In this document: positions 1 to 64,000 of the stretch, in pieces
How positions within the stretch are numbered: position 1 is the stretch's first letter
Layout: each line of letters starts with the position of its first letter
Assembly (NCBI GenBank): GCA_903882745.1
Contig: CAIRYG010000010.1
Location: forward strand, 124,001 to 188,000
DNA: 64,000 bases
Direction: 5' to 3'
Origin: an uncultured Gemmatimonadota bacterium
GTDB lineage: Bacteria > Gemmatimonadota > Gemmatimonadetes > Gemmatimonadales > Gemmatimonadaceae
Position numbers and translations under genes: made by a program
The notes under the pieces: generated by a model
What the model saw: only the letters and a program-made list of their open reading frames with translations
Told to the model about the DNA's origin: nothing
The model's database searches: none

Positions 1-1296
1 GCCCGCCGTGGCGTTCGACTCCAGCGAGTAGCGCTGGCCGAGCGTCGTGAAGCCCATGCTCACGCCAACGTCGAGCTGCGAGCTGAGCGCCATGTTCACA
101 TTGGCACGCACCGAGGTCTTGTCGACCATGTTCGGACGCTGGGTCCAATCATGAATGACCGTATTCGAGGCCGCGAAGCGCGTGGCTTCGAACTCCGGCA
201 GCTTGAGCACGCCGACTTCGTTTTCGCGCTGCACCGAGACCGCGTACCGCACGGCTTCCGTACCGCCCGACACCGAGGCTCCAACCGTGCCACGATAGCC
301 AACGCCGAGTGGCGTCGCATTCGGGTCATGCAGTGGCGCGTACACGCGGACCGAGTCCAGCTGGCAGGTGCCGGCCGAAATGGTCGGCAGCGCGCACTCG
401 CGATACGCGGTCTGACCGGGCGAATGGCCCGCGATCGTGAAGTTGTACGGATAGGTGTTCCGGTCGCTCATCATGCCGCTCTCGCCGAACACGTTCCAAC
501 GGGCCGCACCCGCGCGCCCCTTCTTGGTCGTGATCACGATGACGCCGTTGGTGGCATCGGTGCCGTACAGCGTCGCCGCCGACGGACCCTTCACGATTTC
601 GATGTTCTCGATTTCGTCGGGGTTGATGTCGCCGGTACGGTTCGGCAACGCGCCGCCCGTCCCGAAGGCGATGCTGCCGACGTTGCTCGACATACGAACG
701 CCGTCGATGATGTAGATCGGGTCATTACCGAGCGACAACGACGAGGTGCCGCGGATACGAATACGAGCGCCAGAGCCCGTCTGCGTGCCCTGCGTCACGT
801 ACACGCCCGGCGCGCGCGCGCTGAGCAAGTCGTTGAGGCTGGTGACCGGCGCGGTCTCCATCACCTTCGAGACGTCGATCGACGACGTGGCATTGCCGAT
901 TTCCACGCGACGCGTTTCGCCAGTCGCCGTGGTCACCACCGGCGTCAGGTTCACCGCCACCGGCACCAGAACGAAACTCAGCGTCTGCGTCGCGCCCGCG
1001 ACAATCGTGACGGACTTCTTCTGCTCCGCGTATCCAACTCGGAGCACGCGAATGGTCTGCGGGCCGAGCGGAACGTTGCGGAGCACAAGCTTACCGTCAG
1101 CGCCCGTGAGGCCGCCGAGAGTTGTGGTCACCACGCCGATCTGGGCCTGCGAGATCGGATTGGACGAACCACCGTCAACGACGGTGATGTTGAGTGTGCC
1201 TTGGGCGGACAGTCGGGCTGCGGTGCCAGCGATCAAAATCGCCAACACGCGCATCATGCGACTGGTACGCCGGCGCCACGAGGGGAACCGTTCCAT
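1..1296 (-). CDS. SusC/RagA-family TonB-dependent outer-membrane receptor, N-terminal 432 residues (runs off the left edge)
   Basis: Reading the complement from the ATG at 1296 gives an open frame to the window edge, so the C-terminal barrel is missing. Residues 14-33 form a signal peptide ending in a LSAQG cleavage region. Residues about 34-115 are a carboxypeptidase-regulatory-like beta-sandwich. About 125-235 is the TonB plug, with RIRIRGTSSL, YIIDGVR, IEIVKGPSAATLYGTDATNG and VIVITTKKG; this order is diagnostic of SusC/RagA proteins. The family imports glycans, peptides or other large ligands with TonB; the substrate cannot be read here, and no SusD partner is visible. An AGGAG lies 11 nt upstream of the start. 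A promoter is proposed at 1390-1417. Confidence 0.93.
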   Translation of the reverse strand, partial: MERFPSWRRRTSRMMRVLAILIAGTAARLSAQGTLNITVVDGGSSNPISQAQIGVVTTTLGGLTGADGKLVLRNVPLGPQTIRVLRVGYAEQKKSVTIVAGATQTLSFVLVPVAVNLTPVVTTATGETRRVEIGNATSSIDVSKVMETAPVTSLNDLLSARAPGVYVTQGTQTGSGARIRIRGTSSLSLGNDPIYIIDGVRMSSNVGSIAFGTGGALPNRTGDINPDEIENIEIVKGPSAATLYGTDATNGVIVITTKKGRAGAARWNVFGESGMMSDRNTYPYNFTIAGHSPGQTAYRECALPTISAGTCQLDSVRVYAPLHDPNATPLGVGYRGTVGASVSGGTEAVRYAVSVQRENEVGVLKLPEFEATRFAASNTVIHDWTQRPNMVDKTSVRANVNMALSSQLDVGVSMGFTTLGQRYSLESNATAG

Positions 1297-1389
1297 GCGA
1301 TACACGTCTCCTGTAGGGTACGGGGGCGGAACTGTGATACCAACCGAGCGGTAACGATTATGAAAAAAATCGAATACGCGTCCGAGTGG

Positions 1390-1417
1390 AATATCCGCTC
1401 GGCGCTCGGTACGTCAA
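1390..1417 (-). promoter_or_regulatory. Putative promoter of the SusC-like receptor
   Basis: On the minus strand TTGACG (1417-1412) and GATATT (1395-1390) are separated by 16 nt. The predicted start near 1383 gives a leader of about 87 nt. The hexamers agree with the other vegetative promoters in the window. An alternative reading is TTGACG with an 18-nt spacer and TATTCC. Confidence 0.5.
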
Positions 1418-1473
1418 GCACCACACGCGAACTACCCAGCGAGCCCACCGCCTGTCACCTCCCCCAACGCCGA

Positions 1474-1516
1474 AGGGCCCTCGCCCCCAGTCTAAGACTG
1501 GTCAAGCGAAGGCCCT
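1474..1516 (-). terminator. Nested hairpin downstream of ald
   Basis: AGGGCCCTCGC (1474-1484) pairs with GCGAAGGCCCT (1506-1516) with one mismatch. Inside it CCAGTC-TAA-GACTGG makes a second 6-bp stem. It lies between the ald stop and the receptor promoter, so it most likely ends ald transcription. There is no clear U-tract, so it may be Rho-assisted or an RNA-stability element. Confidence 0.5.
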
Positions 1517-1592
1517 CCCGACTTCCCTGCCCAGCACCTAGACGGCGCCTACGGAGCGCCTAAGAGGCACCTCGCAGGCGCCCCGGGACTCC

Positions 1593-2708
1593 TCAGCCCA
1601 GGAACTTGCCGGGCTCGTGGTACTCCATCCCAAACGCCTCAGCAACCCCACGGTAGGTGACCCTGCCGTCCACCACGTTCAGCCCGCGAAGAAGCGCAGA
1701 GTCTTCCTTGAGCGCCTGCTTCCATCCCTTGTTCGCCAACTTCATGGCGTACGGGAAGGTCGCGTTCGTCAGCGCCAACGTCGAGGTGCGCGGCACGCCG
1801 CCCGGCATGTTCGCCACGCCGTAGTGAATCACACCGTCCACGGTGTACACCGGGTTCTCATGCGTCGTCGCATGAATCGTCTCCACGCAACCGCCCTGGT
1901 CGATCGCCACGTCCACGATCACCGCGCCCGGCTGCATGACCTTGAGGTCTTCCTTGCGGATCAGCTTCGGCGCCTTGGCACCGGGAATCAGCACGCCGCC
2001 GACCACGAGATCCGCGGTCGCAATCTGCTCGAGCACATTGTGGCGGTTCGAGTAGATCGTCGTCACATTCGCTGGCATCACATCACTCAAATAGCGCATG
2101 CGCTCGAGCGAGACATCAAGAATGGTGACCATCGCGCCCATCCCCGCCGCCATCTTGGCCGCGTTGATGCCCACAATGCCGCCGCCGAGAATCACAACCT
2201 TCGCCGGCGCCACGCCCGGCACGCCGCCGAGGAGCAGCCCACGACCGCCGTACAGCTTCTCGAGGTACTTGGCCCCTTCCTGCACCGCCATACGGCCGGC
2301 GACTTCCGACATCGGCGTCAGCAGCGGCAACTCACGGCTCGGCAACTCCACGGTCTCGTACGCAATGCACGTCGCGCCCGAATCCATGTGCGCCGTGGTG
2401 AGCTTCTCGTCGGCGGCGAAATGGAAGTACGTGAAGATGGTCTGTCCCTTCTTCATGCGCGGCCACTCAACGGCGATCGGCTCCTTGACCTTAATAATCA
2501 TGTCAGCGCCAGCCCACGTGGTGTCCGCATCGGGCGCGATCGTGGCGCCAGCAGCCACATACTGCTCGTCGCTGAATCCGCTGCCGAGGCCTGCGCCCTT
2601 CTCAACGACGACCTTATGGCCAGCCGCGACCAACGCTTCCGCGCCAGCCGGCACGAGCGAGACACGGTTCTCGTTGGTCTTGATTTCCTTCGGAATGCCG
2701 ATGTTCAT
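1593..2708 (-). CDS. ald: Alanine dehydrogenase
   Basis: This 371-residue protein begins MNIGIPKEIKTNENRVSLVP, the hallmark start of alanine dehydrogenases. It matches the family's usual length of about 370. It oxidises L-alanine to pyruvate and ammonium with NAD+, or runs in reverse. The Rossmann glycine motif VVILGGGIVGINAAKMA (about residues 170-186) binds NAD. The catalytic region around residues 75-95 (KVKEPIAVEW and FTYFHFAADEKLT) is intact. It lies 42 nt downstream of the M16 peptidase on the same strand and may be read through from it. A hairpin follows at 1474-1516. Confidence 0.97.
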   Translation of the reverse strand: MNIGIPKEIKTNENRVSLVPAGAEALVAAGHKVVVEKGAGLGSGFSDEQYVAAGATIAPDADTTWAGADMIIKVKEPIAVEWPRMKKGQTIFTYFHFAADEKLTTAHMDSGATCIAYETVELPSRELPLLTPMSEVAGRMAVQEGAKYLEKLYGGRGLLLGGVPGVAPAKVVILGGGIVGINAAKMAAGMGAMVTILDVSLERMRYLSDVMPANVTTIYSNRHNVLEQIATADLVVGGVLIPGAKAPKLIRKEDLKVMQPGAVIVDVAIDQGGCVETIHATTHENPVYTVDGVIHYGVANMPGGVPRTSTLALTNATFPYAMKLANKGWKQALKEDSALLRGLNVVDGRVTYRGVAEAFGMEYHEPGKFLG

Positions 2709-2750
2709 GGGAATCGGGGTGTTCGAGTGATAATGAGTTGAGCGCGGCGC

Positions 2751-3977
2751 TCAGGTGGGCCCAAGGCTCACCAGCGTCTGCTGGTCCGGCACAAAAAACG
2801 CAGCGCAGCATGCCGCTACGTCTTCCGGCGTAATGGCATCAATCTTTGCCAATACGTCGTCCAACCCGGCGTACGGCTCGCCGAACAACTCGACGGCCGC
2901 TGCACGGTACATCCGACTGCTCACGCCTTCCATTGCCAGCGTGATCTGCCCCTTCACCTGCTGCTTCCCCATCGCAATCTCGCTGTCAGGAATCCCATCC
3001 CGCACGAGCCGCGCGAGCTCTCCACGCACCGCCGCAATCGCCTGATCGGCATTCTCAGGAGACGTTCCCACATAGACCCCGTGCGTTCCGGAATCCACAT
3101 GGAATGACTGAAAGGTATACACGGAATAGGCGAGACCAAGCTCCTCCCGAACCCGCTGAAAAAGCCGAGAGCTCATCCCACCACCCAGCAACGTGTTGAT
3201 CAGCACCAGCGTATGCCGGCGCTTGTCGGCATGGGGCACAGTGGCCGAGCCAAACACCACATGCACCTGCGACCCGTCCCGCTTCACCCGCCGCTCTGAG
3301 GCTGGCATGGTCACAGGAGCGGGCGACACCGGGGCCTTCTCCGTACCCGCCGGCACATCACCCCACCCGGTGGCTCCGAGCGCCTCGAGAAGCGCCTCGT
3401 GGCTCACGTTCCCGCTCGCGGCCACCACAATCTGGCCAGGCTGGTACGCCCGCGCGTGCCGCTCCCGCAGCGCCTCGATCCCAATGGCTCCCACGGTGTC
3501 GCGGGTACCCAGAATGGAATAGCCGTAGGGGTGTGCCCCCCACAGCGCTTCATTGTGCATCTCAAAGACGAGATCGTCAGGCGTGTCATCCACCATCGCG
3601 ATCTCCTCCAGCACGACCTTGCGCTCGAGCTTCAAATCGTCCGCGCGCAGCGCTGGATGAAAGATCAAATCGGCCATCACGTCAGCCGCTTGCGTCAAAT
3701 GCTCGTCGAGCACGCGCGCCTGAAAAGCCGTGTGCTCGCGCGCGGTGTAGGCGTCAAGCGATCCGCCGAGCGATTCGAGCGCGCCCGCGATCTCATGCGC
3801 AGTCCGGCGCTTGGTGCCCTTGAACACCATGTGCTCGAGGAGATGCGAAATCCCCATCTCCTCGGGCGACTCATGCAGCGACGCGGACCGCACCCAGGCC
3901 CCAAGCGCAATTGACCGCACGCCCGGAACGAACTCCGAGAGTACGGTCAATCCATTGGGGAGCACGGAACGCTCCAT
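2751..3977 (-). CDS. M16-family zinc metallopeptidase (processing-peptidase-like)
   Basis: The 408-residue protein starts MERSVLPNGLTVLSE, a typical M16 N-terminus. The inverted zinc motif HLLEH is at residues 45-49, and the third zinc ligand is probably the glutamate in VLEEIAMVDD. The C-terminal half is the second M16 domain, with GGGMSSRLFQRVREELGLAYSV. The chosen ATG has GGAG six nt upstream. Longer frames exist from ATG 3992 and GTG 4034, the latter 6 nt after the pnp stop, but both have poorer ribosome sites. No signal peptide is seen, so it is probably cytoplasmic. Its position directly after pnp is common in many bacteria. Its substrate is unknown. Confidence 0.93.
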   Translation of the reverse strand: MERSVLPNGLTVLSEFVPGVRSIALGAWVRSASLHESPEEMGISHLLEHMVFKGTKRRTAHEIAGALESLGGSLDAYTAREHTAFQARVLDEHLTQAADVMADLIFHPALRADDLKLERKVVLEEIAMVDDTPDDLVFEMHNEALWGAHPYGYSILGTRDTVGAIGIEALRERHARAYQPGQIVVAASGNVSHEALLEALGATGWGDVPAGTEKAPVSPAPVTMPASERRVKRDGSQVHVVFGSATVPHADKRRHTLVLINTLLGGGMSSRLFQRVREELGLAYSVYTFQSFHVDSGTHGVYVGTSPENADQAIAAVRGELARLVRDGIPDSEIAMGKQQVKGQITLAMEGVSSRMYRAAAVELFGEPYAGLDDVLAKIDAITPEDVAACCAAFFVPDQQTLVSLGPT

Positions 3978-4040
3978 CCCCCGCTCCACCATAGGGCTGC
4001 GGTGCTGACCGAGGCGCGGTGCGCCGGCGGTCACCGAAGC

Positions 4041-6272
4041 CTACCGGCCTCGGCCACCGCGACCGCCACGACCGCCACTGCGGCCGCCACGATCACCACC
4101 CTCCTCGCCACCCTCGGCCGCTGGGGCCTCAGAGGCAGGAGCAGCACCGTCGGCGTAGGACGACTCCACCGGCGCAGCATCGCCAGTCGGCTTCGGCACC
4201 AACGCCTTCATCGACAGGCGCAGACGTCCACGCTCGTCGCGCTCAATGAGCTTGACCTTCACGCGATCGCCCTTCTTGACCACGTCCTCGGTCTTCTCGG
4301 TACGGCCCCACTGCAGTTCGCTGATGTGCACGAGGCCTTCGGTGCCCGGCATGATCTCGACGAAGGCGCCAAACGCCGTCGTGCTCTTCACCGGACCTTC
4401 GTACGTCTCGCCCACGATCGGCTCGGCCGTGATCGCCTGCACCATCTGACGCGCACGCTCCATCGCTTCGGCGCCAACCGCGGCGATCGTCACGAGACCG
4501 CTGTCGTCCACGGTCAGCTCGGCGCCAGACTCTTCCTGGATGCCGCGGATCGTCTTGCCCTTCGGTCCGATCAGGTCGCCGATCTTCTCGGGGTTGATCT
4601 GGACGGTGATGATACGCGGAGCCCACGGCGACATTTCCGGACGCACCGTCGGCAGCGCCTTGTCCATCTCGCCGAGGATGTGCAACCGGCCTTCCTTGGC
4701 CTGCGCAAGCGCCTCTTCCATGAGCTTCAGATCGAGGCCCTGGATCTTGATGTCCATCTGGATGCTCGTGATGCCGTCCTTCGTGCCCGCCACCTTGAAG
4801 TCCATGTCGCCGAGGTGATCTTCGGTGCCCAGGATGTCGGTCAGGATCGCGTACTTCTTCCCTTCCTTGATCAAGCCCATCGCCACACCGGCCACGGGGG
4901 CCTTGAGCGGGATGCCGGCGTCGAAGCAGCTCAGCGAGCCGCCGCAGACCGAGGCCATCGAGCTGGAGCCGTTGGACTCGAGCACGTCAGAGACGATACG
5001 AATCGTGTACGGGAACTCTTCGAACGGCGGCAGAACGCCCTGGATGGCGCGCTCGGCCAGATTGCCGTGACCGATTTCGCGGCGGCTGGTGCCACGCATC
5101 GGGCGCACTTCGCCCGTCGAGAACGGCGGGAAGTTGTAATGCAGCATGAACGACTTGGTGGTCTCCTGCTTGTCGTCGATGCTGTCCATGCGCTGCACGT
5201 CGTTCCCGGTGCCGAGCGTCGCGACCACGAGGGCCTGCGTCTGCCCGCGAGTGAAGAGCGCCGAGCCGTGCGCACGCGGCAGCAGGCCGGTGTCGATCGA
5301 GATCTGACGCACTTCGGTCGGCTTACGGCCGTCGACGCGCAGTCCGCTCGTGAGCACCTGATCGCGCAGCACGCGATACTCGATGTCGCCGAGCACGCCG
5401 CCGATGAACGGATGCTGTGCGTCCGGCAACTCTGCCTTGAGCGCGGTCTTGACCTCGTCCTTCACCTTTTCGACGGCCTGGATGCGCGTCTGCTTGTCCT
5501 TCTGATTGATGGCGGCGACAATCTTCTTTTCCGCCTCCTTGGTGACGCGCTTGATCACGTCGTCCGGCGTCTCGACCTTGTCCCACGACATCTTCTCGAC
5601 CGGGTTCTTGGCAAGCAGCTCTTCCTGGAGCGCAATCAGCTCACGAATGCCGCGCTGGCCGATACCGATGGCCTCGATGACGTCTTCTTCCTGAATCTCG
5701 AGCGCGCCGCCCTCGACCATCACGATCGAATCCTGCGAGCCGGCAACCACGAGGTCCATGTCGCTGAACTCGAGCTGCTGGAAGGTCGGGTTGAGCACCC
5801 ACTTGCCCTGCACGCGGCCCACGCGAACGGCGGCGATCGGCGCCGTGAAGGGGATCTTGGACGCGTTGAGCGCGAACGACGTGGCCACGAGGCCGAGCAC
5901 ATCGGCATCGTTCTCCTGGTCGGCGCTGATCACGTAGATGAAGACCTGCACTTCGTTCTGGAATCCTTCCGGGAACAGCGGACGGATCGAGCGGTCGATG
6001 ATCCGGCAGGAGAGGATTTCTTCATCGCGCGGACGTCCTTCGCGCTTGATGAAGCCGCCCGGGATCTTGCCCGCAGCGTAGGTCTTTTCCTTGTACTCAA
6101 CCGTCAGCGGGAAGAACGGAAGCGTGGAACGCTTCTCGCTGACCGTGACCGTGGCAAGCACCATCGTCTCGCCGAAAGTGATCAGGCACGAGCCCGCAGC
6201 CTGCTTGGCCATACGGCCGGTCTCGATGATAAGCTTGCGGCCCGCGAACGTCCGCTCAATGCGATGCATCAT
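4041..6272 (-). CDS. pnp: Polyribonucleotide nucleotidyltransferase (PNPase)
   Basis: This 743-residue 3'-5' phosphorolytic exoribonuclease degrades mRNA in the cytoplasm. It starts MMHRIERTFAGRKLIIETG. Two RNase PH domains (about residues 5-230 and 315-545) flank an alpha-helical linker. They are followed by a KH domain (GDLIGPKGKTIRGIQEE) and an S1 domain (VGETYEGPVKSTTAFGAFVEIMPGTEGLVHISE). The last 45 residues are Ala/Glu-rich and end in an arginine-glycine tail (GGRGGRGGRGR). The frame can extend to a GTG at 6305, but that codon lies inside the rpsO-pnp hairpin, so ATG 6272 is preferred. The M16 gene follows closely. Confidence 0.96.
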   Translation of the reverse strand: MMHRIERTFAGRKLIIETGRMAKQAAGSCLITFGETMVLATVTVSEKRSTLPFFPLTVEYKEKTYAAGKIPGGFIKREGRPRDEEILSCRIIDRSIRPLFPEGFQNEVQVFIYVISADQENDADVLGLVATSFALNASKIPFTAPIAAVRVGRVQGKWVLNPTFQQLEFSDMDLVVAGSQDSIVMVEGGALEIQEEDVIEAIGIGQRGIRELIALQEELLAKNPVEKMSWDKVETPDDVIKRVTKEAEKKIVAAINQKDKQTRIQAVEKVKDEVKTALKAELPDAQHPFIGGVLGDIEYRVLRDQVLTSGLRVDGRKPTEVRQISIDTGLLPRAHGSALFTRGQTQALVVATLGTGNDVQRMDSIDDKQETTKSFMLHYNFPPFSTGEVRPMRGTSRREIGHGNLAERAIQGVLPPFEEFPYTIRIVSDVLESNGSSSMASVCGGSLSCFDAGIPLKAPVAGVAMGLIKEGKKYAILTDILGTEDHLGDMDFKVAGTKDGITSIQMDIKIQGLDLKLMEEALAQAKEGRLHILGEMDKALPTVRPEMSPWAPRIITVQINPEKIGDLIGPKGKTIRGIQEESGAELTVDDSGLVTIAAVGAEAMERARQMVQAITAEPIVGETYEGPVKSTTAFGAFVEIMPGTEGLVHISELQWGRTEKTEDVVKKGDRVKVKLIERDERGRLRLSMKALVPKPTGDAAPVESSYADGAAPASEAPAAEGGEEGGDRGGRSGGRGGRGGRGR

Positions 6273-6300
6273 TGGGTAAATCCGTGTGAGAATGGGGGAT

Positions 6301-6346
6301 AACACAAAACGCGCGGGCCGCAGGATGCGTCCGCGCGAATCGTGTT
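6301..6346 (-). terminator. Attenuator/terminator hairpin between rpsO and pnp
   Basis: On the minus strand CGCGCGG-A-CGCA pairs with TGCG-GC-CCGCGCG, followed by TTTTGTGTT. An outer AACAC/GTGTT pairing extends it. The placement between rpsO and pnp is the classic one. In other bacteria this junction carries a terminator and a processing site through which PNPase regulates itself. Confidence 0.7.
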
Positions 6347-6357
6347 ACATACCGGGA

Positions 6358-6618
6358 TTAGTAGCGCAGCCCAAGCTCGTCGATCAGCTTGCGATACGAG
6401 CCGACATCGGTGCGCTTGAGGTAGTCCAGCAGACGGCGGCGTCGGCCAACCATCTTGAGGAGTCCACGGCGACCATGGTGGTCCTTGGCGTGCTTGCGGA
6501 AGTGATCATTGAGATAGTTGATCCGTTCCGTCAGCAACGTGACCTGGACCTGCGAGGAACCAGTGTCGGTGGGGTGCAGGCGATTCTTGTCGACCGCCGC
6601 GCTCTTTACGAATGCCAT
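6358..6618 (-). CDS. rpsO: 30S ribosomal protein S15
   Basis: The 86-residue protein has the S15 signature: [19 protein letters not shown], then HRKH-like [16 protein letters not shown] and [12 protein letters not shown]. It binds the central domain of 16S rRNA. Length is normal (86-89). It is expressed from its own promoter at 6663-6691 and paired with pnp downstream, as in most bacteria. Confidence 0.98.
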
Positions 6619-6662
6619 TGTCTGTACCTAAATCCTTATCGGTCATTTGGTTGTAGCTTGGA

Positions 6663-6691
6663 AACATAGCCAAGATCCCCCACGCCATCAA
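6663..6691 (-). promoter_or_regulatory. rpsO promoter
   Basis: TTGATG (6691-6686) and TATGTT (6668-6663) are separated by 17 nt on the minus strand. The predicted start near 6656 gives a leader of about 38 nt. Confidence 0.65.
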
Positions 6692-6700
6692 GGGGGCTCA

Positions 6701-6735
6701 GCGCTGTTCCAGCGCCTTGTCGGAAGAGGTCCGAC
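6701..6735 (-). terminator. Tandem hairpins after rseP
   Basis: GTCGGA/TCCGAC (6719-6735) and GCGCTG/CAGCGC (6701-6715) form two short stems just downstream of the rseP stop and upstream of the rpsO promoter. No U-tract follows. They probably separate the rplM-rseP block from rpsO. Confidence 0.4.
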
Positions 6736-6755
6736 GCGCGCCTTCCTCCCTCGGC

Positions 6756-7931
6756 TCAGCCCTTTCCGAGCAGACTCAGGGCCAGCCCCTTCAGATCGTT
6801 GAACATCACGATCACAAACAACAACGCCACGGCCGCGATACCAACCTTCATAAAGTTCTCTCGCGTCCGACTACTGAACGATCCACCCTTGATCCCCTCC
6901 GCCACCGTCAGCAGCACCTGACCACCATCCAGCACGGGGATTGGGAGCAAGTTCAACACCGCCAAATTGATGCTCAAGTAGGCAATCAGCGCCAGCAGCG
7001 ACTCCCACCCGCCCTTCGCCGACCGAACCGAGACCCGGGCGATCGCGATTGGCCCCCCGAGCTGCGTCACGCTCACGGCGCCGCGGAACAGTCCACGGAC
7101 AATCCCGACAATCGCGCCCGCCTCCTCCCACGTGGTTTCCCAGCCTGCCGTCGCCGCCTGCCCCAAGGTCAGCGCGACATGCGCCGGTGTCCCACGCGGC
7201 CACACCCCAACCTTTCCGATCCGCTCCTTGGCTCCGGTCTGCGCATTGGCCCCCTCAGCGGTGTCTGGCACCACCGTGAGCGTCACCGCCGAACCGCCGC
7301 GCCGCACATCCATGGCAATGGGCTTACCCGCCGACATCGACACGACTGCCTGGAAGTCTGCCCAGCTCTCGATAGACGCCCCATTCAGCGCAACGATACT
7401 GTCGCCCGGCATCACCCCCGCGCGCGCGGCCGGAAGGCCGACCACCAACGAATCCACCACCGCCGGGAGATAGCTGCGCCCTTTCGCCGAGTAGACGCCG
7501 GTCGCGATGCTGAAGGTCAACAGCACATTCATCGTGACGCCGGCCAACAAGATGACCACACGCGCCCACGTTGGCTTGGACTCAAACCACCGATCCTGCG
7601 GCACAGGCTTCGGGCCGTGCGGCAGCATGGCGTCGGGATCCCACCGCGGATCCTTCTCCGCGTCCGGCTTGGCCTCTTCGTTGCCCCCTTCGAGCATCGC
7701 GGCGGCCTCGTCGTCCTTGGACGCCATCCGCACGTACCCGCCGATCGGCAGCGCGGCGAGCACATATTCGGTTTCTGATCCTTTGGGGCGCCAGCGGAGA
7801 ATCGACGGGCCCCACCCCAGCGCAAACCGCGGTGCGTACACACCGAGCGCCTTGGCGGCAAGAAAATGACCGAGCTCGTGGACGAACACCACGATCCCGA
7901 GAACCGCAATCGGCGCAAGCCAAGCAAGCAT
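6756..7931 (-). CDS. rseP: RseP-like site-2 membrane protease (M50)
   Basis: The 391-residue protein is an intramembrane zinc protease. The HELGH zinc motif is at residues 18-22 in the first membrane helix. A PDZ domain lies around residues 140-240 (MPGDSIVALNGASIESWADF). The second metal motif NLLPIPVLDGGQ is near residue 325, and a hydrophobic C-terminal helix ends the protein. It cleaves anti-sigma factors or leftover signal peptides in E. coli and B. subtilis; the target here is not shown. Its start overlaps the dxr stop by one base (TAATG). The dxr-rseP neighbourhood beside cdsA and uppS is widely conserved. Confidence 0.95.
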   Translation of the reverse strand: MLAWLAPIAVLGIVVFVHELGHFLAAKALGVYAPRFALGWGPSILRWRPKGSETEYVLAALPIGGYVRMASKDDEAAAMLEGGNEEAKPDAEKDPRWDPDAMLPHGPKPVPQDRWFESKPTWARVVILLAGVTMNVLLTFSIATGVYSAKGRSYLPAVVDSLVVGLPAARAGVMPGDSIVALNGASIESWADFQAVVSMSAGKPIAMDVRRGGSAVTLTVVPDTAEGANAQTGAKERIGKVGVWPRGTPAHVALTLGQAATAGWETTWEEAGAIVGIVRGLFRGAVSVTQLGGPIAIARVSVRSAKGGWESLLALIAYLSINLAVLNLLPIPVLDGGQVLLTVAEGIKGGSFSSRTRENFMKVGIAAVALLFVIVMFNDLKGLALSLLGKG

Positions 7932-9070
7932 TAGACTAGTTCCTGCACGAGTGAGCGAGCGGCACGGTCTGCGTCACGCAGCGATGCGATGCCGTCGAGC
8001 TTTCGATCGCCGAGCGCCGAGAGCGCCGCGTCGATCGCACGTGGAATACCGCCGAACGTGAGCGACCCGTCGAGAAAGCGCTGCACCGCGGCCTCATTGG
8101 CCGCGTTGAAGACCGCCGGCGCGACACCACCGGCGCGCCCCGCCTCAAGGCCCATCTTGAACGAGGGGAACGCATCCGTGCGCACCGCCTCAAAGGTCAA
8201 CGACGCCGCGGCCACCGGATCGAACCGCGCGACACCGTCGTCCTCAAGCCGCTCCGGATATGAAAGCGCGTAGAGAATGGGAAGTTCCATGGAGGGCACG
8301 CCGAGCTGCGCGACCACGCTGCCGTCGATGAACTCGACCATCGAGTGCACGATGCTCTGCGGATGCACCACCACTTCAATGCGATCGTACGGCACGCCAA
8401 AGAGAAAGTGCGCCTCGATCACTTCGAGCGCCTTATTCACCAGCGATGCACTGTCTACCGTAATCTTGCGCCCCATGCTCCAGGTCGGATGGTTGAGGGC
8501 GTCCGCAAGCGTCGCCTCCGCAATCCGCTGGGTGGGCCAGGTGCGAAACGGGCCGCCGCTCGCCGTGATAATCAACCGGCGCACGTCGCTCGGCTGCCGG
8601 CCGGCGAGACACTGGAGAATCGCCGAGTGCTCGCTGTCGACCGGCACGAGCTCCCCGTGATTCCGACGGGCCGCAGCCATCACGAGCTCTCCACCCATCA
8701 CGAGTGATTCTTTGTTGGCGAGCGCCACGCGCTTTCCCGCCTGCAGTGCCGCGAGCGTCGCTTCTAATCCGGTGCTCCCCACGACCGCGTTGAGCACAAT
8801 GTCGGCGGATGGCAACGACGCTGCCTGCACGAGGACCTCCTCGCCAGACGCCCACCCAGCCGGCATCCCCTGCCCGCCATTCACGAGTCCCGTGAAATCG
8901 GGGCGCCACTCCGCCACCTGCTCACCAAGGAGCGCGGCATTCGAATGCGCCGTCAACCCGCTCACGCGAAACAGATCACGGTGCCGCGCCATCACACGAA
9001 GGGCGGCGGTTCCAATCGAGCCGGTCGCACCAAGGATGGTCACGCCGCGCGGCGTTGTAGCGTTCGTCAT
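7931..9070 (-). CDS. dxr: 1-deoxy-D-xylulose 5-phosphate reductoisomerase
   Basis: This 379-residue enzyme makes 2-C-methyl-D-erythritol 4-phosphate from DXP with NADPH, the committed step of the MEP isoprenoid pathway. The N-terminal nucleotide motif GVTILGATGSIGTAAL and the catalytic-core NKESLVMGGEL, PVDSEHSAIL and TASGGPFR segments are intact. dxs lies at 41.7-43.6 kb, so two MEP enzymes are present. It overlaps cdsA by 4 nt and rseP by 1 nt. Confidence 0.97.
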   Translation of the reverse strand: MTNATTPRGVTILGATGSIGTAALRVMARHRDLFRVSGLTAHSNAALLGEQVAEWRPDFTGLVNGGQGMPAGWASGEEVLVQAASLPSADIVLNAVVGSTGLEATLAALQAGKRVALANKESLVMGGELVMAAARRNHGELVPVDSEHSAILQCLAGRQPSDVRRLIITASGGPFRTWPTQRIAEATLADALNHPTWSMGRKITVDSASLVNKALEVIEAHFLFGVPYDRIEVVVHPQSIVHSMVEFIDGSVVAQLGVPSMELPILYALSYPERLEDDGVARFDPVAAASLTFEAVRTDAFPSFKMGLEAGRAGGVAPAVFNAANEAAVQRFLDGSLTFGGIPRAIDAALSALGDRKLDGIASLRDADRAARSLVQELV

Positions 9071-9924
9071 CGCGGCGCTGGAATCAGCAGCCAGCTCAGC
9101 AGCGCGAACCCGAGCGGAATCGTGAAGATCAGCGAATCGATGCGATCGAGGACGCCACCATGACCGGGGATCAGCGTGGAACTGTCTTTCACGCCGGCTT
9201 CACGCTTGAGCATCGACTCCACCAAGTCGCCGATCTGCCCCCCTGCGCTCACCACAGCCCCAAACAACACGGCCCCCTGCAGCGACAACCCCAGCTGCGC
9301 CACCGGCGGCAACACGAAGCGCGTGTACAGGACGCTCACCGCGATCCCCACCACAAGACCGCCAACGGCGCCCGACACGGTCTTTCCTGGGCTCACCGAG
9401 GGCATCAGCTTGCGTCCGCCCACCGACTTCCCCACCGCAAACGCCCCACTGTCGGTCAGCCAGGTGACAATCAGGGGCAAGGCAACCAGCGCCGTGCCCG
9501 CCATCGCACCAATCGCGTACGGATGGTATCGCAGCCCGTAGGCAAAACTCAGCGCCCCGCCGGTGTAGAACACACCAAATAGCGTGCTCCCAAGGGCCTC
9601 CATCGGCTTGCCGGTGGAGCCACGTGTAAAGAGCGCAACGGTGAGGAGCTCCAAGAACAGCAGCATCCACACCGTGAGCGACGGTGTCCAGAGCCCGAGC
9701 GTGTTCGCATGCACCAGGAGCGGAAGCGCCGCACTGAGCACCACGCCATGCCCCCACAGCGGATCGCTGCCTGTTTCACTCACCATGCGGTAGAACTCAC
9801 GCGCGGCGAGCCCGCTCGCGACTGCAAGCATCCCCGCCAACGGAGCCCCGCCGAGAAACACGAGATACACCGCGAGCGGCGCGGCGATCACGGAGAAGAT
9901 GATCCGCTTGGCGAGTTCAGACAC
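9067..9924 (-). CDS. cdsA: Phosphatidate cytidylyltransferase
   Basis: The 285-residue integral membrane protein has about eight hydrophobic helices. It carries the CDS signature near the C-terminus (KREAGVKDSSTLIPGHGGVLDRIDSL). It makes CDP-diacylglycerol from CTP and phosphatidic acid for phospholipid synthesis. It sits between uppS and dxr as in many genomes and overlaps dxr by 4 nt. Confidence 0.96.
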   Translation of the reverse strand: MSELAKRIIFSVIAAPLAVYLVFLGGAPLAGMLAVASGLAAREFYRMVSETGSDPLWGHGVVLSAALPLLVHANTLGLWTPSLTVWMLLFLELLTVALFTRGSTGKPMEALGSTLFGVFYTGGALSFAYGLRYHPYAIGAMAGTALVALPLIVTWLTDSGAFAVGKSVGGRKLMPSVSPGKTVSGAVGGLVVGIAVSVLYTRFVLPPVAQLGLSLQGAVLFGAVVSAGGQIGDLVESMLKREAGVKDSSTLIPGHGGVLDRIDSLIFTIPLGFALLSWLLIPAPR

Positions 9925-9951
9925 AGGGCTGCTGCTCCGGGTTCGGCGAAA

Positions 9952-10704
9952 TCAGGAGCTGACGCGACCGAACCGGCGATCCCGATTCTGATACTCCGCG
10001 ATCGCCTGGTACAACTCGCGACGTCCGAAGTCGGGCCACAGCACGTCGCTGATCACCAGCTCGGTGTACGCCACCTGCCAGAGCAGGAAGTTGGAGATGC
10101 GCTGCTCGCCGGAGGTGCGAATCAAGACGTCGGGGTCTGGGCATCCTGCGGTGAACAGCTTTGCCTCGAGCGCGGCGTCATCGACCTGCGCCGGCGTGAT
10201 GCGGCCAGCGGCGACGTCTTCGGCCAGCAATCGTGCGGCGCGCGTGATCTCGGCGCGGGCGCCGTACGAAATGAACAGGTTCAAGCGGAGCTTGGTATTG
10301 TGCGCCGTCTGCTTCATGACGCGATCGACCGCAGCGAAGGCGGGAGGCGTCAGGCGATCGAGCTCGCCGAGCATGCAGACCCGCACGCCCTGCTCCTCGA
10401 GCTCGTCGGCTTCTTTCTGGATGTACTCTTCGAGGAGCGACATCAGCGCCGAGACTTCTCCGGCGGGCCGCTGCCAGTTCTCTTGCGAGAAGGCAAAGAG
10501 CGAGAGGACTTCGACCCCCGCCTCGATGGCGCCTTCCACCACTTCGCGCACCGCCTTCATCCCACTGCGGTGCCCGAGCGGACGCGGGAGCATGCGTCCG
10601 CGCGCCCAGCGTCCGTTGCCGTCCATAATAATGGCCACGTGGCGAGGAATCGCCCCGTGCTGCTTGATCTGATCAAGCAAGCCGGCAGAGACGGACACGG
10701 TCAT
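9952..10704 (-). CDS. uppS: Isoprenyl (undecaprenyl) diphosphate synthase
   Basis: This 250-residue cis-prenyltransferase elongates farnesyl diphosphate to the lipid carrier for cell-wall synthesis. The signature HVAIIMDGNGRWARGR places the catalytic Asp at residue 28. RTSGEQRISNFLLWQ and the C-terminal YTELVISDVLWPDFG are also present. It lies 27 nt before cdsA and 42 nt after frr. Confidence 0.96.
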   Translation of the reverse strand: MTVSVSAGLLDQIKQHGAIPRHVAIIMDGNGRWARGRMLPRPLGHRSGMKAVREVVEGAIEAGVEVLSLFAFSQENWQRPAGEVSALMSLLEEYIQKEADELEEQGVRVCMLGELDRLTPPAFAAVDRVMKQTAHNTKLRLNLFISYGARAEITRAARLLAEDVAAGRITPAQVDDAALEAKLFTAGCPDPDVLIRTSGEQRISNFLLWQVAYTELVISDVLWPDFGRRELYQAIAEYQNRDRRFGRVSS

Positions 10705-10746
10705 CGTGTCACGTCGCGCTGAACAGAAGGAGGGCGCCGCTCATCA

Positions 10747-11301
10747 TCAGACTTCCATCAACTCCGCTTCTTTCGCCTTCGAGGACGTTTCAAGCTTGGC
10801 GATGAAATCGTCGTGCGCCTTCTGCAGCTCCTTCTCGGCGTGCTTCACATCGTCTTCCGACACGCCATCGAGCTTCTTGAGCAGGTCGCGGGCGTGCGTC
10901 CGGGCATGACGCACCGCAATGCGGCCGTCCTCGGCGTACTTATGCAGCACCTTCACCAAGTCCTTGCGGCGCTGTTCGTTCATCGAGGGGAGCGGCACGC
11001 GAATGATCGCGCCATTGATCGCCGGATCGAGGCCGAGATCGCTTTCGCGAATCGCCTTCTCGACCGCCTTGATCTGCCCCTTATCGAACGGCGTGACCAT
11101 CAGGACGCGCGGCTCGGGAGCCGAGACCTGGGCGCACTGATTCATGGGGAGGTACGACCCGTACATCTCGACCTTGATCTGGTCGAGCATGTTCGGCGAG
11201 GCCTTGCCGGAGCGCACGGTTGAGAACTCGCGCTTGGCGGCCTCAACACCCTTCTCCATGCTGGTCCGACAATCCTTCATGATGTTCGCGATGGTGCTCA
11301 T
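10747..11301 (-). CDS. frr: Ribosome recycling factor
   Basis: The 184-residue protein has the full RRF fold. It contains [40 protein letters not shown] and the helical [16 protein letters not shown]. It splits post-termination ribosomes with EF-G. It overlaps pyrH by 4 nt, the conserved pyrH-frr pair. Confidence 0.97.
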
Positions 11302-12026
11302 GAGACGAGGGTCCCCACCTTTTCGCCGCGAATCGCCTTGATGATGGCGCCCGGCTGGTTGATGTTCAGCACGATGAGCGGAAGCGCGTTCTCTTTGCAG
11401 AGGGTGATGGCCGTCTGATCCATCACGCCCAGCTCGCCGTGCATGACCTCTTTGTAGCTGATGTGCGCGTACTTCTTGGCGCTGGGGTCCTTTTTCGGAT
11501 CCGCCGTGTAGACGCCGTCGACATTCGTCGCTTTGATAATCAAATCCGCGTTGATCTGAATTCCGCGGAGCACCGCAGCCGTATCGGTGCTGAAATACGG
11601 ATTTCCGGTGCCGCCCGCGAAGATCACCGCGCGCTGCTTCTCGAGATGGCGAATCGCGCGACGCCGAATGAACGACTCCGCCAGCTCTTCCATGCGGATC
11701 GCCGTCATGACGCGGGTGTCGAGCCCTTCGCGCTCAAGAATGTCTTGGAACGCCATCGCATTGATGACCGTTCCGAGCATCCCCATGTAGTCGGCGCTGA
11801 CCCGATCCATCCCCATCTTGGAGAGCTGCGACCCGCGTACAATGTTCCCGCCGCCGATCACGAGGCCAACCTGCGCGCCGGTGTCGCTGACGCGCTTGAT
11901 CTCTTTGGCGTACTTCGTGATTGTCGTGAAGTCGAAACCGATCCCACGCTCTCCGGCGAGCGCCTCGCCGGAGAGCTTGACCAGTACCCGAGGGTACTTG
12001 AGGGGCTTCTTACGCGCGGCGGCCAT
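11298..12026 (-). CDS. pyrH: UMP kinase
   Basis: The 242-residue amino-acid-kinase-fold enzyme phosphorylates UMP to [18 protein letters not shown] (N-terminus), [10 protein letters not shown] and the C-terminal [18 protein letters not shown] are diagnostic. It lies 6 nt downstream of tsf. Confidence 0.97.
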
Positions 12027-12032
12027 CAGGGC

Positions 12033-12923
12033 TTACGCCTCTCCCATCTGGAACCGCGCGAAGCGGACGACCGACGCGCCCGGCGTCTTCGCGACAAGAT
12101 CCGCGATCGTGATGCTGTCGTCACGGACCCACGGCTGCTCGAGCAGCACCTTCTCCTTGAAGTACTTCTCGAGGCGGCCCACCACCATCTTCTCGGCGAT
12201 CGCCTGCGGCTTTCCTTCGGCGGTGGCCTGCTCGATCAGGAACTGACGCTCCTTCTCGACCACGTCGGCCGGGACGTCCGCCTTGCTCACCGCGATCGCG
12301 ACCGTCGGCACGCCAGCGGCGAGATGCTCCGCGACGTCATAGGCGCACTTGCGGCCGGCTTCACCGGTCACGCCGGCGACTTCGACGAGCACGGCGACCT
12401 TGCCGTTGAAGTGCAGGTAGCATCCAATGGCACCCTTCTCGGTGGAGAAGCGCGCGACGCGACGCAGCGCGACGTTCTCGCCGGTCTTGGCGGCCGCTGC
12501 CTTCACGACCTCGCCCAGGGTCTGGGCCTTGTCATGGTGCCAGTGACGATCCATCAGCGCATGGTCCGCCGTGATCTCCGCAATGCCGTCGAGCGACGTG
12601 TCGTAGCCGACATGCGCCGCGACGAGCTTGGAGAGGGCGACGAACTCTTCGTTCCGCGAGACGAAATCGGTCTCGGAGTTCAGCTCAATCGCCACGCCGA
12701 GGGTGGCGTCATCGGATACCCACGCAACAATCTGCCCTTCCGCCGCAACGCGACCCGCGCGCTTCTCGGCCTTGAGCATGCCCTTCTTGCGGAGAATGGT
12801 CGAGGCGGCTTCGGCATCGCCGTTCGCCTCTTCGAGGGCCTTCTTGCAGTCGCCCATGCCGGCGCCCGTCTGGGCACGGAGGGAAGCGACCATGGAGGCC
12901 GTAATCTTGATTGGCTCGGACAT
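12033..12923 (-). CDS. tsf: Translation elongation factor Ts
   Basis: The 296-residue protein exchanges GDP for GTP on EF-Tu. The N-terminal UBA-like region reads LRAQTGAGMGDCKKALEEA, and the core contains ELNSETDFVSRNEEF. A 146-nt gap with two strong hairpins separates it from rpsB. Confidence 0.97.
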   Translation of the reverse strand: MSEPIKITASMVASLRAQTGAGMGDCKKALEEANGDAEAASTILRKKGMLKAEKRAGRVAAEGQIVAWVSDDATLGVAIELNSETDFVSRNEEFVALSKLVAAHVGYDTSLDGIAEITADHALMDRHWHHDKAQTLGEVVKAAAAKTGENVALRRVARFSTEKGAIGCYLHFNGKVAVLVEVAGVTGEAGRKCAYDVAEHLAAGVPTVAIAVSKADVPADVVEKERQFLIEQATAEGKPQAIAEKMVVGRLEKYFKEKVLLEQPWVRDDSITIADLVAKTPGASVVRFARFQMGEA

Positions 12924-12958
12924 ATCAGTCAGTCTGCGGTAGTGGCGAGTGGACGGGC

Positions 12959-12988
12959 GCCGCCGACATTCGGGAGAATGCCGACGGC
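12959..12988 (-). other. Hairpin in the rpsB-tsf junction, 5' of tsf
   Basis: GCCGTCGGCATTC and GAATGTCGGCGGC on the minus strand make a 13-bp stem with two G-U pairs and a 4-nt loop, ending 36 nt before the tsf ATG. There is no U-tract. It may be a processing site or an attenuator that tunes tsf relative to rpsB. Confidence 0.5.
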
Positions 12989-13025
12989 GATAGAAACTTA
13001 CCCTGAATGGAGCGGCGGGACGAGA

Positions 13026-13058
13026 GCACCGGACGGCGGGTGACCCGCCGACCGGTGC
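13026..13058 (-). other. Hairpin just downstream of rpsB
   Basis: GCACCGG/CCGGTGC and CGGCGGG/CCCGCCG stack with one T-T mismatch to form a long GC-rich stem starting 12 nt after the rpsB stop. No U-tract follows, so partial termination or mRNA protection is more likely than full termination. Confidence 0.5.
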
Positions 13059-13069
13059 GCAGTCGCCGG

Positions 13070-13963
13070 TTACTCGGCGGCGCTGGCGTCACCTTCGGCC
13101 GGCGCGTCAGCTTCCGTGCCGCCTTCCTTCAGACGCGCGGCGATGGCTTCCGGCTTGGCCCGACGACGGCGCGGGCGACGCTTCTTGTCGCCACGGTCAC
13201 CAGCGCTCTCCTTCTCAGCGCCGCGATCGGAGGAGTAGGTGTAGCTCTCCCCGTCTTCGGCTTCTTCACGGGCCGGGGCCTCACGACGGGCATCGAGGAT
13301 CGCGTCGGCAATGGCGCCGCAGATCAGCTCAACCGAGCGGATCGCGTCGTCGTTACCGGCGATCGGCACCGTGATCAGGTCCGGATCGGAGTTGGTGTCG
13401 CAGATGGCGATGATCGGGATGCCGAGCTTGTTCGCTTCGTCAACGGCGATGCGCTCCTTCTTGGCGTCGACGACAAAGAGCAGACCCGGCAGACGGCCCA
13501 TGTTCTTCAAGCCCGACAAGTTCTTGGCCAGCTTGTCGCGCTGACGGGACATCATCAGCTGTTCCTTCTTGGTGTAGTTCTCGAAGTCGCCGCCCGCGGC
13601 GCTCCCGGCCTCAAGCTCCTTCAGGCGCTTGATCTGCTTCTTGGCGGTGCCGAAGTTCGTGAGCAGTCCACCGAGCCAGCGCGCGGTGACGTGGAGCGCG
13701 TTCGCGCGCTCAGACTGGGCGACAACGATCTGCCCGAGCTGCTGCTTGGTGCACACGAAGAGCACGTTGTCGCCGCGCAGTACGACTTCGCGCGCGAGCT
13801 TGGTGGCCAACTCGAGCTGCCGAAGCGACTTCTGCAGGTCGATGATGTGGATGCCGTTCCGCTCGGCGAAGATGAAACGGCGCATCTTCGGGTTCCAGCG
13901 GCGCGTCTGGTGGCCGAAATGCACACCGGCCTTGAGGAGTTCGTCGATCGTCGGGAGAGCCAT
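13070..13963 (-). CDS. rpsB: 30S ribosomal protein S2
   Basis: The 297-residue protein starts MALPTIDELLKAGVHFGHQ, with AAGGA eight nt upstream. The frame is open further upstream, but this ATG matches the family. Residues 1-230 are a normal S2. The last 65 or so residues are an added acidic/basic low-complexity tail (DKKRRPRRRRAKPEA followed by alanine and acid). S2 binds at the 30S head-body junction. Confidence 0.97.
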   Translation of the reverse strand: MALPTIDELLKAGVHFGHQTRRWNPKMRRFIFAERNGIHIIDLQKSLRQLELATKLAREVVLRGDNVLFVCTKQQLGQIVVAQSERANALHVTARWLGGLLTNFGTAKKQIKRLKELEAGSAAGGDFENYTKKEQLMMSRQRDKLAKNLSGLKNMGRLPGLLFVVDAKKERIAVDEANKLGIPIIAICDTNSDPDLITVPIAGNDDAIRSVELICGAIADAILDARREAPAREEAEDGESYTYSSDRGAEKESAGDRGDKKRRPRRRRAKPEAIAARLKEGGTEADAPAEGDASAAE

Positions 13964-14007
13964 GATAATTCCTTGCGAGTGGTTGGTATCGTCGGAGAGT
14001 GTCGTCG

Positions 14008-14048
14008 CCGGGAGCGACCGCGCCTTGTGGCGCAGCACCCGCTCCCGG
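14008..14048 (-). other. Strong hairpin in the rpsI-rpsB gap (possible S2 leader)
   Basis: CCGGGAGCG pairs perfectly with CGCTCCCGG, and inside it GCGCC-ACAA-GGCGC forms a second stem. It lies in the 132-nt gap between rpsI and rpsB. S2 leaders regulate rpsB-tsf in other bacteria; whether this matches a known leader class needs a covariance search. Confidence 0.5.
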
Positions 14049-14095
14049 CTCGACTCCCCTGAGGGATGTGGTACGAACTGCTGAAGCGCTGAGGA

Positions 14096-14488
14096 CTAGC
14101 GCTTGCTGAACTGGAACCGCTTACGCGCTTTCGGACGGCCTGGCTTCTTACGCTCAACGGCGCGAGCATCACGCGTGAGCAATCCGAGATCGCGCAGCTT
14201 GCCGCGGTAGTTCTCGTCGATCTTGACGAGCGCGCGGGCAACGGCGAGACGGAGCGCACCGGACTGACCGGTCGACCCGCCGCCATCGATGTTCGCCTTC
14301 ACGTCATAGCGGCCGAGCGTGTCGGTCGCGGTGAACGGCTGCTGAATGGCGCTCACGAGCGACGGACGCGGGAAGTAATCGCCGAGCGTACGCCCGTTGA
14401 TGTCCCACTTGCCCGTGCCGGCAGAAAGATACAGGCGGCAGACCGCTTCCTTGCGGCGGCCGATCGTGTGGATCGTCGTGTCGGCCAT
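14096..14488 (-). CDS. rpsI: 30S ribosomal protein S9
   Basis: The 130-residue protein has GRRKEAVCRLYLSAGTGKWDINGR and ends in the conserved KKPGRPKARKRFQFSKR, whose C-terminal arginine reaches the P-site tRNA. It follows rplM with one intervening base, the conserved L13-S9 pair. Confidence 0.98.
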   Translation of the reverse strand: MADTTIHTIGRRKEAVCRLYLSAGTGKWDINGRTLGDYFPRPSLVSAIQQPFTATDTLGRYDVKANIDGGGSTGQSGALRLAVARALVKIDENYRGKLRDLGLLTRDARAVERKKPGRPKARKRFQFSKR

Positions 14489-14489
14489 G

Positions 14490-14939
14490 TTACTTCGCCT
14501 CGCTCTTCGGGAAGGTGAGCACGGTCGGCTGCTGCGCGACGTGCGGATGGTTGGCGCCCGCGTACACGCGCAGCTTCAGGCGCAGCTTCTGCCGGCCCAG
14601 CGCGTTCTTCGGGAGCATACCATGTACCGCCTTCTCGATGATGCGCTCGGGGTGCTTCGCGAGCATCGTGGCGAACGGGGTCTGCTTGTCGTGGCCCATA
14701 TAGCCGGAGTGCGAGAAGTAGGTCTTCTGCTCCGCCTTACGGCCGGTGACCTTCACCTTATTCGCATTGATCACGATGACGAAGTCACCAGTGTCCATGT
14801 GCGGGGTGAATGTCGGCTTGTGCTTGCCGCGAATGATGCGGGCGATCTCGGTCGCGAGGCGACCAAGGACCATGCCTTCCGCATCGACGATGAACCACTG
14901 GTGTTCAATGTCGCTGGGTCGTGCCGTGTACGTGCTCAT
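14490..14939 (-). CDS. rplM: 50S ribosomal protein L13
   Basis: The 149-residue protein starts [20 protein letters not shown]. The signature segments are [19 protein letters not shown] and [16 protein letters not shown] frame extension to 14987 is unlikely because it adds non-family residues. It heads the translation block and is driven from 15032-15060 with a leader of about 86 nt. Confidence 0.98.
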
Positions 14940-15031
14940 CAGCTCGGTGTAACGAGAGGTCAAACGCCTCACCGGTGCGGAATGCAACCCGGGTCTTGGC
15001 CGCCATTGAAGGCGTTTTGGGACAGTCTTGT

Positions 15032-15060
15032 AAGATAGACCGAGACGGAGCCCCGGTCAA
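15032..15060 (-). promoter_or_regulatory. rplM promoter
   Basis: TTGACC (15060-15055), a 17-nt spacer and TATCTT (15037-15032) on the minus strand. The predicted start is near 15025. It shows the best -35/-10 spacing of the window's promoters. Confidence 0.7.
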
Positions 15061-15136
15061 CGGGCAGTGGCCGGTTCCGGGAAGTTCGCCCAAGCGGTGC
15101 CGGGCTGGCCGGAAGCCCCCTCCTTTCGGAGCCCCC

Positions 15137-15640
15137 CTACTCGAACTCGATCAGGAGGGCGCCCTTCTCTACCGCCACCCCTGGGGTAGCCAGGACCTTC
15201 TTGACGGTGCCGGCGGCGGGGGCGCGGAGTTCGTTCTCCATCTTCATGGCCTCCATGGCGACCACGCCTTGGCCGGCCTGAACAACATCACCAACCGCGA
15301 CGGTGACGCGAACAATCAGCCCCGGCATGGGGGCCACGAGTGGCCGTGGGCCGCTGGCGGTCGCGGCCGCTACCGCGAGGTCGCGAATGGCTCGGGCGCG
15401 CTCGTCGAGCGCTTCCGCCTGGTACCGGCGGCCGTCCAGGGAGAGCGCATACTGCCCGCGCTCCCCGTCGCGCCGCCCAAGCATCCGGTGGACCGCCCCG
15501 TCGACTCGGACGAGATGCACCGGCGTTCCCGGAAGGGCGTCGAGCGAGACCGGAACCGCTGGCCCGCCATCTACGCTCGCCCTGCCATTGTCCAGGACGA
15601 CCTCGTGACGAGCGCCGTCGATTTCCACGATATATCTCAT
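15137..15640 (-). CDS. Biotin carboxyl carrier subunit of an acyl-CoA (propionyl/acetyl-CoA) carboxylase
   Basis: The 167-residue protein has a C-terminal biotinyl domain with the EAMKMEN motif, so the biotinylated lysine is about residue 133. It ends in GALLIEFE. The N-terminal 95 residues are beta-rich and resemble the BT region that joins carboxylase subunits in propionyl-CoA carboxylase alpha chains. Here that chain is split: the biotin carboxylase is a separate gene (accC). The start overlaps the rlmD stop by 4 nt (ATGA), so it is translated with the operon. Confidence 0.93.
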   Translation of the reverse strand: MRYIVEIDGARHEVVLDNGRASVDGGPAVPVSLDALPGTPVHLVRVDGAVHRMLGRRDGERGQYALSLDGRRYQAEALDERARAIRDLAVAAATASGPRPLVAPMPGLIVRVTVAVGDVVQAGQGVVAMEAMKMENELRAPAAGTVKKVLATPGVAVEKGALLIEFE

Positions 15641-16875
15641 GCAACCGCCTCCAGCGGCACGAGTTCACAAACCGTCTCGACGTGCGCGGTCTGCGGGAAC
15701 ATGTCAAATGTGGTCAAGCGCGCAATCCGCCATCCGGGCAGCCGAGCCACGTCACGCGCGAGCGTCGCGGGATCGCAACTGACATAAAGAATGGCGCGCG
15801 TCGTGTGCGCAGCACTGGCGAGCAACGCCGTGACCCGGGCGTCCACGCCCGTGCGCGGCGGATTCAGAATCACCAGCTCGGCCGGAAGCGCAGCCTCGAG
15901 CGCATCCTCGACGCGTGCGGCAATCGCGGTCGAGCCCGCCGGCAGATGCGCGGCACTCCAAGCCGTCGCCTCGCGGTCCAACTCGATCGCGGTCACGTCG
16001 GCCCCATTGTGGGCGATACGTCGAGCCACCGCACCCGCACCGGCATACGCGTCGACCACCGTGCGCGGGGCATACGTCCGCACAGTCTCGACCACAAAAT
16101 CTTCCAGCTGGGCCGCGACCTCGGGATTCACCTGCGCAAACGAAGCCCCAGGCTCAGCGTTGACGCGACGGTCGCCCAACAGGCGGCGTGTTCCCTGCTC
16201 CGGCACCCACCAGAGCGCGGCCATCGATGGCACCGCCGCGAAGAATGCCTCGTGCGTGCCCCAATGCGAACCGCCTTCCAGCACGAATGTCGCGTGCTCG
16301 CCCATGAGTCGGACCGCGCCACGCAGCCGTTGTGAAGCCGGCAAATGCTGGCCCGCAGCGAGCACTTCGCGCCACAGTGTGAGCAAGCGCTCGTCAGCGA
16401 TCGTGCAATCATCAAGCGCGAATACGCGATCGGGATCGTCGTGCGCGTGAAGCCCTGCAATCCATCCGCTCGCCGTGCGACGCATGGCCAGAGTGAGCTT
16501 CCGGCGATAGCGCCACGGCGAAGCTCCCCCGCGAATCTCGGGGAGCGCCACGGGTCGCTTGCCGATGCGCGTGAGTGCGTCCTGTACAATGTGACGCTTG
16601 GCCTCACGCTGTGCATCGAGCGAGAGGTGTTGCAACTGACAGCCGCCGCACGAATCCTGCTCATAGTGCGCGCAGGCCGCTGCCACGCGCGCCACTGACG
16701 GCCGGATCACCTCACGCAAAATGCCGCGGGCCATACGTCCCTTCGGCGTAATGTCCGCGCGCACCTGCTCTCCAGGTGCCACTCGCGGCACAAAGACCAC
16801 CAGCCCTTCGTGCCGGGCAACGCCGTCGCCGCCAGCCGCAATCGACGCGATCTCCAGTACCGCGGATTCGCGCAT
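15637..16875 (-). CDS. rlmD: 23S rRNA (uracil-C5)-methyltransferase, RlmD/RumA family
   Basis: The 412-residue enzyme has an N-terminal TRAM-like beta barrel (MRESAVLEIASIAAGGDG) and an iron-sulfur cluster motif CAHYEQDSCGGCQLQH. Its SAM domain is VVDAYAGAGAVARRIA, with ILNPPRTG. The nucleophile region YVSCDPATLARDVARL is near the C-terminus. It methylates a uracil of 23S rRNA. The RumA, RlmC and TrmA families are hard to separate, so the exact position modified is inferred. The start overlaps the accC stop by one base (TGATG), and the gene lies inside the carboxylase operon, which is unusual. Confidence 0.9.
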   Translation of the reverse strand: MRESAVLEIASIAAGGDGVARHEGLVVFVPRVAPGEQVRADITPKGRMARGILREVIRPSVARVAAACAHYEQDSCGGCQLQHLSLDAQREAKRHIVQDALTRIGKRPVALPEIRGGASPWRYRRKLTLAMRRTASGWIAGLHAHDDPDRVFALDDCTIADERLLTLWREVLAAGQHLPASQRLRGAVRLMGEHATFVLEGGSHWGTHEAFFAAVPSMAALWWVPEQGTRRLLGDRRVNAEPGASFAQVNPEVAAQLEDFVVETVRTYAPRTVVDAYAGAGAVARRIAHNGADVTAIELDREATAWSAAHLPAGSTAIAARVEDALEAALPAELVILNPPRTGVDARVTALLASAAHTTRAILYVSCDPATLARDVARLPGWRIARLTTFDMFPQTAHVETVCELVPLEAVA

Positions 16876-18412
16876 CAGCGACGCAATCCCTCGCGCCGCG
16901 CACGTTCTGCCCATGCAGACACCGGAGCGGAGGCAGCGGGTGCAGGCGTGACCGCCGCGCCAGGCGCGCCAGCCAATGATCCACCCGCGCGTGCACGACG
17001 CTCCTGGTCGGCCAGCAGCGCCGCCGCAATCGCCGCGGTGCGGACCTGCTCCGGAGATGCCTGCGCCCCAACGATCGACGGCAGCCGGCGCTCAAGCCAC
17101 TGAATCTCAATGTCGCCGCGGCGGAACTCGTCGTCTTCCATGACGCGCAGATGAAACTCGCGCGAGCTCTCGACACCATCGACCACCAACTCTTCGAGCG
17201 CGCGATGCATGCGCGCCACCGCGTGGGCGCGGTCCTCGCCCCACACAATCAGCTTCGCGAGCATGGGATCGTAGGTCAGTCCGACATCGCTCCCCGTCTC
17301 GACACCAGAGTCCCAACGCACACCGGGGCCCGACGGGACATGCAAATACCGAATCCGCCCCGTGGACGGGAAGAATCCGTTTGAGGGATCCTCGGCCGTG
17401 ATCCGACACTCAATGGCCCATCCACGCGGCGCGGTGGGCGCGTCGAACGTGATGGCCTCGCCCGCGGCGATGCGCAGCTGCCACTGCACCAAGTCGATGC
17501 CCGTGACGAGTTCAGTGACGGGATGCTCCACCTGAATCCGGGTATTCATCTCGAGGAAATAGAACTCGCCGTGCGCATCCAGCAGGAATTCGCAGGTGCC
17601 GGCATTCACATAGCCCGCGGCCTTCGCGAACCGCACCGCGGCATCACCCATCCGCTTGCGGAGCTCCGGCGACACGGCAACGCTCGGCGCCTCTTCGATC
17701 ATCTTTTGGTGACGACGCTGGACCGAGCACTCGCGCTCGCCGAGCGAAATCACGGTCCCGTGCGCGTCGGCAAGAACTTGGATCTCAACGTGCCGCGGCC
17801 CTTCGATGTACTTCTCGACGTAGACGGCGTCGTCGCCGAAGGCATTGAGTGCCTCGCGCTTGGCCGAATCGAGCGCACCGGCAATCTCGTCGGCACTGCG
17901 CACGACACGCATGCCCTTTCCGCCACCGCCGGCAGCCGCCTTGAGCAGAACCGGATAGCCAAACTTCGCGGCCGTGGCGACTGCTTCTGCCGCGTCCCGC
18001 AGCGGCTCCGTCGTTCCAGGAACGATGGGCACATCGTGCGCCATCGCGAGCTGACGCGCGGCCGTCTTGCTGCCAGTGGCGCCGATCGCTTCTGCTGGCG
18101 GTCCGATCCAAATGAGTCCGGCATCCCGAACGGCGCGCGCAAACCACTCGCGCTCGGAGAGAAACCCATAGCCCGGGTGAATGGCATCGGCGCCGACACG
18201 CTTGGCGACCGCGATAATATTGTCGCCCTTCAGGTAGCTCTCGGAGGACGGCGCGGGGCCGATGTGTACCGCTTCATCAGCCTCACGCACGTGCGGGGCC
18301 GCCGCGTCGGCGTCCGAATAGACCGCGACGGAGGCGATTCCCATCTCACGACAGGCGCGGACCACACGCAGTGCGATCTCGCCACGATTAGCAATCAGGA
18401 CTTTGCGAAGCA

Positions 18413-18413
<1 letters not shown>
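16875..18413 (-). CDS. accC: Biotin carboxylase subunit of acyl-CoA carboxylase
   Basis: The 512-residue ATP-grasp enzyme carboxylates biotin using ATP and bicarbonate. It has the N-terminal MLRKVLIANRGEIALRVVRA, the ATP loop LKAAAGGGGKGMR, QRRHQKMIEEAPS and FLEMNTRIQVEHPVTE. Residues about 460-512 are an extra Ala/Arg-rich tail without a biotinyl domain, consistent with the separate carrier gene. Its start shares a base with the pccB stop. Confidence 0.96.
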
Positions 18414-19963
<1,550 letters not shown>

Positions 19964-19967
19964 GCGT

Positions 19968-20002
19968 AAAAAATAGAGGCCGGTGCGCGTTTTCGCACGG
20001 CT
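19968..20002 (-). terminator. Intrinsic terminator of the GNAT-aminotransferase gene
   Basis: GCCGTGCG pairs with CGCACCGGC (one bulge) on the minus strand, followed by CTCTATTTTTT. Its T-tract coincides with the proposed pccB -10 element. Confidence 0.65.
19970..19975 (-). promoter_or_regulatory. Possible leaderless -10 element of pccB
   Basis: TATTTT ends 6 nt upstream of the pccB ATG, so transcription would begin at or next to the A of the start codon. The -35 is weak. The same bases serve as the upstream terminator T-tract, which is the rival explanation. Confidence 0.4.
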
Positions 20003-20012
20003 CCGGGCGCCG

Positions 20013-21473
20013 TCAGGTCAGGTGCCGTACCAGGGCGTCACCGAGGGCCCCGACCCGCTCGCGTGGAAAGGCCCCCATCATGGCCGCCTGAATCCACCGA
20101 TGTTCGCGCATGTAGCCGCTTCGCCAGCCGAGCAGGAACCCTTCCGATTCGAGGCGCTCGCCGACCGTGATGAGTTCGCGATGCGCGGGGACGGCGAGCG
20201 TGGTGACCGCGGGCGTGGCGCACGCTTCGACAGCAACCGGGCGCAGCCCCGCACCGGTCAGCCGTGCGCGTAACTGCGCGGCAGCGTCCGCGATGGCACG
20301 ATACCGCGCCGGCCAATCGGTGTCGGTGAGCGAGCCCGCGAGAGCGCCCACGAGCGGCGACGATCCCGTGAAGGGGACACCGTCGCCGTTGAGGTACAAG
20401 CCGAGGTCGAGATAGCGCGGCAGAAACTCAGGCGCGATGGCCGGGATGTCCTGCGTGAGGACGAGCGCGAGCCCGGCAATCGCGCCGAGGCCCTTGGCAC
20501 TGCTCGCGGTGGCCAGTGCGACGCCGCGGAGGTCGAGCGGCACGGTGCCAATACTCGAGACGGTATCGAGCGCGAGCCTCGCACCGTACCGCTCCGCGAC
20601 CTCGCGCAGCATCGGCAGCGAGTGCAGCACGCCCGTGGAGGTCTCGCAGTGCACGGCCCACAACCACCGAGCGCCACTTGCACGCATAGCACGGTCAATC
20701 TCTGCGGCGGTTGGCGATTCACCCCACGCCTTCTCGAGCACCGTGTGGGGAATGCGATGGCGCCGTGCGTGGTCGACCAATCGGCCGCCAAACTCGCCGT
20801 CGTTAATCACGAGCACATGCTCGCCGGATACAGCGATCTGACCGGCGACCATATCATTCGCGAGCGTGCCCGATCCGCAGGCGAGGGCCACGTGCCGTGC
20901 CTGCGTCATCTTGCACAGGGCCTCGCGCACCGTTGCGAGATCTTTGGCAAACATGGCGGCCCGATGCGATTCTGGGGGCCGCGTGATGCGCTCGCGTACC
21001 GACGGCAAGAGACCGACGGGTCCGGGCTGAAAGGACGCCGGCTCGCTCTGGCGCTCCGGTGCAAGCAGGCGGCCGACCTGCGCGTGGAGCTGCTCTGCCT
21101 TTGCGTACATCGGCTGATACTCTGCGCCGGGTGTGCCAACGAGGGGACCAAACGCAGTGAATCCCATGTGCTCGTACAGGCGCAACTGTCGCGTGGTGCC
21201 AGAGATCACCGCCATGTCGTAGCCCTCAGCGAGCGCGATCCCCATCGCGGTTCTGAGGAGTCGCATAAGGGTCGCGGTGCCTCGATACGCTTTCTCCACC
21301 GCGAGAAGCCGGAGCTCCATCGGGCGGCGGCCAGGCGGGAGATAGCTGTCGATGTTCGGGAGCTTGCTGTCCAACGAGAAGGGGCGCACGAGCCGCATCG
21401 CGATCATCGCGACGATCCGGTCGCCATCGCGCCCCACGACGTACCGATTCTCCGACTCCCACTTGTCGATCAA
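20013..21473 (-). CDS. GNAT acetyltransferase / class V aminotransferase fusion, downstream open part
   Basis: This 486-residue frame starts at a TTG. Residues 1-125 are most of a GNAT domain ([18 protein letters not shown], the acetyl-CoA loop region, and LRLYEHMGF). Residues about 150-486 are a fold-type I class V aminotransferase, with [16 protein letters not shown] aspartate in [10 protein letters not shown] (D303) and Schiff-base lysine in TASSAKGLG (K327). Such transaminases use alanine, serine, glyoxylate or phosphonoacetaldehyde; the substrate here is unknown. The true N-terminus lies upstream in the same frame but is cut off by a TAA codon at 21525-21527, so this is either a pseudogene, a translated fragment or an assembly error. 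A terminator follows. Confidence 0.75.
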
Positions 21474-21617
21474 TCGCCGTTCGGGATTCGCGGGATGCTG
21501 CGGGATTTCCTCGACGAACGTCTTTTAGTTGAGCCGACTAATCTGATCGAGGTCGTCCGGTCCTTCGGGCGTGCCGAAGGTGAGCGCGGTGCGCCCTCTC
21601 GTAGGGACGAGGGTCAT
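21474..21617 (-). other. In-frame N-terminal part of the GNAT-aminotransferase fusion, interrupted by TAA
   Basis: An ATG at 21617 with GGGAG eight nt upstream opens 30 codons ending QISRLN. Then comes TAA (21525-21527), and the same frame goes on KTFVEEIPQHPANPERR into the downstream frame. The residues on both sides read as one continuous GNAT N-terminus, where the stop replaces what is probably a Tyr codon (TAC/TAT). Restoring it gives a 534-residue protein. Confidence 0.75.
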
Positions 21618-21752
21618 CGGAGGGCTCCCGTACGGGCAGAGTGGAAGCACAGGGCGAAATTCATAGACAACAGTAAGACCCGGGGGCGGACTCGGTAAGA
21701 GCGTCGATCTTGCGTGGGCCGGACCCTTGGTCGGCGTTCCCGGACGAATAGA

Positions 21753-21786
21753 ACAACGGCCCGGAGCATATGCTCCGGGCCGTTGT
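21753..21786 (-). terminator. Perfect palindromic terminator after rpsA
   Basis: A 34-nt perfect inverted repeat (17 bp per arm, centre GCATATGC) starts 22 nt after the rpsA stop and is followed on the minus strand by TCTATTCG. It separates rpsA from the GNAT-aminotransferase gene. Confidence 0.8.
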
Positions 21787-21808
21787 CACTCCGTTGCGAT
21801 TTTCAGGC

Positions 21809-23608
21809 CTACTCGGCGTCAGCGATCTCGTCGAGGTTGACCGGAACTTCCGCGTTGTCGCCGTCTTCGCTGAAGACCTTGCTTGGCGTCTCAGGACGCG
21901 GCGGCTGGTCTTCTGGGATCGACGTCACGGCCAGCACGATGCGGCGGTGGATCGGATCAACCTCGAGCACCTTCAGCTCCAGGTTCATGCCTTCCCACGC
22001 GATATCGGCCGGGCTCGCGATCGGCGCATTGCTCGTGTTGAGCTGCGAGATCGGGACGAAGCCTTCGATGTCGTTGCCGACATCGGCGACCACGCCCTTC
22101 TCCATCAGGCGGACGACCTTGCCCTTCAGGTCGGTCCCAACCGGATAGTTCTCGCCGATCTTGAGCCACGGATCCTCTTCCGCCTGCTTGAGGCCGAGGG
22201 AGATACGCTTGTTGTCGCCGTCGATGTTCAGGATCACCACATCAACTTCGTCTCCCTTCTTCACAACTTCCGACGGATGCTGGACGCGCTTGGTCCAGGA
22301 CATATCGGAGATGTGGATCAGGCCGTCGATGCCCGGCTCGATCTCGACGAAGGCGCCGAAGCTGGTGAGGTTCCGAACCTTGCCGCGAATGCGCGTGCCG
22401 ACCGGGTACTTCTGCGGCAGCACCATCCACGGATCCTGCTCGGTCTGCTTCATGCCGAGCGAGATCTTCTCTTCGTTCGGATCGACCTTGAGCACCACGG
22501 CGTCGATCGCCTCGCCGATGGAGACGAGCTTCGACGGGTGACGGACGTTACGCGTCCAGCTCATCTCGCTGATGTGCACGAGGCCTTCGATGCCCGGCTC
22601 GAGCTCGATGAAGGCGCCGTAGTTCGTGATGCTGACGACCTTGCCCGCGACGCGCGTGCCGACCGGGTACTTGGCGGCGACGTCCTTCCACGGGTAGCTC
22701 TGGAGCTGCTTGAGGCCGAGCGAGATGCGCTCGCGCTCCCAATCGATGTCCAGGACCTTGATCTCGAGCTCCATGCCGATCTGGACCATCTCGCTCGGAT
22801 GCGAGATACGGCCCCACGACATGTCGGTGATGTGGAGCAGGCCGTCGACGCCGCCGAGGTCGATGAACGCCCCGAAGTCGGTGATGTTCTTGACGACGCC
22901 CTTCCGCACCTGGTCCTTCTCGAGCTCCTTCATGAGCTTCTCACGCTTGCCGGCGCGCTCGGTCTCGAGGATCACGCGGCGCGAGACGACGATGTTGCGG
23001 CGACGCTTGTTGAGCTTGATGATCTTGAACTCGTAGCGCTGGCCGAGGAGTTCGTCGATGTTCGGCACGCGACGGAGCGCGATCTGCGAACCCGGGAGGA
23101 ACGCATCGACGCCCATGAGGTCGACGACGACGCCGCCCTTGATCTTCTTGACGAGCGTGCCTTCCACCGGCTGGTCGGACTCGTACGCGACGCGGATACG
23201 CTCCCACACGCGCATGAAATCGGCCTTCTTCTTGGACAGGACGACGCTGCCTTCCTGGTCTTCGAGGTGCTCGAGCAGGACTTCAACTTCGTCACCGACC
23301 TTGAGGTCGGGCATGTCCTTGAACTCTTCGAGCGGGATCGTGCCTTCGGACTTAAATCCGATGTCGAGCACGACCATGTTCTCGCGAATTTCCAGCACAA
23401 TCGACTTTACGATCTCCCCTTCTTCAATGGAAGCAAGGGTGCCGTTGTACATGTCCATCATCTGCTCGTACTCGTCGGACGTGTACTCGTCCTCTTCGTA
23501 GAGCTCGGGGCGGCGATTGGAGAGAGGGCGCAACTGCGCCTTCTGGAGATCGCGCTTCTCGCGAGCGGACAGCAAGCTCACGGGCGCGTCAAGCGTTTCA
23601 TCAGTCAT
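21809..23608 (-). CDS. rpsA: 30S ribosomal protein S1
   Basis: The 599-residue protein starts MTDETLDAPVSLLSAREKRD, with AGGA just upstream. An in-frame extension to 23671 is ignored. It contains a run of S1 RNA-binding domains. The middle and C-terminal ones are strongly alike (KVVSITNYGAFIELEPGIEGLVHISEMSW, split here into GAFIELEPGIEGLVHISE and its repeats). It unwinds and recruits mRNA to the 30S subunit. It has its own promoter right after cmk. Confidence 0.96.
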   Translation of the reverse strand: MTDETLDAPVSLLSAREKRDLQKAQLRPLSNRRPELYEEDEYTSDEYEQMMDMYNGTLASIEEGEIVKSIVLEIRENMVVLDIGFKSEGTIPLEEFKDMPDLKVGDEVEVLLEHLEDQEGSVVLSKKKADFMRVWERIRVAYESDQPVEGTLVKKIKGGVVVDLMGVDAFLPGSQIALRRVPNIDELLGQRYEFKIIKLNKRRRNIVVSRRVILETERAGKREKLMKELEKDQVRKGVVKNITDFGAFIDLGGVDGLLHITDMSWGRISHPSEMVQIGMELEIKVLDIDWERERISLGLKQLQSYPWKDVAAKYPVGTRVAGKVVSITNYGAFIELEPGIEGLVHISEMSWTRNVRHPSKLVSIGEAIDAVVLKVDPNEEKISLGMKQTEQDPWMVLPQKYPVGTRIRGKVRNLTSFGAFVEIEPGIDGLIHISDMSWTKRVQHPSEVVKKGDEVDVVILNIDGDNKRISLGLKQAEEDPWLKIGENYPVGTDLKGKVVRLMEKGVVADVGNDIEGFVPISQLNTSNAPIASPADIAWEGMNLELKVLEVDPIHRRIVLAVTSIPEDQPPRPETPSKVFSEDGDNAEVPVNLDEIADAE

Positions 23609-23669
23609 GGGTCCTAAGTCGCGGAGGGGATCGGCTCGCCGCGACGGCGAGGATACGGGGTAAACGAAC

Positions 23670-23697
23670 AAGGCCCCGGCGGATTTACCGGAGCCTT
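23670..23697 (-). other. Hairpin at the 5' end of the rpsA transcript
   Basis: AAGGCTCCGG and CCGGGGCCTT on the minus strand form a 10-bp stem with one mismatch and an 8-nt loop. It begins within a few nt of the predicted rpsA start site. It could protect the 5' end, mediate S1 feedback, or end cmk transcription. Confidence 0.5.
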
Positions 23698-23699
23698 AC

Positions 23700-23729
23700 A
23701 ATATAGCCACCTTGGGAACCAGAGGTCAA
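23700..23729 (-). promoter_or_regulatory. rpsA promoter
   Basis: TTGACC (23729-23724), an 18-nt spacer and TATATT (23705-23700) lie just downstream of the cmk stop. The predicted start is near 23693, with a leader of about 85 nt. Confidence 0.7.
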
Positions 23730-23751
23730 CGACCTCGGAATAGGTCCCTCC

Positions 23752-24429
23752 CTAGGCCTTCTGGCGCTCCAGGGCCCAGGCGACGACCTGGGCGACCTGC
23801 TCTGGCTGCGTAATCCCGCTGGTGTCGAGCCAGACCGCGTCGGCCGCGGGGCGAGTCTGCTCACTATCCTTGCGGTCCCGCGCCTCCAAATCCGCCGTTT
23901 CTGAGGCCATTTCGGCCGCTGTTGGAGCTCGCCCGGTCCGCTGCAGCACCCGCCGCCTGGCCCGCTCGCTGGCGATGGCCACGAGCCACACCTTGAGCGT
24001 GGCCTCAGGGAACACCGTGGTGCCCATATCGCGGCCATCGGCCACCACGGCGTGTTGCGCGGCGGTAGCCTGCAGGGTCCGGTTCACCCACTGGCGCACG
24101 TGCGGCATCTTGGCCACGAGGGAGACCAACGCGGTCACCGCCTCGCCGCGGAGCTCGTCCTCGCACGGAGCGCCGTCGACATGCGCCACGAACGTTGTGG
24201 CGCCGGGGGCCAAGGTGACCCGTTCGGCGGCCTCGAGCACCGACCGTTCGGTCCATCCGTCCGGTTCCCCACCGCTCCGGATCCGTGCCGCGGTCACGCC
24301 ACGGTACAGCGCCCCGGAGTCAAGGTGGCGCGCGCCGAGCGCCTCAGCGACCATGCGCGCGGTGGACGACTTGCCCGACGCGGCGGGGCCGTCGATGGTG
24401 ACCGTCAGCGAGCGATCAGCGGGTGACAT
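23752..24429 (-). CDS. cmk: Cytidylate kinase
   Basis: The protein (225 residues from ATG 24429) carries the P-loop TIDGPAASGKSSTARMVAE, then LDSGALYRG and AVVADGRDMGTTVFPEA. It phosphorylates CMP and dCMP. Its start overlaps the aroA stop by 14 nt. The aroA-cmk-rpsA order is conserved in many bacteria. Confidence 0.95.
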   Translation of the reverse strand: MSPADRSLTVTIDGPAASGKSSTARMVAEALGARHLDSGALYRGVTAARIRSGGEPDGWTERSVLEAAERVTLAPGATTFVAHVDGAPCEDELRGEAVTALVSLVAKMPHVRQWVNRTLQATAAQHAVVADGRDMGTTVFPEATLKVWLVAIASERARRRVLQRTGRAPTAAEMASETADLEARDRKDSEQTRPAADAVWLDTSGITQPEQVAQVVAWALERQKA

Positions 24430-25705
24430 GCGTGAGCAGCTCCCAGAAGCCGGGGAAAGAAACGATGGCACAGTCGGGATCATCAACCACAATCCCGCCG
24501 CCCGAGACAGCCGAGAGCACGCCGAAGGCCATCGCGATGCGGTGGTCCCCGTGTGTCACCACGCGGCCGGCGAGCGGACGATCTGACCCACGCACCACAA
24601 ATCCGTCAGGAAGTTCTTCGGCATCGACACCGACCCCGCGCAGATTCTGCACCACGGCCGTGATGCGGTCGCTCTCCTTAACGCGCAACTCCGCGGCACC
24701 GGTCACGCGGGTCTCGCCCTGCGCGCGCGCCGCCACACAGGCGAGCATGGGCAGTTCGTCGATCAGCGATGGGACTTCGTGCGGTTCGATAATCGTGGCG
24801 CCGAGGAGGCCCGGCGACACGACCAGGCGGGCGACGGGTTCGCCCCCCGCGTCCGCGAACGCTTCGAACTTGAGGGTCGCACCCATGCGCACGAGCACGT
24901 CGAACGCCCCGGTACGGGTGGGATTGATACCGACATGTTCGAGCGCGAGCGTGCCACCGTCGGACATCGCCGCGAGCGCAGAGAAAAACGTGGCCGACGA
25001 GGGATCCCCGGGCACGTCCGTGGCGGCGGCTCGGAGTGCAGCGCCGGGAACAAGCGAGATGCTGTTCCCTTCAGTGCGCACATCGATGCCGCGCGCGCGC
25101 AACATCCGCTCGGTGTGGTCGCGGGTTGCAGCGGGCTCGTGAACTTCCACCGGCACATCGGCCACGAGGCCCGCCAACAAAATCGCGCTCTTCACCTGTG
25201 CACTCGCAGTCTCCGAGTGCCAGGTGGTGCCCTGCAGCGTGCGCCCGTGAATGGTCATCGGCAGACCGCCCTCGGCACTCGGCTCGAGCGTCGCGCCCAT
25301 CGCGCGCAGCGGAGTGGCCACACGCCGCATCGGGCGCCGAGAGAGACTCGCGTCGCCGATCAACGTGCTGGTGAAATGCGAGGCCGCGAGAATCCCGGCC
25401 ATCAGCCGAGCGGTGGTGCCGCTGTTGCCACAGTCGAGCGACTCCGCGCTCGCACGGAGGCCGCCACGCCCCACGCCAGCGACAGTGACGACGTCGACGT
25501 CGACGTCGAGGTCAGGGATCGTGACACCCAGCGCGCGGAGCACTGCCGCAGTTGAGCGCACGTCCGCCGAGCGCAGAATGCCGCGGATTTCCGACGATCC
25601 CTCGGCGAGCGCCGCCAACATGAGCGCGCGATGCGAGATCGATTTGTCCCCCGGAACGCGAATCGCGCCGTTGACGCGCGGCGCGCGCGCTCCGTGGCTG
25701 GTCAA
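24416..25705 (-). CDS. aroA: 3-phosphoshikimate 1-carboxyvinyltransferase (EPSP synthase)
   Basis: The 429-residue enzyme joins shikimate 3-phosphate with PEP. PGDKSISHRALMLAALAEG, DCGNSGTTARLMAG, LKVKESDR-like LRVKESDRI and GDHRIAMAFGVLS are all present. It overlaps dapD by 4 nt. Confidence 0.96.
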   Translation of the reverse strand: MTSHGARAPRVNGAIRVPGDKSISHRALMLAALAEGSSEIRGILRSADVRSTAAVLRALGVTIPDLDVDVDVVTVAGVGRGGLRASAESLDCGNSGTTARLMAGILAASHFTSTLIGDASLSRRPMRRVATPLRAMGATLEPSAEGGLPMTIHGRTLQGTTWHSETASAQVKSAILLAGLVADVPVEVHEPAATRDHTERMLRARGIDVRTEGNSISLVPGAALRAAATDVPGDPSSATFFSALAAMSDGGTLALEHVGINPTRTGAFDVLVRMGATLKFEAFADAGGEPVARLVVSPGLLGATIIEPHEVPSLIDELPMLACVAARAQGETRVTGAAELRVKESDRITAVVQNLRGVGVDAEELPDGFVVRGSDRPLAGRVVTHGDHRIAMAFGVLSAVSGGGIVVDDPDCAIVSFPGFWELLTHVTR

Positions 25706-26556
25706 CGCAGCCAGCCTTCGAGCGCGGTGGCGAGGTCGGTCTTTTCGTCGCGGTACTTCACGATGACAGGGGTCTGCACTGACAGCCCCTGCTCGACGCC
25801 CCAGTCGCCCTTCACACTCCGCGCGCCCGGGACGACGACGGCACCGGCGGGAATCTCCAGCGGCGCATCAGCCGAGGCGCGGTACACCGTTTCACGCACC
25901 AGATCGTACACCGGCGTCCCACGGGTGAGCACCACCCCGGCGGCAATCACCGCCTTCTCTCGCACCACCGTGCCCTCGTACACGCCGGTATTACCGCCCA
26001 TGATCACATCGTCTTCGATGATCACCGGGCTCGCATTGACCGGCTCCAACACGCCGCCCACCTGCGCCGCGGCACTGATGTGGCACCGCGCCCCAATCTG
26101 CGCGCAGGATCCGATCAGCGCGTGCGAGTCCACCATCGTTCCGGCACCGACGTGCGCACCCACATTGATGAACATCGGCGGCATGCACACCACTCCGCTC
26201 GCCACGTAGGCACCGCGACGAATGGTGGAACCGCCAGGAACAACCCTGACGCCACGCGCGACATCAAAGCGCTGCGGCGGTATCGTGTTCTTGTCGACGA
26301 ACGAAAAGGCGCCGCCGCTCGGCGAGAGGTCAATCATCGTACCGAAGCGGAAGCCGACGAGAATCCCGCGCTTCACCCACGGCACGGCATTCCACTGCCC
26401 GGTGGCGTCTCGCGTCGCCGAGCGAAGTGCTCCGGACTCGAGCTCGGTGAGCAACGACTCGATCACCTCGGCCGCGTCAGCGGGCGTTGGGCTGCCCGCG
26501 GGGAGTGCGGCGAGCTCCAGGATGCGCGTCTCAAGCTGTGCGTGCGAGAATGTCAT
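25702..26556 (-). CDS. dapD: Tetrahydrodipicolinate N-succinyltransferase (or N-acetyltransferase)
   Basis: The 284-residue protein has a left-handed beta-helix of hexapeptide repeats across residues 100-235 (INVGAHVGAGTMVDSHALIG, VIIEDDVIMGGN). It acylates tetrahydrodipicolinate in the diaminopimelate pathway. The adjoining M20 desuccinylase-like gene favours the succinyl route. It overlaps dapA and aroA by 4 nt. Confidence 0.93.
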   Translation of the reverse strand: MTFSHAQLETRILELAALPAGSPTPADAAEVIESLLTELESGALRSATRDATGQWNAVPWVKRGILVGFRFGTMIDLSPSGGAFSFVDKNTIPPQRFDVARGVRVVPGGSTIRRGAYVASGVVCMPPMFINVGAHVGAGTMVDSHALIGSCAQIGARCHISAAAQVGGVLEPVNASPVIIEDDVIMGGNTGVYEGTVVREKAVIAAGVVLTRGTPVYDLVRETVYRASADAPLEIPAGAVVVPGARSVKGDWGVEQGLSVQTPVIVKYRDEKTDLATALEGWLR

Positions 26557-27446
26557 GCGGAGAGCACTCCCGCCTCGACGAGGGCCGCCTTGAGCGCCGG
26601 TTCATGTGACGTGTTCATTGGGACCAGAGGAAGTCGCAGATTATTCCCAATGCGCCCCATCATCGCGAGGGCGGCCTTGATCGGGATCGGATTCGACTCG
26701 CAGAACGCGGTCTGACTGATATTGTGCAGCTGGAGGTGCAACGCACGCGCGGCTTCCATATCACCGGTGCGGGCTAAGTCGCAGAGGCGCGACATCGCTG
26801 CCGGCGCCGCGTTCGACACAACAGAAATCAGTCCGTGACCACCGCCGGCAATGACGGCGAGTGTCAGACCGTCGTCACCGGACAGGGTCCGAAATCCGGC
26901 GGGCGCGTGACGAATGATCTGCGTAATCTGGGCGAGATTTCCCGAGGCTTCTTTCACCGCCACAATGTTCGCATGCTCTGCGAGCGCGAGCGTGGTTTCG
27001 GCTTCGATATTGCTGCCCGTGCGCCCCGGCACGTTGTACACAACGATCGGCAGCGGCGACGCGTCGGCAATCGCGCGGAAATGCGCGAGGATACCGCGTT
27101 GCGGCGGCTTGCTGTACATCGGCGACACATGGAGCAAGTGCGTCGCGCCTTCGGCCGCCATGGCCTTGGATGTTTCGATCGCGACGCGCGTGTCGTTCCC
27201 GCCCGCGCCCGCAATCACGGGGATTCGGCCAGCGACCGTCTCCACCGTGAGGCGCACCACACGACGGCGCTCCTCAAGCGACAGCGTTGCCGCTTCTCCC
27301 GTGGATCCGCACGGCACTAGCCCGTGAATCCCTTCAGCGACCTGCCAGGCAACGAGCGACGTCAGCGCAGCTTCGTCAAGCGCGCCGTCAGCAGTAAATG
27401 GCGTAACGAGCGCGGTGGAGCATCCACTCAGCGGAAGGGAGGTCAT
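26553..27446 (-). CDS. dapA: 4-hydroxy-tetrahydrodipicolinate synthase
   Basis: The 297-residue TIM barrel condenses pyruvate with aspartate semialdehyde. It has GSTGEAATLSLEE, Tyr137 in VVYNVPGRTG and the Schiff-base lysine K165 in VAVKEASG. It overlaps both neighbours by 4 nt. Confidence 0.97.
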   Translation of the reverse strand: MTSLPLSGCSTALVTPFTADGALDEAALTSLVAWQVAEGIHGLVPCGSTGEAATLSLEERRRVVRLTVETVAGRIPVIAGAGGNDTRVAIETSKAMAAEGATHLLHVSPMYSKPPQRGILAHFRAIADASPLPIVVYNVPGRTGSNIEAETTLALAEHANIVAVKEASGNLAQITQIIRHAPAGFRTLSGDDGLTLAVIAGGGHGLISVVSNAAPAAMSRLCDLARTGDMEAARALHLQLHNISQTAFCESNPIPIKAALAMMGRIGNNLRLPLVPMNTSHEPALKAALVEAGVLSA

Positions 27447-28144
27447 TCGGGCGTTGGGAAAAGATGATCCAGCGTGAACACACCGCGGCGTCCCGCCAAC
27501 CAGCGAGCGGCGTGGAGCGCCCCTGCGGCAAAGACCCGTCGATCACGCGCGACATGCTCCAGCGTGATCTGTTCGAACGGCGCGTCGAAAATAAATGCAT
27601 GCGTTCCCGGGACGTTCCCGGTACGAATGCTTGTGACCGGAACGTCGCTCCCCCACGCAGGGGTCGCACGATCCGCCAGCAAGCGTGCTGTGCCCGAGGG
27701 GGCGTCGAGCTTGGCCTTGTGATGCGTCTCAGACAGATGGATATCAAACCCAGCGCCCGCCTGTGCCACCAGGCGCGTGGCATACTCGGCAATCCGCGTG
27801 AACAAATGCACGCCAAGCGAGAAGTTCGGTGCCCACAGCAACGCCCCTGCACCGCCGCGGACCTCGGCTTCAATGCGGAGACGCTCGGCGTCCCACCCAG
27901 TGGTGCCGCACACCACGGCGCAGCCTGCCGCGAGGCACTGGCGCACGTTCGCCGCCGCGGCCCCCGGCTCGGTGAACTCGATAGCGAGTGTGGCTCCGTT
28001 CAGCAGCGCCACCGTGATACCGCCCGCGGCGACATCGGCGGCCCCGATCACGGCGACGACATCGAACCCAGCCTCCGGCGCGAGCGCCGCGACGGCACGC
28101 CCCATTTTTCCGTCGCCAATCACCGCGAGCTTGATGCGTGTCAT
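27443..28144 (-). CDS. dapB: 4-hydroxy-tetrahydrodipicolinate reductase
   Basis: The 233-residue NAD(P)H enzyme has GDGKMGRAVAALAPEAGF at the N-terminus, FTEPGAAAANV, the motif SETHHKAKLDAPSGTA and a C-terminal DHLFPTPE end. It is slightly short for the family (about 250-270). It overlaps lysC and dapA by 4 nt. Confidence 0.95.
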   Translation of the reverse strand: MTRIKLAVIGDGKMGRAVAALAPEAGFDVVAVIGAADVAAGGITVALLNGATLAIEFTEPGAAAANVRQCLAAGCAVVCGTTGWDAERLRIEAEVRGGAGALLWAPNFSLGVHLFTRIAEYATRLVAQAGAGFDIHLSETHHKAKLDAPSGTARLLADRATPAWGSDVPVTSIRTGNVPGTHAFIFDAPFEQITLEHVARDRRVFAAGALHAARWLAGRRGVFTLDHLFPTPE

Positions 28145-29499
28145 GCCGAGGCTCCGCCAAAGAATTCGTGGTGCAACAAGCGCATCACCGGATGCACCTG
28201 CGCGTCGTCGACAATCAGGGTGAGGTTGATGCCGGTGGAACTCAGCGAGACCATATGCAGGCGTTCGTCGCCCACCGCTCGCAGCGCACGCGCCATGCTC
28301 GGCGAACTTCCCCCAAGCCCCGCGCCGACGAGCGCAACGATTCCGCGGTCGCGCTCGATGGCCACCTCGCCGAATCCACGAAGATCCTCAACGGCCTTCA
28401 GCAGCGACGGATCGTCGTCAACGGTCAGCGACACACTGACCTCGGACGTGGCGACGACGTCCACCGAAATCCGATAGCGATCAAATGCCTCGAAGATCGA
28501 ACGCAACGCACCTGGTGTGCCGAGCATCTTCGGCGATCCAACGCGCACGACGACGACGCCACGCTTCCCCGCGATCGCGCGCACCGTGCACGGCGGCGCC
28601 TCGAACGTAATGCGCGTACCGACGGCCTCTGGACGCATGGAGTTGAACACGTACACCGGAATGTCTCGCTCCACCGCTGGCGCAATCGTACTCGGATGCA
28701 GGACCTTTGCGCCAAAGCTCGCGAGCTCGGCGGCTTCGTCAAACCGGAGGTGCTCAATCAACTGCGCTCCCGGAACCACACGCGGGTCCGCCGTGAGCAT
28801 GCCGTCAACATCGGTCCAGATCTCGATCGCGTCAGCATTCAGCGCGGCACCGAACAGCGCGGCGCTGTAGTCGGAACCGCCGCGTCCGAGGGTGGTGGTA
28901 ATACCGGACGTGGTGGCGCCAACGAATCCGCCCACGACGGGCACCTTCCCGGCGGCGATGATCGGGAGCAGCTGTGCGTGGGACGCGGCAGCAATCTGCG
29001 CCGGGAGCGGCGCGGCGCGTCCAAAGTCGTCGTTCGTGATCATCACCTGCCGCGAGTCGACAGCGACACTTGGGATTCCCATCTGCGAAAACGCCGCGGC
29101 ACAGATCGGTGCCGACAGGCGCTCGCCCATGGATGCAACGGCGTCCATTGAGCGGGGGGTGGCGAACCCGAGTACCGAGAGCGCCTCAGCAAGGTGCGCC
29201 AACTCGTCGAACATGAGGCTGGTCTCTGCGCGCAACTCATGCGCCTCGGGACCGCTCCCGAGCAGCTCCGAGATGGTTGCGAGGTGTCGATCGCGCAGTT
29301 GCGAGACATGTTCGAGTGCGGCGACCAGCTGTCCTGAGGCCGCGAGCTCGGCCGCAGACAGGAGCGCGTTGGTCGCGCCGGCGAGGGCCGACACGACAAT
29401 CACCGGTGCGCGTCCGAGACGTCCCCGCACGATCTCCCCTGTGCGGCGAATTGCCGCGGCATCTGCGACCGAAGTGCCGCCGAACTTGGCGACGATCAC
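28141..29499 (-). CDS. lysC: Aspartate kinase
   Basis: The 452-residue kinase starts MIVAKFGGTSVADAAAIRR from a GTG that overlaps the asd stop (GTGA). The longer frame to 29769 is only asd read in another frame. The catalytic core has FVGATTSGITTTLGRGGSDY. Two ACT domains follow (GSPKMLGTPGALRSIFEAF and the C-terminal VGAGLGGSS region), which usually confer feedback by lysine or threonine. Confidence 0.95.
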   Translation of the reverse strand: MIVAKFGGTSVADAAAIRRTGEIVRGRLGRAPVIVVSALAGATNALLSAAELAASGQLVAALEHVSQLRDRHLATISELLGSGPEAHELRAETSLMFDELAHLAEALSVLGFATPRSMDAVASMGERLSAPICAAAFSQMGIPSVAVDSRQVMITNDDFGRAAPLPAQIAAASHAQLLPIIAAGKVPVVGGFVGATTSGITTTLGRGGSDYSAALFGAALNADAIEIWTDVDGMLTADPRVVPGAQLIEHLRFDEAAELASFGAKVLHPSTIAPAVERDIPVYVFNSMRPEAVGTRITFEAPPCTVRAIAGKRGVVVVRVGSPKMLGTPGALRSIFEAFDRYRISVDVVATSEVSVSLTVDDDPSLLKAVEDLRGFGEVAIERDRGIVALVGAGLGGSSPSMARALRAVGDERLHMVSLSSTGINLTLIVDDAQVHPVMRLLHHEFFGGASA

Positions 29500-30566
29500 T
29501 GCGTGCCTCCGCGCGCGATTGCACCCGTTGCCACCAGGACCTCGGCATTGAGAATCGAGCAGCCCGCAGCACCACGAATCGTGTTGTGACTCATCGCGAC
29601 GAGCTTGAGGTGCAAAATCGGGTCCTCGCGCAAACGCCCCACCACCGTGCCCATGCCTCGGCCTTCCATCACGTCGCGTCGCGGCTGCGGGCGATCTGGC
29701 TCGTCGCGATACCGGATAGGCATGGCCGGCGCCGACGGGAGTCCACGGACAATGGGGTCGCCGGTCCACTCCTTGATCGCCGCTAGGGCCTGCGCCACGG
29801 TCGGCTTGGTCTCAAAGGCCAGCGACAGGCACACCGTGTGCCCGTTCTCCACCGGCACCCGATTCGCATGGGCGCTCACCACGAACGGCGCGGAGATCAC
29901 CGCATCGCCGTCGAGGCGCCCGAGCATCTTCTGCATCTCGCGCTCGATCTTCGGCTCCTCGTCTCCGATGTACGGAATGACATTGCCGAGGATGTCGAGC
30001 GTTGGGACGCCGGGGTATCCCGCGCCCGAGACGGCCTGCATCGTCATCATGAACACCTTCGTGATGCCGAAGCGTTCGTGCAGCGGCGCCATGGCGACGG
30101 CCGCGGTCGTCGAGGCGCAGTTTGCGTTCGTTACAATCGCGCCATTCCAGCCGCGCTCCCGACGCTGACGCGCGATGAGTGCCAGATGCGAGGCATTGAC
30201 CTCAGGGATCACCAGCGGCACATCCGCGTCCATGCGGAAGTTTTTGGCATTACTCAGCACGAACCGTCCCGCGCGCGCGAAGGCCGGCTCCATTTCGCCA
30301 GCCACCGCTGCATCCATCGCGGAAAATACGACAGCCGATTTCACCGACGCGACGTCGCACGGCAGCACGCGAAGCGCAGCGACGTCCGTCGGCATGTTGC
30401 CTTCAATCCACCGTGTGGCTTCGGCGTACGATTTCCCTGCGGACCGCTCCGAGGCTGCGACTTCGGCCACACGGAACCAGGGGTGCCCGTCGAGCAGGCG
30501 GATAAACGTCTGGCCGACGGCGCCAGTGGCGCCGAGGATCGCAACGGGGATTCGGGAATCGCTCAC
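29496..30566 (-). CDS. asd: Aspartate-semialdehyde dehydrogenase
   Basis: The 356-residue enzyme reduces aspartyl phosphate. The nucleotide motif AILGATGAVGQTFIRLL and the active-site cysteine C150 in TNANCASTTA are intact. Length and motif resemble the group also found in archaea rather than the E. coli Asd. It begins 3 nt after dapE. Confidence 0.95.
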   Translation of the reverse strand: MSDSRIPVAILGATGAVGQTFIRLLDGHPWFRVAEVAASERSAGKSYAEATRWIEGNMPTDVAALRVLPCDVASVKSAVVFSAMDAAVAGEMEPAFARAGRFVLSNAKNFRMDADVPLVIPEVNASHLALIARQRRERGWNGAIVTNANCASTTAAVAMAPLHERFGITKVFMMTMQAVSGAGYPGVPTLDILGNVIPYIGDEEPKIEREMQKMLGRLDGDAVISAPFVVSAHANRVPVENGHTVCLSLAFETKPTVAQALAAIKEWTGDPIVRGLPSAPAMPIRYRDEPDRPQPRRDVMEGRGMGTVVGRLREDPILHLKLVAMSHNTIRGAAGCSILNAEVLVATGAIARGGTQ

Positions 30567-30569
30567 AGC

Positions 30570-31565
30570 TCAGCTCGCGAGAAGCGACCGCACGAGTCGC
30601 TCATAGTGTGTGACGCTCGCGCGGAGTTCTTCGACGTCGATGAACTCGTCCGGTGTATGCGCGACGTGGATGGAACCAGGGCCGAACAACAGCGGGGTGC
30701 CCCAGTTCGTGAGAAGTGGAATGTCCGAGGTGTACGCCATGGGGCGCACCTCGAATCCTGGGACAATGTGAAAATGTTGCGCGGGGATACAGAGGCCGAA
30801 TGCGATGTCCGCGCGGCCGTTCACCCAGGCGGTAATCGAATGCCGCACCGACTCAGCGTCGCTCACGAGCCGAACGAGGATTTCGGCCTCACAGCTGCCG
30901 GGAATCACATTCGGCGCGACGCCACCGTGCAGCGTGCCAACGTTCAACGTGCAGGGGCCGAGCCGCTCGTCGGTCGGCAGCACCAGCGTGGGGAGGTCAG
31001 CCAGCAGCGCGACCATCCGAGAAATCGCGGAATCGCCCAAGTGCGGATACGCGGAGTGCGCTTCGCGCCCGATCGTGCGCAGCGTGAGCCGAAGCGCGCC
31101 TTTGCAGCCCGCGGCGAGTGTGCTCTCGGTCGGTTCACCGTTGATCAACCAGCGGCTCGTCGCGGGGAGGGTGTTGGCTGCGGTGGCGCCATCGCTCCCG
31201 CGCTCTTCGCCGACCACGAACAGCAGGTCCACGCGCTCTTCACCGGCGTCGGCGAGCGCTTGTGCGGCACACATCATGGCCGCGGCGATGCCCTTGGCGT
31301 CGCAGCTTCCGCGGCCGTACAGGCGTCCGCCCTCGAGGCGCGGCGCGACGAATGGCGGAACGGTATCGAGATGCGTGGAGAGTGTGACACCGCCGCCGCG
31401 ACGCGTCGCCCAGACGTTGCTGCGCCCGTCTGAGACCGGCTGCTGCTGCACGGTCCAGCCACGTTGCAACAGCCAATCCGCCACGAACGCCACCACCGCC
31501 CCTTCGTCACGCGTGACGGAGGGGAGGGCGACAAGTTCGGAGGTCAGCGCGACGACATCGGGCAT
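30570..31565 (-). CDS. dapE: M20 peptidase, probable succinyl-diaminopimelate desuccinylase
   Basis: The 331-residue protein has the M20 metal motifs TLSTHLDTVPPF (H65, D67), GRGSCDAKGI (D89) and FVVGEERGSDG. Its place at the head of the diaminopimelate operon, with dapD, supports DapE; sequence alone would also allow an ArgE or carboxypeptidase role. GGGAGG touches the ATG with no spacing, so it cannot act as a normal ribosome site, while TAGATT ends 6 nt upstream. Confidence 0.85.
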   Translation of the reverse strand: MPDVVALTSELVALPSVTRDEGAVVAFVADWLLQRGWTVQQQPVSDGRSNVWATRRGGGVTLSTHLDTVPPFVAPRLEGGRLYGRGSCDAKGIAAAMMCAAQALADAGEERVDLLFVVGEERGSDGATAANTLPATSRWLINGEPTESTLAAGCKGALRLTLRTIGREAHSAYPHLGDSAISRMVALLADLPTLVLPTDERLGPCTLNVGTLHGGVAPNVIPGSCEAEILVRLVSDAESVRHSITAWVNGRADIAFGLCIPAQHFHIVPGFEVRPMAYTSDIPLLTNWGTPLLFGPGSIHVAHTPDEFIDVEELRASVTHYERLVRSLLAS

Positions 31566-31571
31566 CCTCCC

Positions 31572-31577
31572 AATCTA
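31572..31577 (-). promoter_or_regulatory. Possible leaderless -10 element of dapE
   Basis: TAGATT followed by exactly 6 nt and the dapE ATG. The 51-nt gap to crcB leaves room for a promoter. The -35 (CTGCAA at 18 nt) is weak. Confidence 0.45.
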
Positions 31578-31616
31578 CCGATTAGTGAGGAGGCTTTGCA
31601 GGGTTGTATCTACGTG

Positions 31617-32000
31617 TCATGGAAGGAGTTTGGCGACGCCAAACCCCGCAAAAACAGCCGCGACGGAGGTCACCACGCTGCCGAGCGCATAGGTAACGGC
31701 CCGCGCGTAGGCCCCGGTCTCGAGCAACACCACCGTCTCGTACGAAAATGTGGAGAATGTGGTGTAGCCACCGCAGAGGCCGATCGCCACGAAGGCGCGG
31801 AGTCCGGCGTGGTCCGTACCCTGCCGCTCGGACCAGTACAGAAAGGCCCCGAGGACGAACGAGCCCGTGACGTTGATCACGAAGGTCCGCCAGGGCACCT
31901 GCACGACATCGCCAAGGGTATTGCCGACCAGATAGCGCAGCACGCCCCCCACGGCACTCCCGAGGGCGATCATCATGACGACTCGATACGAACTGGGCAT
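31617..32000 (-). CDS. crcB: Fluoride ion channel CrcB/FluC
   Basis: The 127-residue protein has four hydrophobic helices and the family signatures GSAVGGVLRYLVG, NVTGSFVLGAFL and GLCGGYTTFSTFSYE. It exports fluoride as a dimer. AGGAG lies 7 nt before the start. I found no fluoride riboswitch core in the 137-nt upstream gap. Confidence 0.95.
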   Translation of the reverse strand: MPSSYRVVMMIALGSAVGGVLRYLVGNTLGDVVQVPWRTFVINVTGSFVLGAFLYWSERQGTDHAGLRAFVAIGLCGGYTTFSTFSYETVVLLETGAYARAVTYALGSVVTSVAAVFAGFGVAKLLP

Positions 32001-32076
32001 GTGGTGCTCCTGGAAGACCGCTAACGAACTCTAACCCACCGCCCGACGCATTTCACCCAATCCGGAACCGGGCACG

Positions 32077-32105
32077 TTGCACGCCGCGTTACATCTGCAG
32101 ATACT
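32077..32105 (+). promoter_or_regulatory. Promoter of the amidase gene
   Basis: TTGCAC (32077-32082), a 17-nt spacer and GATACT (32100-32105). The predicted start near 32112 gives a leader of about 26 nt. Confidence 0.55.
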
Positions 32106-32137
32106 GATGCCATGACTCTGACTGGGAATCTCCCGCC

Positions 32138-34051
32138 ATGCGTGCACGCCTAACAAGCTCCGTTCTCCACACCGTTGCGGCGATCGCGCTGTTCGCCGCG
32201 CCCTGTGCCGCGCAGTCGTCGGCCAAGACGCCGCGCCTCGCGTACGACCCGACTGAACGCTCGATCCCTGAGCTGCAGGCTGCCCTCGCGAGCGGCCGCA
32301 CCACGTCGGTGGCACTCACCGAGGCCTATCTCGCGCGCATTGGCGCGTACGATCACGCGGGCCCGAATATCAACGCCATGATCCGCGTGAATGCTGCGGC
32401 TCGCCGCGATGCGGCGGCGTTGGACGTGGAGCGCAAGGCGGGCAAGCTCCGCGGCCCGCTGCACGGCATTCCGATCGTGCTCAAGGACAACTACGACACG
32501 CAGGACATGCCGACCACCGGCGGATCGCTCGCGTTGGCTAATCACCAACCAACGGCCGATGCTTTTATCGTGGGCAAGCTCCGTGCGGCCGGCGCAGTAA
32601 TCCTCGGCAAGACCAACCTCCATGAACTCGCATCGGGGATCACGAGCATCAGTTCGATGGGTGGCCAGACACTGAACCCGTATGACCTCTCGCGTTGCCC
32701 AGGCGGATCCAGCGGTGGCACCGGTGCTGCGATCGCGGCGAGCTTTGCTGCCGTGGGCTGGGGCACCGACACCTGCGGATCAATTCGGATCCCGTCGGCG
32801 TTCGGCTCGCTCTTTGGGCTCCGACCGACACTCGGCCTGATGAGCCGCGACGGCATCATTCCGCTGGCGCTGTCGCAGGATGTCGCCGGCCCCATGGCAC
32901 GGACGGCCACCGATCTTGCGATTGCCTTGGACGTCACGATGGGCGCTGACCCGCGCGACACGATTACGCGTCGCCTCGATGGGCGCGCACTGCCGCAGTT
33001 CCAAGCCGCGCTGCGCAAGGACGCCCTCCGCGGCGCGCGCATTGGCGTGTTCGCCCCGTACTTCCGCACCGCCGACGCCGACGTTGCCGACACCGTGCGC
33101 GCGGCGGCCCGCGCGATGCGCGCGCTTGGCGCGGAGGTTGTTGACGTGGCGATGCCGGACTTCGACGAGGTCATTGGCAGCACCTCAGCGATCACACTCG
33201 AAACGCGGTTCGACCTGCAGGAATACTTCGCGCGGCCTGGCGATCATGCGGTGAGCTCACTCGGGCAGATTCTCGACAACGGCCTATTCGACAAGGCGCT
33301 CGAGCTTCGGCATCGCACCGCCGACACCGCGAGTGCGCGCGATTCTGAGTCGCATCGGCGCGTGATGGCGCGACAGAACGCGCTGCGTACCCGCATTATC
33401 GCGCTCATGGACAGCCTGCATCTCGACGCGATCGCGTACCCGACCAGCGTGCGCAAACCGGTGCTCGCCGGCGACCCGCAGCTTGGCACCACCTGCGCGC
33501 TCGCGGCACAGACGGGGCTTCCGGCCCTTTCGATCCCCGCCGGATTCACCTCGGACGGCCTCCCGACGGGTCTCGAGCTGATGGGACGCGCCTTCAGCGA
33601 TGCGAAGCTCGTGGCGTACGGCTACGCCTTTGAGCAAGCGGGCGCGCGACGCCGGCCACCGCCGACGACCCCGTCGCTGGTGAATGGCAAGGCACCGCAG
33701 CCACGCGCGGGAACCGTGACCACCGGCCCGGCAACGCAGCAAGTCACCGTTCGGTTCGTCTTTGATCCGCCCACCAGCGAGCTCCGATACCACGTCGACT
33801 TACGCGGCGCGCAGCGCGATGCGGTGAGCGCCGTGGTCTTTCGGCGCTATGACCCAGGAACCGCAGGGCGCGACGTCGGGCAGAGTCGTGTCATCAAGCG
33901 ATTGCTGGGCCCCGCGATGCTCTCAGGCGCCGGCACGGTGCGGTTGCTCGGCGATGACCTTGACGCATTCCTCGCAGGGCGACTCCGCGTCGCGTTGTTC
34001 GGCGGCGAGGCGACCGTCGCCCCGGTCGGGGAGGCCGTGGTCGGCCGCTGA
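32138..34051 (+). CDS. Secreted amidase-signature hydrolase with a C-terminal beta domain
   Basis: The 637-residue protein has a signal peptide (residues 1-25, ending PCAAQ). The amidase-signature core spans about 45-520, with the triad Lys116 (LKDNYDT), Ser191 (GGSSGGTG) and nucleophile Ser215 (GTDTCGSIRIPS) intact. The enzyme hydrolyses an amide in the periplasm or outside; the substrate cannot be told. Residues about 527-637 are an extra region that resembles a CHRD-like beta domain (SELRYHVDLRGAQ, then an alternating hydrophobic pattern). GatA is excluded by the signal peptide and the lack of gatB or gatC. Confidence 0.88.
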   Translation: MRARLTSSVLHTVAAIALFAAPCAAQSSAKTPRLAYDPTERSIPELQAALASGRTTSVALTEAYLARIGAYDHAGPNINAMIRVNAAARRDAAALDVERKAGKLRGPLHGIPIVLKDNYDTQDMPTTGGSLALANHQPTADAFIVGKLRAAGAVILGKTNLHELASGITSISSMGGQTLNPYDLSRCPGGSSGGTGAAIAASFAAVGWGTDTCGSIRIPSAFGSLFGLRPTLGLMSRDGIIPLALSQDVAGPMARTATDLAIALDVTMGADPRDTITRRLDGRALPQFQAALRKDALRGARIGVFAPYFRTADADVADTVRAAARAMRALGAEVVDVAMPDFDEVIGSTSAITLETRFDLQEYFARPGDHAVSSLGQILDNGLFDKALELRHRTADTASARDSESHRRVMARQNALRTRIIALMDSLHLDAIAYPTSVRKPVLAGDPQLGTTCALAAQTGLPALSIPAGFTSDGLPTGLELMGRAFSDAKLVAYGYAFEQAGARRRPPPTTPSLVNGKAPQPRAGTVTTGPATQQVTVRFVFDPPTSELRYHVDLRGAQRDAVSAVVFRRYDPGTAGRDVGQSRVIKRLLGPAMLSGAGTVRLLGDDLDAFLAGRLRVALFGGEATVAPVGEAVVGR

Positions 34052-34062
34052 GCGGGTGCGAT

Positions 34063-34085
34063 GTCGCCTCGTCTTCGTGGGCGAC
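34063..34085. terminator. Weak hairpin between convergent genes
   Basis: GTCGCC and GGCGAC form a 6-bp stem with an 11-nt loop in the 42-nt gap between the amidase and the lipoprotein-like gene. No T-tract follows on either strand. Confidence 0.3.
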
Positions 34086-34093
34086 TGCTGACC

Positions 34094-34987
34094 TCAGGGA
34101 AGACGAACGGCGGAGTACGGGCGAGGCGTCGGCGTGTCACTTGTCGTGTACGTACCAGAGTGCGTGGCACGCTGGAACGACGTTGTGGTGAAGAAGCTCC
34201 CTTGCCCCACGGCCCCGCTGCCGTACCCCTCCACCGAAAGCACGCCGGTGCCCATGCTGTTCACCGTACGGAATGGCGACGCCGCAGTGATGCCGGTGTT
34301 GTCCGGCTGATCCTCGGCGAAATAGGGCCGCGAGTAACCACCGAGCGGTTGCCCACTGAGCCCGTCGAACAGGAAGCCGAAGGTCGCCCCACCGTTCACG
34401 CGATATCGCTCCACGGTCGGTGCGGCGGAGCCCAGCGTGCCGACCACATCGGGGTAGCCGGTGCACACGAACGCGCCGCCCGTGTACACAGGTGTACATC
34501 CGCCGGGGAACCAGGCACCGCTCGAGGCACCCAACGAGGGCGTTCCCCACGCGATATCGCGTGTGTCCACGTAGAGGCGAAGCGTCAGTGCCCCCGAGAC
34601 GGAATCGGCAACGCTGAATCCGCCTCCGACGATCGGGAGGTTGCGCGAGCACCCTTGATAGGTGATCGCGAGCGCTTCGGCCGGCCCGGTCGGGCTAAGC
34701 CCACTCGCGGGCTTCGTGTAGTACCTCGTGCCACCGATCACGACCGAGCCGGTGAGGTACGCGGTGTACGCCCCTTCGGTTTTGCAGCTCTGGACGGCGA
34801 TCACATCGTACGTCCCGTGACGCACCGAACGCGGAGACGCGCCAAGGATGTCGTCGAGGTTCGCGCCGATCAGTTCCACGAGGCAGCCGGCGTTGGAATC
34901 GGCCGCGCAATCGTATACCGTGGCCGCATCGGTGAACGCAGAGGAACCCGCCACACTGTGCGCAATGTTGATCGCGCGAATGGGCAC
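34094..34987 (-). CDS. Hypothetical secreted/lipoprotein-like protein (canonical-start part)
   Basis: The 297-residue frame starts at GTG 34987. It is rich in Gly, Ser, Thr and beta-type repeats, has several cysteines (NAGCLVEL, QGCSRNLP, FPGGCTPV), and contains no family I recognise. The reading frame stays open upstream to 35263 and encodes a lipoprotein signal, so the protein most likely starts earlier and sits in a membrane or on the cell surface. Function is unknown. Confidence 0.6.
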   Translation of the reverse strand: MPIRAINIAHSVAGSSAFTDAATVYDCAADSNAGCLVELIGANLDDILGASPRSVRHGTYDVIAVQSCKTEGAYTAYLTGSVVIGGTRYYTKPASGLSPTGPAEALAITYQGCSRNLPIVGGGFSVADSVSGALTLRLYVDTRDIAWGTPSLGASSGAWFPGGCTPVYTGGAFVCTGYPDVVGTLGSAAPTVERYRVNGGATFGFLFDGLSGQPLGGYSRPYFAEDQPDNTGITAASPFRTVNSMGTGVLSVEGYGSGAVGQGSFFTTTSFQRATHSGTYTTSDTPTPRPYSAVRLP

Positions 34988-35218
34988 CCGAAAGGAACTG
35001 ATCGTGAAGGCGCTTGACCACGGGACGCTGCCAGGCGCTCCTGCGGCTACGCTCGCAACCTGTGCTTGCGGGCCAACGCCGGCGAGAAGCGACGCCGCCG
35101 ACGACGTAGTCCGGCGAAGTTCTGGTTTGATCTGCGCGCTTTTGCTGCCAAAGAGGTCTTTGCAGGCGCTGCAGGCGAGGAGTGCGATGGCCGCGAGGGC
35201 GAGTCGATGGGAGCGCGT
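34988..35218 (-). other. In-frame 5' extension with a lipobox but no ATG/GTG/TTG
   Basis: The frame of the preceding gene continues as TRSHRLALAAIALLAC, a good lipoprotein signal (lipobox LLAC, Cys codon 35171-35173). There is no standard start between the upstream TGA (35264-35266) and GTG 34987. The codon 6 nt after a TACAAT hexamer is ACG (35218-35216), where a leaderless ATG would be expected. Starting there gives 374 residues. Confidence 0.5.
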
Positions 35219-35224
35219 AACAAA

Positions 35225-35230
35225 ATTGTA
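35225..35230 (-). promoter_or_regulatory. -10 element of the lipoprotein-like gene
   Basis: TACAAT, a near-consensus -10, lies 6 nt before the ACG codon. No good -35 is present; an activator-like palindrome sits where one would help. Confidence 0.5.
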
Positions 35231-35252
35231 CGATGCGCCGGGATTTTCCGCC

Positions 35253-35268
35253 AGTGACGTACGTCACA
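35253..35268 (-). promoter_or_regulatory. CRP/FNR-family-like operator
   Basis: TGTGA-CGTACG-TCACT matches the CRP pattern TGTGAN6TCACA except the last base, with a perfect 14-bp core palindrome. Its centre is about 42 nt upstream of the start site implied by TACAAT, the class II activator position. No CRP-family gene lies in the window. Confidence 0.5.
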
Positions 35269-35288
35269 CTGTACAGGCGACCAGCCCC

Positions 35289-35339
35289 GCGTGGCCGAAG
35301 CCCCCGCGTGGCCGAAGCCCCCGTTTGGCCGAAGGTCCC
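35289..35339. repeat. Three tandem 17-bp units
   Basis: Two identical copies of GCGTGGCCGAAGCCCCC (35289-35305 and 35306-35322) are followed by a diverged third, GTTTGGCCGAAGGTCCC. On the minus strand each unit holds GGCTTCGGCC (the third TTCGGCC), so each can fold as a C(UUCG)G-type mini-hairpin. They begin 17 nt past the tRNA-Leu 3' end. Confidence 0.8.
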
Positions 35340-35356
35340 GCACCGCCTAAACCCTA

Positions 35357-35441
35357 TGCCGGAACTGGGAATCGAACCCAGATGAGGTTGCCCTCAGGAG
35401 ATTTTAAGTCTCCCGCGTCTAGCCAATTTCGCCATCCCGGC
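35357..35441 (-). tRNA. tRNA-Leu (UAA)
   Basis: The 85-nt cloverleaf has acceptor GCCGGGA/TTCCGGC with discriminator A, a long variable arm typical of Leu, a T-arm GGGTTCGATTC, and loop CTTAAAA with anticodon TAA. CCA is not encoded. Confidence 0.95.
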
Positions 35442-35468
35442 CTACGTACACAGTCTGCGCTGATGCGA

Positions 35469-35507
35469 GAAAGGACGGAAGAGGCTCATCGCCTGTTCCG
35501 TCCTTTC
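35469..35507 (-). terminator. Hairpin between the two tRNA genes
   Basis: GAAAGGACGGAA pairs perfectly with TTCCGTCCTTTC, and an inner AGGC/GCCT extends it. It may end the tRNA-Gly transcript or be a processing signal for a joint precursor. Confidence 0.55.
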
Positions 35508-35522
35508 GTCGTTCAAAATCAA

Positions 35523-35595
35523 AGCGGGAAACGGGACTCGAACCCGCGACCCCAACCTTGGCAAGGTTGTGCTCTACCAACTGAGCTATTCCCGC
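35523..35595 (-). tRNA. tRNA-Gly (GCC)
   Basis: The 73-nt cloverleaf has acceptor GCGGGAA/TTCCCGC with discriminator T, D-arm AGCTCAGTTGGTAGAGC, anticodon loop TTGCCAA and T-arm GGGTTCGAGTC. CCA is not encoded. Confidence 0.96.
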
Positions 35596-35604
35596 AACCC
35601 GTGA

Positions 35605-35633
35605 AAAATAGACCGGCGCACTCGCTGGGACAA
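35605..35633 (-). promoter_or_regulatory. tRNA-Gly promoter
   Basis: TTGTCC (35633-35628), a 17-nt spacer and TATTTT (35610-35605). The tRNA 5' end is 10 nt downstream of the -10. Confidence 0.7.
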
Positions 35634-35667
35634 GCGCATCGCGCACATTGCGCCCTGCCGTGGTCCG

Positions 35668-37476
35668 CTACGGGCGCACCCCGTGCGTCTGCACGGTAAA
35701 CCAGACGGCATAGGCGAGGAGCCCCGACAGCGCGGCATCGCCGCCGCACGAGGTCGCCTTCCCTTCCTCGTCCACAAACTCCGCCGCCAAGCCATGATCG
35801 AGCGGCGCGCGACGCAGCCACTCCAGCATCTTGGAGGCATCCGGCCCAAAGAGCCGCCCAATCTGCCGCGCAAGGTGCCCTGGCGGCCCTGCCGTCTCCT
35901 TGGCCGTGCGACGATACGTCGGGTCGCTGCGTTCAATGCCCTCGAACAACGGGAGCCAGGCGAGCGACCCCAGCGGGTCATCCGCGAGCGTGGCCTGGCC
36001 ACCCAAATCAGAGGCAGAGACAAACACCGGCTTCCCGCCCCCTTCTGCAGTAAAGCTCCGCTTGATGGTCGATCGCAGGGTATCAGGATCTGGGAGCTCA
36101 GACGCGTCTTCTTCGGCCAGCGTTCGCTTGAGCGCGTCGATCGCTGCCGCAACGACGGCATTGCCGTGCATCATGAATGGCTGCGGCGCAGGCGCACCGC
36201 TCAGCGACACTTCCGTCTTGTACAGCCCGAAAATGTCATCACGACGCTCGTCCAGGTCGTCGGCCACATGATACAGCGTGTCGGCCAGAATCGGCTCCTC
36301 CACAATCTGATCATCGCCGGTGTCGCGAATATAACGCTCCACGGCAATCGCATACGACGAGCATCCTTCGAGCGTAAAACCTGGCTCGAACAAGGTACCG
36401 TCGAAGTAATGCACGCCGCGTCCCGGCGCGTACCCGTGAATCTCACAGGCACGCAAAATGAGTTCGCGCGCCAATGGCGGATCGCCGAGTTGCACCGCGG
36501 GCACGGTCCACGCGAGCGCTTCCCAGTCGCGGATCGTCACGCCGCGCGTGCACCACGGCGCACGGCTGCGCACCAAGTAAAAGTGCGCATCATCGAGCGC
36601 GCGCCCCACGCCATAGAAATAGGCGAAGAGCATGTTCCGGTTGATAAGACTGTCGACGCTCTCCATGCCGGTGGTCTGCTCGAGCGTGCGAATCGCATCG
36701 CGCGTGCCGGTGAGCAGTTGCTTCCAGCCGCGGCGGCGCAGCACCTCAACCGTCGCACACGCGCCATCGCGCTCTGGGCCGGCGCCGATATAAAACGCCG
36801 TCTCGCTCCGGCCACCAGCCGGCACCACCAACGGACGACGCACCCGATAGCTGTGCGGGCCGGTCACATCGGCGGTCGACTCCCCCGCCCCATCCGCCGC
36901 AATCGCGAGCGCCACATGTCCCGGCGGCTCGGCGCCATCGAGAATCACGACGTCCCCGCGAACTGTCACCCGATGCCCATCCTCGAGCGGACGCGGCGTC
37001 ACCACGCGCAACTGGCGATGGCCGAGGGCGCCTTCGAGCGAGAGTGCGATATGCGCGTCGGACGTCCCCTTGTTGTCCACCGCAATCGCGTAGCAGGCGC
37101 CGGCGATATCGGCGTCCTGCCCGAACGGGGCAAACACGGTGCCGCGAATCACGAGATCGCCGACCGAGCAGGTGAAAGTCGGAAGCCAATGGAGGGCGCG
37201 CTCCCACACAATCCCGTTCGCGCCGAGTTCGATCCGGGCGCCGTCGCGTTCAAGCACGGGACGCGCGAGCGCGGGACCCGTGCCCGTGAGGAAGGCTGCG
37301 CTCCCGGCAAACTCCACGGCCGCGCGAGCACCGCGATGCAGCACCCCAAGCGCGTGGAGGGAGGCGTCGGCGGGGTGCACGCAGGGGAGCGACAGCCAAT
37401 GGTTGCCGGTAATCTGCCAAGGAACGGACTGCAGGGCGTCGTGTGTCACGGAAATGGACTGTGCGTTATCTTGCAT
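35668..37476 (-). CDS. Six-hairpin-glycosidase-like protein
   Basis: The 602-residue protein has an N-terminal beta-sandwich-like half and, from about residue 270, an (alpha/alpha)6 barrel of the kind seen in GH15/GH63 and debranching enzymes (FAYFYGVGRAL, TRGVTIRDWEALAW, PGFTLEGCSSYAIAVE, GLYKTEVSLSG). The acid/base pair cannot be assigned with confidence, and there is no signal peptide, so it may act on internal glycans such as glycogen or compatible solutes. The start ATG follows AGGAGA too closely, so TTG 37488 or GTG 37449 are alternatives. Family is a judgement from pattern only. Confidence 0.6.
   Translation of the reverse strand: MQDNAQSISVTHDALQSVPWQITGNHWLSLPCVHPADASLHALGVLHRGARAAVEFAGSAAFLTGTGPALARPVLERDGARIELGANGIVWERALHWLPTFTCSVGDLVIRGTVFAPFGQDADIAGACYAIAVDNKGTSDAHIALSLEGALGHRQLRVVTPRPLEDGHRVTVRGDVVILDGAEPPGHVALAIAADGAGESTADVTGPHSYRVRRPLVVPAGGRSETAFYIGAGPERDGACATVEVLRRRGWKQLLTGTRDAIRTLEQTTGMESVDSLINRNMLFAYFYGVGRALDDAHFYLVRSRAPWCTRGVTIRDWEALAWTVPAVQLGDPPLARELILRACEIHGYAPGRGVHYFDGTLFEPGFTLEGCSSYAIAVERYIRDTGDDQIVEEPILADTLYHVADDLDERRDDIFGLYKTEVSLSGAPAPQPFMMHGNAVVAAAIDALKRTLAEEDASELPDPDTLRSTIKRSFTAEGGGKPVFVSASDLGGQATLADDPLGSLAWLPLFEGIERSDPTYRRTAKETAGPPGHLARQIGRLFGPDASKMLEWLRRAPLDHGLAAEFVDEEGKATSCGGDAALSGLLAYAVWFTVQTHGVRP
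37467..37472 (+). promoter_or_regulatory. Possible -10 of the outer-membrane protein gene
   Basis: TATCTT with GTGTCA 18 nt upstream. The ATG at 37483 would follow the start site by only a few nt, and the element lies inside the opposite gene. Confidence 0.35.
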
Positions 37477-37488
37477 TCTCCTATGCAA
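37471..37488. repeat. Palindrome linking two divergent start codons
   Basis: TTGCAT-TCTCCT-ATGCAA is an inverted repeat with a 6-nt spacer. Its arms contain the ATG of both divergent genes, so both proteins begin Met-Gln. Confidence 0.6.
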
Positions 37489-39144
37489 ACTAGCCGTTTT
37501 GCGCGCCCCCTGCTTCTTCTGGCCTTGGCCGCCGCGCCCGCGCGGGGACAAGTAACCGCTGGCACAGGGGAGGACGCCCTGACCTTGCTGCGCGGACAGT
37601 TCCGCGTGCGGGGGATGGCCGAATGGACGTCCTGGTCGAGCCGCTACGGCGAAAACAGCCCGGGACGCGCCAAAGGAACCCGCGAGCCGCTTGGTCTGGA
37701 TTTTACGGTCGACTCCTTGGGACCGCGTGTCCTCGAGAGCCTCCTCCCAGTCCAAAGCTCCATTCGGTCGCTCGCCGGCATGGCCAACTTCGGCGCCTCG
37801 CTTGGCGCAATGTCCGTGGGGCAGCGCAACGTGGTGGCGTCGACCCCCCTCATGCTCGAGTACGGGGTCACCAACCGCCTCACCCTCGGCGTGATGGTCC
37901 CCTTTGTGACGGCCCACGCCGAAGTTGATCTGCGCATGAACCCCACCGGCCGCGAAGCGACCGTGGGGCTCAATCCGGCGCGGCGGACCTCCGGGGCCGC
38001 TACCACCGACCTTTCGCTCGTGAGCGCGTTCGACGCCGCGAGCAACGCGCTGAACGCGCGAGTCACCACCTGCACCAACACCCCCACCCTACCCGCCTGC
38101 AGTGGATTCAGCACCGCCGCGGCAGCCTCGCTCGTGAGTCGCACTGGGGCCATGATGACGGCCCTCTCAGCGCTCTACGGCGGCCGCACGAACCCGGGCG
38201 CCGTGTTCGTGCCGGTGGCCGGCAGTGCGGCGCAAGCGGCGATCGAGACGCGCCTGGCTGGCCTACGCAGTGAGTTTTCGAGCTTCGGCAACACCATCGC
38301 AACGCTCGCACCGATCGGGGCTGCCCCGCTCACCGCGCACGATGTCGCCACCCTGCTGGGCGACTCGCTCTACGGCATCAATGCAAAGCCGATCGCCGGA
38401 AGCATCACCCGCGGAATCGGCGACATTGAACTCTCGGCCAAGTTCCTGCTCGTCGATCCCTACCGCGGCGATATCGCGGCGCAGCGTGCCACCGCCGGGT
38501 TCAAGTGGCGGCAATCCGTTGGCGCGGTCTACCGCGTCGCCACCGGCACAACCGACCTCACCACGGACTTCACCGACCTCGGCACGGGAAACCACCAGCG
38601 CGACATCGGTGTCCGCTCGTGGACCGACCTGCTCTGGGGCAATCAGTTCTGGATGACGATCGCGGCCCGCTACGATCGCCAACTCGCCGATGCACTCACC
38701 CGGCGAATTACGGACGCCTCGCATCCGATCGCGCCATCGTATCGCGAGCAGAAGGTCACGCGCGACCTCGGCGATATCGCGGAACTCAGCGTCACACCGC
38801 GCTGGTCGCTGAATGAGTGGGTAGGAATCGCTGCCCAGTACTTGGTGCGCACGAAAGGCGCCGACTCCTACTCGGGCACGTTCACGACCACCGATCTCAA
38901 TGGCGCGCCGGTCACGCTCGACGCATCGGTTCTTAACCAGGAGACCCAATGGCGCGAACAGCGGCTTGGGTTCGGTCTCTCGTACTCGACGCTGACCGCG
39001 TACGATCGCGGCCAGGCTCGGATGCCCTACGAGATCACCTGGATGCGAACCGTTAGCGCGAGCGGGACGGGCGGGAACCTCCCCGTCGCGGCGCAGGATC
39101 TGATTCAACTTCGCTGGTACGGGCGCCTGTTCGGTCGCCGCTGA
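37483..39144 (+). CDS. Secreted outer-membrane beta-barrel-like protein, unknown function
   Basis: The 553-residue protein has a clear signal peptide (FARPLLLLALAAAPARGQ). It then shows long amphipathic beta stretches, repeated TLGVMVPF/LTLGV-type strands and a C-terminal LIQLRWYGRLFGRR. It resembles porin- or transporter-like barrels (MLEYGVTNRLTLGVMVPFV), but no family was recognised. Its 3' end overlaps the convergent recN by 92 nt. Longer upstream frame is antisense to the glycosidase-like gene. Confidence 0.75.
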   Translation: MQTSRFARPLLLLALAAAPARGQVTAGTGEDALTLLRGQFRVRGMAEWTSWSSRYGENSPGRAKGTREPLGLDFTVDSLGPRVLESLLPVQSSIRSLAGMANFGASLGAMSVGQRNVVASTPLMLEYGVTNRLTLGVMVPFVTAHAEVDLRMNPTGREATVGLNPARRTSGAATTDLSLVSAFDAASNALNARVTTCTNTPTLPACSGFSTAAAASLVSRTGAMMTALSALYGGRTNPGAVFVPVAGSAAQAAIETRLAGLRSEFSSFGNTIATLAPIGAAPLTAHDVATLLGDSLYGINAKPIAGSITRGIGDIELSAKFLLVDPYRGDIAAQRATAGFKWRQSVGAVYRVATGTTDLTTDFTDLGTGNHQRDIGVRSWTDLLWGNQFWMTIAARYDRQLADALTRRITDASHPIAPSYREQKVTRDLGDIAELSVTPRWSLNEWVGIAAQYLVRTKGADSYSGTFTTTDLNGAPVTLDASVLNQETQWREQRLGFGLSYSTLTAYDRGQARMPYEITWMRTVSASGTGGNLPVAAQDLIQLRWYGRLFGRR

Positions 39145-40816
39145 CGCTCGCGGTCGCCAAGAGCTCCTTGGCATGCTCGCGGCTCACCGAACTATCGGCA
39201 TCACCGCCCAGCATGCGCGCGACTTCCCGCACACGCGTATCGCCCTCGACGACCGCGATATCCGCCGTCGTCACACCGCCGCGCGCGCCCTTGCTCACCA
39301 CAATGTGGTGATGTGCGCGCGCCGCGATCTGCGGCAAGTGCGAAATTGCAAAGACCTGGTGGTGACTCGCGACACGTCGCATCGCGTCGCCGACCATCAG
39401 CCCAACCTTGCCGCCAATGCCGGCATCGACCTCGTCAAAGATCAACGTGGGGACCTGATCAAGCCGCGCAAGAATCGCCTTGAGCGCAAGCATCACTCGG
39501 GCGAGTTCGCCACCGCTGGCAACGCGCGACAGTGCCCGGGCATCGTGCCCAACATTCAGCGCGACACGGAACTCCACATCTTCCGCACCGGTGGCCGCAG
39601 GCTCCGCGCGCGGAGAGAGCTCCACCAACATGCGCCCGTCGGGCATTCCCAACTCGGGGAACATCGCCTCAACGTCAGACGACAGCGCCTTGCCTGCCGC
39701 GCGGCGCTTCTTCGTGAGCACCGCAGCCGCGGCCGCGAGCGACGCCACCGCCGCATCCACCCGTTGCTCGAGTGCGCGCATGTCCAGCGACGCGGTATCT
39801 AGTAAGTCGAGCTCGGCCTGCGCCTCGCGGCCTGTCTCCATGACCGCCGCAATGCTTCCACCGTACTTCTTGGTGAGTCGGAAAATCAGGTCGCGACGAC
39901 GTTCCACCTCCTCGAGCCGAGCGGGGTCGTGTTCGACGGTTCCGCCATAGGACGCCGCCTCGCGAGAGAGTTCCTCGAGCGCGTAGTACGCAGCGTCGTG
40001 GAGCTCTTGCATGCGACTCGCCGAGGCATCGATACGCTGAAGTGTCGCGAGCGCGCGTTGCAAGTGTGCGACGCGACGCACCGCGCCCTCGTCGTCGTCA
40101 GTGCCATCCAGCACCGTGGAGAGCTCCCCGACCAGCCCACGAAGTTCTTCGGCGTGGGTGAGTTTGCGCGCTTCTTCCTCTAAGCGCAGATCCTCCCCCT
40201 CCACCAAGCGTGCCGCCCCGATCTCCTTGGCGACGTGCTGGAGGTAATCCGCGCGCTTGTGCGCTTCGTCGCGCCGATCGGCAAGCTGCCGCACGGCGGC
40301 GCGTGCCGCTGCAAGCTCTGCATAGGCGCTGCTGACGCGCGCTGACTCGTCCGCCGCGCCACCGAAGAGGTCGAGGATCCCGCGCTGCGCCTCGGGATCG
40401 AGCAACGCCTGCGCCTCGTGCTGCCCGTGCACATTGACGAGCAACCGTCCAATGTCGGCCAGAAGCGCGGCGGTGACGGGTGACCCATTGATCCACGCCC
40501 GCGCACGTCCGCCGGCAGCGGCCACCTCGCGCTTCAGGACAAGCACCCCGTCCTCGGTCTCAATGCCGCGCTCGTCCAGAGCCGCCGAAAGCGACGGCAC
40601 CTGACTCACATCAAACACCCCTTCGACCGTCGCTTTGTCGGCACCGGTTCGCACCAAATCGGTCGATGCGCGCTCACCAACGAGCAATCCCAACGCGCCG
40701 ACGATAATCGATTTACCGGCACCGGTTTCACCGGTCAGGACATTGAGCCCCGGGCCCAACGGCAACGCCACCGACTCGATAATCGCAAAATTCTTGATCC
40801 TTAGCTCACTCAGCAC
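39053..40816 (-). CDS. recN: DNA repair ATPase RecN
   Basis: The 587-residue SMC-like protein has the Walker A GETGAGKSIIVGALGLLVG (residues 30-48), a central coiled coil and the C-terminal half-site SGGELARVMLALKAIL with FDEVDAGIGG. It acts in double-strand-break repair. Start is GTG, 3 nt after nadK. The last 35 or so residues (DRTGARTSEVESDPAPRRGG) are a disordered tail that overlaps the opposite gene. Confidence 0.95.
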   Translation of the reverse strand: MLSELRIKNFAIIESVALPLGPGLNVLTGETGAGKSIIVGALGLLVGERASTDLVRTGADKATVEGVFDVSQVPSLSAALDERGIETEDGVLVLKREVAAAGGRARAWINGSPVTAALLADIGRLLVNVHGQHEAQALLDPEAQRGILDLFGGAADESARVSSAYAELAAARAAVRQLADRRDEAHKRADYLQHVAKEIGAARLVEGEDLRLEEEARKLTHAEELRGLVGELSTVLDGTDDDEGAVRRVAHLQRALATLQRIDASASRMQELHDAAYYALEELSREAASYGGTVEHDPARLEEVERRRDLIFRLTKKYGGSIAAVMETGREAQAELDLLDTASLDMRALEQRVDAAVASLAAAAAVLTKKRRAAGKALSSDVEAMFPELGMPDGRMLVELSPRAEPAATGAEDVEFRVALNVGHDARALSRVASGGELARVMLALKAILARLDQVPTLIFDEVDAGIGGKVGLMVGDAMRRVASHHQVFAISHLPQIAARAHHHIVVSKGARGGVTTADIAVVEGDTRVREVARMLGGDADSSVSREHAKELLATASVSGDRTGARTSEVESDPAPRRGGSRPSRSR

Positions 40817-40819
40817 GGT

Positions 40820-41677
40820 TCACTCGCCCCGCTCGGCCACCCCACCCCATCCCAGCTTGTGGCGCAGCCGCGCGAAAAAGGTGCCCGAGAATCGCGCGAT
40901 GCGAACCGGGGAGCCGGACCGCGTCACGCGCAGTCGCTGGCCCGCGGCTAATGTGGTGCCACGCTGCCCGTCGACCGTCACCAAAATCTCTTCGGGCGCA
41001 TCATCTGGTTGCACTTCGATCTCGGCGTCCGGCGGCAGGAGAATCGGACGTACCGCCAACGTGTGCGCCGCAATGGGCGTCATCAAGATCGATTCGATCG
41101 TCGGTTCGACAATCGGCCCGCCAGCCGAGAGCGAGTAGGCCGTGGACCCCGTCGGCGTCGAGAGCACGATGCCATCGGCCGCTAACGACCCGATCAGTTC
41201 ACCGTTCACCCACACGCGAACCTGCAGCACGCGCGCGAGTCCGCCCTTGTGCAGCACCACGTCGTTCAGCGCGCGCATTGGCTTGGACGGTACAGTGTCG
41301 GGACCAAGCACCGCGGCATCGATCGCCATACGCCGGTCCGTTTCAAAATCACCGACCGCAAAGCGTTCTAGATAGCTCGGAAAATCAGAGGCCCGGCAGC
41401 TGGTGAGGAACCCCAGGCGTCCGAGGTTCACGCCCATGATTGGCGCCTCAGCACCGTCGAGCCAGCGCGCCGCACGCAGCAAGGTGCCGTCGCCGCCGAG
41501 TGAGATCAGCCCATGCAGTGATGCGGGCTCGGGGAGTAATGGCGCGTCCGGAACTTCCGAGCGCATGTGCTCCTCGTAGAAGACGTCGAGCCCGAGCCTG
41601 GGGCCTTCGCGCACAAGCGTCGCCAGGATCTCGGTGAGACCTTCATACCCCGGATGACCGATGACGCCGATGCGCAT
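40820..41677 (-). CDS. nadK: NAD kinase
   Basis: The 285-residue protein has LISLGGDGTLLRAAR, GVNLGRLGFLT and SLAADGIVLSTPTGSTAYSLSAGGP, the complete ATP-NAD kinase signature. It makes NADP. The frame upstream to 42091 is dxs read in another frame. It begins 5 nt after dxs. Confidence 0.95.
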   Translation of the reverse strand: MRIGVIGHPGYEGLTEILATLVREGPRLGLDVFYEEHMRSEVPDAPLLPEPASLHGLISLGGDGTLLRAARWLDGAEAPIMGVNLGRLGFLTSCRASDFPSYLERFAVGDFETDRRMAIDAAVLGPDTVPSKPMRALNDVVLHKGGLARVLQVRVWVNGELIGSLAADGIVLSTPTGSTAYSLSAGGPIVEPTIESILMTPIAAHTLAVRPILLPPDAEIEVQPDDAPEEILVTVDGQRGTTLAAGQRLRVTRSGSPVRIARFSGTFFARLRHKLGWGGVAERGE

Positions 41678-41682
41678 CCCGC

Positions 41683-43578
41683 TTACCCCGCCACAGCTTC
41701 GGACCCGTGGAGCGACCGGACTTTGTCGGCAATACCGGCCGCATCGAGCCCGCAGAGCGCCAACTGTCGGGCGCGTGGCGCGGCATACACAATGCGATCT
41801 GGAACGCCGTGCGCCGTCACCCGAACCCCGGGCTCGCGGCTGCTGATCACCGAGGCCATGTAGGCGCCGAATCCATTCACCACGGTTCCTTCCTCGACCA
41901 CGAGCACATGGCGGTGGGTGGCGAGAATGGCGTCGAGCGTGAGCGCGTCGTACGGCTTGAGGTAGCGGCAGTTGACGACGGTCACGTTCATTCCCTCGGC
42001 AGCCAACAGGTCCGCGGCCGCGAGCGACTGGTTGACCATGGTACCAACGGCGAGAATCGCGAACTCCGTGCCGCTGCGGACGACCTCCCAAGTTCCGTAC
42101 GGCACCGCCGGAATCTCAGCGATCGCGGAGACGACGTCGGGCGAGTTGTCGCGCGGGTAGCGGATCGCAAACGGTCCGGCCTCGTGTGCCATGGCCGAGC
42201 GAAGCAGCCCAAGCAACTCGGTCCCGCTGCGAGGAGCAGTGACGGTCATCGAGGGAATCGCGAGCATGTAGGCAATGTCGTACAGTCCGGCGTGCGTTTC
42301 ACCATCTTCGCCTACAAGACCCGCACGGTCCATGCAGAATGTCACGGGGAGATGCTGAATCGCCACGTCATGCACAATGCTGTCGTAGCCGCGCTGCAGG
42401 AACGTCGAGTAGATCGCGACCACCGGGCGCACGCCACGCGTGGCCATACCGGCCGCCATCGTGACCGCGTGCCCTTCTGCGATGCCGACGTCGAAAAAGC
42501 GCGACGGAAACTGCTTGGCGGCGCCACCCGTGCCAGTCCCACTCGGCATTGCCGCCGTGATGACGGCAATCCGATCGTTTTCCGCCATCAGCTCCACGAG
42601 TCCCTTGCCGAACACCGTGGTGTAGTTGGCGTTGCCCGTGGCGGCCTTGAGCTGCTTGCCGGTGGTGGGGTCGTGTCCCGGCGGGAGTGCGTGCCACTTC
42701 TCCACGTGCTCGCCGGCGGGGAAGCCCTTCCCCTTCTGCGTGATCACATGGATCAAGCGTGGCCCCTTCATTTCGCGCACGGCTTTGAAGGTCTCGTTGA
42801 GTTGCTTCAGGTCGTGACCATCGATCGGGCCGAAATACCGAAAGCCAAGCTCTTCAAACAGCACGCCAGGGGTCAAGAAGCTTTTCACACTTTCTTCCCA
42901 GCGACGCAGCAACTTGCCGGCATCGTGCAACATACCGGGCGCATTGTCGGCGATATCGCCAATGGCACTGCGCACGCGATTGTAAATCGGGTTGCGTTGC
43001 ACAGAGGTCAGATACTTGTGCATGGCACCCACATTCGGCGCGATCGACATTTCGTTGTCGTTCAGGACGACAATGAAATCCGAATCCGAGGCGCCCGCAT
43101 TGTTCAAGCCTTCGTAGGCGAGGCCGCTACCGAGCGAGCCGTCGCCAATAATCGCCACGACCTTAAAGTCCTCGCCACGCATATCACGCCCCACCGCCAT
43201 ACCATACGCCGCACTGATTGACGTGGCCGCGTGTCCGGCACCAAACGCGTCATAGTCACTCTCGGCGCGCTTGAGAAAGCCCGACAGTCCGTCTTCCTGG
43301 CGCAGCGTATCCATGCGGTCGGCGCGTCCCGTCAGCACCTTGTGCGGGTAGCCTTGATGGCCAACGTCCCACACCACCTGGTCTTGGGGTGTCTCAAACA
43401 CATGGTGCAGGGCGATACTCAGTTCCACGACGCCGAGGCCCGCGCCAATGTGTCCGCCCGTGACCGAGCAGCTCTCAATCAGAAAGGCACGCACCTCAGC
43501 GGCGAGCGCCACCTGCTCCTCCAAGGTGAAGGAACGCAGGTCAGACGGTGAAGCGGTGAGGCGGCTAAGGAGAGTCAT
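41683..43578 (-). CDS. dxs: 1-deoxy-D-xylulose-5-phosphate synthase
   Basis: The 631-residue thiamine-diphosphate enzyme condenses pyruvate and glyceraldehyde 3-phosphate, feeding dxr. It has GHIGAGLGVVELSIALHHVF, DVGHQGYPHKVLTGR, VVAIIGDGSLGSGLAYEGLN and FCMDRAGLVGEDGETH. ATG 43578 is preferred over TTG 43587. Confidence 0.97.
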   Translation of the reverse strand: MTLLSRLTASPSDLRSFTLEEQVALAAEVRAFLIESCSVTGGHIGAGLGVVELSIALHHVFETPQDQVVWDVGHQGYPHKVLTGRADRMDTLRQEDGLSGFLKRAESDYDAFGAGHAATSISAAYGMAVGRDMRGEDFKVVAIIGDGSLGSGLAYEGLNNAGASDSDFIVVLNDNEMSIAPNVGAMHKYLTSVQRNPIYNRVRSAIGDIADNAPGMLHDAGKLLRRWEESVKSFLTPGVLFEELGFRYFGPIDGHDLKQLNETFKAVREMKGPRLIHVITQKGKGFPAGEHVEKWHALPPGHDPTTGKQLKAATGNANYTTVFGKGLVELMAENDRIAVITAAMPSGTGTGGAAKQFPSRFFDVGIAEGHAVTMAAGMATRGVRPVVAIYSTFLQRGYDSIVHDVAIQHLPVTFCMDRAGLVGEDGETHAGLYDIAYMLAIPSMTVTAPRSGTELLGLLRSAMAHEAGPFAIRYPRDNSPDVVSAIAEIPAVPYGTWEVVRSGTEFAILAVGTMVNQSLAAADLLAAEGMNVTVVNCRYLKPYDALTLDAILATHRHVLVVEEGTVVNGFGAYMASVISSREPGVRVTAHGVPDRIVYAAPRARQLALCGLDAAGIADKVRSLHGSEAVAG

Positions 43579-43640
43579 CGGGAGCAATGGGAAGACAGGA
43601 AACCTAGTGCAATCGTCCGCATGGTATGCACAGCGTCAGC

Positions 43641-44543
43641 TTAGGAACGACGAGCCACAATAAAACGAGCGAGATAGTCCAGCGCCGGCGAGTGCACTCC
43701 TGCGTCATGCAACACCCGGCAGGCATCGTCGCTCAACGCCGCGGCGCGTTGACGCGCCCCAACTAAACCGAGCAACGCCGGATAGGTGCTCTTTTGCAAC
43801 TCTACGTCACGCCCAGCCGTCTTGCCGAGCTGATCAGTGGTCGCGGTGATATCCAGCACGTCATCCGCAATCTGGAAAGCCAAACCGACAGCAGCGCCGT
43901 ACTGTTCCAATGCCGCCAAGCACGACTCGTTGGCACCTGCCGCGAGCCCGCCAATCCGAACCGACGCATTGATCAGCGCGCCCGTCTTGAGGCGATGCAC
44001 CCGTTCGAGTTGACTCAGATCCAATGCGGTCCCCTCGCCCTCGAGGTCGAGCAGCTGACCGCCAATCATTCCGCCAGCGCCGGACGCCGACATCAGCGTC
44101 CGCACAATCTCGCCCGCGACCCTGGGGTCGCCGACAAGCGTCATCGCGGCATCGCAGGCGGCGCGGGCGGCCATCGGCACCATCGCGAGCCCTGCCGCCG
44201 TGGCCGCGGACACCGTAAACGCCTTGTGCACCGTGGGGCGCCCTCGACGGACATCGTCGTCGTCCATGCACGGGAGGTCGTCGTGCACGAGCGAATATGC
44301 GTGCACAACCTCAACCGCCGCCGCCAGTCCACTGGCATCACCCGTTCCACCCGACGCGCGATACGCGGCGATCAGGAGAATGGCGCGGAGTCGCTTCCCT
44401 TCCCCCATCAACGCGTAGCGCACGGCCTCGGCGACCGTTGGCTCCATCCCGTCGAGATAGCGATCCGCGACCTGCTGCAGCGCAATCGCCACAGCGGCGC
44501 GATCCGCGGTGAAACTCACCGACCCAAAATCAATCGCCGTCAT
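43641..44543 (-). CDS. ispA: Polyprenyl (farnesyl/geranylgeranyl) diphosphate synthase
   Basis: The 300-residue trans-prenyltransferase carries the first Asp-rich motif HDDLPCMDDDDVRRG and the second, FQIADDVLDI. It overlaps xseB by 14 nt, matching the conserved xseB-ispA-dxs order. Product chain length is not readable. Confidence 0.95.
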   Translation of the reverse strand: MTAIDFGSVSFTADRAAVAIALQQVADRYLDGMEPTVAEAVRYALMGEGKRLRAILLIAAYRASGGTGDASGLAAAVEVVHAYSLVHDDLPCMDDDDVRRGRPTVHKAFTVSAATAAGLAMVPMAARAACDAAMTLVGDPRVAGEIVRTLMSASGAGGMIGGQLLDLEGEGTALDLSQLERVHRLKTGALINASVRIGGLAAGANESCLAALEQYGAAVGLAFQIADDVLDITATTDQLGKTAGRDVELQKSTYPALLGLVGARQRAAALSDDACRVLHDAGVHSPALDYLARFIVARRS

Positions 44544-44742
44544 GCGTGACCTCCAGCACCCCATTCGCACGTTCGACCAGCGTTGCGACCTGCGCCTCCG
44601 CACGCGAGAGCGCCGCCGTAGCGCCCTGGAGCACGGTGATGCCCTCTTCAAAAAGCGCGAGGGCCTTGTCGAGTGGGAGATCGTCCCGCTCCAGCGACTG
44701 GGCGATCGCCTCGAGCCGCGCGAGGTTCTCTTCGAATGTCAT
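44530..44742 (-). CDS. xseB: Exodeoxyribonuclease VII small subunit
   Basis: The 70-residue helical protein has the family core [17 protein letters not shown] and LPLDKALALFEEGITVL. It partners XseA, and the start overlaps the xseA stop by 4 nt. Confidence 0.94.
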   Translation of the reverse strand: MTFEENLARLEAIAQSLERDDLPLDKALALFEEGITVLQGATAALSRAEAQVATLVERANGVLEVTHDGD

Positions 44743-45944
44743 ACTGAGGTGCCAGTGGAAGCCGCCGTCTCCCGAAGCGCGATCGCCTCGGCACGGGCTG
44801 TGATGATACCGTCGCGGAACTGCAAATCGAACTCCATCCCCGGGCGAAACCCAGTGGCTGACGGGAGTGCCCCGCCGTTGCGCTGCCGAGCGACGGCATA
44901 GCCACGCGCCAACGTCGAAAGCGGACTCAAGCCATCGACCCGAGCCGCGAGCTCTTGCACTCGCGCCCGACGCCGCTCCACGCTGCGCTCAGCGCGCAGC
45001 GCGAGCACGCGCGACAACTGCCGCACCGAACTCGTGGCGTCGCGCATGATGGCCGTGACGGCATCCCGCATGTTCGCCCCAAGCGCTGCGACGTCGGCGC
45101 GAACTTCGTCAAGCACAGGAACCGCCGCCTCAGCGGCCGCGCTCGGCGTTGCCGCGCGCAGGTCGGCTACCAGGTCAGCGATCGTCACATCCACCTCGTG
45201 CCCCACCGCGGAAATCGTCGGAATCGGGCACGCGGCAATCGCACGGGCCACACGTTCGTCATTGAAGCACCAGAGATCCTCGCGCGAACCACCGCCTCGC
45301 CCGACAATCACCGTGTCGACATAGTTCGCAGGGTCCGCGTCATGCCACCGCACCAAACGATCCAGAGCCGCAACAATCGACGCCGGCGCCGATTCCCCTT
45401 GGACCGTGGCGCCAACCGCAATGAGTTCTACGGTGGGATCGCGCCGTGCGAGCACCGAGCGCACGTCGTGCAGCGCCGCACCATCGAGACTGGTGACCAT
45501 GGCCACCCGTCGCGGATACCGCGGCAGCGCACGCTTGCGCGACGGGTCGAGGAGTCCGTCCTTCTCGAGCGACGCGCGCGTCGCCTCAAAGGCTTTCCGC
45601 CACAGCCCTTCCCCCTCGGCTTCCATCTTCGTGACCATGAACTGGACCTGGCCACGCGCGGGATACATCGAGAGCTGCCCAAATGCCGTGACCGACATTC
45701 CGTCGTCTGGCTTGGCCGGAATGCGCGGAATGTCGCGCGACCAGACTACGCACGACAGCTGTGCCCGTGCATCCTTGAGCGTGAAATACCAGTGACCGTT
45801 GCTATGCGCGGTCAGCTTTGACACTTCGCCCTTTACCCAGAGCGGTTCGAAGGCACCCTCAAGAACATCCTTTGTCGCGTTGTTCAGCGCGGCAATGGAG
45901 AGCGCCGTTTCGGGCGTCGTTCCTGGGTATGCCACTGCGCTCAC
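44739..45944 (-). CDS. xseA: Exodeoxyribonuclease VII large subunit
   Basis: The 401-residue protein has an N-terminal OB fold ([20 protein letters not shown]), then a catalytic middle with [19 protein letters not shown] and [19 protein letters not shown], and coiled-coil helices. It degrades single-stranded DNA. It overlaps folD by 4 nt. Confidence 0.95.
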
Positions 45945-46819
45945 GCCAGCACCATCGAGGCCGCGCGCACGGTGTTCTTCATCAGCATGGCGATCGTCAT
46001 ACGTCCAACGCCGCCGGGCACTGGTGTGATCAGCGACGCGACCTCACTCGCGCTCGGGAAATGCACATCGCCGTACAGCTTGTATCCCGCCTTGGCGGTG
46101 GCATCGTCCACGCGATTGATCCCCACGTCGATCACGACCGCGCCGGGCTTGAGCATGTCACCGGTGACAAACTCGGCCTTGCCAATCGCCGCCACGACAA
46201 TGTCGGCGCGGCGGAGATGGCTGACGAGATCCTTGGTCCGGCTGTGGCATACCGTCACCGTCGCATCAACGCCAGGCTGCACCATGAGCGAGGCCATCGG
46301 CTTGCCGACGATGTTGCTCCGACCGAGAATCACGCATTCCTTACCGGCCGTGCTCACGTTGTAGGCCTGCATAAGCACCAGCGCTCCCCACGGCGTACAC
46401 GGCGCAAAGGCGTCGCTGTCGCCAATCAGGACTTTGCCGACGTTCACCGGGTGGAAACCATCCACGTCCTTGTGTGGCGCAATCCGGCGGATAATTGCCT
46501 GCGGATCGATCTGCTTGGGCAATGGCATCTGTACGAGAATCCCGTGGATCTTGGGATCGGCGTTCAATCCATCGACCACAGCGAGCAACTCCGCCTGCGT
46601 GGTGGAGGCCGGCATGCGAATGGTCTCGCCGTGCATGCCCGCCTCGTGACAGGCCTTTTCCTTGGCTTTCACGTAAACGGCGCTGGCTCCGTCGTCTCCG
46701 ACGAGCACCACTGTCAAACCCGGAATGATTCCCCGCGTCGCGAGTGCGGCGGCATCGCGCGCCACTTCGGCGCGGACTTTGGCGGCGACGGCTGCGCCGT
46801 CGATGATTTCAGCGGGCAA
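45941..46819 (-). CDS. folD: Bifunctional methylenetetrahydrofolate dehydrogenase/cyclohydrolase
   Basis: The 292-residue enzyme has [18 protein letters not shown] (substrate lysine), [10 protein letters not shown], the NADP motif [14 protein letters not shown] and the C-terminal [15 protein letters not shown]. It interconverts one-carbon folates. It overlaps rny by 11 nt. Confidence 0.97.
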
Positions 46820-48398
46820 TGTCCATCGCTCTCTTTTCGCGGATCGCTACAACCTTGATCTGACCGGGATACTGCAGCTCCGATTCCACGCGACGTGCAA
46901 TCTCCTCGGTGAGCGACTGCATGCGCGCGTCGTCCACCGACTCCGGATTCACGATCACGCGAATCTCACGACCCGCCTGAATCGCGAACACGCGATCCAC
47001 GCCACGGTAGCTCGACGCAATCTTCTCCAACCCTTCCAGTCGCTTGACGTAGGTCTCAAAGGCCTCGCGACGGGCTCCCGGACGCGATCCCGAAATGGCA
47101 TCAGCGGCCTGCACCAACACGCTGACCTCGCTCTCGTGCGGCACGTCGTCGTGGTGCGCAGCGATGCAGTTCACCACCAACGGGTTCTCCCCGTACTTGG
47201 TGGCAACCTCTACGCCGAGCTGCACGTGCGTGCCCTCGTGCTCGTGCGTGAGCACCTTGCCGATGTCGTGCAGCAGCGCGCCGCGGCGAGCCATGGCGAC
47301 ATCGAGACCAAGTTCGCTCGCCATCGTCGCGGCAAGCCAGGCGACTTCCTTGGAATGCTGCAGGATGTTCTGGCCGTAGCTCGTGCGCCACTTCATGCGC
47401 CCAATGAGCTTGATCAGCTCGGGGTGCAGGCCATGCACATTGGCGTCGTATGCCGCTTGCTCACCGGTTTCGACAATGCCCGCGTCCACCTCGCGCCGCG
47501 ACTTCTCCACGACTTCTTCAATGCGCCCGGGATGGATACGTCCGTCGGCCACGAGCTTCTCGAGCGCCAGTCGCGCTACCTCGCGGCGCACGGGATCAAA
47601 GCAGCTCACCACCACCGTGTCCGGAGTGTCGTCGATAATGACGTCAACACCCGTCGCGAGTTCGAACGCACGAATGTTGCGTCCCTCGCGTCCGATGATG
47701 CGCCCCTTCATCTCGTCCTTGGGAAGCGACACCGCACTCACGGTGATCTCTGCCGTATGCTCGGCGGCAATGCGCTGCACGGCGAGGGCTACAATCTTCT
47801 TGGCCTCGCGATCAGCGGTACGCTTGGCGGTGTCGCGGATCTCACGCAGACGGTTGGCGGCATCGGCATGCGCCTCTTCCTCCATCCGGCGCACGAGTTC
47901 CGCCTTAGCCTTGGTCGCCGACAACCCGGCCAACTGCTCCAGTCGACGACGTTCCTCCGACACCATCTTGTCGAGCTCCGCCTGCCGCTCCTCGACCGTC
48001 TTTTCCTTTCGGCCCAGGTCGCTCGCACGACGCGACAGATCCTTGTCGCGGGTCTCAATCACCTCGAACTTGCGATCGAGCACTCCCTCGCGTTCCTGAA
48101 GCCGCTTCTCGTCACGCTCGACCTCATCGCGACGCTTGCGGGCTTCCGCCTCCCATGTCTCGCGGGCGCGCATCGCCTCTTCCTTGCCGGAGAGCACCGC
48201 TGCCTTGCGAAGTCCATCGGCCTCACGCTCGGCCTCCCCCACAATCCGCTTGCCCAACTGCTCCGCCGTGTCACCAGCGGCCTTCCGTGCGTCCAGCTCT
48301 GCCGAGCGTCCTACCCCCCGTCCCGCGCGGAATGCCACCGCGCTGCCAGCCGCGCCCACAACACCAAGCGCGATGGCGAGCATCATCATCGGATCCAT
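46809..48398 (-). CDS. rny: Ribonuclease Y
   Basis: The 529-residue membrane-tethered endonuclease has an N-terminal transmembrane helix ([20 protein letters not shown]), a long coiled coil (residues about 30-210), a KH domain ([15 protein letters not shown]) and an HD domain ([28 protein letters not shown]). It starts mRNA decay. The order rny-folD-xseA-xseB-ispA-dxs-nadK-recN forms one unit. Its leader is discussed at 48399-48706. Confidence 0.96.
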
Positions 48399-48598
48399 TA
48401 TTCTCTATACTCCAAGGCAGCGCCGCCACGCTAAACGAGCCGGGCGCACCACGGTATTCAAGGACCTCCCCAGAAATCCGTCACGCAGGCCACACAGCGG
48501 GGTCAGACCATCCGGTCGAGCGCCGTCGAAGGGCGCTGAACGGGGCGGGCTAACTCCACTAGTGACTTGGACCTACGTCAACCGACTTCCTCAAGTGG

Positions 48599-48627
48599 AA
48601 AGTACCGTTTTCCCAAGTGGTTGGCAA
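48599..48627 (-). promoter_or_regulatory. Promoter upstream of rny
   Basis: TTGCCA (48627-48622), a 17-nt spacer and TACTTT (48604-48599). The start near 48592 leaves about 194 nt to the rny ATG. Confidence 0.6.
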
Positions 48628-48636
48628 TGCGCAGAA

Positions 48637-48667
48637 CGGGGTGTCCACCCCATAGGCGGACACCCCG
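48637..48667 (-). terminator. Terminator-like hairpin after zapA
   Basis: CGGGGTGTCC and GGACACCCCG form a perfect 10-bp stem with an 11-nt loop, 40 nt past the zapA stop. Only TTCTG follows it. Confidence 0.6.
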
Positions 48668-48706
48668 AATACAAGCCGAAGCCCAGCTGAGCGAAGCCCG
48701 TAACCG

Positions 48707-49009
48707 CTAGACAGCCTCGCCGCGCTTCCCGGGCGGTAACCACCGCCGCAGTTCGCTGCTCAGCCCCGTCATAGATTTTGCCACCTCAGCAGCGGCGTCA
48801 CGTTCGCGGAATAACTCCTCGGTGATCGACAATGCGGCCAAAATCGCCGCCTTGTGCGACTCGGTCAAACTCGCGCTCCCGATCACTTTGCGGATGGTCG
48901 CGTCCACATGGGCCGCCACCTCGCGGGTACGCTCGGGTGGCACCTCACTCTTGATCGTGTATTCCTCCCCACAGATCATGACCTTCGTGCTATGCTTGAC
49001 CGCGCTCAT
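48707..49009 (-). CDS. zapA: Cell division protein ZapA
   Basis: The 100-residue protein has the N-terminal VMICGEEYTIKSEVPPERTR and a helical tail, the ZapA pattern. It bundles FtsZ filaments at midcell. It overlaps the coiled-coil gene by 4 nt. The last gene of the infC-pheT unit. Confidence 0.85.
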   Translation of the reverse strand: MSAVKHSTKVMICGEEYTIKSEVPPERTREVAAHVDATIRKVIGSASLTESHKAAILAALSITEELFRERDAAAEVAKSMTGLSSELRRWLPPGKRGEAV

Positions 49010-49299
49010 CGCCCCTCCCCTGCATGTTGCTGGCGCAGAAAGCGGACCCGGTCGAGCATCGCCCGGGTCCGTTCAGCGGAAGACTCCAGGCGCGCTTTGA
49101 GCACCGCGTTCTCCTTTTCCAGCAAAGCCACGCGCTCCTCGGCACGGGCGTCGCCGCCACCGCCGCTCGTGGCGATGGCTTTTAAGCGCGCCTCAGCGGC
49201 CTGCGCTCGCTTTCGGAACGCGGCCAGTTCCTCGCCCAGATTACGGACGAGCAACTCCAACTCGCGGAATGCCGCGTCAGGCAGAACGGGGGACGACAC
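49006..49299 (-). CDS. Small coiled-coil protein, ZapB-like
   Basis: The 97-residue protein starts at GTG and is nearly all heptad helix (FRELELLVRNLGEELAAFRK, LEKENAVLKARLESSAERTR). It has no enzyme motif. Because it is translationally coupled to zapA (4-nt overlap) a cell-division accessory role like ZapB is a fair guess, not proven. It overlaps the pheT end by 23 nt. Confidence 0.65.
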   Translation of the reverse strand: MSSPVLPDAAFRELELLVRNLGEELAAFRKRAQAAEARLKAIATSGGGGDARAEERVALLEKENAVLKARLESSAERTRAMLDRVRFLRQQHAGEGR

Positions 49300-51724
49300 T
49301 GAGTTCCTTCTCCAGAGTCTTGAGGAGCATAGCGCGACGGCCTTCGATCTCCTTGTCGCGTAGAGTGCGTTCCGGATGACGGAAGGTCAACCGCCAGCCA
49401 ACCGAGCGCGTGCCTTCGGGGAGTCCTTTGCCGCGATATTCGTCAAAGACGACCACCGACTCGAGCAACTCGCCCGCGGTATTTCGAATCAGTGCCTCGA
49501 CCGCAGCGGCGGCGATATGCGTCGGCACCAGCAGCGCCAGATCAAACTCGGCAGCCGGCATCGCCGGGAGTGGCACATAGCGCACCGGCGCGACCGCTGG
49601 GCCACTCGTCGCCGCCGACACATACCGATGCTCCCCCTTCGGAGCTACATAGGCCACCGGCATTGCGCCGAGGGTGAGCTCAACACCGAACGCCGGCGAC
49701 GCCCAGTTGGGGGCGTCGAGGCTCGTGAGTGCCGACACATGGCCTCGCACGCTCCCATCGACCGCAACGGTCCACAGGCACTGGTCCGCACCGTCGCGCA
49801 CCGCTTCGGCAAACTCGATCGTCGCGCCCGGCCATGCGGCCTGCGCAACGCGCGTGGCGAGCGCCTTCGCGTCCCACGCGTCGAATGCCGGCGGTTTTGG
49901 CTCCGTGAAGTGCGGTGGGCGCGAGGCTCCCATCAGGAGCGCCGCCACGCGAATCTCCTCGCCTCCCACAGACTCCGCGCCGGACCCCGCAAGGAACGCG
50001 GTCCCCACTTCAAACAACCGCACATTCCCCTGCATGCGATTCAAGTTGTACTCCGCGCGGCGACTCAACGTGTCGAGCAGGTCCAGGCGCAGATATGCTT
50101 CGTCCTGCGCCAGCGGGTTGAGCACCCGCGCCTGCGATTCCGCACGCTGCGTGGTGAACGGCAAGGGGCGGACCTCGAGCAACCCGGCCGCAACGAGCGC
50201 ATCGCGCACGCGACGCCCCACGGTGTGCAACGGATGGTCGGGCACATTGCCCGGGCGCGCTCCCGTCAGCGTATCGGGAAGTCGATCGTAGCCGCGCAAA
50301 CGCGCGATCTCCTCCACGAGATCAACATCGCGTGACACGTCGTGGCGCCAGGTCGGCGCCGCAACACTCAGCGCGTCACCACTCCCCTGCACATCAAAGC
50401 CGATCGACGTGAGCAAGGCCACCACTTCGTCTGCTGGCACCGCGTCTCCAAGCAAGCGGGCTACCCGAGACGGCGCAAAACTCACGCGTGCGCGCGGCGC
50501 CGGTGCGGCGCCAACGAGCAACTTTGTCTCGACCGTTCCGCCGGCAATCTCCGCGATATACGCGGCGCCGCGCGCGAGCAACTCGGGGAGCGCGGCGTCG
50601 TCGACACCACGTTCAAAGCGGTAGCTGGCGTCGGTCGACAGGCCGAGCGCACGACGACCGCTACGAACGAGCCCCGCGTGGAAACTCGCGACTTCGAGCA
50701 GGATGTCGGTGGTCGCGTCGGTGACCTCGCTCTCACGACCACCCATGACCCCAGCAACCGCGGTGGCATGCGCGGCATCGGCAATCACCAGCATGCCCGT
50801 CGTGAGCTTGCGCTCAGTGCCGTCGAGCGTGGTGAGGGTCTCGCCAGCGGCGGCGCGCCGCACCACGATCGTCGAACCCTCAAGCTTCGAGAGGTCGAAC
50901 GCATGCATCGGGTGGCCGAAGCCGTGCAGCAGATAATTGGTGGCATCCACCACGTTGTTGATCGACCGCGAACCGATCGCCTCGAGCCGCTTGACCAACC
51001 ACTCCGGACTCGGTCCGACCTTCACGCCTCGAATGATGGCCGCTCCATAGCGCGGGCATCCCTCGCGATCATCGAGACGCACCGTGACGCCGCCCGCTGT
51101 TGCCGACGCATCGCCAACCACCGGGGCAGGAACAGCGACCGCCGCAGTCCAGTCGGCGGGTTCAACCATCGCCACACCGGTCAGGGCCGATACTTCGCGC
51201 GCGACCCCGCGATGCGAGAGCAAGTCCGGGCGGTTCGGCAACACGTCCACAACAATTCGCACATCAGAGATCGGCAACACGTCGAGCAACGGGGTGCCAG
51301 GAGCTGCCGCGGTCTCGATGGGCAGAATGCCATCGTGGTCCTGGCCGAGCCCGAGTTCACGCGCTGAGCAGAGCATGCCGTTCGAGGTAAAGCCGCGGAT
51401 TTTGCGCTTCTCAATGACGAGCCCCGCGGGCATCGTGGTGCCCGTACGCGCGAACGGATACATCGTGCCAACCGTGACGTTCGGTGCGCCGCAGACGACT
51501 TCGAGCAGTGTGCCGCTGCCGTCGTCCACCTTGTTGAACGACAGTTTGGTGTCAGGGATTTTCTCCGACTCCATCACCCGGGCAATCACGAACGACGCCA
51601 GTTCGGCGCGCGTGTGCTCGAAGCCTTCCACCGTTGCGACGTGCGCGGTCAACAGGTCGCGCACCTCGTCCGCGGAGCGGGTGTGCGGGACCAGCGTCTT
51701 GAGCCACTCGTGGGAGATGTTCAT
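49277..51724 (-). CDS. pheT: Phenylalanyl-tRNA synthetase beta subunit
   Basis: The 815-residue chain has an N-terminal tRNA-binding OB domain (GTMYPFARTGTTMPAG), the editing B3/B4 region, B5 and a C-terminal anticodon-binding FDX-ACB domain (DEYRGKGLPEGTRSVGWRLT). It overlaps pheS by 4 nt. Confidence 0.97.
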   Translation of the reverse strand: MNISHEWLKTLVPHTRSADEVRDLLTAHVATVEGFEHTRAELASFVIARVMESEKIPDTKLSFNKVDDGSGTLLEVVCGAPNVTVGTMYPFARTGTTMPAGLVIEKRKIRGFTSNGMLCSARELGLGQDHDGILPIETAAAPGTPLLDVLPISDVRIVVDVLPNRPDLLSHRGVAREVSALTGVAMVEPADWTAAVAVPAPVVGDASATAGGVTVRLDDREGCPRYGAAIIRGVKVGPSPEWLVKRLEAIGSRSINNVVDATNYLLHGFGHPMHAFDLSKLEGSTIVVRRAAAGETLTTLDGTERKLTTGMLVIADAAHATAVAGVMGGRESEVTDATTDILLEVASFHAGLVRSGRRALGLSTDASYRFERGVDDAALPELLARGAAYIAEIAGGTVETKLLVGAAPAPRARVSFAPSRVARLLGDAVPADEVVALLTSIGFDVQGSGDALSVAAPTWRHDVSRDVDLVEEIARLRGYDRLPDTLTGARPGNVPDHPLHTVGRRVRDALVAAGLLEVRPLPFTTQRAESQARVLNPLAQDEAYLRLDLLDTLSRRAEYNLNRMQGNVRLFEVGTAFLAGSGAESVGGEEIRVAALLMGASRPPHFTEPKPPAFDAWDAKALATRVAQAAWPGATIEFAEAVRDGADQCLWTVAVDGSVRGHVSALTSLDAPNWASPAFGVELTLGAMPVAYVAPKGEHRYVSAATSGPAVAPVRYVPLPAMPAAEFDLALLVPTHIAAAAVEALIRNTAGELLESVVVFDEYRGKGLPEGTRSVGWRLTFRHPERTLRDKEIEGRRAMLLKTLEKELSVVPRSA

Positions 51725-52749
51725 CGGGCGAACTGCTCCAGAAAGCGGACATCCGAATCGTAAAGAATTCGGATGTCAGGAATGCCGTGACGGGCGAGCG
51801 CGGTGCGCGCAGGCCCGAGGCCGAAGGCCCAGCCGGTGTACTTGGTGCTGTCGAGTCCCGCGGACTCGATGACCGCAGGATGCACCATGCCGCTGCCGAG
51901 GATCTCGACCCAGCCGGAGTTTTTGCAGACGGAGCACCCGCTTCCCTTGCAGACCCCGCAGAGCACGTCCATCTCGGCGCTCGGTTCGGTGAATGGAAAG
52001 TACGACGGACGAAAGCGTGTGCGCGTCGAGCCAAAGAAGCGATTCGCGAAGTGCGTCAGCGTGGCCTTGAGGTCGGCGAAGGTGATCCCTTCGTCAACCA
52101 CGAGCCCCTCAACCTGCGCGAAGGTCGGCGCGTGCGAGGCGTCAAACGGATCGCGACGATGTACGTTGCCCGGCGCAAGGATCCGGATGGGGGGCGCGTA
52201 CTGCTGCAGCGTGCGCACCTGTACGGGCGACGTGTGCGTGCGCAGCACGAGATCACCCTGCAGGTAGAGGGTATCGTGCAGATCCATCGCCGGATGATCG
52301 TCGGGGAAGTTGAGCGCCTGGAAGTTGTACCAGGTGTGCTCTGCTTCGGGTCCAAGGGCGATCGTGAATCCCAGTTCGCGGAAGATCTCTGTGATTTCGT
52401 CGATGACCTGCGACACTGGGTGCGCAGCGCCCACCCATCGACGGCGCTCCGGCATCGTGAGGTCGAGGTCTCCGCCCGACTTGGCGGCGGCCGAGAGCCC
52501 CGACTCGCGGGCGGTCAGGAGTGCTTCGACTTCGAGCTTCACGGCGTTCGCAGCTTGCCCCGCCTCACGGCGATCCTCCTTGGGGAGCTGCGGCAAGGTG
52601 GCCATGATGTCGGTGAGGCGACCGCTGGCACGCCCGACCAGGGCGTTCCGGAGGGCCGTCCAGGCGTCCAAGTCGGCGACCGCCGCAATCTGCGCGGGAG
52701 CGTCGGCGGCGAGGGCGGCGCAGGCCGCTTTGAATTCGTCGAGGGTCAC
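51721..52749 (-). CDS. pheS: Phenylalanyl-tRNA synthetase alpha subunit
   Basis: The 342-residue catalytic chain has TSPVQVRTLQQ, HRRDPFDASHAPTFAQVEGL (motif 2 region) and GWAFGLGPARTALARHGIPD (motif 3). A CxxC-type cluster CGVCKGSGCSVCKNSG near residue 255 is unusual-looking but occurs in part of the family. A terminator hairpin lies just upstream. Confidence 0.96.
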   Translation of the reverse strand: MTLDEFKAACAALAADAPAQIAAVADLDAWTALRNALVGRASGRLTDIMATLPQLPKEDRREAGQAANAVKLEVEALLTARESGLSAAAKSGGDLDLTMPERRRWVGAAHPVSQVIDEITEIFRELGFTIALGPEAEHTWYNFQALNFPDDHPAMDLHDTLYLQGDLVLRTHTSPVQVRTLQQYAPPIRILAPGNVHRRDPFDASHAPTFAQVEGLVVDEGITFADLKATLTHFANRFFGSTRTRFRPSYFPFTEPSAEMDVLCGVCKGSGCSVCKNSGWVEILGSGMVHPAVIESAGLDSTKYTGWAFGLGPARTALARHGIPDIRILYDSDVRFLEQFAR

Positions 52750-52787
52750 GGGGATCGCTCTGCGTGGGACGTGATGGGACAGGGATG

Positions 52788-52831
52788 AAAACTAACGAGC
52801 GGCAGTGCCCGTTGGGGCGCTGCCGCTCGTT
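52788..52831 (-). terminator. Attenuator/terminator hairpin between rplT and pheS
   Basis: A 17-bp stem with one G-U pair (arms 52794-52810 and 52815-52831, loop of 4) is followed on the minus strand by AGTTTTCATCCC. It ends 38 nt before the pheS start and could let only part of transcription reach pheST. No T-box or leader peptide was found. Confidence 0.7.
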
Positions 52832-52847
52832 ACCCTGCAATTTCTGC

Positions 52848-53213
52848 TTACGCAGTCACGAGGTTCGCGGCGCGCGCCTTGTCGGCGAGCAGCGCAAATG
52901 CCGTGGGGTCCTTGATGGCGAGGTCGGAGAGGATCTTACGATCGACTTCAACGCCGGCCTTCTTGAGCCCGTGCATGAAGACATTGTACGACATCTCGTG
53001 CTGACGGGCCGCCGCATTGATGCGGATGATCCACAGCTTACGGAAGTCGCGCTTCTTCGCCTTACGATCCCGGTACGCGTAGACCCAACCGCGCTCGACG
53101 GTCTCCTTGGCTGCTTTCCAAAGCTTGCTCCGGCCGCCGAACGCACCCTTGGCGGCCTTCATGATCTGCTTCTTGCGCTTCAGGCGCACCACATTGGATT
53201 TAACGCGAGGCAT
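52848..53213 (-). CDS. rplT: 50S ribosomal protein L20
   Basis: The 121-residue basic protein has the family pattern MPRVKSNVVRLKRKKQIMKA, FGGRSKLWKAAKETVERGW and WIIRINAAARQHEMSYN. L20 represses its own operon in several bacteria. It is 12 nt after rpmI. Confidence 0.98.
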   Translation of the reverse strand: MPRVKSNVVRLKRKKQIMKAAKGAFGGRSKLWKAAKETVERGWVYAYRDRKAKKRDFRKLWIIRINAAARQHEMSYNVFMHGLKKAGVEVDRKILSDLAIKDPTAFALLADKARAANLVTA

Positions 53214-53225
53214 TGATCGGTCTCC

Positions 53226-53423
53226 TTATGCCTGAAGCAGGCGCTTGAGGTTCTTGGCTTCCCCGTTCGTCGCGACAATAGTCGGACGACGGAGATTGCG
53301 CTTCCGCTTCGAGGTCTTCTTGGTCAGGATATGGCTCTTGTAAGCCTTCAGGCGGCGCACTTTGCCCGTCGCGGTGACGGAGAAGCGCTTCTTGGCGCCC
53401 TTATGGGTCTTCATCTTTGGCAT
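53226..53423 (-). CDS. rpmI: 50S ribosomal protein L35
   Basis: The 65-residue protein has [20 protein letters not shown] and [15 protein letters not shown], the full L35 signature. Confidence 0.98.
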
Positions 53424-53436
53424 CGTATCTCGCTCG

Positions 53437-53955
53437 TCATTTCGGCGTGAGAATCATCGTCAGCGCTTTCCCCTCGAGGCGCGCGTCCGTTTCGATCTTT
53501 GCAACATCCAGCAGTGCTTGGGCCACCCGTTCCACCACCGCACGTCCCAGCTCGGGATGTGCGATTTGACGGCCCCGGAACATCAACGTCACTTTCACCT
53601 TGTTCCCTTCCTCGAGGAAGCGCCGCGCATGGCGGGTCTTCGTTTCGAAGTCGTGGTCCTCGATGCCAGGACGATACTTCACTTCCTTGATCTGAATCAC
53701 GTGCTGCTTCTTTTTCGCCTGTCGCGCCTGCTTGGCCATTTCGAACTTGTACTTGCCGTAGTCCATGATTCGGACCACCGGCGGTCGGGCCAACGGTGCG
53801 ACTTCCACCAGGTCCAACCCAAGCTCGACAGCCTGTCCGAGCGCGACATCGACTTCCATGATTCCGAGCTGTGCCCCGTCTGCGCCGATCACCCGGACTG
53901 GGCTGATGCGGATCTGCCGGTTGACGCGCGGCGGCCGCTTCGTCGTGTCCTGAAT
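53437..53955 (-). CDS. infC: Translation initiation factor IF-3
   Basis: The protein has the IF3 N-domain ([23 protein letters not shown]) and C-domain ([28 protein letters not shown]). The best start is ATT at 53955, behind GGAGGAG with 6 nt spacing, giving 172 residues (about the usual 175-180). A TTG at 54000 gives a longer frame but adds a tail absent from IF-3. An AUU start lets IF-3 repress its own synthesis, as known in E. coli. Confidence 0.93.
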
Positions 53956-54023
53956 ACTCGTCTCCTCCGTGGTCCAGCAAAAACAAATCGCGAACCCCAA
54001 TACCGGAGTCCGCGACGCAAATC

Positions 54024-54056
54024 ACACGACCGGGGATTCCCCGGGACGTGTCGTGT
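54024..54056 (-). other. Hairpin in the infC leader
   Basis: ACACGAC pairs with GTCGTGT around an inner CCGGGG-AAT-CCCCGG stem. It lies about 90 nt into the predicted leader and may regulate infC-rplT expression. Confidence 0.5.
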
Positions 54057-54151
54057 CGGCGACTCCTGCAGCACAACTCCGCACGAAGCGAAGAGGCCTT
54101 CAGGGTGGACTCGGCAGCCAATCCGAGTCACTTGTCCTGCGATGTCCTTCA

Positions 54152-54180
54152 AAGCTATGTCGGACGCCCACTTAGGTCAA
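54152..54180 (-). promoter_or_regulatory. infC operon promoter
   Basis: TTGACC (54180-54175), a 17-nt spacer and TAGCTT (54157-54152). The predicted start near 54145 gives a leader of about 190 nt. The 310-nt spacer 53956-54265 is otherwise without genes. Confidence 0.65.
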
Positions 54181-54265
54181 GCGGCAGGGCAACCCTTGAC
54201 GGACCCCGTCGCCGAGGGCTTCGTCCAGTGCGCCCCGTCCGCCCTCCCCCTCCCGTCCTCGATCG

Positions 54266-55741
54266 ATGCGCCGATTTCTCGTGGGTCTCGGCTCCATACT
54301 GCTTATTCTCGCGGCCATCGTCGGCGTCCGGACGGTCACCGTGACCTCGCGCCAGCTCGGCGCGCCACCAGCCGGCACTCACCGCACGGGTCCCGTCGAC
54401 AGCGTGGCGGTGGCCCAGCACCTGGCCGAAGCGGTGCGCTTCCGGACCATCTCGACGAACGACGCCACCGTCACCGCACACACAGAACTTGTGGCGCTGC
54501 AACAGTGGATGCAACGCACCTACCCCAAGCTGCACGCGACGCTGACCCGTGAGGTGATCGACGGGTCGTCCCTCCTCTATACCTGGAAGGGAACGGACCC
54601 CACGCTGAAGCCGCTCCTCCTCATGGCGCATCAGGATGTGGTGCCCGTCGACCCGGGCACCGATTCCGCCTGGACGCACCCGCCGTTCGAGGGCACCGTC
54701 GACAAGGGGACCGTATGGGGACGTGGCGCGTTCGACGACAAATCCGCCTTAGTCGGAATCCTCGAGGCCGTGGAACGGGTGGTGGCCTCAGGTGTGACCC
54801 CAACGCGCACCGTGATGCTGGCCTTCGGTCACAATGAAGAGGTGCTCGGGAGTGGTGCGGCCGCAATCGCCGATACCCTCGAACGGCGGGGACAGCTCCC
54901 GGCCTTGGTCCTCGACGAAGGCGCGGCGGTCACCCAGAAGATGTTCCCGGGAATCGACCAACCGATCGCCCTGATTGGGGTGGCAGAGAAAGGCTACCAG
55001 ACCTTCGAGCTCGCCGCGGTGAGCGGAGGTGGACACTCGTCGATGCCGCCGCGCCATTCGAGTGTTGGCCGTATTGCCCGTGCCGTGGTGGCGCTCGAAG
55101 ATCATCCGATGCCGGCGCATCGCAATGGCCCGGCGCGCGAGCTTCTCGAGTATCTCGCTCCAGAAATGCCGCTGCCCTCGCGCGCGGTGTTCGCGAACCT
55201 CTGGCTCTTTGGCCCGGTGGTCGAACGGATCTTGGCGGGAAAGAACACCACCGATGCCCTGCAACGCACGACCACGGCACCCACCATGCTGCAGGGGAGC
55301 GCGAAAGACAACGTGCTCGCCGCACGCGCCACCGCCCGGGTGAACTTCCGGCTCGCCCCAGGCGAAACGGCCGATGATGTGGAGCGACACATTCGCACCG
55401 TCGTCGCCGACGACAGCGTGACGATTACCCGCGTCGGCGTCGGGCGCGCGCCCTCGGCTGTCTCGAGCACGAACACCCCGGAGTTCCGAGTGATGCAAGA
55501 GGCGGTGGCCGGCGCATACCCCGACGCGCTCGTCGCGCCCTTCATGGTGATGGCGGGCACAGACTCGCGAAACTACTCGGGACGAGTGGCCGCCGTGTTC
55601 CGCTTCATGCCGCTGTCGCTCACCGCCGCAGAAATCGCGGGCGCGCACGGGACCAACGAGCGGGTGACCGTCGCCAACATGGCGCACGCCGTCACCTTTT
55701 ACGAAGCCCTCGTGCGCCGCTACGCGGTCGACGCGAAGTAA
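54266..55741 (+). CDS. M20-family metallopeptidase (PM20D1/carboxypeptidase-like), membrane-anchored or secreted
   Basis: The 491-residue protein has an N-terminal hydrophobic segment (FLVGLGSILLILAAIVGV). The M20 zinc site is LLMAHQDVVPVDPG, GRGAFDDKSALV and GHNEEVLGSGAA. A dimerisation domain occupies the middle and a second ligand region FMVMAGTDSRNY closes the site. Substrates of this clade include N-acyl amino acids and dipeptides; the exact one is unknown. No Shine-Dalgarno was seen. Confidence 0.88.
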   Translation: MRRFLVGLGSILLILAAIVGVRTVTVTSRQLGAPPAGTHRTGPVDSVAVAQHLAEAVRFRTISTNDATVTAHTELVALQQWMQRTYPKLHATLTREVIDGSSLLYTWKGTDPTLKPLLLMAHQDVVPVDPGTDSAWTHPPFEGTVDKGTVWGRGAFDDKSALVGILEAVERVVASGVTPTRTVMLAFGHNEEVLGSGAAAIADTLERRGQLPALVLDEGAAVTQKMFPGIDQPIALIGVAEKGYQTFELAAVSGGGHSSMPPRHSSVGRIARAVVALEDHPMPAHRNGPARELLEYLAPEMPLPSRAVFANLWLFGPVVERILAGKNTTDALQRTTTAPTMLQGSAKDNVLAARATARVNFRLAPGETADDVERHIRTVVADDSVTITRVGVGRAPSAVSSTNTPEFRVMQEAVAGAYPDALVAPFMVMAGTDSRNYSGRVAAVFRFMPLSLTAAEIAGAHGTNERVTVANMAHAVTFYEALVRRYAVDAK

Positions 55742-55747
55742 CACTGC

Positions 55748-55776
55748 GCGGCGGGCGCAACAACAGCGCCCGCCGC
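55748..55776. terminator. Bidirectional terminator between convergent genes
   Basis: GCGGCGGGCGC and GCGCCCGCCGC form a perfect 11-bp stem with a 7-nt loop, midway between the M20 and MBL genes. It lacks a clear T-tract. Confidence 0.65.
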
Positions 55777-55795
55777 ACGCGGGGCCTGTTAGGGC

Positions 55796-56686
55796 TTACT
55801 CCGCCTCGAGCGTGTAACTCTTGCCGTCGTGCCCCACACGCCCTGCACCGTGCGTCGCGTCGTGCTCAAATACCACAAGCCAGCGCTCTTCGTGCGCGCG
55901 CTTGAGCAACCACCGCTTGGACTCCAGCGTCACGAGCGGCTCCACGTCGTAGCCCATGATCCAGGGCAACGGCAGATGGTACGCGGTCGGGCAGACATCG
56001 CCGAGGAAACAGGCGATCTCCCCACCGCCGTCGATCAACACACTTTGGTGGTGCGGCACGTGGCCCGGCGTTCGCAGCACCGAGATGCCCGAGACAATAT
56101 CTCGATCGCCCTCGATCAGGTCGAGGCGCCCCGCCTCGCGAATTGCGTGCCAGTTGCGGCCGAAATAACTCGCCGCCGTGCGCTCGTTGGTGTGTGTCGC
56201 GTAGTGGTACTCTCCCGCCTGCACGACATACCGCGCATTGGGGAACGTCGCATGCACCGCTCCCGTGGCGTCGGCAAAGGTGTTGCCGCCGGCGTGGTCG
56301 AAATGCAAATGCGTGTTGATCACGAGCGACACGTCGCTGAGCCGGTGTCCAAGCTGGGCGAACCCATCTTCGAGCGCGGTGCGGGCGACGCCGTCGATCG
56401 GTGCACCGGCATTCTCGATGCCGTAGATGTCGTGGAACTTCGCGGTCTCCTTGTTCCCCGACCCGCTGTCGATCAGCACTAAACCGCTCTCGTGCTCGAT
56501 CAGCAGCACGCGCATCCCCATGGGAATGCGGTTACGGGCGTCGGCGGGCAGCCGGCGCTCCCAGAGATTCTTGGGAACAACGCCAAACATCGCGCCGCCA
56601 TCGAGTTGCTGGCCGCCGGCCTGAATCTCGTGCACCACGAAACGGCCAACGCGGCGCGTGTGGACCAACGGAGTCGGTGGAGTCAT
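55796..56686 (-). CDS. MBL-fold metallohydrolase
   Basis: The 296-residue protein has the dizinc motif NTHLHFDHAGGN (H126, H128, D130, H131), then LRTPGHVPHHQSVLIDGGG and a last histidine in FEHDATHGAG. It resembles the lactonase-like MBL clade, so lactone or thioester hydrolysis is possible, but the substrate is unknown. No ribosome site is seen; TAAGTT ends 6 nt before the ATG. Confidence 0.85.
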   Translation of the reverse strand: MTPPTPLVHTRRVGRFVVHEIQAGGQQLDGGAMFGVVPKNLWERRLPADARNRIPMGMRVLLIEHESGLVLIDSGSGNKETAKFHDIYGIENAGAPIDGVARTALEDGFAQLGHRLSDVSLVINTHLHFDHAGGNTFADATGAVHATFPNARYVVQAGEYHYATHTNERTAASYFGRNWHAIREAGRLDLIEGDRDIVSGISVLRTPGHVPHHQSVLIDGGGEIACFLGDVCPTAYHLPLPWIMGYDVEPLVTLESKRWLLKRAHEERWLVVFEHDATHGAGRVGHDGKSYTLEAE

Positions 56687-56692
56687 ATCGGA

Positions 56693-56698
56693 AACTTA
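56693..56698 (-). promoter_or_regulatory. Possible leaderless -10 of the MBL hydrolase
   Basis: TAAGTT, 6 nt, then ATG. The -35 candidate TTCCGT at 17 nt is weak. Confidence 0.45.
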
Positions 56699-56740
56699 GG
56701 AGTTGGTGGGCACGGACGGAACAGCGCGCAGCAAGCGTCG

Positions 56741-57412
56741 TTAGACGCCGTCGGCGCCGTTGGTGGCGCGCGGAATACCGCTGCGGGTGCGCCGCGCCGC
56801 GGCGGTACGTCGCGCGAGCATCCCCTGCACCTCCTCCAGCGTGTACATCCCGTCGCGCTCCGCGTCCTGGAGCAAGCCAAGGAGTACCTGGGCGGTGGCG
56901 TGCGCGTCGCCGGCGGCGCGGTGGCGTCCATCGATGGTCACGCCGTAGTGCGCGGAGACGGCATCGAGATTCCGCCGCGGCAGATGCGCGAGCAGGCGAC
57001 GGGCGAGGCGCACGGTGCACAGCTGGCCGGTGGCGAGCGCGTCGAGTGGGGTTGGTGAAACCCGCGCGAACTCGGCCGAGAGAAAGCCCCAGTCGAAGGC
57101 CGCGTTGTGGGCGACAAACACTCGGCCGACCAGCTGGGCCGCGAGTTCCCCCGCGATATCGGCAAAGGTGGGCGCGGCGACGACCATCGCGTCGTTGATG
57201 CCCGTGAGCCGAGTGATATGCCACGGAATCGGCCGCCCCGGGTTCACGAGCGAGTGAAATCCCTCGCGCACCGTGAGCCCTGGCCGATCGGGGTGCCGCT
57301 CGACAATCACCGCCGCCACCTCGGTGACGCGGTCGCCGTGGTGGGGGCTCGTGCCGGTGGTTTCTACGTCCACCACCACGAACGGGACATCAACAAAAGG
57401 GGTGCCATCCAT
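56741..57412 (-). CDS. DEDDh 3'-5' exonuclease (DnaQ-like)
   Basis: The 223-residue protein has ExoI VVVDVETTGTSPHHGDRV (D15, E17), ExoII FVAHNAAFDWGFL and ExoIII GRHRAAGDAHATAQVL, so all four acidic residues and the histidine are present. It could be a stand-alone proofreading or RNA-trimming nuclease; fusion partners such as PolC or GIY-YIG are absent. TATCTT ends 6 nt before the start. Confidence 0.88.
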   Translation of the reverse strand: MDGTPFVDVPFVVVDVETTGTSPHHGDRVTEVAAVIVERHPDRPGLTVREGFHSLVNPGRPIPWHITRLTGINDAMVVAAPTFADIAGELAAQLVGRVFVAHNAAFDWGFLSAEFARVSPTPLDALATGQLCTVRLARRLLAHLPRRNLDAVSAHYGVTIDGRHRAAGDAHATAQVLLGLLQDAERDGMYTLEEVQGMLARRTAAARRTRSGIPRATNGADGV

Positions 57413-57418
57413 GCAGGG

Positions 57419-57424
57419 AAGATA
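57419..57424 (-). promoter_or_regulatory. Possible leaderless -10 of the exonuclease gene
   Basis: TATCTT, then CCCTGC and the ATG. No Shine-Dalgarno is present. Confidence 0.45.
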
Positions 57425-57471
57425 ATGGGGGGCCTCTGACCTTCTTCCCCCGCGAAAGAGTTGACGTTACT

Positions 57472-57489
57472 TTGTGAAATCATTCACAA
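57472..57489 (+). promoter_or_regulatory. Rex operator
   Basis: TTGTGAA-ATCA-TTCACAA is an 18-bp inverted repeat that matches the known Rex (ROP) consensus in nearly every position. It lies 12 nt upstream of the rex start codon and just after a TTGACG -35-like hexamer (57461-57466), so binding would block transcription: autoregulation. It also lies in the intergenic region shared with the divergent exonuclease gene. Confidence 0.8.
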
Positions 57490-57501
57490 GCACCCGACGC
57501 C

Positions 57502-58128
57502 TTGAAGCACATCGCCGAATCAACCGTCCGACGGCTCTCCCTGTACTTGCGCTTCCTTGAGGAGTTCGAGGCGCATGGCCATCAGACCATCTCGAGCGGC
57601 GAATTGGCATCACAGGGGGGCACGACCTCTGCCCAAGTGCGCAAGGATCTCTCGTTTTTTGGGTCCTTCGGCAAGCGTGGGCTCGGCTACTCGGTGAGCG
57701 ACCTCTCGTCGCGACTCCGCGAGATTCTTGGCCTCGGCCGGCCGTGGAAGGTGGTGATTGTTGGCGCGGGAAAGATCGGGGCTGCGTTGGCGCAGTACCG
57801 GGGATTTCGCGAGCGTGGCTTTCGGATTGTTGGGATCTACGATGTGGATCCCCAATCGATTGGGCTTGCTCTCGACGGCGTGACCGTCCGCGATCAGCGT
57901 GATATGGAAACGGACTTAATGTCGCTCAACGCGGAAATCGCGCTCCTCGCGGTCCCCGCGGAGGTGGCCCAGCCGCTCACCGACCGGCTTGTGGCGGCCG
58001 GTATCGGCGCCATTCTCAACTTTGCGTCTACCCCCCTGCACGTGCCGTCGCATGTGACGATCCGCAGCGTGAACATGGCGCTCGAGCTGGAAATCCTGTC
58101 CTACGCGCTGGTCAATCGCGACGCCTGA
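57502..58128 (+). CDS. rex: Redox-sensing transcriptional repressor Rex
   Basis: The 208-residue protein has the N-terminal winged helix (STVRRLSLYLRFLEEF, QVRKDLSFFGSFGKRGLGY) and a Rossmann domain VVIVGAGKIGAAL (G88-G93) that reads NADH/NAD+. Start is TTG; no ATG fits. A Rex operator lies just upstream. Its 3' end overlaps the convergent ksgA by 28 nt. Confidence 0.96.
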   Translation: MKHIAESTVRRLSLYLRFLEEFEAHGHQTISSGELASQGGTTSAQVRKDLSFFGSFGKRGLGYSVSDLSSRLREILGLGRPWKVVIVGAGKIGAALAQYRGFRERGFRIVGIYDVDPQSIGLALDGVTVRDQRDMETDLMSLNAEIALLAVPAEVAQPLTDRLVAAGIGAILNFASTPLHVPSHVTIRSVNMALELEILSYALVNRDA

Positions 58129-58925
58129 AGACGCGCCCGCAACAGTCGGGCGAAATCGTCGGGGCTCAGGACTTCGGGACGATCCGTCGGCGTAATCCCC
58201 GCAGTCTCCAACAGGGCGCCGGCAGCGAGCGGATCCAGCGACCACAGTTCGCGTACGACGCGCAGCATCTGCTTGCGACGCATCCCGAATGCCCCCTGCA
58301 CCATCAGCCGGTACGGGGCTTCCTCGTCGGCGGCAATCAATGGCTGCTCGAGCGGGGTGAGCCGCAACACCGCACTCTCCACTTTCGGCGGCGGGATAAA
58401 CGCCCCTGCCGGTACCGTAAAGAGCATCTCAGCCTTGGCGACCACTTGCACGTTCGCCGTCAGTGCGCCGTATGACTCGTCACCCGCCTTGGCCACCACA
58501 CGTTCTGCGACTTCCTTCTGCACGAGGTACACGGCACGGGCGGCGCGTGGCCGCTGCAGCGCGTGAAACAGGATTGGCGTGGTGATGTTGTACGGGACGT
58601 TCCCCACCACCAAGAAGGGCGCGACGCCTGCGGCCTCTGCGAGATTCACCTCGAGGACGTCCTGCGCGATGACCGTCAGCGCAGGGTTGCCGGCATGCCG
58701 CTCCACGAGCATCGGCGCGAGGTCGCGATCGACCTCGATGGCCACGACCCGCAGCGTGCGCGCGAGCAAGATGTCCGTGAGGGCTCCACGCCCGGGGCCG
58801 ATCTCGACGACCGTATCACCCGGAGCGGCGCTCAGGGCGTCGGCGATCCGACCGAGGATGCGGGGGTCGGTGAGGAAGTGCTGTCCGAGTGCCTTGCGAG
58901 GGCGCGGATAAAAGGGAGCGCTCAC
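58101..58925 (-). CDS. ksgA: 16S rRNA adenine dimethyltransferase (KsgA)
   Basis: The 274-residue enzyme has KALGQHFLTDPRIL, the SAM motif VVEIGPGRGALTDIL and the target-base motif VVGNVPYNITTPIL. It dimethylates two adjacent adenines in helix 45. The start overlaps the PP2C gene by 4 nt, tying it to the RsbU-like operon. Confidence 0.96.
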   Translation of the reverse strand: MSAPFYPRPRKALGQHFLTDPRILGRIADALSAAPGDTVVEIGPGRGALTDILLARTLRVVAIEVDRDLAPMLVERHAGNPALTVIAQDVLEVNLAEAAGVAPFLVVGNVPYNITTPILFHALQRPRAARAVYLVQKEVAERVVAKAGDESYGALTANVQVVAKAEMLFTVPAGAFIPPPKVESAVLRLTPLEQPLIAADEEAPYRLMVQGAFGMRRKQMLRVVRELWSLDPLAAGALLETAGITPTDRPEVLSPDDFARLLRARLQASRLTSA

Positions 58926-60229
58926 GAACGGAGCACGACGATCGCTTGATCGTCTGCGGGTGCCATACCACTCATGTGCCCCTCCAACAATGAGAATACC
59001 CCGTCGACGACGCGGGCCGGCGCATCGTGACGCCGCGCACGGACCACATCGAGCACTCGGGCCTCCCCAAGCGCGACACCGGCGTCGTCGCGCGCATCGC
59101 TGATACCGTCAGTAAAGAGCACAAGCAGGTCGCTCCCGGGCGTCCAAGGCAGGACCGCGGAATGCGGCGCATCACCGCCGAGTCCGAGTGGCGGATCGGT
59201 CGCGTCGAGGCGCTGGACTGTGCCGTCCGCGGCGACGATAAAGGCGTGCGGATGCCCGGTGTTCGTGTAGCACACGGTGCGCGCAGCAGGATCAACAACC
59301 ACATAGCAGAGCGAGAGGAACATTTCCGTCTGGCGGAGCTCATCAGCGAGCGAGGCGTACAGCGCCTGCACCGCGACGGCCGGGTCCACCGTGGCCTGCG
59401 CGTGAATGGCCATCGCGCTCATGGTCAGCGCCATAATCAAGGCCGCCTGATAGCCATGACTCGACACATCGCCGATCAAGACGCCCGTGCGCCCGTCCGC
59501 GAGACGGAACAGATGATAAAAGTCACCGCCCACACTCTGGGCGGGGGCGACCCGCGCGGCGCACGACGCCTCTGGCGACACCACCGTCGTGGCGGGGAGC
59601 AATCGCATCTGCAGTTCGTGTGCGAGCTGCATTTCGTGCGCGAGTCGCTGCTGTGCCACTGACGCGCGCACGAGCCCTTCAATCTGGATCGCGGTGCCAA
59701 TCTGCGCGGCGATCGCGCTGACGAGTTTTTCGTCGCTCGCCGTAAAGCCCATGTCGCTCCGCTTGTCGCTGAGCAGCACCACACCAAGTGCCACCGGTCC
59801 GTCCTGCGGGGACTTCCACATGACCGGGACCGCGAGCACCGGGCCACGCCGCAGTGCGAGGTCGCTGGTGTCACCCGGCACCGACGACTCAAGCATCGCA
59901 TGCCGGGCACGGTACGTACGCGCGACCAAGCTCGAGGCGTCATCCACGGCGACGGGCGCCACTAGTTTGGCGTCGACCCCCTGCACAGTCAACGGGCGAA
60001 GCAGCCCACTGGATTGCTCGTACACGAAGATCCCACCGCGACCGGCGCCAACCGTATCGCTGATCGCTGCGAGAATCGTGCGTGCCGCATCGCTCAGGTC
60101 CAGGGTACGACCGAGGATGTCACCGATAGAGTACAGGAGATTGATCTCCTCCCATCGCTCGAGGAGCTCGGCATTGGCTGCCTGAGCTTCCAGTCGCGCC
60201 TGTGCGAGTGCATCGCGAACTTCACCCAC
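58922..60229 (-). CDS. GAF-PP2C (RsbU-like) serine/threonine phosphatase
   Basis: The 435-residue protein has an N-terminal coiled coil, a GAF domain (about 30-190) and a SpoIIE/RsbU phosphatase domain (about 215-435). Metal ligands are present: GGDFY (D236), GDVSSHG (D254), FTDGISDA (D374) and ADDQAIVVL (D426/D427). It would dephosphorylate the STAS partner in response to a GAF ligand. The usual GDVSGHG is GDVSSHG here. It overlaps the kinase gene by 8 nt and ksgA by 4 nt. Confidence 0.9.
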   Translation of the reverse strand: MGEVRDALAQARLEAQAANAELLERWEEINLLYSIGDILGRTLDLSDAARTILAAISDTVGAGRGGIFVYEQSSGLLRPLTVQGVDAKLVAPVAVDDASSLVARTYRARHAMLESSVPGDTSDLALRRGPVLAVPVMWKSPQDGPVALGVVLLSDKRSDMGFTASDEKLVSAIAAQIGTAIQIEGLVRASVAQQRLAHEMQLAHELQMRLLPATTVVSPEASCAARVAPAQSVGGDFYHLFRLADGRTGVLIGDVSSHGYQAALIMALTMSAMAIHAQATVDPAVAVQALYASLADELRQTEMFLSLCYVVVDPAARTVCYTNTGHPHAFIVAADGTVQRLDATDPPLGLGGDAPHSAVLPWTPGSDLLVLFTDGISDARDDAGVALGEARVLDVVRARRHDAPARVVDGVFSLLEGHMSGMAPADDQAIVVLRS

Positions 60230-60659
60230 GATGCAGCACCAACCGCACCACGTTCCCGCCGTCGGTAAACCGCTCGACGCGCGTCATCAGCTTCTGCATC
60301 AGGAAGAGTCCGCGGCCGTCCTCACGCATGATGTTTCCGGCGGCGGTCGGATCCGCCGTGCAGGCCGCGAGGTCGAAGCCCACGCCTTCGTCGCTCACCT
60401 CCACCACCAGGCGCTCCGCGGTCAGTTCGGCGCGCACTCGCACCGACTTGGCAGGATCCTCGCGGTTGCCCCGCAGAATGGCGTTCGAGAGCGCCTCCGT
60501 GAGCGCGACCGGGAGATTGAGCGCCAGATGCTTGCGCTGATACTCCCACGACGCAGCGAGTCGCACGATGTCGGCGACGACCATGTCGATATGACGCACG
60601 TCGCTCGAGATCCGGACGTCCAGCGTCTCGGTATCCCGCTCCATCTCGCCAGCAATCAT
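60222..60659 (-). CDS. RsbW-like anti-sigma serine kinase (HATPase)
   Basis: The 145-residue protein has the N-box TEALSNAILRGN (E55, N59) and the ATP G1 box SDEGVGFD (D90, G92, G94). It would phosphorylate the STAS protein and bind a sigma factor or other target. No sigma gene is present nearby. One base or less separates it from the STAS gene. Confidence 0.9.
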   Translation of the reverse strand: MIAGEMERDTETLDVRISSDVRHIDMVVADIVRLAASWEYQRKHLALNLPVALTEALSNAILRGNREDPAKSVRVRAELTAERLVVEVSDEGVGFDLAACTADPTAAGNIMREDGRGLFLMQKLMTRVERFTDGGNVVRLVLHRG

Positions 60660-60992
60660 TCAGAAGCTCGCGAGCGCGCCGTCTCGAGTCTCCGAGATCT
60701 GGAACAGCGTATCGAGCTTCGTGAGCTCAAAGAGCGTCTGGAGATCTTCATTCAAGTTCGCGAGCCGCAGGTCGCCGCCGGTTTCGCGAATGCGCTTGGC
60801 GAGCGACACGAGCACGCCGAGTCCGGAGCTGTCGATGTAGCCAGCGTGGGCAAAGTCGACGAGCACCTTGGTGGTGCCCTTGTCGACTTCGTCGAGCACC
60901 CGCTGCTTGAGTTCCTGACGGTTGCTCACGACGAGCTGCCCTTCGACGTCGATGATGGCGACGTCCCCGTGTTGCGAGACCGAAAAGCTCAT
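60660..60992 (-). CDS. STAS-domain anti-anti-sigma factor (RsbV-like)
   Basis: The 110-residue protein has the phosphorylation site YIDSSGLGVLVSLA (Ser55/56). AGGAG lies 10 nt before the start; a longer frame upstream is antisense noise. It is the first gene of the STAS-RsbW-RsbU-ksgA unit. Confidence 0.93.
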   Translation of the reverse strand: MSFSVSQHGDVAIIDVEGQLVVSNRQELKQRVLDEVDKGTTKVLVDFAHAGYIDSSGLGVLVSLAKRIRETGGDLRLANLNEDLQTLFELTKLDTLFQISETRDGALASF

Positions 60993-61047
60993 GACCGGTG
61001 CGCTCCTAGCGGCTGAGAGTGCAAGAAGCCGTCGCCCGCCCTGGTGG

Positions 61048-62052
61048 TCACGATGCCGGCCGTGACTGCAGGGCCGCAAGCGCGGCCACATGAAAGATGG
61101 TATCGGCGTCGGCTCCGCGCGAGAGATCGGACACCGGACGCGCGAGCCCCTGTAAGATAGGACCGATCGCGGTAGCCCCGGCAAGCCGCTCCGTGAGCTT
61201 ATACGCAATATTTCCTGCATCGAGCGAGGGAAAGACTAAGACATTGGCCTCCCCCGCGATGACGCCCCCCGGCGCCTTGCGCGAGGCCACCGCCTCCACG
61301 AGCGCGGCATCGGCCTGGAGCTCACCGTCGACACGTAACCCCGGCTCGCGTTCACGAATCAACGCCAGCGCCTCGCGCACGAGCGCGATCGACCCACGAT
61401 CGCCCCCGGAACCCCGGGTCGAAAAGGAGAGAAGCGCCACCCGAGGTTCGTCTCCCACAATACGCCGCCGCGCATCGGCGGCGGCAATCGCGATGTCGGC
61501 GAGCTGCGTAGCCGTGGGATTCGGCACGACCGCGCAATCGGTGTAGGTCAGCACCTCTCCCTCCCCTGCGCTCGAGCCACGGAATGGTGGGACACACATG
61601 TAGAACGCACTCGACACCGTGCGCACCGTTGGCGCAGGGCCAATGAGCCAGAGCGCGTAACGAATGACGTCTGACGTGGTACGCACCGCGCCCGCAACAG
61701 CGGCGTCCACATCACCATTCCGCAGCAACCAGTTCGCAAAAACGAGCGGATCGCGTGCCAACTGCAGCGCGTCCGCTCGGCTCAATCCGTGCTTGGCGCG
61801 TACCACGCAGAGCGTGTCGGCGAGCTCCTCCAAGCGGGGGTCCGCGGAGGGGTCCACGCATTCAAGGCCGGAGGCCCGTGCCTCGGCCTGGCCATGCTTT
61901 GCCCCTGGGTCGAGCACCAACAAGGGAATCGCCACCCCTTCCTGCTCCAGGCGCTTGGCCGCTTGCAGCACACGCGGATCAGACGCCTCTGCGAAGGCGA
62001 TGCGCGCCTGCAGCAGCCGAGCGCGAGCGCTCACGCGCGCCAAGAAGGTCAC
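61048..62052 (-). CDS. pta: Phosphate acetyltransferase/butyryltransferase family
   Basis: The 334-residue protein belongs to the Pta/PTB family ([46 protein letters not shown] and [13 protein letters not shown]). It interconverts acetyl-CoA and acetyl phosphate. No ackA is in the window. It overlaps coaD by 4 nt. Confidence 0.92.
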
Positions 62053-62531
62053 GGGGCGAACTTTTTCCGGAGCGCGGCCGCGGTGTCGGCATGCACGAGC
62101 CCCGTCACATCGCCGCCAAACTTCGCGATTTCGCGAACGAGACTCGAACTGATGTACGTGGTGTCGAGCGACGGAACCATGAACACCGTTTCCATCTCCG
62201 GCGCAAGGTGACGGTTCATGAGGGCCATCTGGTACTCATATTCGAAATCGCTGACGGCGCGGAGGCCGCGAATGATCATGCGAATGCCCGACTCCTTGGC
62301 AAAATCCACGAGGAGTCCGTTGAACTCACGCACCTCGACACGTGGATCGTGCCCCAGCGCGGCGTTGATCAGCGCCGTGCGTTCCTCGGTGCTGAACAAC
62401 GGCTGTTTCGTGACATTCGTGGCCACCGCGACGACAATGTGGTCCACAAAGCTCAGGCTTCGCCGAATCAGGTCGGCGTGGCCATTCGTAATCGGGTCAA
62501 AGCTTCCGGCGTACAGGGCGATTTTAGGCAT
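62049..62531 (-). CDS. coaD: Phosphopantetheine adenylyltransferase
   Basis: The 160-residue enzyme has [16 protein letters not shown] (HxGH-type site), [16 protein letters not shown] and [13 protein letters not shown]. It makes dephospho-CoA. A longer frame to 62894 is rsmD read in another frame. Confidence 0.97.
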
Positions 62532-62541
62532 CTGATGACCG

Positions 62542-63057
62542 TCAGGCTCGGTAGATGGTGATAGCAGTGGAACCGTAGGTACGTCGGTCCCCTCCCTCAG
62601 GAAGGGTGACGTACCGCGCAGTCTCCACCCCGAAGATGGCCGAGAACGGGGCGGAGAGCCAGCGGTCCACCAGATTTTTCGCGATATCCGTTTTGTATGG
62701 CGGGTCCGCCAGCGCGAGATCATACGCCAGCGGATCGAGCTCGGCCACGAACCGCTCAGCGTCCGCTTTGTGTGCGGCGCACCGCTCCCCCGCCCCGAGT
62801 CCGGTGATATTGGTCTGGAGCACACGCAGGGTACGGACGTCATTCTCGATGAAGTCGACGAACGCCGCACCGCGCGACAGGCACTCGAGGCCATGGGCGC
62901 CCGAGCCGGAACAGAGGTCCAGCACGCGCGCGTCGGGAATCTCCATCTGGAGAATGCTCATCCATGACTCCCGGACCCGATCGGCGGTCGGGCGCACATC
63001 CATCGTCGGCGGTGCTTCGAACCGGCGCCCACGCCACTCCCCGGCAATGATTCGCAT
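62542..63057 (-). CDS. rsmD: 16S rRNA (guanine966-N2)-methyltransferase
   Basis: The 171-residue enzyme begins MRIIAGEWRGRRFEAPP. It has the SAM loop DLCSGSGAHGLECLSRGA and the catalytic DLALADPPYKTD. rsmD-coaD is a common pair. The start is one base past the recJ stop. Confidence 0.95.
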   Translation of the reverse strand: MRIIAGEWRGRRFEAPPTMDVRPTADRVRESWMSILQMEIPDARVLDLCSGSGAHGLECLSRGAAFVDFIENDVRTLRVLQTNITGLGAGERCAAHKADAERFVAELDPLAYDLALADPPYKTDIAKNLVDRWLSAPFSAIFGVETARYVTLPEGGDRRTYGSTAITIYRA

Positions 63058-63058
63058 G

Positions 63059-64000
63059 TCAGCGCGCCGCGCGGAAATCGGTGAGCCCAAGTTGCAGCTT
63101 GCTCACGCCTCGGAACTCGTTCCGCTCGAGTTTGTAGGCGATGTCAATGATCGCGCCGGTCGCAAGCTCTCGCGCGCGCTCCGCCATCCCCCAGCCCACC
63201 GCCTCGATTGGCCCCGAGGGACCAGCGATCTGCGCTTTCACGCCGTCGGTTCCGATCTTGGTAGCGCCAGCCGCCACACGGACGCCGCGCGCGACGAACA
63301 TCGGGCCGGGATTCCCCATGCCGAACGGTTCAAAGTGACGGAGCATTTTCTCAAGATCAGCCGTCGCTTCGTCGAGCGGAAGTTCGAGGTCGAGCTTGAG
63401 TTCGCGGACGAGGTCGTCCGCAGTGAGTCGCTCGCGCGCCACGGCATTGAAGCGCTCGGTAAATGCCGGGATCTGCGCGGCCTCAATGGTGAGCCCCGCC
63501 GCCGCCCGATGCCCGCCATGCTTGATGAGGAGGTCATCACAGGCAATAAGCGCCGCATGCAGGTCAAAGGCCCCAATCGAACGCCCCGACCCTTTGCCGA
63601 TACCATCGTTGACGGCAATCAAAAAGGCCGGACGCGCCGTCTGCTCTACGACACGGGATGCGACAATGCCGATCACGCCAGGATGCCACCCCTCACCTGA
63701 CAGGGTGACCGCCCACGTGTCCGGCAGATGCATCGCGTCGACGCTCCGCATGGCCGAATCCAAGAGTGAACGGTCCATCTCCTGCCGCTCGCGATTCAGC
63801 TCTTCACACTGCCGTGCGAATCCATTGGCCTCGGCGTCCGTTTCCGCGAGCAGGAGATCAACACCTCGGATCGCTTTCGCTAATCGGCCGAGTGCGTTGA
63901 GTCGTGGCGCCAGAATGTATCCCACGCGCCCCGCCGTCATCTCTTTCCCTTCCAATCCAGAGGAACGGATGAGCGCGCGAATCCCCGCGCTCTTGGATTC
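63059..64000 (-). CDS. recJ: Single-stranded-DNA exonuclease RecJ, C-terminal part (runs off the right edge)
   Basis: The open frame continues to the window end. It has the end of the DHH domain (GYILAPRLNALGR), the DHHA1 region GEGWHPGVIGIVASR, GRSIGAFDLHAAL and GGHRAAAGLTIE, and a C-terminal OB fold (FGMGNPGPMFVARGVRV). The N-terminal catalytic half lies outside the window. Confidence 0.95.
   Translation of the reverse strand, partial: ESKSAGIRALIRSSGLEGKEMTAGRVGYILAPRLNALGRLAKAIRGVDLLLAETDAEANGFARQCEELNRERQEMDRSLLDSAMRSVDAMHLPDTWAVTLSGEGWHPGVIGIVASRVVEQTARPAFLIAVNDGIGKGSGRSIGAFDLHAALIACDDLLIKHGGHRAAAGLTIEAAQIPAFTERFNAVARERLTADDLVRELKLDLELPLDEATADLEKMLRHFEPFGMGNPGPMFVARGVRVAAGATKIGTDGVKAQIAGPSGPIEAVGWGMAERARELATGAIIDIAYKLERNEFRGVSKLQLGLTDFRAAR

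Follow-up and report, generated by a model that had tools for sequence, protein, structure and literature searches.

A single stop codon interrupts an otherwise open fusion gene

Given that one gene in the 64-kb stretch of Gemmatimonadota DNA analysed here (the window) is cut by a stop codon close to its start, we asked what this stop signifies and what the uninterrupted gene would encode. The frame spans 534 codons on the minus strand, and its sole lesion is a TAA at codon 31 (Table 1). From the ATG at 21617-21615, which has GGGAG upstream (predicted energy of pairing to the 16S tail, -6.6 kcal/mol), 30 sense codons lead to the TAA, after which 503 codons stay open in the same frame up to the stop at 20015-20013. 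An earlier interpretation made from the letters alone (the sequence-only reading) had described this course from ATG 21617 and its GGGAG through 30 codons, the TAA and GNAT sequence into a class V aminotransferase, all of which can be seen directly in the DNA. It had also held that both sides of the stop form one domain, and relatives are indeed co-linear across the TAA. An acyl-CoA carboxylase gene pair, named by eye from the translations, lies downstream of the fusion gene.

Table 1. Coordinates of the interrupted gene, its parts and its neighbours in the window (G014 is the close relative described below)
Feature	Position	Strand	Evidence
Broken fusion gene: FeeM-like GNAT acyltransferase plus class V aminotransferase, 534 codons, one internal TAA	20013..21617	-	
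In-frame TAA, codon 31, helix alpha-1 of GNAT domain	21525..21527	-	Homologue alignment, AlphaFold2 model
30-codon open frame ahead of the stop (strand beta-1, start of alpha-1), well preserved	21528..21617	-	
GNAT / FeeM-like acyltransferase domain, codons 1-190	21048..21617	-	PF21926, fold matches
Class V aminotransferase domain, codons 191-534	20016..21047	-	PF00266; TIGR03301 below cut-off; 7e7g match
Longest ORF remaining downstream of the stop: TTG start, 486 aa, without beta-1/alpha-1, weak ribosome site	20013..21473	-	
rpsA (ribosomal protein S1), upstream neighbour	21809..23671	-	Named by eye from S1 repeats; syntenic in G014
Acyl-CoA carboxylase carboxyltransferase subunit, next gene, 49 bp downstream	18413..19963	-	Named by eye from translation

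A search of the host genome (3.06 Mb in 14 contigs, completeness 100, contamination 1.33) for a second intact copy of the fusion gene found none, so the gene is single copy. Screening the 64 kb for in-frame stops that lie between stretches of coding sequence returned 14 candidates elsewhere; the six screen regions that were read held ordinary gene ends, non-coding frames or the codon-31 TAA itself, with no other broken gene recognised among them. On this evidence, the window does not appear to be generally damaged.

The interrupted gene belongs to a widespread fusion family

The window protein matches PF21926 (FeeM; E 1.9e-8) as well as PF00583 (GNAT) and PF00266 (Aminotran_5). With an X at the stop, it scores 34.7 bits against PF21926, above the gathering cut-off of 27, which places it in the FeeM family, and PF21926 is likewise matched in 63 of 63 family members scanned. 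Scores against the 2-aminoethylphosphonate transaminase model TIGR03301 (141 bits vs a cut-off of 360.8) and against TIGR02326 (89.4 vs 400.8 bits) fall below the thresholds for assignment. With 62 homologues as input, AlphaFold2 modelled the read-through frame confidently (pLDDT 93). The best PDB sequence match of the aminotransferase half is the AEP transaminase 7e7g (E 3e-43), and a Foldseek comparison of this half with the same structure (E 4e-27) identifies a class V fold; Lys375, which is invariant across 63 sequences, is the predicted PLP lysine. When modelled alone, the GNAT half matched the folds of SACOL1063 (a GNAT protein), FeeM (2g0b) and acyl-homoserine-lactone synthases.

Identical to 62 members at 39-50% of aligned positions and with the same domain order, the window gene belongs to a fusion family whose hallmark is a co-linear FeeM-like GNAT and class V aminotransferase of about 530 residues, with the motif LNYxTFVEEIPQH extending over both sides of the stop. 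Across the 84,980 species genomes scanned, at least 215 loci encode relatives, a breadth that contradicts the earlier description of the architecture as uncommon; the best 80 of these loci were retained. Relatives occur in Gemmatimonadota, Verrucomicrobiota, Planctomycetota, Acidobacteriota, Bacillota and other phyla, and of 179 Gemmatimonadaceae genomes 26 have the fusion. We rejected the idea that the two halves are normally separate proteins, since fusion is the rule and the halves lie in different frames only in two genomes, G110 (C26, L138/L136) and G061 (C117, L139/L137), each time broken at the linker that joins the domains, reflecting natural fission or a frameshift.

The stop falls in a near-invariant motif and is absent from relatives

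We compared codon 31 with the 99 relatives aligned across it, a count in which a few loci represent the same genome found by two tools. The residue is Tyr in 85, His in 13 and Phe in one, and none of the 99 has a stop. The proposal in the sequence-only reading that the TAA replaces a probable Tyr codon thus agrees with most homologues, though His is also used, including by the nearest intact members of the same genus. Codon 31 sits within LNYxTFVEEIPQH, in which Leu29, Asn30, Thr33, Phe34, Glu37, Ile38, Pro39, Gln40 and His41 are almost invariant. The co-linearity of relatives across the stop, together with its position inside this motif, argues that the arrangement is not due to chance.

A sense codon in relatives had been put forward in advance as the mark of an assembly error. 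Such codons are what relatives carry, but these are other species, so the comparison does not separate a mutation from an error. A one-base sequencing or assembly error, with the real gene intact, would need only a single substitution and would account for the absence of decay elsewhere in the gene and for the sense codon in all relatives aligned there. Single substitutions are, however, rare as consensus errors, and the good quality of the assembly, the lack of another recognised broken gene in the regions read from the 64-kb screen, and an own nonsense codon in the fusion gene of a same-genus genome (G001, below) all weigh against this explanation, which we consider improbable.

The lack of a conserved stop bears on programmed readthrough or codon reassignment, either of which would yield a full-length protein and would fit the strong constraint before and after the TAA. 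The sequence-only reading had listed stop readthrough as an option. The stop in G001 is a TAG and occupies a different codon position; TAA terminates other genes in the window, and in the screen regions read no other internal TAA was seen. Recoding is accordingly very improbable, and we rejected it on the grounds that the stop is not conserved and that no other internal stop was recognised in the window.

Strong constraint in the comparison with the closest relative

The sole close relative, G014, is a LacPavin MAG with 95% protein identity. For the part downstream of the lesion, comparison of the window with G014 gave dN 0.024, dS 0.29 and omega 0.08 (bootstrap 0.05-0.13), close to the values for six neighbouring genes (omega 0.012-0.069), such that any inactivation would have to be recent. 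Both parts are constrained, with a dN of 0.014 in the GNAT part after codon 49 and 0.028 in the aminotransferase part. Because omega is low, purifying selection must have held for nearly all of the window–G014 divergence, and as a rough bound the unconstrained time would be at most about a tenth of that path. Consistent with this, when neutral drift was simulated over the entire window branch, about 4.8 further stops were expected, and none was seen (P(none) 0.017). Around the stop, 9 of 10 near-invariant positions are retained and 17-22 of 36 residues agree with homologues from the genus, a level similar to that elsewhere in the gene; the one odd change in this segment is Pro17, at a position that is Ala in all 99 relatives. 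Collectively, the preserved segment, the constraint and the absence of extra stops indicate that the stop is recent, or is unreal, or that protein is still made somehow.

Apparent lesions in the gene are seen in two further genomes. The G014 assembly lacks about 113 bp of it, including codons ~12-49; in the same 19 kb of scaffold, accC shows a 38-bp loss beside a run of N as well as an 87-bp loss, and the carboxyltransferase gene has a 44-bp imperfect tandem duplication. The N-terminal deletion is therefore probably an assembly artefact, and we rejected it as an independent inactivation given these other artefact-like indels. The assembly-like indels in conserved genes of this locus (L032, G014:C58) lie opposite window positions 17354, 18294, 18857 and 21473. 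Gene losses inferred from the LacPavin MAG scaffold are thus unsafe. The second genome, G001, belongs to the same genus in a separate tree clade and has an in-frame TAG at the Gln of EEIPQH (L034, about 9796-9799, minus strand); this codon is independent of the window TAA and also lies early in the gene.

A recent nonsense mutation is the likely explanation

In our assessment the TAA is likely a recent, lineage-specific nonsense mutation, making the gene either a pseudogene or an inactive allele that is still segregating. The frame is interrupted relative to intact homologues, and we favour recent inactivation because there is one TAA, no second lesion, no stop in 99 relatives and strong constraint. 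A recent pseudogene had been among the options of the sequence-only reading and now leads them. A point mutation would have created the TAA within helix alpha-1 of the acyltransferase domain, translation that begins at the usual ATG would stop after 30 residues, and neither domain would be made in useful amount. The single copy, the presence of the gene in 5 of 18 genomes of the genus and the independent TAG in G001 also count towards gene loss.

What counts against a pseudogene is that both nonsense codons occur within the opening tenth of the gene, a position also compatible with a shortened protein made from an internal start, and that the G014 assembly likewise has no N-terminus, though its scaffold is unreliable. 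Initiation at TTG 21473 or GTG 21437 would produce an N-terminally shortened but useful protein in which the aminotransferase is intact and the acyltransferase crippled or altered. The 486-aa ORF downstream of the stop could accommodate such a product, the GNAT part after codon 49 is as constrained as the aminotransferase, and the domains are perhaps separable, judging from the split halves in G061 and G110; the early position of the two stops points the same way, but two cases prove little, and the G014 deletion that removes codons ~12-49 is one among several scaffold artefacts. A shortened protein would, however, lose beta-1 and alpha-1 and with them LNYxTFVEEIPQH, the best-conserved acyltransferase motif, and the N-terminal segment is undecayed in the window. 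In addition, a ribosome site is almost absent in front of TTG 21473 (-1.1 vs -6.6 kcal/mol), and that of GTG 21437 lies within protein codons and inside beta-2. We regard a shortened protein as unlikely, and a recent nonsense mutation remains the preferred reading. Taken by itself, the stop codon would then represent routine recent gene loss.

Relatives of the fusion gene are frequently linked to a PlsY-like gene

The parent family matters more than the stop, as it spans many phyla, in the majority of genomes examined stands directly behind a PlsY-type gene and has no description that we could find. Our literature searches returned no account of the fusion and no paper combining FeeM, an aminotransferase and PlsY, and a search on aminolipids gave nothing relevant; a review of GNAT-type aminolipid synthases (PMC11631085) mentions FeeM, without any aminotransferase.

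Among 77 relatives with enough upstream sequence (drawn from L038-L117), 58 have a PlsY-like gene immediately upstream on the same strand, often overlapping the fusion gene by 4 bp (e.g. L102:5295-5873 and L090:5179-5865); this arrangement recurs across many phyla. The single linked copy that was checked is a PF02660 match. Where the two genes are linked, eight genomes have two PlsY genes and a ninth has five, compared with one each in the window genome and in L039, which lacks the linkage; among these genomes the linked PlsY is usually an additional copy. No PlsY gene stands beside the window gene, and many of the loci lacking this neighbour are from Gemmatimonadota.

Two further features were observed around relatives. 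In Bacillaceae, the fusion is succeeded by a gene for a membrane sulfatase-family protein, judged LtaS-like by eye (L089:7487-9343, L090:7473-9305, L101, L104 and L110), which is possibly a third component of the cassette. The same-genus loci L005, L004 and L007 share, upstream of the fusion gene, a stretch resembling CGTCG..TGACGTAT, a possible promoter or operator; inspection by eye revealed no such stretch upstream of the window gene.

The predicted folds and the PlsY neighbour in relatives suggest a role in lipid synthesis, namely an undescribed N-acyl lipid step. Most likely, the C-terminal half would transaminate a small carbonyl compound to an amine, the N-terminal half would N-acylate this amine from acyl-ACP or acyl-CoA to give a lipid or lipid precursor, and the special PlsY would add an acyl group. 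We tentatively propose, as a possibility that we hold to be somewhat doubtful in its full form, an undescribed bifunctional enzyme that would make an amine by transamination (e.g. of a phosphorylated C3 carbonyl compound), N-acylate it and, together with a dedicated second PlsY, produce an amide-containing phospholipid-like lipid, in a pathway that some Gemmatimonas would be losing through independent nonsense mutations. If such a new class of N-acyl lipids were real, many environmental bacteria would possess an overlooked membrane or signalling lipid. The amino-phosphonate step proposed from the sequence traces back to a distant similarity of the aminotransferase half to PhnW/AepZ (141 bits vs a cut-off of 361). 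Neither this step nor the alternative amino-sugar step found direct support; in the few neighbourhoods that were read, genes of neither kind stood out, and the recurrent neighbour is a PlsY-type acyltransferase.

Comparison with known systems

The interrupted gene resembles ordinary bacterial nonsense pseudogenes in its single early stop, single copy, intact remainder and intact relatives, and differs solely in that the function of the parent gene is unstudied. The N-terminal domain shares its fold with the N-acyl amino acid synthase FeeM (PF21926, 2g0b) and the AHL synthases BjaI (5w8a) and LasI (1ro5), but with only 14-21% identity in the fold alignments, and here the domain is joined to an aminotransferase and, in the window, interrupted. 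Similarly, the aminotransferase half has the fold of PhnW/AepZ and alanine-glyoxylate aminotransferase (AGXT; 7e7g, 1vjo, 1m32) with the lysine at the expected place, yet the window protein lies far below the equivalog cut-offs, and no phosphonate chemistry is evident in the neighbourhoods read. PntC-AEPT (6pd1) likewise joins an AEPT-type class V aminotransferase to an N-terminal transferase domain; there, however, the partner is a cytidylyltransferase (nucleotidyltransferase) rather than a GNAT, and identity is 14-18%. The aminolipid synthases OlsB/GlsB/OlsF with their O-acyltransferase (PMC11631085) also pair GNAT-type N-acylation with a second acyltransferase, which in those systems is PlsC-like, whereas the relatives of the fusion have a PlsY-like enzyme (PF02660) and carry the aminotransferase fused to the GNAT.
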